The notes under the pieces are model-generated. The model ran no database searches and had not been told where the DNA came from. It was given only the letters and a program-made list of their open reading frames with translations. Source: Acidimicrobiales bacterium (GTDB lineage: Bacteria; Actinomycetota; Acidimicrobiia; Acidimicrobiales; Bog-793). Taken from it: a stretch of 39,003 bases of DNA. Where the stretch lies: positions 1-39,003 of the forward strand of contig DATLTN010000020.1 in the NCBI GenBank assembly GCA_035533595.1. The letters are read 5' to 3'. The position numbers were made by a program, and so were the translations under genes. Shown here piece after piece: positions 1-39,003 of the stretch (positions are counted from its first letter, which is position 1; each line of letters opens with the position of its first letter).

Positions 1-1
1 G

Positions 2-298
2 GGCGCCATCGCCGCGGTCTTGGACGGGGCCTCCTGGCAGCGGTGCAGAACACACGCCATGCGCAACCTGTTGACCCGCGTCCCGAAGTCCGCCCAGGGC
101 CTCGTCGCCACGCTCGTGCGGACGATCTTCGCCCAGCCCGACGTCACCCAGGTGAAGGCGCAGTTCAATCGGGTCGTCGACCAGCTCGAGACCCAGTTCC
201 CCGCGGTCGCCGAGCTCCTCACCGACGCCGAGGGGGACCTGTTGGCGTTCAGCGCGCTCCCGCCCGAGCACTGGCGCCAGATATGGAGCAACAACCCC
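2..298 (+). CDS. IS256/Mutator-family transposase, 5' exon (partial, interrupted by group II intron)
   Basis: This is the C-terminal half of a DDE transposase of the IS256 (Mutator) family. It is open from the window edge, so the N-terminus lies outside. The segment RTHAMRNLLTRVPKS, the helical region after it, and the end PPEHWRQIWSNNP are characteristic of the family. Reading stops matching at NNP (position 298), where GTGCG, the consensus group II intron 5' end, begins. The protein resumes in frame at 1507 with [11 protein letters not shown]. Joining 2-298 to 1507-1746 restores an uninterrupted family sequence. The break falls just before the ER-L-N motif, which is thought to carry the third catalytic acidic residue, so the unspliced gene should be inactive. 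Confidence 0.88.
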
Positions 299-584
299 GT
301 GCGCCACGAGGCGCCATCTGACCCGGCGGAGATGAAAGGGCTCCGCCTTCGGGCTGTCGCAGCGGCCTGATGTAGCTGGAGGCAGCCCGACCCGGGAGAC
401 GCCGGGGAGGGTGGGAGCAGCCTCGACAACGACGGAACGGGTCGGCACTGCCAGACGGCTCGGGTCCGGCAAGCAAGACGGAGAGGTGTACGAGTGCAGA
501 AACCAGTGGTGGAACCCCCTCAAGTGGACCGCCGGCTCCAACCTGGCGGATATGGGCCGGTCAGCAATGCACGCCTCGGAGTAG

Positions 585-1385
585 TCGAACCGAGGCGACT
601 CTCGTTCAGTCTTCGAGCGGGACAACAACACCGGCACGCCCCAGGGAGGGATCCTCTCGCCGCTGCTCGCGAACATCGCCCTGTCGGTCATCGACGAGCA
701 CTTCGTCGATGCCTGGCAGCAGATGGGTAACTCGGGCGCACGTCACCGGCGCCGGAAGAAGGGGCTCGCCACCTACCGCCTCGTCCGCTATGCGGACGAC
801 TTCGTGGTTCTGGTGAAGGGCACCCGCTCCCACGCCGAGGACCTGCGTGAAGAGGTGGCAGCGGTGCTCTTACCGATTGGCCTTCGCCTGTCGGAGGAGA
901 AGACGAAGATCGCCCACATCGACGAGGGGTTCGACTTCCTCGGCTTCCGCATCCAGCGCCAGCCGAAACGAGGCTCGGGGAAGCCGACCGTGTACACCTT
1001 CCCGACCAAGGCCGCACTGGCCAAGGTGAAGACCAAGGTGCGCACGATGACCAGGGAGGCCACCAACCAGCCGCTCGCCGTCCTTTGCTACCGGCTCAGC
1101 CCGGTCGTTCGAGGATGGGTCAACTACTTCCGGCACGGCACGTCGAAGGCCACCTTCGACTACCTCCGTCGCTTCACCTGGAGGCGGGTCATCTGTTGGC
1201 TCCGCCACAAGCACCCGAAGGCCAACTGGAAGCAGCTCCGTCGCCGCTATCTCCCTGGGTGGTGGCCGACGGACGGCAAGGTCACGCTGTTCGACCCGAT
1301 GACGGTGCCGGTCACCCGCTACCGCTACCGGGCGAACAACATCCCTTCGCCGTGGACGAGCAGCGCGATCGAAGAGGCGGCATGA
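585..1385 (+). pseudogene. Group II intron reverse transcriptase/maturase, N-terminally deleted
   Basis: The frame opens after a TAG at 582-584 with no plausible start. From about 612 it reads family sequence: VFERDNN, then TPQGGILSPLLANI (RT motif 4), then the YADDFVVL catalytic box (motif 5), FLGF, and the maturase (GIIM/X) segment with RGWVNYFRHG and WKQLRRRY. RT motifs 0 to 3, roughly 200 or more residues, are missing. An ATG at 723 would give 220 aa but would leave out the TPQGG motif, so it is unlikely to be a functional start. No HNH endonuclease domain is evident after the maturase domain. Reverse transcription activity should be lost. Confidence 0.85.
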
Positions 1386-1407
1386 CCGACTGGCACGAGC
1401 CTGTGGA

Positions 1408-1441
1408 GAGCCGGATGCGTGGGAACGCGCACGTCCGGTTC
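1408..1441 (+). ncRNA. Group II intron domain V
   Basis: This is a 34-nt hairpin, the canonical domain V length. It begins GAGCCGG and ends CCGGTTC, with the AGC catalytic triad at 1409-1411, a short bulge, and a GGAA (GNRA) tetraloop. Domain V is the catalytic heart of group II ribozymes, and all its hallmark positions are present. Domain VI follows at about 1442-1506. Confidence 0.85.
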
Positions 1442-1506
1442 GGTGAGCGGGCCGGGGAAACGGATGCCTGCGCAAGCGGCACACCGCGCCCCGGCCCGAC
1501 TTCTAC

Positions 1507-1746
1507 CAGGAGCGCCTCAACCGCGAGATCCGCCGCCGCACCGACGTCGTCGGCATCTTCCCGAACCGCGCCGCCTGCATCCGCCTCGTCGGGGCGGTGC
1601 TCGCCGAGCAGCACGACGAGTGGGCGGTCGCCCGGCGCTACATGAGCCAGGAGTCGCTCGCGAAGACCAGGGTGCGGGTCCTCGTCGGCGGCGCCATCGA
1701 CAACAAGGAGGTGAGCACGTCGGCCGAACTCGAGGCCGTCAGCTAG
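1507..1746 (+). CDS. IS256/Mutator-family transposase, 3' exon
   Basis: This is the C-terminal 79 residues of the transposase that starts before the window. It opens with [19 protein letters not shown], continues with the conserved [14 protein letters not shown], and ends at TAG 1744-1746. It lies in phase with the 5' exon once the intron is removed. Alone it has no start codon and would not be translated. Its intact frame argues that the intron insertion and deletion are fairly recent, or that splicing still takes place. Confidence 0.88.
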
Positions 1747-1803
1747 CAGCAACACCAATGGTTGGTGTGGTGGTCGTCATACACCACTGGTCTGGGCTTG
1801 GCC
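1747..1803 (+). mobile_element. Probable right end of the IS256-family element
   Basis: Just after the transposase stop there is a perfect 7-bp hairpin, ACACCAA-TGG-TTGGTGT (1752-1768). After it comes a CATACACCACT-type sequence that resembles terminal inverted repeats seen in actinobacterial IS256 elements, from memory. The left end is outside the window, so the repeat cannot be paired and the exact tip is unknown. Confidence 0.3.
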
Positions 1804-1844
1804 CGCCTCTTCGAGGTTGCGGCCGGTGCGACCCGCGATTTGAG

Positions 1845-2810
1845 TCACTTCCTGAATCGCTCGGCGCGAAAGCCGGAGTCGTCACCGAGGTGGAAGTAGA
1901 GGTGACCGTGTAGGGCTTCGGCGTCTCCGAGGGTGGCCCAACCTCGTCCGGTGATGTGGCCCCCCTCGTCGTTTCCGTCCCAGCTGAACTCGACATCGAA
2001 GCGATCGACGTCGGAAATGCGCCAGTCGATCCACCCGGTGACCGCGATGAAACCGAAGCTGCCTCGGTGGTCGGAGGAGAACTCGATGAAGGCTGGTGCT
2101 ACCAGGTCGAGAGCCTCGCTATCCCACAGGTCCATTTCCACGATGTTCCATCTGCCCGTGATATCCCTCGCATCTGGACCGGGCTCCCCGCTTGACCTAT
2201 GAGCACTGTCGGAGGAGTCGGATCCGCCCCCCGACTCCCAGGTCCCGAGCGCGTCGCTCAATACCGCGAAGGCGCGATCCAAGCGCCTTCTTCGATTGGG
2301 ATTGATCTCGTGGTTCGCGTCAGCCGCCACGAAGCCGAGTAGCTCGTCGAGCTCGTCAGCGCTGGCCTCGAGGATGTTGTCCTCGCCGGAGGAACGCATC
2401 CTGTATACGAGGCGTTCGCACTCGACGTCGAGCAGGGTCAACTCCCGCAAAGCCCCAGCCAGCTCGTCGCTCAGGAATATCTCATGATTCGGGCCATTCC
2501 TGGTGTGGTTACCAGGGAGTCTGAGATCGAACGGCGACTCCTCCCACCCGCTGATCACTCCTTCGTCACCGCAGACGTTGCACTGCCACTCGATCGCAGC
2601 CGGAAGGTCAGCGCGGAACACGGCGATGTGCCCGGTGCAGGGTCGATTCCGAGGCCGACGTCGGCAAGCTAGAGCCGTGGTCCACGGCGTGCTCGCGTCG
2701 GCGGCAGTTGCAGCTTGAACGACCGATCCCAAGTGCTGGGCCATCTTGCGAGCTGGACCGGGCGCATCGTCGGGGATGTCCAAGAAGTGCCGTAGATCGG
2801 AGACGAACAT
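1845..2810 (-). CDS. Conserved hypothetical protein with four-cysteine N-terminal module
   Basis: I do not recognise a named function. The start chosen is the ATG reading MFVSDLRHFL (321 aa), because related actinobacterial hypotheticals, as I recall them, begin there; an upstream in-frame start at 2900 is possible. Three parts are visible. The N-terminal module has C49, C58, C77 and C80, the last two as CxxC, spaced like a small zinc-binding fold. A helical middle section is rich in Leu/Glu. The C-terminal domain (about 220-321) is aromatic and acidic, with WDGNDEG and HLGDDSGFRA, and resembles short stand-alone hypothetical proteins. It lies in accessory DNA between an IS element and a Fic gene, facing away from the latter. 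Confidence 0.7.
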   Translation of the reverse strand: MFVSDLRHFLDIPDDAPGPARKMAQHLGSVVQAATAADASTPWTTALACRRRPRNRPCTGHIAVFRADLPAAIEWQCNVCGDEGVISGWEESPFDLRLPGNHTRNGPNHEIFLSDELAGALRELTLLDVECERLVYRMRSSGEDNILEASADELDELLGFVAADANHEINPNRRRRLDRAFAVLSDALGTWESGGGSDSSDSAHRSSGEPGPDARDITGRWNIVEMDLWDSEALDLVAPAFIEFSSDHRGSFGFIAVTGWIDWRISDVDRFDVEFSWDGNDEGGHITGRGWATLGDAEALHGHLYFHLGDDSGFRAERFRK

Positions 2811-3032
2811 CGGTCGACGAATGTAAACGGCGGGTAAGCGCAAAATCGCGAATTGATCGATCGGTCGCACATGGGCTTGCTCGAATCGCGAACGGGGCAT
2901 CGCGCCGTGTCCCGCAGCGCCGAGTCCGCCTGGCCGAGTTGTGCTGTCTAACTAATCGTTCGTCTGCGCACGGCCCAGGTAAAGTCGTGCTGTTCGATTA
3001 TTTCGCCGCGTGCGCACAACATCGGAGGGGAC

Positions 3033-4022
3033 ATGCCCGGTCGCCCGAGGCGGGTTGAGATCTACAGCCGCCTCGACGAGGCGTTCGCCGAGCTGCACGA
3101 GCGCCTGGGCGGTCTCCCTGACCCCGCCGAGGCAGGGGGCATCTGGACGACCATCTGGTACGAGGAAGCGCACCACTCCACAGCGATCGAGGGCAACACC
3201 CTCGTTCTCAAGCAGGTCGAGGCGCTTCTCTCCGAAGGACGAGCTGTCGGCAACAAGGAGCTCGCCGAGTACATGGAGGTGAAGGGCTACGCGGACGCCG
3301 CGAAGTGGGTCTACGAACAGGCGCTCAAGCCCGAGCGCTCCGACGGCTCCGCGCTGATGCTCTCCGAGGTGCGCTGGATCCATCAGGTTGCGCTCGGCCC
3401 CGTATGGGAAGTTGCCCCTCATTCGCAGGCGACCCCCAGGGAATCACCGGGAAGCTTTCGCGAGCACGACATCGCGCCGTTTCCCGGAGGCATGAAACCG
3501 CCGAGCTGGCCCGAGGTGCCGGGCGCCATGCGAGAGTGGGTACGACGAGCCGACGCCCTCGCAGATGCGGCGTCGCCCTTCGAGGAGTTGGGATTGCTGC
3601 ACGCTCAATTCGAGCGAATCCACCCCTTTCTCGATGGAAACGGGCGCGCTGGGCGCCTGCTGATGAACCTCCTCCTCGTACGCCTCGGCTACGCCCCCGC
3701 CATCGTCTACAAGCGCGATCGCTCGAGATATTTGCGGGCGCTTCGCGCAGCTGACGACGGCGACCCGGGGGCGCTCGGAGAGATGTTGGCCCGCGCGGTG
3801 CTCGACAATCTCTACCGCTTCATCGTTCCAGCCGTTGCCGGGCCGCGGCGTCTGGTGCCGTTGGCCGCCCTCGCCGACGACCAGATTTCCGAAGGTGCGT
3901 TGAAGATGGCCGCGAGCCGGGGGCGGTTGCGCGCTCAGAAGGGGAATGACGGGCAGTGGCGCAGCAGTCGCGCTTTTGTCGACGAGTACAAGGCCAATCG
4001 TCAGGTCCACCGGACCAGCTGA
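3033..4022 (+). CDS. Fic family protein (putative AMP-transferase)
   Basis: Fic-domain proteins usually transfer AMP from ATP to a hydroxyl group on a target protein. The core motif HPFLDGNGRAGR spans residues 197-208, with catalytic His197. An inhibitory-helix motif of the (S/T)xxxE(G/N) type is seen as STAIEGN (49-55) in the N-terminal region. That makes this a self-inhibited class II Fic protein, with Glu53 expected to block ATP. The C-terminal 60 residues may be a winged-helix-like tail. The ATG follows a good ribosome site (GGAGGGG). No separate antitoxin gene is adjacent, consistent with internal inhibition. The gene sits inside the likely integrated element. Targets cannot be told from sequence. 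Confidence 0.9.
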   Translation: MPGRPRRVEIYSRLDEAFAELHERLGGLPDPAEAGGIWTTIWYEEAHHSTAIEGNTLVLKQVEALLSEGRAVGNKELAEYMEVKGYADAAKWVYEQALKPERSDGSALMLSEVRWIHQVALGPVWEVAPHSQATPRESPGSFREHDIAPFPGGMKPPSWPEVPGAMREWVRRADALADAASPFEELGLLHAQFERIHPFLDGNGRAGRLLMNLLLVRLGYAPAIVYKRDRSRYLRALRAADDGDPGALGEMLARAVLDNLYRFIVPAVAGPRRLVPLAALADDQISEGALKMAASRGRLRAQKGNDGQWRSSRAFVDEYKANRQVHRTS

Positions 4023-4154
4023 CGAGAGGACCGCCGGCTCACTTGTTGGCTCACTCCTCTCCAAAACTGCCTGGAATGAGCCAGACAATGAAGACGGAGC
4101 GGACAGTAAAACCCCAGGTGACAGGACTAGGAAGGACTCGCTGGACGCTGTATC

Positions 4155-4204
4155 GTGCACTCGTAATGCGCAGGTCGTCGGTTCAATCCCGACCCCGGGC
4201 TCCA
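4155..4204 (+). tRNA. tRNA-Thr(CGT) 3' half, remnant (probable attachment site)
   Basis: Positions 27-76 of a tRNA are intact: anticodon stem GTGCA/TGCGC around loop CTCGTAA (anticodon CGT), variable loop AGGTC, T stem GTCGG/CCGAC around TTCAATC, acceptor strand CCCGGGC, discriminator T and an encoded CCA. No matching 5' acceptor (GCCCGGG) or D arm lies just upstream, so this is not a working gene. A clean 3' half is what a tRNA-targeting integrase leaves at the far end of its element. By that logic the element lies to the left and an intact copy should be further upstream, outside the window. Confidence 0.65.
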
Positions 4205-4233
4205 CAAAGTAGCTGGTGGTGTCGCCAACTCAC

Positions 4234-4318
4234 TTTTTGTCAGTGAGAGCAGTTTTTTGTCAGTGGCGTGTCAGTGACGACCTGGGCTTTCGCGCAGCTT
4301 TTTGTCAGTGCCCAGGTC
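4234..4318. repeat. Direct repeats TTTTTGTCAGTG with framing inverted repeat
   Basis: The 12-mer TTTTTGTCAGTG occurs three times on the plus strand (4234-4245, 4254-4265, 4299-4310), with a fourth shorter TGTCAGTG at 4269-4276. The last copy lies inside a perfect 9-bp inverted repeat, GACCTGGGC (4279-4287) and GCCCAGGTC (4310-4318). Repeated binding motifs like this are known at the ends of IS21-type elements and at recombinase or regulator sites. Which applies here is not settled. The location, 30 bp from the tRNA remnant, favours a recombination or transposon-end role. Confidence 0.6.
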
Positions 4319-4718
4319 AGAGGACTGTGGATAAGCCCCCCGCCCCCGCAGCGCCTGTGAGGAAGCGTCAACCCCTCTGGACCGCCGGACGAGACTGGCA
4401 GCCAGGACGTCGCGGAGATGGGAAACCGTGTCCCATACCGGCGCGTTCGCTGCGCGACGACAGCGAGTTTGACCGTTGTTATGGGGCTCTTCTCAGCGCG
4501 TAGAACGCCGACTCCGCGCTCGAATGGAACCACCATGACGACGACGTTCTGTCGCCTCACGGTCCGAGAGGGGGCGCCCTCGAGAACCTGCCGGCCAAAG
4601 GCCGTCTGAGCTCGGATCGCTAACGGACACGGGCGCCTGCCCAATCGAGGCAACCACTGCGCCGAGCGGGTGTTCTTCTAATCTCTCTCCAGCACGGCCT
4701 CTGCCGAACCAAACCCGT

Positions 4719-4979
4719 CTAGCCCGAGACGAAGCTCACCCGTAGCCGAAGTACGCCGTAGCGAATCCCCGTCGGGGCGCCCAAACATTCTTTGTCGCCG
4801 TTCGCCATCGGCTTGCAGCTGATTACGGGCACGGTCGTCCCGAGTTCAGTGGCTTTCTTCGCGGCAGTCTGACGGAACTTGGTGATCGCGCCTTGAAGTG
4901 ATTTTTCGAAAGCGATGGAGGTGAAGCTGGCTCCCGTCACCGTCTCAACCGGGGCACCGTGCAGAACCGCGGGACTTCC
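4719..4979 (-). pseudogene. Possible gene remnant, unknown
   Basis: An open frame of about 86 codons on the minus strand follows directly after a TAA, with no ATG or GTG near its left end that has a ribosome site; an internal GTG would give 73 aa. The sequence has two cysteines (ISCKP, KECLG) and a basic amphipathic stretch, and does not look like a shadow of another gene. It may be the C-terminal part of a decayed protein. The product is not recognised. Confidence 0.25.
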
Positions 4980-5166
4980 TTAGTCCGTGCGCCTCTCAAC
5001 GCGTGCTTGGAAGAGCGTGCCTTTCCCGCGCCGCGGCGCCTCCGTCGGGAACATACTGACTGATCCGCGAACCGCGGAGGCTCTTCCGCCCCGGCTGGCA
5101 AGAGCACATATCGAGACGGTGATGTGTCCCGCACGTCGCTCGGACCGGCCCCTAGCCTGGTTTCTC

Positions 5167-7062
5167 ATGCAGCTACGGGGTCGTGTCACGAACGTCCGAG
5201 CAACCCGGACGCCGTTGCTCCTGACGACTCTCTCCGTCGCTGGCCTCCTGGCCGCGTGCAGTAGCGCGTCAGCCGGACCGCAGACGACGATCGGGGCGTT
5301 CCTGACGGGATGGACGTCACGCAACTGGTCCTCGATGCGGCGCCTCGTGGCAGACCCGCCCGCCGCATTCGCGAGCATCAACGGTGCGGCGATTTCTGAC
5401 CTCGAAGTGACCAAGGCGAGCTACAAAGCTGGCGCACCCATCGTCTCTGGCACCGCGGCACGGGTCCCGGTGACCGAGCACCTCACGATCCCTGGGTTCG
5501 GTGTGTGGACGGTCCACACGACCTTGCACCTGGTGGAGCGTTCCGGTCGCTGGCTCGTGCAATGGACGCCCGAGACGATCGACCCGTCCCTCCGTCCAGC
5601 CAGTCAATTTGCCCTGACGGCGACCTGGCCGCCCCGTGCCCCAATTCTCGGCGCCGGCAACGTGGCGCTCACGGCCGAGGAGGAAACGGTGACTGTCGGC
5701 ATCGAGGGGAAATACGTGAAAGACCCGTCCTCGCTTTCAGCGGCGCTCGTCGCTGCCGGAGCGACGAGCGCGGAAGCGAGCGCCGCTCTCGCCACAGCGA
5801 AGGTGAAGCCAGCGTACTTCGAGCCCGTCTTCACGGTCTCATGGGCCCGGTACCTGCAGCTGAAGCCGACCCTCTATCCGCTACCGGGAACCGTTTTCCA
5901 GACCTCCGAGGCGCGCGAGGCCGTCACGCCGGGACTCGAGGCCCACCTCGTCGGGAGCGTGGGTCCGATCACCGCCCAGGAGCTGCACGCGCTCGGCGCC
6001 CCATATGACACGACGAGCGTCGTAGGCCAGACCGGACTCGAACAGTACGACCAGGCCCAGCTCGCCGGGACTCCCGGAACCACGATCTCGGTGGTGAGCG
6101 ATGACGGGTCGACGTTGGCGACGCTTGCGAGCAAGAAGCCGGTGCCCGGCACCCCGGTACGTACCTCCATCAACCCCACGGTGCAACGCGCCGCGGAGGC
6201 AGCGCTCGCGCACGAAGACAAGCCAGCCGCCCTCGTCGCCGTCGACGCCAGCACCGGCCAGCTGCTCGCCTCGGTGAGCGACCCGAGCAGTGACGCGTTC
6301 GATCAAGCTTTCGACGGGACCTTCCCGCCCGGCTCAACGTTCAAGACGATCACGAGCACCGCGCTCATCGAGCACGGTCTTTCACCCAGCTCGTCGGCAA
6401 GCTGCCCGACGACGATCACCGTCGGCGGCGAGCTGTTTCACAATGCCGAAGGTGACGCTCCAGTGCAGAACATGGCCCAGGCTTTTACCGAGTCCTGCAA
6501 CACCGCGTTCATTGGTCTCACGACGAAAAACCTCGATCCGGCGAACCTTCCCGCCGCGGCCGCCGAATACGACGTCGGCACGTCGCCCGACATTGGGCTC
6601 ACAGTCTTCGGCGGCAGCGTGCCGACGCCGACCAGCGCCGCCGGGCTCGCTGCCACCGCAATCGGTCAGGGCAGCGTGCTCGTCTCGCCGCTCGACATGG
6701 CGATGGTCGCCGCGGCGATCGATTCGGGGGTCGTGCGTGAGCCGCGCCTCGTGCTCGGGGCGCCGGACGACCGGGCACCGACCCACCGTCTGCCCACCGA
6801 CGTGGTGGATGATCTGCACGTGATGATGGCCGATGTCGTCGCGAGCGGGACCGCCGCGAACCAGGGTCTGCCATCCGGGACCTACGCGAAGACCGGGACC
6901 GCCGAGTACGGGAGTGGCAACCCGCTCCCGACCGACGCCTGGCTCATCGGCTTTCGCGGGAACGTTGCCTTCGCGGTGCTCGTCGTCGACGGCGGCTACG
7001 GCGGTCCGACCGACGGCCCAATCGCCGCATCATTTCTCAACGCTCTTGGCACGTCTGGTTAG
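5167..7062 (+). CDS. Class B penicillin-binding protein, lipoprotein, MecA-like layout
   Basis: This is a peptidoglycan D,D-transpeptidase acting on the outer face of the membrane. The start chosen is the ATG that gives a basic N-terminus, a hydrophobic stretch and a lipobox ending LLAAC (Cys31), so the protein is probably lipid-anchored; 631 aa. Residues about 40-150 resemble the NTF2-like MecA N-terminal domain and about 160-340 the dimerisation domain. The transpeptidase domain has STFK (390-393, nucleophile Ser390), SCN (443-445) and KTG (575-577). The order and spacing match active class B enzymes such as mycobacterial PbpA/PBP2a-like proteins. It stands alone, with no rodA/ftsW neighbour. 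A role in beta-lactam tolerance is possible but not shown. Confidence 0.9.
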   Translation: MQLRGRVTNVRATRTPLLLTTLSVAGLLAACSSASAGPQTTIGAFLTGWTSRNWSSMRRLVADPPAAFASINGAAISDLEVTKASYKAGAPIVSGTAARVPVTEHLTIPGFGVWTVHTTLHLVERSGRWLVQWTPETIDPSLRPASQFALTATWPPRAPILGAGNVALTAEEETVTVGIEGKYVKDPSSLSAALVAAGATSAEASAALATAKVKPAYFEPVFTVSWARYLQLKPTLYPLPGTVFQTSEAREAVTPGLEAHLVGSVGPITAQELHALGAPYDTTSVVGQTGLEQYDQAQLAGTPGTTISVVSDDGSTLATLASKKPVPGTPVRTSINPTVQRAAEAALAHEDKPAALVAVDASTGQLLASVSDPSSDAFDQAFDGTFPPGSTFKTITSTALIEHGLSPSSSASCPTTITVGGELFHNAEGDAPVQNMAQAFTESCNTAFIGLTTKNLDPANLPAAAAEYDVGTSPDIGLTVFGGSVPTPTSAAGLAATAIGQGSVLVSPLDMAMVAAAIDSGVVREPRLVLGAPDDRAPTHRLPTDVVDDLHVMMADVVASGTAANQGLPSGTYAKTGTAEYGSGNPLPTDAWLIGFRGNVAFAVLVVDGGYGGPTDGPIAASFLNALGTSG

Positions 7063-7311
7063 AACGGCGGCCGAACGCCGAATATCCGCGCCCGGTCAAC
7101 GAGGCCATGCTGAGCGCTCGCGGCTGCGCAGAGCACGCGGAACGACGGTTCTCGCGTTCGTGCCGTGTCACATAACACGCGTCCCACATGCGACCGCGGC
7201 GCGTCCTCGCTGCCGGCTCGGTAGCGGCCCGCGCCGTCAGCGCCTCGCGGGAGGGCCCCGACGGCGCGGTGATCGCAACAGCTTCTGCTCCCCACCCAAA
7301 GGGAGGTGGAT

Positions 7312-8553
7312 TCAGCCGCGTTGGAGGACGCGCGACTCGGCGAGCCGCTGGTGGTACTGAGCGACGTCCTCGACGACCTCTCGCGGGACATCGTCGGTGG
7401 CGACGTTCCCGAGCGCGTCCCTGATGCGATTGAGTGTCTCGTCGATGAGGTCGGTCACCGACGACTTGGGGAGCCCCCACGAGTGAGCTTCGAGCGCGAG
7501 CTGGATCCGGTTGACGCGGTCGATCCGCGTCTGCGCCCCGACGTACATCGCGAGGTTCCGCCCCGCCACGAACGACTCGGTCGGCGCGGCGTCATAGATC
7601 GGGGCGAGGGAGAGCGTCCCATCGGCAATGAGGAAGCCGTGGTTCTTGCCGTGGGCGTCGGTATTGCCGATCGCACATGTGAAGGTCATCGCCTCCGTGA
7701 GCGCGCGGAGCTCCCGGTCGACGTCGACGGCGTGAGCGGAAAGGAGCTTGGCGATCGCACCGTAGGAGGGGCCGCCAGTGGCCTGTTGGTACTTCCGCCG
7801 GTCCCGCGGGTCGCGTCCGAGTGCCTGACAGGCGTCCTCTTGGTGCAGGCGGCGGGTGACACCGTCGACGAGTTCCCGGTCGAAGCGCTCGACCACGAGC
7901 ACGTCGCGGCCGTCGACGACGAGGAGGTCAACGGCGGCCGCCGAGAGGCCCGCGGCCGCAGCGAGGTTCATCGCGTAGGCCTCGGCCCTTGCAAGGCCGA
8001 GATGCTGCGCCGGCGCTGGCTTCATGATGTGGGTCGAGGGAGCACCGTTGGCAGGAAGTGCCCAGCCGTCGGGCGTCTTGCAGACGAGGAGCTTCGATTG
8101 CAGGCCCCCGAGGGAGATCCCCGATTCGGCCGTGTCGCCGAGGGGGTGGGCGGGGAGGTTGGTGATTGCCTCGGCGAGCTCGTCGTCGGTGATCGGTTTC
8201 GGCCGGCCTGGTGGCGCCGGCTCTCTGCCCTCAGGAAGGAACGCGACCGCGCCGGCGCACTCACGGCCGATGCGGCGGAGGAGCCCGAACGCGTCACCTC
8301 GGCGGACGTCGTAGAGCGACTCGAGGACGGTGCGGGCCTCGCCCTCAGGAAGCACTCCCTCGAGCCAGTATCCGACCACGTCCCCGTCGTAGGGCTGCGA
8401 CCGCACAGGAAGCGACGTCGACAGCACGATCGAGCCGTCACCGGAGCGCTGCTGCTCGTCGGGCTCGTACTGGAGGCGGATGTCCGAGCGGGCACGCTGC
8501 AAAGTGGCGACTACCCGCCCGTCGATCCAGATGTTGAGGACGTCGCCAGGCAC
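7312..8553 (-). CDS. hipA: HipA family serine/threonine kinase toxin
   Basis: HipA toxins phosphorylate a tRNA synthetase (GltX in E. coli) and induce growth arrest and persistence. The 413-aa protein has the N-terminal HipA domain (about 1-110), the glycine-rich GGLQSKLLV segment, STHIMKP with the ATP-binding lysine, VERFDR, and the catalytic loop GNTDAHGKN (296-304) with Asp299. The next metal-binding Asp is in PIYDA. All kinase elements look intact. It starts with GTG immediately after the TAG of hipB (TAGGTG, no gap), so translation of the two is likely coupled. The stop is about 250 bp from the penicillin-binding protein gene, facing it. Confidence 0.93.
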   Translation of the reverse strand: MPGDVLNIWIDGRVVATLQRARSDIRLQYEPDEQQRSGDGSIVLSTSLPVRSQPYDGDVVGYWLEGVLPEGEARTVLESLYDVRRGDAFGLLRRIGRECAGAVAFLPEGREPAPPGRPKPITDDELAEAITNLPAHPLGDTAESGISLGGLQSKLLVCKTPDGWALPANGAPSTHIMKPAPAQHLGLARAEAYAMNLAAAAGLSAAAVDLLVVDGRDVLVVERFDRELVDGVTRRLHQEDACQALGRDPRDRRKYQQATGGPSYGAIAKLLSAHAVDVDRELRALTEAMTFTCAIGNTDAHGKNHGFLIADGTLSLAPIYDAAPTESFVAGRNLAMYVGAQTRIDRVNRIQLALEAHSWGLPKSSVTDLIDETLNRIRDALGNVATDDVPREVVEDVAQYHQRLAESRVLQRG

Positions 8554-8811
8554 CTACTCGACCGTGACCTTCGTGCCACGCGGTACCGCGATCAGCTCGT
8601 AGCCGCAGACGCCGAGTGCCTTCATGATCCTGCCGAGCACGGCGAGGCGGCCCTGTTCGATCCGGCGGATCGAGGCCCGTTCTGCTCCGATGCGCGCGGC
8701 GAGCTGCTCCTGGCTCCTTCCACTCGCCTTCCTGACAGCTGCGATTGCATCGCCAAGCGACGCTTCGTCGCGGATGCGGTACCACCGAGGTTGGTGCGTC
8801 GAAATTGCCAC
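8554..8811 (-). CDS. hipB: HipB-type helix-turn-helix antitoxin
   Basis: This is an 85-aa XRE/HipB repressor and antitoxin that neutralises HipA and represses its own promoter. The helix-turn-helix runs from about residue 18 to 70 (SLGDAIAAVRKASGRSQEQLA, then GAERASIRRIEQG). The short C-terminal beta segment (GYELIAVPRG) matches HipB proteins, which pair through this strand. The GTG start, at 8811, lies 21 bp from a palindrome with the same half-site spacing as E. coli HipB operators. It is the first gene of the hipBA pair. Confidence 0.9.
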   Translation of the reverse strand: MAISTHQPRWYRIRDEASLGDAIAAVRKASGRSQEQLAARIGAERASIRRIEQGRLAVLGRIMKALGVCGYELIAVPRGTKVTVE

Positions 8812-8831
8812 ATGCAGAGTGTACGTCGCTA

Positions 8832-8851
8832 ATGCGATACTTTTGTCGCAT
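8832..8851. promoter_or_regulatory. Candidate HipB operator palindrome
   Basis: The site is ATGCGA-N8-TCGCAT, a perfect 6+6 inverted repeat with an 8-nt spacer, just upstream of hipB. E. coli HipB binds TATCC-N8-GGATA, so the spacing is the same although the half-sites differ. Extra ATGCG/CGCAT half-sites occur nearby (for example ACGCATC at 8884-8890). Autorepression is inferred. Confidence 0.6.
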
Positions 8852-8884
8852 CGGTCAGGCGAGGCACAGATGCGCTGTTATTAA

Positions 8885-9130
8885 CGCATCGGCGGCCCGG
8901 ACACGATTTTCGAGAGTGTCGTGTCCCGAGCCGTGACGTTCACGGCGGCGTCGAGGGCGACTGCGAAGCTCGAAGTGGCGGCTCACGTGGTCGCTTCGGG
9001 TACCTATCTAAAGGGCCTGGTGCGGCTCGTCGCTGCGCGAAGGCCCCCGGCCGGCCGTTATGTACTGCTGCTCACCTACGCCAAGGGCCAAAGGAAGCTC
9101 ACGGCGAGTCGAAGGGTGACCGTTCATTGA
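8885..9130 (+). pseudogene. Possible C-terminal remnant of a surface protein
   Basis: The frame opens just after a TAA and reads 81 codons to TGA. A GTG at 8921 would give 69 aa without a clear ribosome site. The text is rich in Thr, Ala, Val and Arg, with alternating hydrophobics (VTFTAASRATAKLEV, GRYVLLLTYAKG). That resembles the last beta-sandwich of an extracellular repeat protein. It is probably a truncated gene end. The stretch 9131-9298 to its right holds nothing I recognise. Confidence 0.3.
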
Positions 9131-9298
9131 GGTCAGTGACGACCGTCCGCTCGTGGCCATCGCGAACGCGGCGACACCTCGCGATCCAGCGGGTCGTCCC
9201 CCGCGGCGGTGACGCTCCTCGACAGCCGAGAGAGATAGAGATTGGTTGTCGCCCGGTTCGTATTCGGCGAGCAACTGTCTGCCACGTGTGCTTTAGCG

Positions 9299-9703
9299 CT
9301 ACGCCTCGTCCAGCAGGCGCTGCAGTCGCGCGATCTCCGACGGCAAGGTTGCAGCCGTCTTCTGCGAGTCCTGTCGCGCGACGTCGACGAGCATTTGACC
9401 GAACAGCGCATTGGCTTGTCCGACCCGCTCTTCGACGAAGTGCTTCGCGTTTGGGATGTCTCCCTCGACGACGGCCCACACGACGTCGTTCCCGTGCAGC
9501 ACGGGATTCGTCGTGGAGATCACCGAACCGTGCTTGTCGCCGCTGATGTGCATGAACATCGACTTCCACTGGACCGGGATCGGCGTCGGGAACAGACAGA
9601 AGGTGAGCGTGACGGAGCCGGCGAGCTTGGACTCGACCCGTGCTTCGGAGATCGAGATGCCGGTGAACTCGCTCATCAGCCTTTCGACTTCACCCCCGCT
9701 CAC
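9299..9703 (-). CDS. Hypothetical protein, third gene of wHTH-lapA operon
   Basis: A 134-aa protein of unknown function. The GTG start at 9703 overlaps the lapA-like stop by 4 nt (GTGA); an internal ATG ten codons in (MSEFTGIS) is an alternative. The first 90 residues look like a mixed alpha/beta fold with alternating hydrophobic strands (SVTLTFCLFP, WAVVEGDIP), and the C-terminal 40 residues are likely helical (HFVEERVGQANALFGQML, then IARLQRLLDEA). There is no signal peptide or membrane span. Its position as the last of three overlapping genes ties it to the LapA-like membrane protein. Confidence 0.65.
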   Translation of the reverse strand: MSGGEVERLMSEFTGISISEARVESKLAGSVTLTFCLFPTPIPVQWKSMFMHISGDKHGSVISTTNPVLHGNDVVWAVVEGDIPNAKHFVEERVGQANALFGQMLVDVARQDSQKTAATLPSEIARLQRLLDEA

Positions 9704-10182
9704 GGCCGATCTTCAGTCGTGACGAGCGCGGAATCCTGAGTGGCGCTGGTCGCGTTGGCGCTCGCTTTCCCTCGTCGACGTCTGATCGACAGACGGAGCT
9801 GGGTGGTACGGCAGATTCCGACGACGAGCACCACGGTTGCCCCCGCGGCTGCCGCGGCCAGGAGTGCGACAGCGACCGGCATGCGCCCGCTCGCGGAGAA
9901 GAAGTCCACTCGGACCGAGCGGGTGTTCTCGACGACGAAGTCGATGAGGGCGATGCCGACGACGACGCCGACGGTGACCGCCGCCCACGCTCCGCTGATG
10001 CGGGTGTGGGCTCTGTCCTCTCGCGCTTGGCGTCTCCTGCGCGCACCCTTGCCTGGCACCTCAGCCTGCGCGCTCGGTCGGTCGACCGCGGCCGCCGCAT
10101 CAACCGGTACGGCCGCGGTCGCGTCCGGCGGCGGGACTCCGAGCTCGGCGCCCGTTGATGGAAGGTCGCTGCTGTTGCTCAT
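9700..10182 (-). CDS. LapA/DUF1049-domain membrane protein
   Basis: This 160-aa inner-membrane protein carries the LapA domain, named for a lipopolysaccharide-assembly protein in E. coli; its role in bacteria lacking LPS is unknown. Residues 1-60 are Pro/Ala-rich then strongly basic (RRRRQARED). Two membrane helices follow at about 64-85 (AVTVGVVVGIALIDFVV) and 103-124, separated by the family-typical ENTRSVRVDFF loop. A basic tail (RLSIRRRRG) ends the protein. The ATG overlaps the upstream regulator stop (ATGA), and the stop overlaps the next gene, so the three form a coupled operon. Confidence 0.82.
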   Translation of the reverse strand: MSNSSDLPSTGAELGVPPPDATAAVPVDAAAAVDRPSAQAEVPGKGARRRRQAREDRAHTRISGAWAAVTVGVVVGIALIDFVVENTRSVRVDFFSASGRMPVAVALLAAAAAGATVVLVVGICRTTQLRLSIRRRRGKASANATSATQDSALVTTEDRP

Positions 10183-10490
10183 GATGTCTCTCTCGATAGG
10201 GTGCTGCTCGGTTCGACGAAGAGGTTCAGGAGTTCGCCAACGGTCAGGTCCGGCCCGACCGCCGCTCTAAGCGGGAGGTGGGCGAGCACCTCGTAGCGGT
10301 TGCGCCGGCCCTCGCGCCCCTTCTTCACGTAGCCCGCCTCGGTCAGGTCGGTGACGATCCCTTGCGCCCTCCGCTCGGTGATCTGCAGCGCGTCGGCGAT
10401 GTCGCGAAGTCGCGTACCGGGGTCCTTGGCGATGCAGAGGAGTGCCTGGCCGTGGTTGGTGAGGAAGCTCCAGTTCTCCATGGAGAGCAT
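10179..10490 (-). CDS. Winged helix-turn-helix transcriptional regulator
   Basis: A 103-aa one-domain DNA-binding protein of the MarR/ArsR-like winged-helix type. Residues 13-75 hold the fold: GQALLCIAKDPGTRLRDIA, recognition helix region ITERRAQGIVTDL, then the wing with GRRNRYEV. There is no sensor domain or cysteine pair. The start is ATG at 10490, with a second ATG three codons in (MENWSFL) that may be the true one. It leads an operon with the LapA-like protein and is divergent from an ice-binding-family gene. Two palindromes lie 10-35 bp upstream of its start, which suggests autoregulation and possibly control of the divergent gene. Confidence 0.85.
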   Translation of the reverse strand: MLSMENWSFLTNHGQALLCIAKDPGTRLRDIADALQITERRAQGIVTDLTEAGYVKKGREGRRNRYEVLAHLPLRAAVGPDLTVGELLNLFVEPSSTLSRETS

Positions 10491-10499
10491 CTACCCACG

Positions 10500-10525
10500 T
10501 TTCATGAAATGTATTACCGGTAATA
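10500..10525. promoter_or_regulatory. Twin palindromes, candidate operator
   Basis: Two perfect palindromes lie 2 bp apart: TTTCATGAAA (10500-10509) and TATTACCGGTAATA (10512-10525). They stand out as AT-rich in a GC-rich region. They fall between the divergently transcribed winged-helix regulator and the ice-binding-family gene, where an operator would be expected. The binding protein is inferred, not shown. Confidence 0.55.
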
Positions 10526-10616
10526 GACATCAGATGTAAGGGTTCTGAACATCGAGGCCGGCGATCTCCGACCGAAAACTGGCAACAGGCCAGAAGAACG
10601 GATCGAGGTAAGCGGA

Positions 10617-11600
10617 ATGGGCCCGAGAAACCTTCACCGCGCGCGCTCCATGCTGGCGCTCGCCCTCGTCACCGGCCTCGTCGCCCCTTTGTCGCTGCTC
10701 CTCTCCGGCCCCGCCGGTGCAGCTGCCGTGTCGGTTCCGCTCGGAACGGCGGAAAGCTTCGGCGTACTGGCGGGAGCCGGGATGACCAACACCGGCCCGA
10801 CCACGATCAACGGCGACGTCGGCACCTACCCGACCACCACCGAAACGGGTACCGGCTCGCTCACCGTGAACGGGACGAACCACGCCGGAGACGCTGTCAC
10901 CCAGCAGGCAAAGACCGATCTCGTCACCGCCTACGGCAACGCCGCCAGGCAGGGGCCGACCTCCCCGGTCACCGCCGACCTCGGCGGTCAGGCGTTGACG
11001 GCCGGCGTCTACAACTCCGCGTCCTCGCTCGGGCTCACCGGCACCCTCACCTTGAACGGTCAGGGCAACGCCGGCGCCGTCTTCGTCTTCCAGGCGGGTT
11101 CGACGCTCACCACGGCCTCCGCGAGCCAGGTCGTGCTGATCAACGGCGCGCAGTCCTGCAACGTCTTCTGGCAGATCGGCAGCTCGGCGACGCTCGGCAC
11201 CTCCTCCAAGTTCGTGGGGACGGTGCTCGCACTGCAGAGCATCACGGTGACCACGAGCGTGACGGTCGACGGACGGGTGCTCGCCCGTAACGGCGCTGTC
11301 ACCCTCGACAGCGACACGATCACCGCGTCGAGGTGCGCGGCGGCCACCGCGACGACCGTGACCACGACTCCTTCGGGGGCGACGGCCGGCTCGGTCACCG
11401 CGACGACGGCACCGGGCACGACCGCGACGACCACCGCGACGGCCGCCGCGGCCGCCAAGGCGACCGTGGCCAAGGCAGCCAAGACAGCGAGGAAGAGGGC
11501 GAGGGCGAGAGCTGCGGCGAAGGCCGCAGCCGCGACGAAGGCGGCCAAGCCCGTCAGCTTTGCGAAGCCCGCCCGAGCGCACGTCGGCTTCACGGGTTGA
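10617..11600 (+). CDS. Ice-binding family protein (DUF3494), secreted
   Basis: This is a 327-aa secreted protein of the IBP-1 (DUF3494) family, whose studied members bind ice or act as adhesins. A signal peptide is clear (RSMLALALVTGLVAPLSLLL, then PAGAAAV; cleavage near residue 37). The beta-solenoid domain covers about 40-240, starting LGTAESFGVLAGAGMTNTG and including GDVGTYP, GAVFVFQAGSTL and the closing QVVLINGAQSCNVFWQIGSS. A low-complexity tail follows: about 30 Thr-rich residues, then about 55 rich in Ala, Lys and Arg. The basic tail may bind wall polymers. The ATG follows a GAGGTAAGCGG ribosome site. In an acidophile-like organism a non-ice, surface-binding role is equally plausible. 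Confidence 0.88.
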   Translation: MGPRNLHRARSMLALALVTGLVAPLSLLLSGPAGAAAVSVPLGTAESFGVLAGAGMTNTGPTTINGDVGTYPTTTETGTGSLTVNGTNHAGDAVTQQAKTDLVTAYGNAARQGPTSPVTADLGGQALTAGVYNSASSLGLTGTLTLNGQGNAGAVFVFQAGSTLTTASASQVVLINGAQSCNVFWQIGSSATLGTSSKFVGTVLALQSITVTTSVTVDGRVLARNGAVTLDSDTITASRCAAATATTVTTTPSGATAGSVTATTAPGTTATTTATAAAAAKATVAKAAKTARKRARARAAAKAAAATKAAKPVSFAKPARAHVGFTG

Positions 11601-11641
11601 CGCCGGGGCTGCGTGACGGCAGAAGCCGAGGTGCGCGGCCG

Positions 11642-12439
11642 ATGGTGAGCGTGCGCGCCGCGTGGGGCATCCGCGGCGGGCTGCTCTCGGCCGCGGTGCT
11701 CCTCGGCTTCCTCGGCTTCGCGTACTCGACACACGGGGCCGTGGGTGTCGAGAGCGCCGTCGTCTCCGGCCCTTCGGGCCAAGGCGCGGCGGCGACGTCC
11801 GGCCGGCGACTCGCGGTGCTCCTCTCGGCTCACGAGGCGTACTCCCGACCGGGAGGCACCTCGCGGGCGCTGACCGACGTCCAGGCGGTGCGGCCGCTCA
11901 CCGACGTCCAGGCGGTGCGGCCGCTCACCGGAGAGCAGACCGTGCTCCCCGTCCTCGGCACCGCGCAGTTTCATGGCGGGGTGTGGCTCCAGGTGATGCT
12001 CCCGGGACGGCCCGACGGGCGCAGCGGCTGGATCACGGCGAGCGGGACCCGCACCTCTGCGACGGACTATTCCGTCGTGGTGGACACGACGAGGCGCACG
12101 CTGACCGTCGACTACGACGGGTACGCCGTGCGCACCGCGGCCGTGGTCGTCGGCAAGCCTTCGACGCCCACCCCCGCCGGGAAGTTCTTCGTCGAGGAGG
12201 TGCTGCAGCTTCCAGCTGACGCCGTCGGGGCACCGTACGCATTTGCGCTCAGCGCGCGCTCGAACGTGCTCCAGGAGTTCGACGGTGGGCCCGGGCAGAT
12301 CGCGATGCACGGCCTCGACAACGTCGGCGGCGTGCTCGGGACGGCGGCCTCGCACGGCTGCGTGCGCCTCGATACCTCGACGCTCACGTGGATGGTGACC
12401 CGGATCGGGCCGGGTACCCCGGTGACGGTCGTCGGCTAG
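11642..12439 (+). CDS. L,D-transpeptidase (YkuD domain), membrane-anchored or secreted
   Basis: This enzyme forms 3-3 peptidoglycan cross-links or attaches proteins to them. The 265-aa product has an N-terminal hydrophobic segment (about 9-30), a linker with a tandem repeat, and a C-terminal YkuD domain from about 140. The active-site signature is MHGLDN followed by SHGCVRL, with catalytic Cys240 and His238. The start is the ATG at 11642; the same frame is open upstream inside the previous gene but without family sequence. It follows the ice-binding-family gene by 41 bp on the same strand and may be co-transcribed. The N-terminal part may form an SH3-like wall-binding region (VWLQVMLPG, SGWI). 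Confidence 0.9.
   Translation: MVSVRAAWGIRGGLLSAAVLLGFLGFAYSTHGAVGVESAVVSGPSGQGAAATSGRRLAVLLSAHEAYSRPGGTSRALTDVQAVRPLTDVQAVRPLTGEQTVLPVLGTAQFHGGVWLQVMLPGRPDGRSGWITASGTRTSATDYSVVVDTTRRTLTVDYDGYAVRTAAVVVGKPSTPTPAGKFFVEEVLQLPADAVGAPYAFALSARSNVLQEFDGGPGQIAMHGLDNVGGVLGTAASHGCVRLDTSTLTWMVTRIGPGTPVTVVG
11870..11931 (+). repeat. In-frame 27-bp tandem repeat in the L,D-transpeptidase gene
   Basis: Two near-identical 27-bp units (11870-11896 and 11897-11923) encode L-T-D-V-Q-A-V-R-P twice. A degenerate third unit encodes LTGEQTVLP. The first two differ only in the third bases of the first two codons (CTG/CTC, ACC/ACC) and are otherwise identical, which suggests recent duplication. The unit number may vary between strains. 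Confidence 0.85.
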
Positions 12440-12442
12440 CTC

Positions 12443-12471
12443 GGAGCGGCGTCCCGTGCCGCGCCCGCTCC
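12443..12471. terminator. Candidate bidirectional hairpin between convergent genes
   Basis: GGAGCGG (12443-12449) pairs with CCGCTCC (12465-12471) around a 15-nt loop that can pair further. It sits in the 37-bp gap between the convergent L,D-transpeptidase and desaturase genes. No T-tract follows on either strand, so intrinsic termination is uncertain. Confidence 0.3.
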
Positions 12472-12476
12472 TCGGA

Positions 12477-13448
12477 TCAGCTGTTGGGGGGGAGCGGTCG
12501 CTCGCGCCGGCGGGCGGCGAGGGTCTGCGCATCGGGCCAGTGGACGTCCTTCACCATGCCGGCCCGCTCTAGCAGCCAGACGAGGCGGGCCGTCGAGTCC
12601 CACCCGCCGTGGCCGACACCGCAACGCACGCTGCGCGGCATCGCGTGGTGGAGGTTGTGCCAGCCCTCGCCCATCGCGACGATGCCGAGCAGCGGGAGGT
12701 TGCGCGCCTGGTCGCCCTTTCGGGTGCGGAAGGGGCTCCGACCGAAGAGGTGGCACGCCGAGTTCACCGCGAACGTCGCTTGCTGCAGCACGAAGACGCG
12801 CACGAGACCGCCCCAGATGAAGCCGCCGAGCGCCCCGCTCCCCGTCCCGGTGAAGGCGAAGCCGAGCAGGGTCGGCACGGCGAGCGAGACGCCGCACCAC
12901 AGCGGGAAGAGGCGGTCGAGGACGACGAGGTCGTGGTCGGCGAGCAGGTCGGGGATCCAGCGCTCGGCGTCCTGGGGGGGCGGCACGAACAGCCAGCCCG
13001 CGTGCGCGTGCACCGCGCCCCGCAGCTGCGCGCCGATCGAGGAGCCGGCGAGATGCGGGGAGTGGGGATCGCCGGGGAGGTCCGTGAAGGCGTGGTGCTG
13101 GCGGTGGTTCGACGCCCAGCCGAGCACTCCCCCCTCGAAGGTGAGCGAGCCGAGGAGGACGAGCGCGATCTTGGTGGCGCGCGTCGCGCGGAAGGCCCGG
13201 TGGGTGCACATGCGGTGGAAGCCGGCCGAGAGGCCGTGGCCGCTCAGCAGGTAGAGGACGACCGCGATCGCGAGGCTCGTCACCGTCGTCTCACGACGTG
13301 CGACGAAGATCGCGCCGAGGATCGCCCCGGCGAAGGGCCCGAAGAGCACGAGGGCGGTGACGACGGTGCCGACGCGGCTGGTCGGCCGGGGGGGCGCGAC
13401 CGCGGCGACCTCAGGGTCGAGGGCCGGGTCCATTGTCTGCTGCTGCAC
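12477..13448 (-). CDS. Acyl-CoA / fatty-acid desaturase
   Basis: This integral membrane di-iron enzyme introduces a double bond into a fatty acyl chain, probably at delta-9, lowering membrane order. The three histidine boxes are present: HRMCTH (about 78-83), HRQHH (about 115-119) and HNLHH near residue 270. Four hydrophobic segments surround them. The GTG start at 13448 is chosen for its GGAGAG site 5 nt upstream (323 aa); an ATG five codons later is possible. It stands alone, convergent with the L,D-transpeptidase gene. A long upstream region (about 375 bp) leaves room for regulation, and temperature or membrane-stress control is a guess only. Confidence 0.92.
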   Translation of the reverse strand: MQQQTMDPALDPEVAAVAPPRPTSRVGTVVTALVLFGPFAGAILGAIFVARRETTVTSLAIAVVLYLLSGHGLSAGFHRMCTHRAFRATRATKIALVLLGSLTFEGGVLGWASNHRQHHAFTDLPGDPHSPHLAGSSIGAQLRGAVHAHAGWLFVPPPQDAERWIPDLLADHDLVVLDRLFPLWCGVSLAVPTLLGFAFTGTGSGALGGFIWGGLVRVFVLQQATFAVNSACHLFGRSPFRTRKGDQARNLPLLGIVAMGEGWHNLHHAMPRSVRCGVGHGGWDSTARLVWLLERAGMVKDVHWPDAQTLAARRRERPLPPNS

Positions 13449-13824
13449 GGATTCTCTCCAGGGGCTGGGCGCGCCAAGCACCCGAGACGGTGGGGAGCGA
13501 CCGCACCCAAGTGGACCTCCGGGTGCCCGGGCGACTCGTCCGGGTCTGTGCCGCTACAGCGGAGGGTGGCCACCCAAAACTCAAGAGGCCCGTCGGCATC
13601 TGCGCCGGCGGTCTGTCGGGCCCTCTGTCGGACCCAAGGACAGCGCGATAATACCGGAAACGAATCGCCGTTTGGGGGCGGTCGTCCCTCTCAGGGCGCC
13701 TCGTCCCGTCGGGCCCTGCGGGCCCGCCGCGCCTCGTGTCATCAGAAGTTCGTGCCCCCGCTGCAGTGTTGTCGCGCGGCCGTCCGGCACAATGGCGGAA
13801 GCGACCTCCGAGAGGACAACGCCC
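13449..13824. other. Divergent intergenic region between desaturase and VOC genes
   Basis: About 375 bp with no protein-like frame that continues from the neighbours. It contains a perfect 7-bp hairpin, CGGGCCC-TGC-GGGCCCG (13710-13726), and an AT-rich patch, GCGATAATACC (13646-13656), that could supply a -10 for the minus-strand desaturase. AGAGGA before 13825 is the ribosome site of the VOC gene. I recognise no riboswitch. Confidence 0.5.
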
Positions 13825-14592
13825 ATGGCCGAATTCAGCGAGTACGAGCACGGCACGCCCTGCTGGGTGGACATCTCGAGTCCGGACCAGGCGGCGACGC
13901 GTGCCTTCTACACGGGGCTGTTCGGGTGGGAGGTGGAGGAGCTCCCCGCCGACGCCGGCGGTTACGCGCAGTTCACCCTCGGCGGCAAGGTCGTCGCCGG
14001 GACCGGCCCGCAGATGATGCCCGGCATGCCGACCGTGTGGACCACCTACGTGAAGGTCGACGACGCGGCAGCGGTGACGGCGGCGGCGACCGAGAAGGGC
14101 GCGACGGTCTTCGTCGAGCCGATGGAGGTCATGCAGGCGGGGAAGATGGCGATGTTCGCGGACCCGATGGGTGTGCCGATCGCCCTCTGGCAGCCGGGCC
14201 AGCACTTCGGAGCGGAGCTCGCGAACGAGCCCGGCGCTTTCACCTGGAACGAGCTACAGAGCCGGGACGTGGAGGCGGCGAAGTCCTTCTACGGCGCCGT
14301 CTTCGGTTGGGGCGAGGCGACCGAGGACTTCGGCGGGATGCCCTACACCCAGTTCATGCTCGGCGAGAAGCCCGTCGCCGGCATGCTCCCGATCAACCCG
14401 ATGGTCCCGGCCGAGGTCCCCGGCTTCTGGCTCGTCTACTTCGCCGTGACGGACACCGACGCCACGGTCGCCAGGGCCGGGGAGCTCGGTGGGAGCGTGT
14501 TGATGCCGGCGATCGACTCGCCCGTCGGCCGCTTCGGGATCCTCAACGACACCGACGGCGCCGCTTTCGCGGTGATCCAGCTGCCTGGCTGA
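13825..14592 (+). CDS. Two-domain VOC family protein (CFP30B-like)
   Basis: A 255-aa protein made of two vicinal-oxygen-chelate (glyoxalase-fold) domains, about 8-125 and 135-252. Each starts with a matching strand-helix unit (GTPCWVDISSPDQAATRAFY and TWNELQSRDVEAAKSFY, both followed by LFGW/VFGW). The layout and wording match mycobacterial Rv0577 (CFP30B/TB27.3). Metal-dependent isomerase, dioxygenase or resistance roles occur in the superfamily, but no substrate can be assigned. The start is the ATG after AGAGGA; the frame is open upstream but without family sequence. The stop is 1 bp from the stop of the convergent acetyltransferase. Confidence 0.88.
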   Translation: MAEFSEYEHGTPCWVDISSPDQAATRAFYTGLFGWEVEELPADAGGYAQFTLGGKVVAGTGPQMMPGMPTVWTTYVKVDDAAAVTAAATEKGATVFVEPMEVMQAGKMAMFADPMGVPIALWQPGQHFGAELANEPGAFTWNELQSRDVEAAKSFYGAVFGWGEATEDFGGMPYTQFMLGEKPVAGMLPINPMVPAEVPGFWLVYFAVTDTDATVARAGELGGSVLMPAIDSPVGRFGILNDTDGAAFAVIQLPG

Positions 14593-14593
14593 T

Positions 14594-15439
14594 TCAGCCG
14601 AACAAGCCGTTCGGGAGGTAGGGCGCGGGGAGCGCCTCCACCCCCCGGCTCATCACCGCGCCGCGCACCACGAGGGTGCAGCCGGCGGTGGCCGCGGTCT
14701 CGACCGCCCATTGCTGCTCGGCGGCGATCCAGCTGAGGCCGATCTCGCCCGGGGAGCGCAGCACCCGCTCGAGGAGGCGGCGCGCCACCTCCTCGGTGCG
14801 GGCCGCGAGCGTGGTCAGGCGGTTCGCGCTGACGACCGCGTAGCCGCCCTCCTCGTCGAGCACCAGGCGCTGCCCGGCGCGCAGCCAGAAGCCGACGTCC
14901 TCGGAGCGGGCAGAGCCTCGCACGGCGCGGTCGATGTCGGCGACCACGGCGAGCTCCCCGGCGCTGCCCGGCGCGGCGGTGAGCTCGTCTCCCTCGGGAG
15001 CCCCCGCCCTCTTGGTGGCAAAGACGGTGGGGTGCAGCGAGAAGCCCGCCCGCACGTAGCGGTGCAGCGCCCGCGGGTCCATCGAGGAGAAGATGTACTG
15101 CGCTGTGCTGCCCTCGCCGTAGGAGAGCGCCCGTTCGAGGAGGCGCTTGCCGATCCCGCGGTCCTGGAAGTCGGGGTGCACGCCGAGCATCCCGAGCACG
15201 AAGGTCTTCTCCCGCCGGTGCGCCTGGCAGAAGCCGGCGACCCTGCCGTCGACCTCGGCGACCGCGCTCCCGAGGGGGTCCGTCCCGAGCAGGTGACGGA
15301 AGCGCGAGAGGTCGAGCGCTCGCTCCTTGTCACTGCGCTCGGGGGGCGGCCCCTCCCCGAGGCCGGCGAAGGCGGCCCGCCACAGCGTGTCCGCTTCTTC
15401 GACGTCGCTGTCGCGCATCGTCCTGATATCGAGGGCCAT
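14594..15439 (-). CDS. GNAT family N-acetyltransferase
   Basis: A 281-aa acetyl-CoA-dependent acetyltransferase. The N-terminal GNAT domain (1-150) has the acetyl-CoA loop in motif A, LGMLGVHPDFQDRGIGKRLLE, with the Q/R-x-x-G-x-G/A pattern as DRGIGK. The C-terminal half (about 155-281) is a second, degenerate GNAT-like domain or lid, as in some two-domain actinobacterial members. The substrate is not evident. The ATG at 15439 is 53 bp from a divergent secreted-protein gene. The 3' end abuts the VOC gene. Confidence 0.85.
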   Translation of the reverse strand: MALDIRTMRDSDVEEADTLWRAAFAGLGEGPPPERSDKERALDLSRFRHLLGTDPLGSAVAEVDGRVAGFCQAHRREKTFVLGMLGVHPDFQDRGIGKRLLERALSYGEGSTAQYIFSSMDPRALHRYVRAGFSLHPTVFATKRAGAPEGDELTAAPGSAGELAVVADIDRAVRGSARSEDVGFWLRAGQRLVLDEEGGYAVVSANRLTTLAARTEEVARRLLERVLRSPGEIGLSWIAAEQQWAVETAATAGCTLVVRGAVMSRGVEALPAPYLPNGLFG

Positions 15440-15478
15440 CCCCGCAGTCTTCCCGAAGCCTCCGGCCGAAAACGGCGT

Positions 15479-15484
15479 TAGCTT
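15479..15484 (+). promoter_or_regulatory. -10-like hexamer TAGCTT
   Basis: TAGCTT fits TANNNT and ends 8 nt before the ATG at 15493, with no ribosome site between. This is the same arrangement as at five other genes in the window, suggesting a leaderless transcript. Confidence 0.4.
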
Positions 15485-15492
15485 CCACGCGG

Positions 15493-16506
15493 ATGCCAGC
15501 GCGCACCTCGCTCCGGGGCTCGGCCCCCCGATCGTTCGGGGTCCTCACCGTCGCCGCGGCCCTCGCGGGCTTCGCCGCCCCGACCGCAATGGCCAGCCCG
15601 CCCTCCGCGGCGCACGCGACCACGGTGCCGGGCGCCGCCAACTGCCCGATGTTCCCGGCGAACAACGTCTGGAACACCGGGGTCAGCGCCCTTCCGGTGG
15701 ATGCGCACAGCGCGCAGTGGCTCGCGGCGATGTCCTCGGCGTCGACCGACCTGCACCCCGACTTCGGCCCCTCGGGGGATCCCGCGCTCCCGTACGGCAT
15801 CCCGTACACCGTCGTCTCGCCGGGCCAGCGGCTGGTGCGGCTGAGCTTCCAGTACGCCTCGGAGAGCGACCCCGGCCCCTACCCTTTCAGCGCCACCACG
15901 CCGATCGAGGGGGGAGCGAGCTCGGGCGGTGACCGCCACGCGATCATGGTCAACCCGAGGACCTGCACCCTCTACGAACTCTACGACGCCCGCTACTCGC
16001 CATCGGGCTCGACGGCCGGCTCGGAGGCGATCTGGCACCTGCGCTCGAACGCGCTGCGCCCGGCCGGATGGACCTCCGCCGACGCCGCCGGCCTCCCGAT
16101 CCTGCCCGGCCTGCTGAGCTACGAGGAGGTGCGCTCGGGAAGGGTCGAGCACGCGATCCGCATGACCGCCGAGGTCACCGACACCTCCTACCTCTGGCCG
16201 GCCCGCCACGAGGCGGGGGCTCGGGCGGACCCCGCCCTCCCGCCGATGGGGGCGCGCTTTCGCCTCGCGGCGAGCTTCCCCGTCGCCCACTACTCGCGCC
16301 TCGCGCGGGTGGTGCTGCGGACGATGCAGCGCTACGGGCTGATCGTCGCCGACAACGGCAGCAACTGGTACTTCCAGGGCGTCGCCGAGGCATGGCCGCT
16401 CTCGCTCGTCGACGAACTCAAGTCGATCCCGGCGAGCGCCTTCCAGGCGGTCGACGAGTCGAGCCTCGAGATCAGCGCGAACTCCGGTGCCGCCCGAAAG
16501 CGCTGA
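15493..16506 (+). CDS. Secreted conserved hypothetical protein
   Basis: A 337-aa exported protein of unknown function. The signal peptide covers about residues 1-35 (SFGVLTVAAALAGFAA, then AMASPPSA). The mature part has repeated aromatic-rich motifs found in a family of uncharacterised secreted proteins, as far as I recall: CPMFPANNVWN, LHPDFGPS, YGIPYTVV, GDRHAIMV, LYELYDA, LRPAGWTSADAAGLPI, SYLWPARH and NGSNWYFQG. The many conserved His, Asp and Trp residues suggest an enzyme or carbohydrate-binding protein. There is no membrane anchor. It ends 3 bp from the convergent MmgE/PrpD gene. Confidence 0.82.
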   Translation: MPARTSLRGSAPRSFGVLTVAAALAGFAAPTAMASPPSAAHATTVPGAANCPMFPANNVWNTGVSALPVDAHSAQWLAAMSSASTDLHPDFGPSGDPALPYGIPYTVVSPGQRLVRLSFQYASESDPGPYPFSATTPIEGGASSGGDRHAIMVNPRTCTLYELYDARYSPSGSTAGSEAIWHLRSNALRPAGWTSADAAGLPILPGLLSYEEVRSGRVEHAIRMTAEVTDTSYLWPARHEAGARADPALPPMGARFRLAASFPVAHYSRLARVVLRTMQRYGLIVADNGSNWYFQGVAEAWPLSLVDELKSIPASAFQAVDESSLEISANSGAARKR

Positions 16507-16509
16507 GGC

Positions 16510-17871
16510 TCAGGCCGCGACCGCGGTCGGCGCGAGGAGGCGGCGCAGCCCCCGCACGTCGTCGAGCGTCTCGAGGTGTAGGAGCTGGGCGGCGAGGGCG
16601 CGCGCGCCCTGGCTGCCGATCACGGGCGCGCTGAGCGCCTGGAACTTCGCCTCGAGGAGAGGACGCTCCTCCTCGGGGTCGACCCGCCAGGCGGGGCGCG
16701 CGGTGCTCTCGCTGAGCTCGCGCCGCCCCGCGGCCGTCTCGATTGTGACGACGGTGTCGTAGGGGCCGAGGGAGTCGTCGCCCTGCACGCGCACGCGCTG
16801 CTGGAGGCCGACGAGGAGTGGGTCGGCGGCGCGCTCGTCAGTGAAGGCGCTCTCGTCGGAGCGGCCGGTCGCGAGCGCGCTCGCGGCCGCGAAGCGCAAG
16901 CTGAACTTGGCCTCGAGGCCCGTCGTCGGAGCGGCGATGTTGCAGACCGCGAGGTGCCCCGGCGTGACCCGCACAATGATCTCCCGCACTTCGTCGGCGC
17001 GCACGCCCGCCTCGCGCAGGCCGAGCATCGCGTTGATCGTGCCGTGGGTGAAATAGCAGGCGGCGTGGAACTTGAAGAGGTTCCCGAGGAGGTGCCACGG
17101 CTCACCGAAGGGGGCCTCGAGGAGCTCGACGACGAGGTCGTCGGCCATCGTCGCGGCGAAGCCCTGTTCGGCGGCGAGGGCGTCGGGGGCGCTCGTGAAG
17201 CCGTCCCGCGCGAGGCGGGCGGCGAGGATCCCCGAGGCGGCGGCACGCCCGGCGTGCAGCGGCTTGCACATCGTGCCGAACATCGACTTGAGGCCGGCGG
17301 CCTGGGTCGCGGCGATGCCGATCGCCCGCTCGAGCGCTTCCGCGCCGAGGCCGAGGAGGTGGCCGGCGCCGACCGCGGCGCCGACGGTGCCGATGGTCGC
17401 GGTGGCATGGAAGCCGCGCGCGTAGTGGCTCGGGTCGACCGCCGCGCCGAGGCGGCACTCCGCCTCGTAGCCGGCGGCGAAGGCCGTGAGCAGCGCCTCG
17501 CCCGAGGCGCCGGAGAGCTCGCCGAGGGCGAGCACGGCTGGGAGGAGGGGCGCCGTCGGGTGGCCGCACAGCGGCACGGACATGTCGTCGTAGTCGAGGG
17601 CGTGGATCGCCGTGCCGTTGGCGAGGGCGGCGCCGGAGGCGTTGGTCGTCTCGGGGCGGCCGAGGATCGAGCACTGCCCGTCGGGGGCGTCCTCGAGGGC
17701 CACGGAGGCCGCGATCCGCGCCGCCTCGCTGCCGGCGCCCGCGAGGCCTACCCCCACGGCGTCGAGGAGGCAGTGCTTGGCGAGCGTGACCACGTCGGGC
17801 GGCAGCGCCGCGAAGCGCAGCGCCGCCGCCTCGGTCGCGAGCCGGGCGGTGCTCGAGGCCGTCGTGCTCAT
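16510..17871 (-). CDS. MmgE/PrpD family protein
   Basis: A 453-aa member of the family that includes 2-methylcitrate dehydratase (PrpD) and cis-aconitate decarboxylase; other members are untyped (de)hydratases or decarboxylases. The family core is visible: LLDAVGVGLAGAGSEAA near the N-terminus, then NGTAIHALDYDDM (about 84-96), the active-site-region GFHATATIGT, and the C-terminal lid domain from about 270. No prpB or prpC is nearby, so methylcitrate activity is not implied. The ATG overlaps the stop of the upstream ABM gene by 4 nt. Grouping with CoA-transferase and acyl-CoA dehydrogenase genes suggests a carboxylic-acid breakdown route. Confidence 0.9.
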   Translation of the reverse strand: MSTTASSTARLATEAAALRFAALPPDVVTLAKHCLLDAVGVGLAGAGSEAARIAASVALEDAPDGQCSILGRPETTNASGAALANGTAIHALDYDDMSVPLCGHPTAPLLPAVLALGELSGASGEALLTAFAAGYEAECRLGAAVDPSHYARGFHATATIGTVGAAVGAGHLLGLGAEALERAIGIAATQAAGLKSMFGTMCKPLHAGRAAASGILAARLARDGFTSAPDALAAEQGFAATMADDLVVELLEAPFGEPWHLLGNLFKFHAACYFTHGTINAMLGLREAGVRADEVREIIVRVTPGHLAVCNIAAPTTGLEAKFSLRFAAASALATGRSDESAFTDERAADPLLVGLQQRVRVQGDDSLGPYDTVVTIETAAGRRELSESTARPAWRVDPEEERPLLEAKFQALSAPVIGSQGARALAAQLLHLETLDDVRGLRRLLAPTAVAA

Positions 17872-18176
17872 CGGCCGGAGGGGCCGGCGCTCGGTTCCGC
17901 CGAGGCGACCTCGTAGTAGACGACGTTGCGCTCGAGGATTGGCACCTCGCCGCTCGCCGGGTTGGCGCGCATCGTCACCTGATGGGCCTCGAGGTCGCTG
18001 CGCGCCTCCCAGATCTCGAAGAGGCGGACCCGTCCGGGATGGAGGCTGTCGGCGGCGAAGCTGTACTCGATACAGCCGTGCTCGGCACGCGAGCGCACGA
18101 TCGCCTCGCTGCGCGAGGCGAGGAATTCCCGGCGCCGCTCTGGCGCGACATCGAACGTTCCGGCGACGATCAGCAC
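17868..18176 (-). CDS. Antibiotic biosynthesis monooxygenase (ABM/YgiN-like) family protein
   Basis: A 102-aa ferredoxin-like alpha/beta protein of the ABM family, which includes cofactor-free quinol monooxygenases. The typical pattern is clear: LIVAGTFDVAPERRREFL, then the EHGCIEYSF strand, RVRLFEIWEARSDLEAH and a final short strand (VVYYEVA). The GTG start has a GGGAGG site 5 nt upstream. It is translationally coupled to the MmgE/PrpD gene (ATGA overlap), so the two products probably share a pathway. The substrate is unknown. Confidence 0.88.
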   Translation of the reverse strand: MLIVAGTFDVAPERRREFLASRSEAIVRSRAEHGCIEYSFAADSLHPGRVRLFEIWEARSDLEAHQVTMRANPASGEVPILERNVVYYEVASAEPSAGPSGR

Positions 18177-18248
18177 ACTCGCACCTCCCTGCCAGCGACG
18201 TTAGCCCTCCCCCTTTCCCCGGGGGAGCGACGCGGCTAAGCCGAGGAG

Positions 18249-18674
18249 ATGGCGAACGAGCCCCGCCGCCGCTTCCATCTCGCCGTCCCCGTCGAGGACC
18301 TCGCGGCGGCCCGCGCCTTCTACGGCGGCGTCCTCGGCTGTGCGAGCGGCCGCAGCGCCCCCGACTGGATCGACTGGGACCTCTACGGCCACCAGGTGGT
18401 CACGCACGCCGTCGCCGGCCGCAGCGAGGTCGCGCACAACCCCGTCGACGGCCATGACGTCCCCGTCCCGCACTTCGGGGTGATCCTCTCGGTCGAGGAG
18501 TTCCACGAGCTCGCCGGGCGCCTCGACGCACAGGGCGTCGACTTCGTGATCGAGCCGCACGTGCGCTTCGAGGGCGAGGCGGGGGAGCAGTGGACGATGT
18601 TCTTCCTCGACCCCTCGGGCAACCCGCTCGAGTTCAAGGCGTTCGCCGACGACGGACAGGTCTTCGCCACCTGA
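18249..18674 (+). CDS. VOC family protein (glyoxalase/dioxygenase fold)
   Basis: A 141-aa single-subunit VOC protein. It begins [24 protein letters not shown], where the first metal-ligand His is expected, has [14 protein letters not shown] in the middle and ends with the ligand-bearing [15 protein letters not shown]. Wording of this kind is common in glyoxalase-like or dioxygenase-like proteins; the substrate is not evident. It lies alone on the plus strand inside a minus-strand catabolic cluster, divergent from the ABM gene with 72 bp between. A GAGGAG site sits directly before the ATG. Confidence 0.88.
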
Positions 18675-18678
18675 CGCC

Positions 18679-19869
18679 TCACACGACCCCCGCGGCGCGC
18701 AGCGCGGCGACGCGCTCGGGGGGGTAGCCGAGCTCCGCGAGGATCGCCGCGGTGTGTGCCCCGAGGGCGGGCACCGGGCCGAGGCTGAGCTCGCTGTCCC
18801 CGAGGGTGAAGGGGCGGCCGAAAATCTCGACGGGCCCCGCCTCGCTCGCGACGACCGGTAGCGACCCGAGGCGGGCGCGCAGCGCGGCGAGCGCCTCGAG
18901 GGGGGTGCGGAGCGCCGCGAAGGGCACGTCGGCCGCCTGCAGTCGCGCGGCGAAGGCCTCGCCGTCGAGCGCGCCGGCGACGGCGGCGATCTCGGCTTCC
19001 AGCGCGTCGCGGTGCGCGACGCGCGCCACGTTGCTCGCGAAGCGCTCGTCCTCCGCGAGAACGGGAGCGGCGAGCACAATCTCGCAGAAGCGGCGCCACT
19101 CGGCCGGGTTCTGCACCGCGACGATCACCACCGCGCCGTCGGCGGTGCGCACCGGGCCGTAGGGGGCGATGCTCGCGTGGTGCAGCCCTCGGCGCTGCGG
19201 ATCGCTGCCGCGGCCGGCGGCGACGTAGAGGGGCTGGGCCATCCACTCGGTGAGCGCGTCGAAGAGGTTCACCTCGATCGGCGGCGCGACCCCGTGACGC
19301 TCGCGCACGTAGAGGGCGGCGAGGATCGCCGAGTAGGCGTACATCCCCGCCGCGATGTCGGCGATCGAGATGCCGACCTTGGCAGCCTCGGCGGTGCTCC
19401 CCGTCACCGCCACGGCGCCGGCCTCGGCCTGCACGAGCAGGTCGTAGGCGCGCCGCGCCGCCTCCGGTCCGTGCGCGTCGTAGCCGGTCACCGAGCAAGT
19501 GATGAGGTGGGGGTGACGCGCCGTGAGCTGCTCGTGGGCGAGGCCAAGGCGCGCGACGGCGTCGTGCGAGAGGTTGGTGACGAAGACGTCGGCGCGGGCG
19601 AGCAGCTCCTCGAGGATCGCCAGCCCCTCGCCCGCCTTCACGTCGAGGGTGAGCGACTCCTTGGTGCGGTTGAGCCAGACGAAGTAGCTGGCGAGGCCGC
19701 CGACCGCGTCGTCGTAGCCGCGGCAGAAGTCGCCCTCGCCGACCCGTTCGACCTTGATCACCCGCGCCCCCAGGTCGGCGAGCTGGCGGGTCGCGAAGGG
19801 GGCGGCGACGGCCTGCTCGAGGCTGAGGATGAGCACCCCCTCGAGGGGGTGGGCGGGGCTCGGGGTCAC
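18679..19869 (-). CDS. CaiB/BaiF family III CoA-transferase
   Basis: Family III CoA-transferases move CoA between a donor acyl-CoA and an organic acid through an aspartyl anhydride. The 396-aa protein begins with the classic GVLILSLEQAVAAPFATRQLADLGARVIKVE-type region (given in part), followed by WLNRTKESLTLD, and the catalytic aspartate lies in RRAYDLLVQAEAG (about residue 139). The C-terminal small domain is present, so length is normal. GTG start at 19869. It is 18 bp downstream of the acyl-CoA dehydrogenase and probably in one operon with it, activating the acid that the dehydrogenase then oxidises. Confidence 0.92.
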   Translation of the reverse strand: MTPSPAHPLEGVLILSLEQAVAAPFATRQLADLGARVIKVERVGEGDFCRGYDDAVGGLASYFVWLNRTKESLTLDVKAGEGLAILEELLARADVFVTNLSHDAVARLGLAHEQLTARHPHLITCSVTGYDAHGPEAARRAYDLLVQAEAGAVAVTGSTAEAAKVGISIADIAAGMYAYSAILAALYVRERHGVAPPIEVNLFDALTEWMAQPLYVAAGRGSDPQRRGLHHASIAPYGPVRTADGAVVIVAVQNPAEWRRFCEIVLAAPVLAEDERFASNVARVAHRDALEAEIAAVAGALDGEAFAARLQAADVPFAALRTPLEALAALRARLGSLPVVASEAGPVEIFGRPFTLGDSELSLGPVPALGAHTAAILAELGYPPERVAALRAAGVV

Positions 19870-19887
19870 GACGCGCAGGTGCCGCGC

Positions 19888-21042
19888 TCAGTACGAGCGC
19901 GGCATGCCGAGGACGTTCTGCCCGAGATAGGCGAGCACGAGGTTGTTGCTCACCGGCGCGACCTCGAAGAGGTTGGTCTCGCGGAGCTTGCGCTCGATGT
20001 CGTTCTCGACCATGAAGGCGCTGCCCCCGAAGGCGGTGACGGCGGCCTCGCCGGCCTGGCGGGAGGCCCGAGAGGCGAGGAGCTTCGCCATGTTCGCCTC
20101 CGGACCGCAGGGACGGCCGGCGTCGAAGAGCTCCGCGGCGCGGTCGCGCATCAGCGCCGCCGCCTCGACCTCGGCGTGCGCCGCCGCAATCGGGAACTGC
20201 ACGCCCTGGTTCTCCCCGATCATCCTGCCGAAGACCTGCCGGGTGGAGGCGTAGGCGGCGGCACGGTTGACGAAGAAGCGGCCGTCGCCGATCGCCTCCG
20301 AGGCGATCAGGCAGCGCTCGGCGTTCCAGCCGTCGATGATGTAGCGGAAGCCCTTCCCCTCCTCGCCGACGAGGCCGCTCGCGGGCACGTGCAGGTCGGT
20401 GAGGAAGACCTGGTAGCTGTGGTGGTTGAACATCAATGGGATGCGCTGCCAGGTGACGCCCTCACCGGCTTCGCGCAGGTCGACGAGGAAGACCGAGAGG
20501 CCGTCGGTGCGGTGCTCGCTCTCGCCCGCCGGCGTGCTGCGCGCGAGCAGCAGCAGCAGGTCCGAGAACTCGACGCGCGAGATGAAGGTCTTCTGCCCGT
20601 TGATCACGTACTCGTCGCCGACGCGCGTCGCGCGCGTCGAGATGCGGGTCGTGTCCGAGCCGGCGTCGGGCTCGGTGACGCCGAAGGCCTGCAGGCGGAG
20701 CGTCCCCTTCGCGATGTCGGGGAGGTAGCGCGCCTTCAGCTCCTCCGAGCCGTGCCGGAGCACCGTGCCCATCGTGTACATCTGGGCGTGGCAGGCCGCC
20801 GCGTTGCCACCCGAGCGGTGGATCTCCTCGAGGATCACCGAGGCTTCGCCGATCCCGAGGCCGGCGCCGCCGTACTCCGGCGGGACGAGGGCCGCCAGGT
20901 AGCCGAGCTCGGTGAGCCGCTCGACGAAGGCCTCGGGGTAGGCGGCGGCGCGGTCCACCTCGCGCCAGTACGCGCCGTCGAAGGCCTCGACGGCGCGTCG
21001 CACCTCCTCGCGCAGGACCTGGCGCTCCTGTTCGTTCGGCAA
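19888..21042 (-). CDS. Acyl-CoA dehydrogenase
   Basis: A 384-aa FAD enzyme that introduces an alpha-beta double bond in an acyl-CoA. The N-terminal helical domain, the middle beta domain (QAFGVTEPDAGSDTTRI, then VINGQKTFIS) and the C-terminal helical domain are all present. The likely catalytic Glu lies in LFEVAPVSNN, at the position of YEG in medium-chain enzymes. The start is a TTG with GGAGG five nt upstream; the frame is open far beyond, but family similarity begins here and the length is typical. It leads the pair with the CoA-transferase gene. Confidence 0.9.
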   Translation of the reverse strand: MPNEQERQVLREEVRRAVEAFDGAYWREVDRAAAYPEAFVERLTELGYLAALVPPEYGGAGLGIGEASVILEEIHRSGGNAAACHAQMYTMGTVLRHGSEELKARYLPDIAKGTLRLQAFGVTEPDAGSDTTRISTRATRVGDEYVINGQKTFISRVEFSDLLLLLARSTPAGESEHRTDGLSVFLVDLREAGEGVTWQRIPLMFNHHSYQVFLTDLHVPASGLVGEEGKGFRYIIDGWNAERCLIASEAIGDGRFFVNRAAAYASTRQVFGRMIGENQGVQFPIAAAHAEVEAAALMRDRAAELFDAGRPCGPEANMAKLLASRASRQAGEAAVTAFGGSAFMVENDIERKLRETNLFEVAPVSNNLVLAYLGQNVLGMPRSY

Positions 21043-21204
21043 CGACTCCTCCGTCCCTCGCCGCGCCGTCGAACGGGCGTGGCGAGGCGATGCTAAAGCC
21101 CCCGCCACCGGCCGTCCGCCTGCCGGAGCGAGCAGCGGGTAGCGGCCGACGTGGCACGATGGCACCGTGGCGCCGGTGACCGAGCACGATCTGCCGCTGC
21201 GCCC

Positions 21205-22212
21205 GTGAGCGCGTCCCACCTCGTGCTCGCCGCGGCCGCGGGCACCCATACCCCCTTCGCGTCCATCCACTACTGGCAGGCGATCATCCTCGGCCTCATC
21301 CAGGGGGTGACCGAGCTCTTCCCGGTCTCGAGCATCGGCCACACCGTCGTGCTGCCGGCACTCTTCGGCTGGCACAACGTCGCCAACGCGCAGTCCCGCC
21401 CGGAGTCGTTCTGGCTCGCCTTCCTCGTCGGCCTGCACGTCGGCACGGCGCTCGCGCTACTCGCCTTCTACCGTCGGGACTGGCAACAGATCGTCGGCGG
21501 CCTCTACCACTCGGCGCGGCGGCGGAAGATCACGACCCCCGTCGAACGCCTCGGCTGGCTGCTCGTGCTCGCCACGATTCCCGCCGGGATCACCGGCGCG
21601 GCGCTCGAGCACGAGTTGCGGGTGCTCTTCGCGAAGCCCCTCGCCGCCTCGTGCTTCCTCATCGTGAACGGCTTCATCCTCCTCGGCGGCGAGGTCTTCC
21701 GCCGTCGCTCCGAGGTCCAGGAGCGCCGCCGGACGCGGATCGAGGCGCGACGGGCGCGGGTGGCCGCGGTGAACGCGCTGCGCGACCCGCAGGCCCCCCC
21801 GCCTCCGGCCACCCACGTCGGTCAGCAGCGGCACCTCGCCTCGCTCGAGCTCCGAGAGGGTTTCCTGATCGGCGTCGCGCAGGTGTTCGCGCTGATCGCC
21901 GGGATCAGCCGCTCGGGGATCACGATCGTCGCCGGACTCGTGCGCGGCCTCGACCACGAGGACGCCGCCCGCTTCTCCTTCCTGCTTGCGACCCCGGTGA
22001 TCCTCGCGGCAGGGGTCTACAAGTTGCCGGACCTGCTCGGACCACTCGGCAACGGCGTCCGCGGACAGACCGTCGTGGCCGCCCTCTTCGCCGGGGTCGC
22101 GGCGTGGTTCTCGGTGCGGTTCCTCTCGCGCTGGTTCACCACCCGCACCCTCATGCCCTTCGCCGTGTACTGCCTCATTGCAGGGAGCCTTCTCGTGGCC
22201 CGTTTCGCATGA
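21205..22212 (+). CDS. uppP: Undecaprenyl-diphosphatase UppP (BacA)
   Basis: UppP dephosphorylates undecaprenyl diphosphate, recycling the lipid carrier for peptidoglycan synthesis; overproduction gives bacitracin resistance. The family signatures are QGVTELFPVSSIGH (glutamate-rich motif near the N-terminus) and AGISRSGITI (the PGxSRS motif, with Gly-Ile in place of Pro-Gly). Eight or so membrane helices are visible. The GTG start at 21205 (335 aa) is chosen because the preceding residues are Arg/Ala-rich and unlike the family; 21151 is an alternative. An extra basic loop of about 45 residues lies between the helices near 21700-21840. The stop overlaps the glgP start (ATGA). Confidence 0.92.
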   Translation: MSASHLVLAAAAGTHTPFASIHYWQAIILGLIQGVTELFPVSSIGHTVVLPALFGWHNVANAQSRPESFWLAFLVGLHVGTALALLAFYRRDWQQIVGGLYHSARRRKITTPVERLGWLLVLATIPAGITGAALEHELRVLFAKPLAASCFLIVNGFILLGGEVFRRRSEVQERRRTRIEARRARVAAVNALRDPQAPPPPATHVGQQRHLASLELREGFLIGVAQVFALIAGISRSGITIVAGLVRGLDHEDAARFSFLLATPVILAAGVYKLPDLLGPLGNGVRGQTVVAALFAGVAAWFSVRFLSRWFTTRTLMPFAVYCLIAGSLLVARFA

Positions 22213-23915
22213 ACCCACCCTCCGAGGTGAGCGCCGCCTCTCCGGTCGCGTACTTCTCGATGGAGGTCGCCCTCGACGACGACCTCCCCACCTTCAGCGG
22301 CGGCCTCGGGGTCCTCGCCGGCGACGTGCTGCGCTCCGCCGCCGACCTCGCCGAGCCCGTCGTGGCGGTGAGCGTCTGCTGGCGGGACGGCTACTTCCAC
22401 CAGCTGATCGACGACGAGGGGCGCCAGCTCGAGGAGCCGGTCCGCTGGTGCCCGGCGGCCGTCCTCGAACGACTCGAGGCGCGCGTGCGCGTTGAGATCG
22501 CCGGGCGCTCGGTCGTCGTCGGCTGCTGGCGGCGGGTGCTCGTCGGCGTCACCGGTGGCGAGGTGCCCGTCTACTTCCTCGACACCGACGTCGAGGAGAA
22601 CTCCGACGCCGACCGAGCGATCACCGACCAGCTCTACGGCGGTGACAACGCCCACCGCCTCGCCCAGGAGATCGTGCTCGGCGTCGGCGGCCCGGCGATG
22701 CTCGACGCGCTCGGCATCGCGCCGGGGGCCTTCCACATGAACGAGGGCCATTCCTCGCTGCTCACGCTGGCGCTCTACGAGGAGGAGCTGGCGGCCGACG
22801 GAACAGCAGCCCCGGCCGCCGCGCAGGCGGTGCGCGCTCGCTGCGTCTTCACCACGCACACTCCGGTCGCCGCGGGTCACGACGTCTTCCCGGCCGCCCT
22901 CGTCGCCGACCTGCTCGGCGCGACGCGCGCCGCCGAGCTCGAACGGCTCGGCCTCCTCGAGGGCGACGAGCTCAACATGACCGAGCTCGGGATGCGGCAC
23001 TCCCACTACGTGAACGGCGTCTCGCTCCGCCACCAGGTCGTCGCCCAGGAGCTCGCTCCCGGACATCGTGTCGAGTCGGTCACCAACGGCGTGCACCTCG
23101 CGACGTGGGCCGCCCCGCAGTTCGCGGCGCTGTTCGACCGCCACGTCCCGGACTGGCGGGTCGACAACGCGCTCCTCCGCTACGTCGGCGGCGTGCCGAC
23201 CGAGGAGATCGCCGAGGCGCACCGGGAGGCGAAGCAGGCCCTTTTCACTGAGGTCGCAGCGCGCTACGGCCACCGCCTCGACCCCGAGGCGCTCACGATC
23301 GGCCTGGCGCGGCGCGCGACGCCCTACAAGCAGACGACGCTGCTGTTCTCCGATCCGGAGCGGTTGCGCTCGGTCGCCAAGGCCGGCGGGCCGCTGCAGG
23401 TGCTCTGCGCCGGCAAGGCCCACCCGCGCGATGCTGAGGGCCACGAGCTCATCGAGAGGATCGTCGCCGCGGGAGGCCTGCTCGAGGGCGACGTCGAGGT
23501 GCACTTCCTCCCCGACTACGGCCTCGAGATGGCCAAGCGCCTCTGCGCGGGGACCGACCTCTGGCTCAACAACCCGATCAAGCCCTACGAGGCGTCGGGG
23601 ACGAGCGGGATGAAGGCCGCGGTGAACGGTGTCCCGAGCCTCAGCACCCTCGACGGATGGTGGATCGAAGGCTGCTTCGAGGGCGTCACCGGCTGGGCGA
23701 TCGGCGGCCTCGGCGACGGAGACGACGCGAGCGACCTCTACGCCGCGCTCGAGGAGCGGGTCCTGCCGTGCTTCTACGGCGATCAGCAGTGCTACCTCGA
23801 GGTGATGCGGAGCTCGATCGCGCTGAACGCGTCGTTCTTCCACACCGAGCGGGTAGTGCGCGAGTACGCGCGCAGCGCCTACCGCGAGCGCGGAACTGGA
23901 GGTCGTGATGACTGA
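22209..23915 (+). CDS. glgP: Alpha-glucan phosphorylase, short form
   Basis: This enzyme releases glucose-1-phosphate from alpha-glucans with pyridoxal phosphate. The 568-aa protein is a member of the alpha-glucan family phosphorylases. It starts SPVAYFSMEVALDDDLPTFS and GGLGVLAGDVLRS, has the active-site HMNEGHSS, VTNGVHLATW, and the PLP site EASGTSGMKAAVNG with Lys469. It lacks the N-terminal DUF3417 extension of longer relatives. No other glycogen gene is near. It is coupled to uppP by a 4-nt overlap, and its last codons overlap the next small gene, so the group is probably one transcript. Confidence 0.93.
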   Translation: MNPPSEVSAASPVAYFSMEVALDDDLPTFSGGLGVLAGDVLRSAADLAEPVVAVSVCWRDGYFHQLIDDEGRQLEEPVRWCPAAVLERLEARVRVEIAGRSVVVGCWRRVLVGVTGGEVPVYFLDTDVEENSDADRAITDQLYGGDNAHRLAQEIVLGVGGPAMLDALGIAPGAFHMNEGHSSLLTLALYEEELAADGTAAPAAAQAVRARCVFTTHTPVAAGHDVFPAALVADLLGATRAAELERLGLLEGDELNMTELGMRHSHYVNGVSLRHQVVAQELAPGHRVESVTNGVHLATWAAPQFAALFDRHVPDWRVDNALLRYVGGVPTEEIAEAHREAKQALFTEVAARYGHRLDPEALTIGLARRATPYKQTTLLFSDPERLRSVAKAGGPLQVLCAGKAHPRDAEGHELIERIVAAGGLLEGDVEVHFLPDYGLEMAKRLCAGTDLWLNNPIKPYEASGTSGMKAAVNGVPSLSTLDGWWIEGCFEGVTGWAIGGLGDGDDASDLYAALEERVLPCFYGDQQCYLEVMRSSIALNASFFHTERVVREYARSAYRERGTGGRDD

Positions 23916-24108
23916 TGAGTACCGGGGCCCGCTCCCCGAGACGAGCGAGCCGCTCGACCCCGAGGACGCCGAGAGCCAGCCTGCCCTCGACAGCGAGATC
24001 GATTTCGACGACGAGCGCGAGGAGGACCAGGAGGTGCTCGACGTCGTCGAGGCGATCGAGGCGGGTGTCCTCCTCGACGACCCCGAGGAGGATCCCGAGC
24101 CCGACTGA
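23908..24108 (+). CDS. Small acidic protein, unknown
   Basis: A 66-aa, very acidic protein with about one third Asp/Glu and no cysteine or hydrophobic segment. It starts at an ATG with a well-placed GGAGG (inside the glgP end, 8-nt overlap with its stop codon). The ribosome site and the clean acidic composition support a real gene. A possible short helix lies at about 43-55 (EVLDVVEAIEAGVLL). It may be a charged regulatory or chaperone-like peptide; no family recognised. Confidence 0.55.
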   Translation: MTDEYRGPLPETSEPLDPEDAESQPALDSEIDFDDEREEDQEVLDVVEAIEAGVLLDDPEEDPEPD

Positions 24109-24169
24109 GCGAGTTCGGGCACGCCTCGCCGGTCGCCCGCCGGTTCGGCAGCGGCGTAAGACTGTCGCG

Positions 24170-25009
24170 ATGCCGGAGCTTCCCCAGATCCAGGCGCTCG
24201 CCGAGCGTCTCGATACGGCCCTGCGCGGCCGGCGGCTCACCGCGGTGAAGCCGCTCGGCTTCTCCGGACTGAAGACGGTGAGGCCCTCCCCACAGGAGCT
24301 CGTCGGCCGCGAGGTCACCGGGGTCGACCGGCGCGGCAAGTACGTCGTCGTCTCGCTGAACGAGGGACTCCGACTGCTGTTCCATCTCGGCAACGCCGGG
24401 CGGGTGGACGTCGAGGAGCCGGCCAAGGCGACCCGCCCGAGGGGCGCGGTCTTCCGCCTCGAGGCGGAGGGGGACCTCGGCGTCCTCGTGCGTGAGCACG
24501 GGACCGAGCGCCAAGCGGGCCTGTGGCTGCTCGCCGACGGGGACGACGGGCCCCTCGGGCGCCTCGGCCCCGACGCCGACGAGGACGACTTCAGGACCCT
24601 GATCCGCACCTCCCAGGAGAACCGCCGCCTGCACAGCCTGCTCCGCGACCAGCGCTTCGCCGCGGGTATCGGACGGGGCTTCGCCGACGACATCCTCAAC
24701 TGCGCCGGCCTCTCACCTTTCGCGGCGCTGCGCGGCCTCGACGCCGAGGCCCGCGAGCGCCTCCTCGGCTGCATCGACGGAGTGCTCGCCGCCGCGCTCG
24801 CCGAGGAGCGGACGCGCACCGGCGGCCTCTCGGCTGCACGCCTCGGTGAGCATTTCTCGGTTCACAACCGCACCGGGCAGCCCTGCCCGCGCTGCGGGGC
24901 GACGCTGTTGCGGGTCTCCTACGACTCCTACGAGATCACCTACTGCGCGCACTGTCAGACCCACGATCGGCCGCTCGCCGACCGCCGGCTGTCGCGCCTG
25001 CTGCGCTGA
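24170..25009 (+). CDS. Fpg/Nei family DNA glycosylase
   Basis: This bifunctional base-excision repair enzyme removes oxidised bases and nicks at the abasic site. The sequence starts MPELPQ, giving the catalytic Pro2 and Glu3 after Met removal. The beta-sandwich (RRGKYVVVSL, then FHLGNAG), the H2TH region (IGRGFADDIL) and a C-terminal zinc finger (CPRCG ... CAHC) are all present. The 279-aa length is normal. A TAAGACT sequence ends 7 nt before the ATG, without a ribosome site. Whether it is Fpg or Nei cannot be told with certainty. Confidence 0.9.
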   Translation: MPELPQIQALAERLDTALRGRRLTAVKPLGFSGLKTVRPSPQELVGREVTGVDRRGKYVVVSLNEGLRLLFHLGNAGRVDVEEPAKATRPRGAVFRLEAEGDLGVLVREHGTERQAGLWLLADGDDGPLGRLGPDADEDDFRTLIRTSQENRRLHSLLRDQRFAAGIGRGFADDILNCAGLSPFAALRGLDAEARERLLGCIDGVLAAALAEERTRTGGLSAARLGEHFSVHNRTGQPCPRCGATLLRVSYDSYEITYCAHCQTHDRPLADRRLSRLLR

Positions 25010-25149
25010 GGGCGGTCGAGCAGCCCGCGGACGGCGGTGCGGCCGCTCGGCGGCATCGAGCCGCAGCCCGCGGCTCTCCGGGTGTCCGCGCACACCGCGG
25101 ATCGCCCATCGGGCGCGCCGGCGACTGTCTCGTTGGTGATGTTCTTAGG

Positions 25150-25155
25150 TAGGCT
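25150..25155 (+). promoter_or_regulatory. -10-like hexamer TAGGCT before leader peptide
   Basis: TAGGCT ends 7 nt before the ATG at 25163. The same hexamer stands at the same distance before folP and the metalloprotease gene. The intervening AAGGACG could instead serve as a ribosome site. Confidence 0.45.
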
Positions 25156-25162
25156 AAGGACG

Positions 25163-25222
25163 ATGTCCCCCCGTCCGCACGGCTGTTTCGAAGAGCGGGC
25201 GCAGCGCGGGGGTGACCGCTGA
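25163..25222 (+). CDS. Possible 19-aa leader peptide upstream of MFS exporter
   Basis: The frame reads MSPRPHGCFEERAQRGGDR and its TGA overlaps the exporter ATG by one base (TGATG). It starts 7 nt after a TAGGCT -10-like hexamer, with AAGGA also suitable as a ribosome site. The peptide has five arginines and no hydrophobic part. The overlap would couple exporter translation to leader translation, an arrangement used for attenuation of drug-resistance genes. It may also be only an accidental frame. Confidence 0.4.
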   Translation: MSPRPHGCFEERAQRGGDR

Positions 25223-26685
25223 TGGCCCGCATCGCCGTCTCCCCGTCACAGGAGCTCGCGGTCACCACTGACGAGCTCGCCGAAGGTCTGCAGGAGCAGC
25301 GCGGGAGGGCTTCGGGGAAGCGCCTCCCTCGTCGCAACGTCATCTTCGGGATCTGCGCGCTGGGCCTCTTCATGGCCTCGATCGACGCCACCATCGTCGC
25401 CACGGCGCTCGGCAAGATCGACTCGGAGCTGCACTCGCCGGTGAACTGGGGCGGCTGGTCGATCACGATCTACCAGCTCGGCCAGATCATCGCGATGCCG
25501 CTCGCCGGCAAGATCAGCGACCAGTTCGGCCGCAAGAAGGTCTTCCTCGTCGCCGTCGGGGTCTTCACCGTCGCGTCGCTCGCCTGCGGCCTGTCGACGA
25601 GCATCTACATGCTCGTCCCCCTCCGCTTCGTGCAGGCGCTCGGCGGCGGCGCCTTCCTCCCCTCGGCGAGCGGCATCGTCTCGGACCATTTCGGGGAGAA
25701 CCGGGACCGCGCCCTCGGCATGTTCACGAGCATCTTCCCGATCGGCGGCATCGCCGGGCCTGTCTTCGGTGGGCTGATCACCCAGGACTGGACCTGGCGA
25801 GCGATCTTCTTCATCAACATCCCCGTCGGGATCCTGCTCATCTCTCTCGGCATGCGGTTCATCCCGGTGGTGAAGCCGGTCGGCCGCCGGGCGGTCGACA
25901 AGGTCGGCGTCGCCCTCCTCGCGGGCACGCTGATCAGCGGGATGTACGGCATCACGACCCTCGGCGACAAGGGCAGCTCGCCCGCCAGGCCGAACTTCAT
26001 CGTCGCCGAGGTGCTCGCCCTCACCCTCGGCTACCTCTTCCTCCGCCACTCGAAGCGCGACGAGAACGCCTTCATCCCCCACCGGCTGCTGCTGGGCAAG
26101 GGCTTCGGCACGATGAACGGCATCAACATCCTCTACGGGACGACCGCCCTCGGCTTCGGCGCGCTCGTTCCGCTCTACGCCGAGCACCGCTACCACATCC
26201 GGATCGCGGACGCCGGCACGCTGCTCAGCGCGCGCGCCGTCGGGATGATCTCGGTCGCCGCGGTCGCCGCCTTCATGCTCCGTCGCACCGGCTACCACCT
26301 GCCGATGATCATCGGCTTCACCTCGATCGCCATCGGCCTCGTGATGCTCTCGGTGCACCCCCCGGCGGGCTTTTCCCCCTACTGGTGGCTCGCCCTGTGG
26401 TCGATGCTCACCGGCCTCGGAATGGGCTGCTCCGCCCCGGCGACGAACAACGCCACCCTGCAGCTCGCGCCGGATCAGGTGGCGGCGATCGCGGGGCAAC
26501 GCGGCATGTTCCGCCAGTCGGGGGGGATCATCTATATCTCGATCGCCACGGCGATCCTCGCCCGCGGCTCGACCGCCCACATCCAGGCCGACATCCAGGG
26601 CCACATCTTCCTCGTCCAGGCGGCGATCCTCGTCGTGATGATGCTCCTCGTCTTCCGGGTGCCGAACCACAAGGGGACCTGGTAG
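25222..26685 (+). CDS. MFS transporter, DHA2 (EmrB/QacA) family
   Basis: A 487-aa proton-driven exporter of the 14-helix DHA2 drug-efflux family. The basic N-terminal tail (about 40 residues) precedes the first helix, which contains the family-typical MASIDATIVATAL (motif D1). Motif A is GKISDQFGRKKV and motif C is around GGIAGPVFGG. The remaining helices are evenly spaced. No adaptor (EmrA/HlyD) or regulator gene is adjacent. The exporter ATG overlaps the stop of a possible 19-codon leader. The substrate could be drugs, fatty acids or metabolites. Confidence 0.92.
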   Translation: MARIAVSPSQELAVTTDELAEGLQEQRGRASGKRLPRRNVIFGICALGLFMASIDATIVATALGKIDSELHSPVNWGGWSITIYQLGQIIAMPLAGKISDQFGRKKVFLVAVGVFTVASLACGLSTSIYMLVPLRFVQALGGGAFLPSASGIVSDHFGENRDRALGMFTSIFPIGGIAGPVFGGLITQDWTWRAIFFINIPVGILLISLGMRFIPVVKPVGRRAVDKVGVALLAGTLISGMYGITTLGDKGSSPARPNFIVAEVLALTLGYLFLRHSKRDENAFIPHRLLLGKGFGTMNGINILYGTTALGFGALVPLYAEHRYHIRIADAGTLLSARAVGMISVAAVAAFMLRRTGYHLPMIIGFTSIAIGLVMLSVHPPAGFSPYWWLALWSMLTGLGMGCSAPATNNATLQLAPDQVAAIAGQRGMFRQSGGIIYISIATAILARGSTAHIQADIQGHIFLVQAAILVVMMLLVFRVPNHKGTW

Positions 26686-26798
26686 CAGAGCGTCGCCGCC
26701 GCGCGGCGGACGGATCGCCGGGCGCTCCACTGAGCGGCGGCGAACCGGCGCGGCCGTGCCGCGCGCGGGCCGCGGACTCGATGGTCCCAACCGGTGGC

Positions 26799-26804
26799 TA
26801 AGGT
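26799..26804 (+). promoter_or_regulatory. -10-like hexamer TAAGGT before ECF sigma gene
   Basis: TAAGGT (TANNNT) ends 6 nt before the GTG start at 26811, with no ribosome site. A leaderless transcript is inferred. No GGAAT/GTT pair of the SigR type is seen upstream. Confidence 0.45.
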
Positions 26805-26810
26805 CGGCGC

Positions 26811-27383
26811 GTGGCCGATCAGGCGCATTTCGTCGAGCAGGCGATGGAGCACATGCCCTCGCTGTACTCAGCCGCCCTGCGGATGACCCGCAACCCCTCC
26901 GACGCCGAGGACCTGGTGCAGGAGACCTACCTGAAGGCGTACCGGGCCTACCCGAACTTCCAGGAAGGCACCTACCTGAAGGCCTGGCTCTACAAGATCC
27001 TCACGAACACCTTCATCAACGCCTACCGGGCCAAGCGCCGCCGCCCGGAGGAGAGCGACATCGAGGACGTCGACGAGCTCTACCTCTACCGCCGCCTCGC
27101 GGGCAGCGAGGCCGCGGACGCCTCGCGCAGCGCCGAGGACGACTTCCTCGACCACTTCACCGACGACGAGGTGAAGGCCGCCGTCGAGTCGCTGCCGGAG
27201 GCCTTCCGGATCGCGGTGATCCTCGCCGACATCGAGGGCTTCTCCTACAAGGAGATCGCCGAGATCACCGAGGTGCCGATCGGCACGGTGATGAGCCGAC
27301 TGCACCGGGGAAGAAGGGCGCTGCAAAAGGCGTTGGGACAGTACGGGCTGGAGCGTGGCCTCGTGAAGGCCCAGCCGGGATAG
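26811..27383 (+). CDS. ECF sigma factor, SigR/SigH (RpoE) class
   Basis: A 190-aa group 4 sigma factor that directs RNA polymerase to stress promoters. Region 2 is at about 12-85 ([21 protein letters not shown], then [15 protein letters not shown]). Region 4 is at about 125-180 ([25 protein letters not shown], then [11 protein letters not shown]; given in part). The wording matches actinobacterial SigR/SigH, which answer to thiol-oxidative stress. The gene about 100 bp downstream encodes a zinc anti-sigma factor of the RsrA type, supporting that class. GTG start. Confidence 0.92.
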
Positions 27384-27487
27384 TTCGGCGGGGCGACGGT
27401 GGGACCGGTGGAGATGGTGGTGGCAGTCCTAGGGCGGGGGGAGACGATGGAGCAGCGCCAGCGCTGTCGCGCTCGCAGGGTCGGGTC

Positions 27488-27769
27488 GTGAGCACCGACC
27501 AAGAGTCCGAGGGCAGCCGCATCGCGGACTGCGAGGAGACGATCCACACCCTCTACCACTACCTGGACGGCGAGCTCACCGACGACAAGCGGCGGGCGAT
27601 CGCAGCCCATCTCGACTTCTGCGGCCCCTGCGTGGACGCCTTCGGCTTCGAGGCCGAGCTGCGGCGGGTGATCGCCGACCGCTGCAAGGACCACGTCCCC
27701 GAGCAGCTGCGGGAGCGGATCTCCGAGGCGATCCACCACGAGGCCGTGCAGGGCGACAAGGGCCGTTGA
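27488..27769 (+). CDS. Mycothiol-system zinc anti-sigma factor (RsrA-like)
   Basis: A 93-aa anti-sigma factor that holds the upstream ECF sigma inactive until oxidation of its cysteines releases zinc. The ZAS motif H-x3-C-x2-C is at 41-48 (HLDFCGPC), preceded by LYHYLDGELTDDKR, typical of the family. A further Cys lies at about residue 15 (ADCEE), and another near residue 63 (RCKD). There is no membrane segment, so it is soluble. GTG start. The sigma stop is 104 bp upstream, and the two probably share a transcript. Confidence 0.9.
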   Translation: MSTDQESEGSRIADCEETIHTLYHYLDGELTDDKRRAIAAHLDFCGPCVDAFGFEAELRRVIADRCKDHVPEQLRERISEAIHHEAVQGDKGR

Positions 27770-27799
27770 AGCTCCGGGTCGGCGCCCGGGAGGCGTTGT

Positions 27800-27805
27800 T
27801 AGGCT
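27800..27805 (+). promoter_or_regulatory. -10-like hexamer TAGGCT before metalloprotease gene
   Basis: TAGGCT ends 6 nt before the ATG at 27812, with no ribosome site. The spacing matches the other leaderless-type starts in the window. Confidence 0.45.
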
Positions 27806-27811
27806 GGCTCG

Positions 27812-28900
27812 ATGGCTGAACAAGAGGTGACCGACCCGGTTTCCTGGGAGGTCGCCCGGCGGGTCGCCCGCCAGGCCCTGCGCTTCGCCCCGCCGCTCGA
27901 CCCCTCCGTCCGCGCCGAGCTCGAGGCGGACTTCGCGGAGCTGACGCCCCGCGCCGAGGAGCTCGTCGCAGAGCTCACCGGGCTGCACTCCGCCGACGGC
28001 GCGGCGCGTGGGCGCGTCACGGACCGCGTCGGCTGGGTGGACGCGAACGTCAGCTCCTTCCGGCGGCTGCTGCGCCCCCTCGGCGAGCGCCTCGCGAGCT
28101 CCGAAGGGCCGTTGCAGCGGGCGCTCGGCCCCGGGGGGCGGGCGGCGGCCGGCACCGAGGTCGGCCTCATCCTCGCCTGGATCAGCTCGCGCGTCCTCGG
28201 CCAGTACGACCTGCTCCCGGTCGACACCGAGGACGACGGCGACATCGTCTACTACGTCGGTCCGAACATCGTCGCCCTCGAGCGCCGGCACGCCTTCCCC
28301 CCGAAGGAGTTCCGTCTGTGGATCGCTCTCCACGAGGTGACCCACCGCCTGCAGTTCACCGGGGTGCCGTGGATGCGGGACTACTTCCTCTCCCTCGTGG
28401 AGCGCGGTACGAGCATGACGGCACCGGACGCCAAGGCCCTCCTCGAGAGCCTGCGGCGCGCCGCGACGCAGCTGCGCGACGGGCGCAACCCGCTCGCCGA
28501 GGGGGGCGTCGTCGGCCTCCTCGCCTCCTCGGACCAGCTCGCCACGCTGCACGAGGTGCAGGCGCTGATGAGCCTCCTCGAGGGCCACGGCGACATCGTG
28601 ATGTCGCGCGCCGGCAAGGAGCTCGTCCCAGGCGCGGAACGCTTCGCGCGCGTCCTCTCCGAGCGCCGCTCTTCGGCAAAGGGCGTGGCGAAGTTCCTCC
28701 AGCAGGCGATGGGCATCGAGGCCAAGCTCCGCCAGTACGCGGAGGGCGAGCGTTTCGTCGAGGCGGTCATCGAGCACGGCGGCGACGCGTTGCTGGCGCA
28801 GGTCTGGCAGGGGCCGGAGCTGTTGCCGACGCTCGAGGAGGTCCGCGACCCGGAGAGCTGGGTGCGGCGCGTCGAGGGCGTGACCAGCCCCGTCTCCTGA
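27812..28900 (+). CDS. Zinc-dependent metalloprotease, F420-associated family (DUF2342)
   Basis: A 362-aa protein of the DUF2342 family, described in genome surveys as co-occurring with coenzyme F420 biosynthesis. A zincin HEVTH motif (174-178, catalytic Glu175) is in WIALHEVTHRLQF, and the glutamate in EVQALMSLLEGHGD (about 249-262) is the likely third zinc ligand region. The substrate and role are not known. It lies just upstream of tilS with 13 bp between, as in several actinobacteria, so it may be co-transcribed with the tRNA/vitamin operon. Presence of F420 in this organism is implied, not shown. Confidence 0.88.
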   Translation: MAEQEVTDPVSWEVARRVARQALRFAPPLDPSVRAELEADFAELTPRAEELVAELTGLHSADGAARGRVTDRVGWVDANVSSFRRLLRPLGERLASSEGPLQRALGPGGRAAAGTEVGLILAWISSRVLGQYDLLPVDTEDDGDIVYYVGPNIVALERRHAFPPKEFRLWIALHEVTHRLQFTGVPWMRDYFLSLVERGTSMTAPDAKALLESLRRAATQLRDGRNPLAEGGVVGLLASSDQLATLHEVQALMSLLEGHGDIVMSRAGKELVPGAERFARVLSERRSSAKGVAKFLQQAMGIEAKLRQYAEGERFVEAVIEHGGDALLAQVWQGPELLPTLEEVRDPESWVRRVEGVTSPVS

Positions 28901-28913
28901 ACACGCCGGTGCC

Positions 28914-29816
28914 ATGGCGCTGATCCGCTCCGGGCTCGCCCCGCGGCTGCTCGCGCGCTGCACCTTCCCGGCGAGCGGGGAGCCGCTCGCCGTCGCGGTC
29001 TCGGGCGGGCGCGACTCGCTCGCCCTGCTGGCGCTCGCCGTCGCCGCCGGCTGCCGGGTGACCGCCTACCACGTCGACCACGGCCTGCGCCCCGGCAGCG
29101 CCGCGGAGGGGCAGCTGGTGGCCGCCGCGGCCAGCGCGCTCGGCGCCTCCTTCGAGGCGCGGCGGGTGGAGATCGGCGCCGGGCCGAACCTCGAGGCTCG
29201 GGCGCGCGAGGCGCGCTTTGCGGCCCTCCCCGACGGGGTGGCGACGGGCCACACCGCCGACGACCAGGCGGAGACGATCCTCCTCAACCTGCTCCGCGGC
29301 TCGGGCCTCGACGGTCTCGCCGGGATGCGCGCGGGTCCGCGCCACCCGCTGCTCGCGCTGCGCCGCAGCGAGACGCACGCGCTCACCGACGCCCTCGGCC
29401 TCGCGGTCGTCGAGGACCCGAGCAACGACGACCCGGCCATCCTCCGCAACCGCGTCCGCCACGAGCTCCTCCCCCTGCTCGTCGCCCTGTCGGGGCGCGA
29501 CCTCGTCCCGATCCTCTGTCGCCAGGCGGAGATGCTGAGCGACGAGCGCGACCTCCTCGACTGCTTGGCGGGCGCGATCGACGCCGCCGACGTGAAGGCG
29601 CTCGCCGCCGCCGCGCCCGCGTTGCAGCGCCGCGCACTGCGCCGCTGGCTCGGGGGCACGCCGGCCGCGCCGCACCCGCCGGGCGCGGCGGCGATCGAGC
29701 GCCTGCTGTCGGTGGTGCGCGGCGAGGTGCTCGCCTGCGAGCTCCCCGGCGGGCGGCGCGTCGCCCGCTCCAAGGGGCGGCTCGTGCTGCGCGACGCCAC
29801 CCCGGCACCAAGGTGA
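28914..29816 (+). CDS. tilS: tRNA(Ile)-lysidine synthetase
   Basis: TilS converts C34 of tRNA-Ile(CAU) to lysidine with ATP and lysine, allowing AUA decoding. The N-type ATP pyrophosphatase loop is SGGRDS (30-35), followed by the AYHVDHGLR strand, [24 protein letters not shown] (given in part) and NRVRHELLP. At 300 aa it is a short form with a reduced C-terminal domain, as in other actinobacteria. It is followed 32 bp later by hpt, the common bacterial tilS-hpt pair. ATG start at 28914 with no strong ribosome site. Confidence 0.93.
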
Positions 29817-29834
29817 GCACGCCGCACCCCCGAC

Positions 29835-29840
29835 TAAGGT
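29835..29840 (+). promoter_or_regulatory. -10-like hexamer TAAGGT before hpt
   Basis: TAAGGT ends 8 nt before the ATG at 29849, without a ribosome site. It suggests a promoter inside the tilS-hpt gap that would drive the downstream genes separately. Confidence 0.42.
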
Positions 29841-29848
29841 CCGAGCCG

Positions 29849-30418
29849 ATGAGCGCCGGGGTCGCGGGGAGCGGTTTCTCGCTCGAGGGCGCGACCCTCG
29901 GCGAAGTCGTCGTCTCGAGCGCCGCCCTGCAGCAGCGCGTGCAGGAGCTCGGCGCGCAGATCACGGCCGACTACGCGGGGCGCGTGCCCCTCCTCGTCGG
30001 GGTGCTGAAGGGCGCCTTCATGTTCATGGCCGACCTCGCGCGGGCGATCGCCCTTCCCGTCGAGCTCGACTTCATGGCGGTCTCCTCCTACGGCGCGGCC
30101 ACCAAGTCGAGCGGCGTGGTACGCATCGTGAAGGACCTCGACGCGGACCTGACGGGCCGCGACGTGCTCCTCGTCGAGGACATCGTCGACAGCGGCCTCA
30201 CCCTCTCCTACCTGCGCAAGGGCCTCCTCGCCCGTCAGCCCGCGAGCCTGCAGATCTGCGCGTTGCTGATGAAGAAGGGGCTGCAGCGCACCGAGCTCGA
30301 CGTCCCCTACAAGGGCTTCGAGATCCCCCCGGAGTTCGTGGTCGGCTACGGCCTCGACGCCGTCGAGCGCTACCGCAACCTCTCCGACGTCCGCATCCTC
30401 GAGGTCGGCACCCGGTGA
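29849..30418 (+). CDS. hpt: Hypoxanthine (guanine) phosphoribosyltransferase
   Basis: This purine-salvage enzyme makes IMP or GMP from the base and PRPP. The 189-aa product has the PRPP loop [15 protein letters not shown], the early LVGVLKGAF segment and the SSYG flexible loop, all family standard. The start is the ATG at 29849, after a TAAGGT hexamer; a GTG at 29813 would add 12 residues unlike the family. The stop overlaps the folE start by 4 nt (GTGA). ftsH, which often lies between hpt and folE in actinobacteria, is absent here. Confidence 0.94.
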
Positions 30419-31008
30419 GCGAGCCGGCAGGCCAGCCGCCGGTCGACCGCGACCGCGTCGCGGCGGCCGTCCGCGAGCTGCTGCTCGCCATCGGCGAGGA
30501 CCCCGACCGCGAGGGCCTGGTCGCGACCCCGGCGCGCGTCGCGGCGATGTACGGCGAGCTCATGACGGGGATGGTCGAGAACCCCGACCGCCACCTCGAG
30601 GTGCGCTTCTCCTCGGACCACGAGGAGATGGTCATGGTCCGCGACATCCCCTTCGCCTCGCTCTGCGAGCACCACCTGATCCCCTTCCTCGGCCGGGCGC
30701 ACGTCGCCTACATCCCGAACGTCGACGGCTCGATCACCGGGCTCTCCAAGCTCGCCCGCCTCGTCGACGGCCACTCGCACCGCCTGCAGGTGCAGGAGCG
30801 GATGACCACCGAGATAGCGGACTCCCTCGACGACGTGCTGAAGCCGCGGGCGACGCTCGTCGTGCTCGAGGCCGAGCATCTCTGCATGACGATGCGCGGC
30901 GTGCGCAAGCCCGGTACCAAGACGGTCACGTCGGCGGTGCGCGGCCTGTTCCACACCGACGCCTCCGCGCGCGCCGAAGCGATGGCCTTCGTGCACGGGA
31001 CCCGCTGA
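30415..31008 (+). CDS. folE: GTP cyclohydrolase I
   Basis: First step of folate synthesis: GTP to dihydroneopterin triphosphate plus formate, in a zinc-dependent decamer. The 197-aa protein shows the family blocks: [21 protein letters not shown] with the Cys and His ligands, QVQERMT, and [10 protein letters not shown] with the second zinc Cys. The full residue set is present. GTG start overlapping the hpt stop (GTGA). It opens the folate block; folP begins 67 bp later with its own -10-like hexamer. Confidence 0.95.
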
Positions 31009-31062
31009 GCCGTCGGCGAGCGCCGGGGGCCCCGACCGCTGACCGGGTAAACCGGCACGTCG

Positions 31063-31068
31063 TAGGCT
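31063..31068 (+). promoter_or_regulatory. Promoter candidate for folP: CTGACC-N18-TAGGCT
   Basis: TAGGCT ends 7 nt before the GTG at 31076. CTGACC at 31039-31044 lies 18 nt upstream and could serve as a -35. This is the best -35/-10 pair among the leaderless-type sites in the window. Confidence 0.5.
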
Positions 31069-31075
31069 GTCGCGC

Positions 31076-31885
31076 GTGCGGACGCTCGTGATGGGGGTGC
31101 TCAACGTCACCCCGGACTCGTTCTACGACGGTGGCCGCTACCTCGACCGCGACGCCGCGATCGCCCGTGGCATCGCCCTCGTCGAGGAGGGCGCCGACAT
31201 CGTCGACGTCGGCGGCGAGTCCACCCGGCCCGGCGCGGTCCCCGTCGATCCGAAGGTCGAGGCCGAGCGGGTGCTGCCCGTGGTCGCCGCCCTCGCCGGC
31301 AGGGTGCGCGTCTCGATCGACACCCGCCACGAGGCGGTCGCTTCCGCCGCCGTCGACGCCGGCGCGACCCTGGTGAACGACGTCTCGGCCTCCCTCGCGC
31401 CCCTCGCCGCCGCCGCCGGCGTCGGCCTCGTACTGATGCACATGCGCGGCACCCCCGCCGACATGCAGGACCACCCGGTCTACGGAGACGTCGTCGGCGA
31501 GGTGCACACCTTCCTCGCCGAGCGCGCCGCCGCGGCGCGGGATCTCGGTGTCACCGAGTGCTACGTCGACCCCGGCCTCGGCTTCGGCAAGACCCTCGAG
31601 CACAACGTCGCCCTGCTGCGGGCGCTCCCGAGGCTCGCCGCGCAGGGCTCCCCGGTGCTCGTCGGCACGAGCCGCAAGGCCTTCCTCGGCGCCCTCTCCG
31701 CGCCGCCGGGTGGCCGCGCGCTGCCGCCCGCGGAGCGCTTCGAGGCCTCGCTCGCGAGCGCCGTGTGGGCGATGTGCTGCGGGGCGGCGATCGTGCGCGT
31801 GCACGACGTGAAGGCGACGGCCGACGCCGCCCGCCTCGTCGGCGGCAGCCGGGACGAGGGCTCGCGCCTGAGGGGTGCGGCATGA
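31076..31885 (+). CDS. folP: Dihydropteroate synthase
   Basis: Condenses hydroxymethyl-dihydropterin diphosphate with p-aminobenzoate; target of sulfonamides. The 269-aa TIM barrel shows MGVLNVTPDSFYDGG (loop 1), VDVGGESTRPGA (loop 2), SIDTRHE, LVNDVSA, LMHMRGTP and the phosphate-site VGTSRKAFLG. Everything needed looks intact. GTG start with a leaderless-type TAGGCT upstream. The stop overlaps the next gene by 4 nt (ATGA). Confidence 0.95.
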   Translation: MRTLVMGVLNVTPDSFYDGGRYLDRDAAIARGIALVEEGADIVDVGGESTRPGAVPVDPKVEAERVLPVVAALAGRVRVSIDTRHEAVASAAVDAGATLVNDVSASLAPLAAAAGVGLVLMHMRGTPADMQDHPVYGDVVGEVHTFLAERAAAARDLGVTECYVDPGLGFGKTLEHNVALLRALPRLAAQGSPVLVGTSRKAFLGALSAPPGGRALPPAERFEASLASAVWAMCCGAAIVRVHDVKATADAARLVGGSRDEGSRLRGAA

Positions 31886-32490
31886 GGGGGCGCTGGGCGG
31901 CGGGGATCGTCCCCCGCAACTTCACCTGGGTGATCGACGGCCGCCTCGCCGTCTCGGAGCGGCCGGGGGGCTACGCGCCCCACCACCGCCGCGTCCGCCG
32001 CCAGGAGGAGATCATCTGGCTGATCGCGCAGCACTTCGACCGCGTCGTCTCGCTCCTCCCCTCGAACCACAACCTCCACGCCTACGAGGAGCGCCAGCTC
32101 CCCTCGGCGCACTTCCCCCTCCCCGCCCACGTCGACGTGAACGAGACCCTCGAGCTGCTCTACCCGGCCCTCCTCGGCTGGCTGCGCGCCGGGGAGCGGA
32201 TCCTCCTCCATCAAGAGGAGCTCGGCGAGCGCGTCGCCGGGGTCGTCGCCGGCTTCCTCTGCTGGAGCGGCGCCCTCCCCGACCCGCCGCGCGCCATCAC
32301 CGTCGTCGAGCAGATCCTGAAGCGCCAGCTCGGGGCGGCGGGGCGGGCGATCGTCGCCGCCTCGATCGACCTCACCCCCCCGACCGCCGAGGACCCGCCC
32401 GCGGCGGGCGACCTCGGCAAGGCGCCACGCCCGCTGCGCGTCGTCGAGGGCGGAGGCGCGAAGGACAGTGGGGGCGACGCGCCGAAGTGA
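31882..32490 (+). CDS. Phosphatase-fold protein without catalytic cysteine, in folate operon
   Basis: A 202-aa protein not named in any folate pathway. From about residue 13 it resembles a dual-specificity phosphatase: NFTWVIDGRLAVSERP, then FDRVVSLLPSNHNLHAYEE and HFPLPAHVD (WPD-loop-like position), a helix, and the P-loop position LLHQEELGERV. There the HCx5R signature reads H110-Q111-x5-R117, so the nucleophile Cys is Gln. A phosphate-binding but inactive role is inferred. The last 40 residues are Pro/Gly-rich and probably disordered. It overlaps folP (ATGA) and folB (GTGA) by 4 nt, so it is translated with them. Confidence 0.7.
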   Translation: MRGRWAAGIVPRNFTWVIDGRLAVSERPGGYAPHHRRVRRQEEIIWLIAQHFDRVVSLLPSNHNLHAYEERQLPSAHFPLPAHVDVNETLELLYPALLGWLRAGERILLHQEELGERVAGVVAGFLCWSGALPDPPRAITVVEQILKRQLGAAGRAIVAASIDLTPPTAEDPPAAGDLGKAPRPLRVVEGGGAKDSGGDAPK

Positions 32491-32852
32491 GCGACAGCAT
32501 CGAGGTGCGGGGGCTGCGCGTCCTCGGCACGCACGGGGCGAACCCCGGTGAGCAGGACCAGCCGCAGCCCTTCGAGCTCGACCTCGTGGTCGAGGCCGAC
32601 CTCGCCGCCGCGGCGCGCGCCGACGACCTCGGCGTCGCGGTCGACTACGGGCGACTCGTCGAGGAGGCGCGTCGGATCGTCGCCAACGAGCGCTTCCAGC
32701 TGCTCGAGGCGCTGGCCGAGGCGATCTGTCAACGACTCCTCGCCGACTCGCGCGTCGTCTCGGTGACCGTCTCGCTGCGCAAGCTCCGTCCGCCGCTCGC
32801 CGCCGACGTGAACACCGTCGGCGTGCGGGTGACGCGCTCGCGCACCGGCTGA
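32487..32852 (+). CDS. folB: Dihydroneopterin aldolase
   Basis: Converts dihydroneopterin to 6-hydroxymethyl-dihydropterin and glycolaldehyde. The 121-aa T-fold protein has IEVRGLRVLGTHGANPGEQ (substrate pocket), VDYGRLVEEARRIVANERFQLLEALAEAI (given in part, with the conserved FQLLE/LxE active-site Glu) and the lysine-bearing VSLRKLRPPL. The length is standard. GTG start overlapping the phosphatase-fold gene; the stop overlaps folK by 1 nt (TGATG). Confidence 0.94.
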   Translation: MSDSIEVRGLRVLGTHGANPGEQDQPQPFELDLVVEADLAAAARADDLGVAVDYGRLVEEARRIVANERFQLLEALAEAICQRLLADSRVVSVTVSLRKLRPPLAADVNTVGVRVTRSRTG

Positions 32853-33355
32853 TGGCGCGGCGCCGCGTCCACCTCGGTCTCGGCTCGAACCTCGGCGCCC
32901 GTTGGTCGCACCTCGCCGCGGCGATCGAAGAGCTCACCGGCCTCGACGGCGGCCTCGCCCTCTCCTCGATCTACGAGACGGCTCCCGTCGGGGGCCCGGC
33001 GCAGGGCCCCTACCTGAACGCGGTCGTCGCCTTCGACAGTGCCGCCCCGCACCGCGAGCTGCTGGCGCTCGCGCAGCGCCTCGAGCGCGCCGCGGGGCGG
33101 GTGCGCCTCGAGCGCTGGGGGCCGCGCACCCTCGACGTCGACGTCCTGCTGGTCGAGGGGGAGACGAGCGCCGACCCCGAGATCGAGCTCCCCCACCCGC
33201 GCCTGTACGAGCGGGCCTTCGTCCTCGCGCCCCTCGAGGAGATCTCGCCCTCGCTCGCCCCCGCCGGCTGGCGGGAGGCCCTCGGTGGGGAGGGGGCGGT
33301 CGCCGCCGAGGTGCGGCGCGTCGGCACGATCGTCCCGAAGGCCGCACGGCGGTGA
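32852..33355 (+). CDS. folK: 6-hydroxymethyl-7,8-dihydropterin pyrophosphokinase (HPPK)
   Basis: Transfers diphosphate from ATP to hydroxymethyl-dihydropterin, giving the FolP substrate. The 167-aa protein has LGLGSNLGARWSHL, SSIYETAPVGGPAQGPYLNAVV (given in part), and the catalytic RWGPRTLDVDVLL with both magnesium aspartates, then LPHPRLYERAFVLAPL. The ATG overlaps the folB stop by 1 nt. The stop overlaps panC (GTGA), linking folate to pantothenate synthesis. Confidence 0.95.
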   Translation: MARRRVHLGLGSNLGARWSHLAAAIEELTGLDGGLALSSIYETAPVGGPAQGPYLNAVVAFDSAAPHRELLALAQRLERAAGRVRLERWGPRTLDVDVLLVEGETSADPEIELPHPRLYERAFVLAPLEEISPSLAPAGWREALGGEGAVAAEVRRVGTIVPKAARR

Positions 33356-34194
33356 GCGCCGAGGTGCGAGCGACGCGCGCCGCCCTCGCCGAGTACCTCG
33401 CCGAGGAGGGCCGCCCGCGTCGCTCGCTCGGACTGGTGCCGACGTTGGGGGCGCTGCACGCCGGCCACCTGTCGCTCATCGAGCGGGCCCGCGCCGAGCA
33501 CGACCTCGTCGCCGTGTCGGTGTTCGTCAACCCGACGCAGTTCTCCGATCCCGCGGACTTCGCCCGCTACCCCCGCGACCTCGAGCGCGACGTCGAGCTG
33601 GCGAGCGGCGCGGGCGCCGACGTCGTCTTCGCGCCCGGGCCGGAGGAGCTCTACCCCCTCCCCGACCCGGAGGTGACCCTCGACCCGGGGCCGCTCGGCG
33701 AGCTGCTCGAGGGCGCCTTCCGCCCCGCCCACTTCCGCGGTGTCGCCACCGTCGTCGCCAAGCTCCTCCTCGCCGTCTCCCCCGACGCCGGCTACTTCGG
33801 GGAGAAGGACTACCAGCAGCTGCTCGTCATCCGCCGCCTCGTGCGCGCCCTCCTGCTGCCGGTCGCGATCGTCGCCTGCCCGACGGTGCGCGAGGCCGAC
33901 GGCCTCGCGCTCTCGAGCCGCAACGTCCTGCTCGCCGGCGGCGAGCGCCGGGCGGCGCCGGTGCTGCACCGCGCACTGCAGGCCGCCGCCGCGCTCCTCC
34001 GCGAGGGGGGCGCGCCCGCGGCGGCCGAGCAGGCGATGGCTGCCACCGTCGCCGCGGAGCCGCTCGGCAACCTCGACTACGCCGTCGTCCGCGACGCCGC
34101 CAGCCTGGGCGAGGCGGGGGAGGGGCCGCTCCGGCTGCTGATCGCCGGGCGCTTCGGAGCGGTGCGGCTGATCGACAACCTCGCCCCCGAGTGA
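33352..34194 (+). CDS. panC: Pantothenate synthetase
   Basis: Joins pantoate and beta-alanine with ATP. The 280-aa protein carries the nucleotidyl-transferase signatures: LVPTLGALHAGHLSLIERAR (HxGH), VFVNPTQF, the FRGVATVVAKLL helix, YFGEKDYQQLLVIRR and LALSSRNVLL (KMSK-like region). The GTG start overlaps the folK stop (GTGA). panD, panB and panG are not in this window. Product and co-localised coaX point to CoA supply. Confidence 0.95.
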   Translation: MSAEVRATRAALAEYLAEEGRPRRSLGLVPTLGALHAGHLSLIERARAEHDLVAVSVFVNPTQFSDPADFARYPRDLERDVELASGAGADVVFAPGPEELYPLPDPEVTLDPGPLGELLEGAFRPAHFRGVATVVAKLLLAVSPDAGYFGEKDYQQLLVIRRLVRALLLPVAIVACPTVREADGLALSSRNVLLAGGERRAAPVLHRALQAAAALLREGGAPAAAEQAMAATVAAEPLGNLDYAVVRDAASLGEAGEGPLRLLIAGRFGAVRLIDNLAPE

Positions 34195-34202
34195 GCGGCG
34201 CC

Positions 34203-34219
34203 GCGGAGGTAGCCTCCGC
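34203..34219. other. Hairpin between panC and nadC
   Basis: GCGGAGG-TAG-CCTCCGC is a 7-bp perfect inverted repeat 9 nt after the panC stop and before nadC. It could act as an mRNA processing or attenuating structure, and it also resembles an anti-Shine-Dalgarno trap because it contains GGAGG. The real nadC ribosome site (AGGAGG at 34229-34234) is outside it. Confidence 0.35.
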
Positions 34220-34238
34220 GCCGTCCGTAGGAGGTTCC

Positions 34239-35120
34239 ATGCGCCGCGTCGATGTCCACCCGCCACAGGCCGCAGTCTTCGCCTCGGTCGCGCTCGCGCT
34301 CGCCGAGGACCTCCTCCCCCTCGGTGACCTCACCGCGTCGCTCCTCGACCCCGCGGCCCGCGCCACGGCCTACTTCGTCGCGCGGCGCGGCGGGGTGCTC
34401 GCCGGCACGGGGCCACTCGTCGAGACCTTCCGCCAGGTCGACCCCGCGGTCGTGCTGCGCCTAGAGCGCGACGACGGCGCCGAGCTCGACGCCGGCGACG
34501 TGATCGCCGTGGTCGAGGGGCGGCTCGCCCCGATCGTCTCGGCGGAGCGGACCGCCCTCAACTTCTGCTGCCACCTCTCGGGCGTCGCCACCCTGACGGC
34601 GCGCTTCGTCGCCCTCGCCGCGGCGGCCAACCCCGCGGCGCGCGTCTGGGACACCCGCAAGACCACCCCCGGCCTGCGGGCCCTCGAGAAGGCGGCGGTG
34701 CGCGCTGGCGGCGGGATGAACCACCGCGGCAGCCTCTCCGAGGGGGTCCTCGTGAAGGACAACCACCTCGGCGGGACGACCATCGCGGAGGCGGTGGCGA
34801 GCGCGCTGCACCAGTGGCCGGGGCGGATGGTGGAGGTGGAGTGCGACCGCCTCGAGCAGGTCGGCGAGGCGGCCCGAGCGGGGGCGACGCTCATCCTCTG
34901 CGACAACATGTCCCCCGACGAGGTCGCCGAGGCGGTCGCCGTCGTCCGTCGCGAGGCGGTCGGCCGCTGCCTCGTCGAGGCCTCGGGCGGGGTGAACCTC
35001 GACACCGTCGGCGCCTACGCCGCAGCGGGAGCGGACGTGATCTCCGCGGGGGCGCTCACCCACTCGGCGCCGATCCTCGACATCGGCCTCGACCTCGAGC
35101 TCCCCGGGCACTCCCGCTGA
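34239..35120 (+). CDS. nadC: Nicotinate-nucleotide pyrophosphorylase (carboxylating)
   Basis: Quinolinate phosphoribosyltransferase of NAD synthesis. The 293-aa protein has RTALNFCCHLSGVATLT, WDTRKTTPGLRALEKAAV, GGGMNHRGSLSEGVLVKDNH (active-site Arg, His and Lys residues) and EASGGVNLDTVGAYAAAGAD in the C-terminal barrel. The ATG at 34239 is chosen for the strong AGGAGG site 4 nt upstream; a GTG at 34191 would overlap panC but has no family sequence. nadA and nadB are not in the window. Confidence 0.94.
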   Translation: MRRVDVHPPQAAVFASVALALAEDLLPLGDLTASLLDPAARATAYFVARRGGVLAGTGPLVETFRQVDPAVVLRLERDDGAELDAGDVIAVVEGRLAPIVSAERTALNFCCHLSGVATLTARFVALAAAANPAARVWDTRKTTPGLRALEKAAVRAGGGMNHRGSLSEGVLVKDNHLGGTTIAEAVASALHQWPGRMVEVECDRLEQVGEAARAGATLILCDNMSPDEVAEAVAVVRREAVGRCLVEASGGVNLDTVGAYAAAGADVISAGALTHSAPILDIGLDLELPGHSR

Positions 35121-35179
35121 GCAGGGAGGGCGGCCCGCGGGCGGCCGTCGGGATGCAGACGATCAACTAGACCTAGACA

Positions 35180-36021
<842 letters not shown>

Positions 36022-36025
<4 letters not shown>

Positions 36026-37494
36026 GCGAGGAGTTCGACCCCCCCTACCGCTTCCCCGGCGCCGTCGGCGCGGGGACGCTCGCGCCCCGCCACGAGGGCC
36101 TCGCCACCGGCGCGTCCTCCGGCGAGCGGGTGCGGGTCGCGGGGCGCATCATGCTCAGCCGGCCGCAGGGGCGCCTCGCCTTCTGTGAGCTGCGCGACTG
36201 GAGCGGCGCCGTGCAGCTCTTCGCCCAAGAGGGAAAGACGGTCGAGTTCGAGTCCTTCACCCGCCTCAACCTCGGGGACTGGGTGGGGGCCGAGGGCGAG
36301 ATCATCCGCACCCGCCGCGGCGAGCTCTCGGTCCTCGTCTCGGAGTGGGTCCTGCTCGCCGCCTCGCGCCAAGGCTTCGGCGACAAGTGGCGCGGCGTGC
36401 GGGACACCGAGCTCCGCTACCGCCAGCGCGAGGTCGACCTGTGGGCCAACGAGGGCTCGCGCGAGACCTTCCTCGCCCGCTCGAGGATCGTCCGCCACCT
36501 CCGCAACACCCTCGACGGCCTCGGCTTCGTCGAGGTCGAGACGCCGGTGCTGCAGCCCCTCGCCGGCGGCGCCAACGCGAAGCCCTTCCTCACCCACTAC
36601 AACGCGCTCGATGCCGACTTCTCGCTCAGGGTGGCGCCCGAGCTCTACCTGAAGCGCCTCGTCATCGGGGGCTTCGAGCGGGTCTTCGAGATCGGCAAGG
36701 TCTTCCGCAACGAGGGCATCTCGCCCCGCCACAACCCCGAGTTCACGATGCTCGAGGCCTACCAGGCCTACGGCGACTACACCGACATGGCCGGCCTCCT
36801 CGAGCGCCTCGTCGCCTCGAGCGCGGAGGCGCTCAACGGCTCGGCGGTGATCACCTTCGAGGGGGTCGAGATCGACCTCACCCCGCCGTGGCGGCGCGCG
36901 ACCCTCACCGAGCTCGTCGAGGAGGTCACCGGCACCGAGGCGAACCTCGAGATGGGGCGCGACGAGCTCGCCCGCCGCGCCGCCGCCCTCGGCGTCGAGG
37001 TGTCCCCCGCGGAGGGCGCCGGGCGCATCCTCTACGCCCTCTACGAGAAGACGACCGAGCACGCCCTCGTCGGCCCGGTGCACGTCATGGACTACCCCGA
37101 GGAGGTCTCGCCCCTCACCCGCCGCCACCGCTCCAAGCCGGGCTACGTCGAGCGGCTGACGCCGATCATCGCCGGGCGGGAGATCGCCGAGGCCTACAGC
37201 GAGCTCGTCGACCCCGACGACCAGCGGCGACGCTTCACCGACCAGGCCTCGCGACGAGCCGCCGGCGACGAGGAGGCGATGGCCCTCGACGAGGAGTTCC
37301 TGCGCGCCCTCGGCCACGGCCTGCCGCCGGCGGGGGGCATCGGCCTCGGCATCGACCGCCTGACGATGCTCCTCACCGACAAGGCGAACATCCGCGAGGT
37401 GGTGCTCTTCCCGGCGCTCCGCCCAGAGCGCGCCGCCCCCGGCGACGCGCCGGTGGCCGAGGGGGCCGCAGCGGAGGGGCCCGCCGCGGGGTGA
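36022..37494 (+). CDS. lysS: Lysyl-tRNA synthetase, class II
   Basis: Charges tRNA-Lys. The 490-aa protein has an N-terminal OB-fold anticodon-binding domain (about 30-135: VRVAGRIMLSRPQGRLAFCEL) and the class II catalytic core with FVEVETPVLQP (motif 1), FEIGKVFRNEGISPRHNPEFTMLE (motif 2, given in part) and GGIGLGIDRLTMLL (motif 3). The last 20 residues are Ala/Pro-rich. The ATG overlaps coaX (ATGA). It ends the plus-strand operon, 3 bp from the convergent polyprenyl synthase. Confidence 0.95.
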
Positions 37495-37497
37495 CCG

Positions 37498-38493
37498 TCA
37501 GCTGGCGAGGGCGCGGGTCTGGAGCTCGAGGTCGTCGAAGAGGCTGATCGCGAGCTTTGCGAGCGCGGCGGGGACGACGCCCTCACCGAGGCGGGCCGCC
37601 GCCGCGAGCGCCTCGTCCACGTAGCCCCGCGCCACGGTCGCCGACTCGGCGACCGCGTCGGTCGAGGCGATGAGCTCGCGGGCGCGCCCGAGCTCGACGC
37701 CCTCGAGGGGCTTGCCGAGGAGCGGGGCGAGCTCGAGCGCGACGCGGCGGTCGTTGAGCGCCCGCTGCACGGGGAGGGTGTAGATCCCCTCGGCGAGGTC
37801 CTGGCCGGGCGGCTTGCCCAGCTCCTCCTCGCTAGCGATCACGTCGAGGACGTCGTCACGGATCTGGAAGACCATCCCGAAGCACTCGCCGTAGGTGGTG
37901 AGGGCGTCGGTGCGGGCGGGGTCGAGACCGGCCGTGAGCGCACCGATGCGGCAGGCCGTCGCCATCAGCGCCGCAGTCTTGTTGGCGATCGCGTAGAGGT
38001 ACTCCTCCTCGGTCCGCCCCGGCTGGTAGGCGGCCTTCACCTCGGCGACCTGCCCCTCGCACAGGCGCGCGAGGGTCGCCGCGAGCAGCCCGGCGATCTC
38101 GGTGCCGAGGGAGGCGGCGATCTCGGCGGAGCGGGCGAGCAGGAAGTCGCCGGCCACGATGGCGAGGAGGTTGCCCCAGCGGGCGTTCACCGAGACGACG
38201 TTGCGCCGCCGCGGCGCCTCGTCCATCACGTCGTCGTGGTAGAGCGAGGCGAGGTGCACGAGCTCGACGGCGACGCCCCCGAGGAGCGTCCCCTCGCTGG
38301 CGGGGCGCCCCGAGAGCGAGGCCGCGGCGAGTGTCAGAGCGGGGCGCAGCCGCTTGCCGCCGGCGGCGATGAGGTGGGTGGCGATCTCGTCGAGGAAGGG
38401 GTCGCCGCGCACGACCATCGTGCGCAGCTGCTCCTCGAGGCGATCCAGCTCGGTCTCGGGCACCGAGAGGGAGAACAGGTCCGGTGCGATCAC
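37498..38493 (-). CDS. Polyprenyl diphosphate synthase (trans-type)
   Basis: Elongates an isoprenoid chain by adding IPP units, most likely for the menaquinone side chain. The 331-aa protein has both aspartate-rich motifs: DDVMD (87-91) in [10 protein letters not shown], and [10 protein letters not shown] in the second half, plus the GGKRLRPAL region. Residues before the first DDxxD (L, A, S, L, Y, H) lack large bulky blockers close to the pocket floor, compatible with a medium-to-long product, but chain length cannot be read. The GTG start at 38493 is chosen; the frame is open much further but without family sequence. It is divergent from clpC. Confidence 0.92.
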
Positions 38494-38639
38494 AGCGCCG
38501 CGACGATACGCCACCGAGACGCAGGCCTGACAATGCGGCGGTGGGTCAGCTCGCTCGAACCGACTCACCGCCGAGGATGCGCGCTCAAGTCCGCCGCGGA
38601 GTTTTCCGTCATGCACGTAGGGAGCGGCGGTCCGATCGG

Positions 38640-38645
38640 TAGACT
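38640..38645 (+). promoter_or_regulatory. -10-like hexamer TAGACT before clpC
   Basis: TAGACT (TANNNT) lies 34 nt before the TTG start, leaving room for an untranslated leader with a ribosome site. It differs from the leaderless-type starts elsewhere in the window. No CtsR-type operator repeat is visible around it. Confidence 0.4.
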
Positions 38646-38679
38646 TTCTGCCCAGAGGCCGACCGCAAGGGAGTCCGAG

Positions 38680-39003
38680 TTGTTCGAGCGATTCACAGAC
38701 CGTGCACGACGAGTGCTGGTGCTCGCCCAAGAGGAGGCGCGCCTCCTCAACCACAGCTTCATCGGGACCGAGCACATCCTGCTCGGCCTGATCCACGAGG
38801 GCGAAGGTCTCGCGGCCAAGGCGCTCGAGTCGCTCGGCATCTCGCTCGAAGCGGTGCGCGAGAAGGTCGAGGAGACGATCGGCCCCGCCGGCTCCGCGCC
38901 GACGGGCTCGCCGCCCTTCACGCCGCGCGCGAAGAAGGTCCTCGAGCTGTCGCTGCGCGAGGCGCTGCAGCTCGGCCACAACTACATCGGCACCGAGCAC
39001 ATG
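38680..39003 (+). CDS. clpC: ATP-dependent Clp protease ATP-binding subunit ClpC (partial, 3' end outside)
   Basis: AAA+ unfoldase that feeds substrates to ClpP. Only the first 108 residues are in the window, covering the N-terminal Clp-N repeats: [20 protein letters not shown] and [20 protein letters not shown] (repeat 1), then [27 protein letters not shown] (repeat 2, given in part). The start is a TTG with AAGGGAG six nt upstream; Met-Phe-Glu-Arg-Phe is the standard ClpC beginning, so TTG is well supported. It closes the usual actinobacterial lysS-clpC neighbourhood, here with the polyprenyl synthase inserted between. Confidence 0.93.

Follow-up and report, generated by a model that had tools for sequence, protein, structure and literature searches.

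The window, by which we mean the whole stretch of 39,003 nucleotides analysed, is the entire contig C20 of a genome (G000) of 2.79 Mb in 73 contigs. On its forward strand, positions 4157-4215 are identical at 59/59 positions to C28:36370-36428 of the same genome; the shared block consists of 48 nt of the 3′ half of a tRNA-Thr(CGT) gene (4157-4204) and 11 bp past the CCA. On C28 the block belongs to an intact tRNA-Thr(CGT) gene called by ARAGORN (G000:C28:36343-36417), and that contig ends 672 bp beyond it. Neither ARAGORN nor Rfam called a tRNA at window position 4155. The initial annotation had read 4155-4204 as a perfect tRNA 3′ half lacking its 5′ half. The first part of this needs a small correction, in that 49/50 positions agree with the last 50 nt of the intact gene, position 4156 differs and identity starts at 4157; the second part stands, as the best match to tRNA positions 1-26 anywhere in 3901-4160 of the window is 14/26. 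The last 34 nt of the tRNA, allowing up to 3 mismatches, occur at two sites in the whole genome, C28 and the window (reversed control: 0), and chance is excluded as the source of the duplicated block.

The DNA to the left of the fragment opens inside an insertion sequence. The middle part of an IS256/Mutator transposase (2-301, forward strand) matches residues 242-339 of the 418-aa IS256 transposase of Pseudonocardia alni (65% identity). A group II intron remnant follows within the transposase (299-1506, forward strand; 5′ GTGCGCC at 299 by eye, Rfam match at 1406-1506, ends approximate), then the C-terminal part (1507-1746, forward strand; reference residues 340-399, 68%) and the right end of the IS (1760-1790, forward strand), an inverted repeat that matches two left-end blocks on C28 (L002 1837 and 1912). 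The intron thus splits the transposase between reference residues 339 and 340, and its own reverse-transcriptase part looks truncated (ORF 723-1385). Two genes lie between the IS and the tRNA fragment. The first, at 1845-2900 on the reverse strand, encodes a 351-aa protein to which we assign no function: nothing in Pfam, PADLOC, PHROGs or NCBIfam matches it at E 0.001, and its residues 31-220 match hypothetical proteins of actinobacterial plasmids (56% identity over these residues in the top plasmid match). Its matches are partial throughout, 118 plasmid records in all, with none covering more than 80% of its length, two at 60-80% identity and the others lower. The second gene (3033-4022, forward strand) encodes a Fic-domain protein (PF02661, E 1e-17) with the sequence HPFLDGNGRAGR, which we take to be the Fic motif; PADLOC matches it to SoFic (5.9e-29), and it scores far below the NCBIfam SoFic cut-off.

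The 121 bp directly before the tRNA fragment carry features that recur elsewhere. A twin direct repeat, GGCTCAC-TTGTT-GGCTCAC (4036-4054, forward strand), which would be the integrase arm sites of an attR whose core is the 59-bp block, is found again next to tRNA-Thr 3′ halves in G021 and G001, genomes of two other genera of the family. A CAGGT(G/C)A box (4115-4130, forward strand; -42 from the core) and TGGACG (4142-4147, forward strand; -15) occupy the same places in these two genomes; the box also stands at -41 or -43 in two islands at tRNA-Lys, and TGGACG at -14 in one of them (G240). The spacing of repeat and box in G021 and G001 is identical to that in the window. The exact repeat GGCTCACTTGTTGGCTCAC, which starts 121 bp before the core, was found with up to 2 mismatches in 3/35 family genomes (our own, G021 and G001, all exact), a count that is weak by itself, as the reversed control matched 4 times in 4 genomes; every real match in the family genomes adjoins a tRNA-Thr 3′ half at about equal distance. 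The arrangement is not one kept in all relatives, which agrees with the initial annotation. Anchored at the core, identities over the 140 bp to its left are 74 for the window and G021, 74 for the window and G001 and 79 for G021 and G001, with shuffle maxima of 56, 53 and 53.

Among genome contigs the exact motif GGCTCACTTGTTGGCTCAC has three matches, two of which are the G021 and G001 records themselves (JAJZKA010000098.1, an Actinomycetes MAG, and JAODBN010000130.1, an Acidimicrobiaceae MAG). L089, the remaining match, and all 7/7 viral contigs with the motif have no tRNA half alongside (none within 260 bp), and these loci, in which no tRNA was found, were rejected as relatives. Paired TTTGTCAGTG occurs in 16 stretches of viral contigs, 10 of them below 50% GC, with no common context established. 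The 69-nt tRNA-Thr called by ARAGORN in L056/L087 is the attR fragment, its 5′ half replaced by other DNA. The conserved DNA is on the left side of the 3′ half, so this is also the side of the element, as the initial annotation had it. The genes on either side show no synteny in the 17 relative loci compared, so that no empty site could be shown; the lists of relatives include no other genome of the same genus.

Across six attRs, the CAGGT box stands at -41 to -43 in five; that of the tRNA-Lys island in G053 has no box. The window's own box at 4115 differs by 4 mismatches from the form CAGGTCAGNNCACTG. Over the whole flank, the window attR is not clearly more similar to the three tRNA-Lys attRs than shuffled sequences are (510, 22 and 128 of 1000 reach the score), so that agreement with the tRNA-Lys attRs is limited to short boxes and their spacing.

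The other end of the element is marked on C28. Starting 38 bp after the intact tRNA there is an array of the form CTGTATCG...GTTGGCTCA...GCGATACAG, of which the single GTTGGCTCA lies at C28:36465. The genome has this array again on C69, at equal distance after tRNA-Lys(CTT), and G001 has it on contig C2, 41 bp after tRNA-Thr; 0/1000 shuffles reach the score of the C28 array against either. Islands made by other integrases at tRNA-Thr (G002 and G031), taken as controls, have no match to the C28 array. Arrays on G001 C113 and in G046 fall in between (3 and 1 of 1000 shuffles do as well), and the attL arms of a tRNA-Lys island in G258 are at background level (215/1000). On both C69 and G001 C2 the array adjoins the gene for a protein with an HNH_3-like N-terminus and a tyrosine-recombinase domain. 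In the G001 C2 integrase both Pfam matches fall just below the cut-offs and there is one stop; in a relative in G240 both are above them. The C69 protein has an open reading frame and PHROGs matches to integrase and HNH endonuclease; its gene (G000:C69:437-2269, L083) sits beside tRNA-Lys(CTT), and the contig breaks about 437 bp past the gene. HNH motifs are expected to have a histidine before the first cysteine. Six aligned relatives of the integrase retain C..E..CVR..HL in the HNH-like part, and none has a histidine directly before the first cysteine.

Relatives of this integrase (E ≤1e-40) occur in 17/298 genomes of the order. Eleven of the 15 integrase genes fetched (three further matches were left out) lie beside tRNA-Lys; by the other four no tRNA was seen, and their tRNA side is at most 280 bp from a contig end. 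A downstream 3′ half is present within the fetched DNA in 3/14 tRNA-bearing loci examined (G240, G053 and G164). A search for the attR of our own tRNA-Lys island on C69 returned the intact gene only, and the stretches read further along G258 C35 hold no 3′ half. The tRNA-Lys(TTT) island of G164 (C108, 9522-13148; L128) has an integrase of the HNH_3-like kind and carries a TrwC relaxase, on account of which some islands of this kind may be conjugally mobilisable. In the open-licence literature, no title seen concerned an HNH and tyrosine recombinase fusion and no paper was found on an Acidimicrobiales genomic island with an integrase at a tRNA; the term HNH does not occur in the available main text of a survey of tyrosine recombinases (PMC8138268). 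The arm sites and their spacing suggest that the integrase was of the HNH_3-like/tyrosine-recombinase kind, as found beside tRNA-Lys here and in relatives and beside tRNA-Thr in G001.

We therefore regard the fragment as very probably the attR of a small integrated island that is now a remnant without its integrase. A tyrosine integrase would have recombined the island's attP, which carried the tRNA-Thr(CGT) 3′ half, with its counterpart in the chromosomal tRNA gene, the crossover probably falling in the anticodon loop. The tRNA would have been rebuilt at the C28 end, with the displaced 3′ half left at window position 4157. The island's own integrase seems to be gone, perhaps through an IS-linked deletion, and its usual place after the attL arms is taken by about 0.3 kb of other DNA and then by the IS256 copy, itself later split by the group II intron. 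That the truncated tRNA is instead a pseudogene left by duplication or deletion without any integration, as a lone fragment of this kind could be, is hardly credible, given that three genera share the attR flank with its fixed spacing, that the intact copy has attL arms and that the 3′ halves of G002, G021 and G001 likewise start in the anticodon stem region. Duplication alone was rejected on the strength of the shared att flanks.

How the two contigs are joined matters for what the island contains. C28 terminates and C20 opens inside an IS256-type transposase, on the same strand, with the N-terminal part on C28 (P. alni residues 1-85, 45%); the intact tRNA predicted by the initial annotation is thus present, and the transposase part at its contig end resumes at the left edge of the window. 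Because the reference residues end at 85 and resume at 242, about 156 codons are absent between C28 and C20. From this we infer the order C28 to C20 and, between them, only about 0.47 kb of missing sequence; with nothing further in the gap, the island would measure about 5.3 kb. The two IS256 parts have different top records among plasmids, and the one P. alni transposase fits all three pieces in order; another full-length Mutator transposase (L124) fits the pieces poorly. The inverted-repeat block of the IS ends is shared at 18/19 positions (0/1000 doublet shuffles are as good). At the right end this block adjoins the outer one, and at the left end their starts are 75 bp apart. All this fits one IS spanning C28 and C20, perhaps after an adjacent deletion.

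Further DNA might lie in the gap, and even an integrase, flanked for instance by two copies of the IS; the island would then be larger and autonomous. There is no target-site duplication around the IS (the outer 9 bp on the two sides differ), as two copies would give, and short integrase pieces exist at the starts of C55 and C57 and on C66. We consider this unlikely. The transposase pieces on C28 and C20 complement one another without overlap, as parts of a single transposase. With repeated copies of the IS, contig breaks would be expected at its edges and not inside it. The C55 and C57 pieces, for their part, lie near tRNA-Val and tRNA-Pro. One other PF00872 copy was found in the genome, inside C56, 3 kb from its end and with a stop. 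The usual place of the integrase is moreover filled by other DNA: the HNH-like part starts 134-287 bp past the tRNA in 11 loci that have the integrase N-terminus (L119 is without that part), whereas here the IS starts 288 bp past the tRNA, with no integrase match in the DNA ahead of it. The initial annotation had expected an integrase beyond the left edge of the window, and this expectation found no support, with none on C28 after the tRNA and none in window 1-4157. PF00589 marks 11 places in the whole genome, 0 of them on C28 or C20. In tblastn, the C69 integrase finds nothing on C28 (L002, L005) or in the window at E 1e-3, and four integrases searched to a limit of E 10 give a best E of 0.06. 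Another tRNA-Thr attL, on G001 C113, has no such integrase in the following 4 kb. The best reading is still that of an integrase-less remnant carrying the Fic gene and the 351-aa ORF, with the contig order as given above.

The right flank of the fragment has features of its own. Three TTTTTGTCAGTG repeats (at 4234, 4254 and 4299) and CAGGTCAGAGGACTG at 4313, together spanning 4234-4327 on the forward strand, lie outside the island and could be the relic of a second att array. TTTTTGTCAGTG occurs nowhere else in the genome with up to 1 mismatch, a pair of it was not found in 396 other genomes of the order, and CAGGTCAGAGGACTG is the one place in the window that matches the attR box form CAGGTCAGNNCACTG when 2 mismatches are allowed. 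In addition, none of 34 other family genomes has DNA related to 4205-5166. These observations would suit an island to the right of the fragment, or two islands in tandem. Yet there is no second 3′ half to the right (the genome has two copies in all), no relic of the four integrases tried rises above background in 4205-5200, and sharing of the flank with other islands was found for the left side only, which makes such an arrangement quite improbable. Against plasmids, 4205-4340 has no match; against phages, 4140-4340 has 40 weak records, and among the 20 listed the matches cover the tRNA part of the query. DNA from 4205 on should be host DNA, and the repeats could possibly be the decayed end of an older island or second att array, added to the left island, or an IS end.

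Two further observations concern the window at large. A HipA-like protein and an adjoining HTH (HipB-like) gene (7312-8811, reverse strand) lie between PBP-like and YkuD genes whose relatives are close neighbours on G001 C110; this locus is possibly another insertion. An ARAGORN call of tRNA-Arg(ccg) at 20261-20343 (forward strand) is probably false, as it has no Rfam support and a long ORF on the opposite strand (19888-21438) covers it.

A different tyrosine integrase lies beside the same tRNA-Thr(CGT) in G002, contig C6 (6321-13088, L054), in a 6.6-kb island, and the 3′ half 6.6 kb further on begins in the same anticodon-stem region. tRNA-Thr is thus a hot spot for at least two kinds of integrase, and within this family tRNA-Thr(CGT) is a hot spot of integration. 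Entry of mobile DNA via a tRNA gene is an ordinary route into bacterial genomes, and here it places a Fic gene and a plasmid-related gene of no assigned function on a mobile island. Although the integrase is missing, the arm sequences link the site to the kind of integrase that has an HNH-like N-terminus. One could speculate that the island is a non-autonomous but still mobile passenger, its att arms read in trans by the integrase of the tRNA-Lys island on C69, whose HNH-like N-terminus would possibly bind the arms; a single integrase clade would then serve islands at tRNA-Lys and tRNA-Thr and move Fic or defence cargo that lacks an integrase. We hold this to be a tentative and rather doubtful proposal, and mobilisation in trans is directly testable.

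A close likeness exists with the G021 island (JAJZKA010000098.1), in which the attR repeat, the spacing and the tRNA 3′ half are the same as in the window. Its cargo (C167, 6474-14179, L056; PADLOC matches to ZacA, ZacB and ZacC) consists of ZacABC-type defence genes and SSB inside an attR of the window's layout, as against Fic and the 351-aa protein here; that the cargo differs while the end is kept is as expected of mobile islands. The tRNA-Lys integrase islands of the same order (C69 of our own genome, and G240, G053 and G164 with both ends) resemble it in the arm array, which on C69 is at the same distance, and in the CAGGTCA box at -41 and -43 in G240 and G164. They differ in the tRNA used, in attR repeats of GCGTATC type and in the presence of the integrase; the G164 and G240 islands carry a TrwC relaxase or a RecD-like helicase. 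Elements known as CIMEs have retained their att sites, have lost their integrase and can be moved if an integrase acts in trans. The island described here would be like them in retaining att sites without an integrase. Islander describes a tRNA gene and a displaced fragment with the island between them, with a 3′ fragment in 3760/3919 islands and an anticodon-centred site, one of two common site classes (class A), in 2083 (PMC4383910). Like these tDNA islands, ours has an intact tRNA and a displaced 3′ fragment, and the block fits a class A site (PMC4383910). Islander requires an integrase in the interval (PMC4383910), and there is none in the assembled part here; it also requires the 3′ fragment to lie downstream in the same orientation on the same replicon, and here the orientation agrees by way of the transposase parts, with the ends on two contigs. 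Islander allows lengths of 2-200 kb; with some 0.47 kb between the contigs, the island would be about 5.3 kb long.
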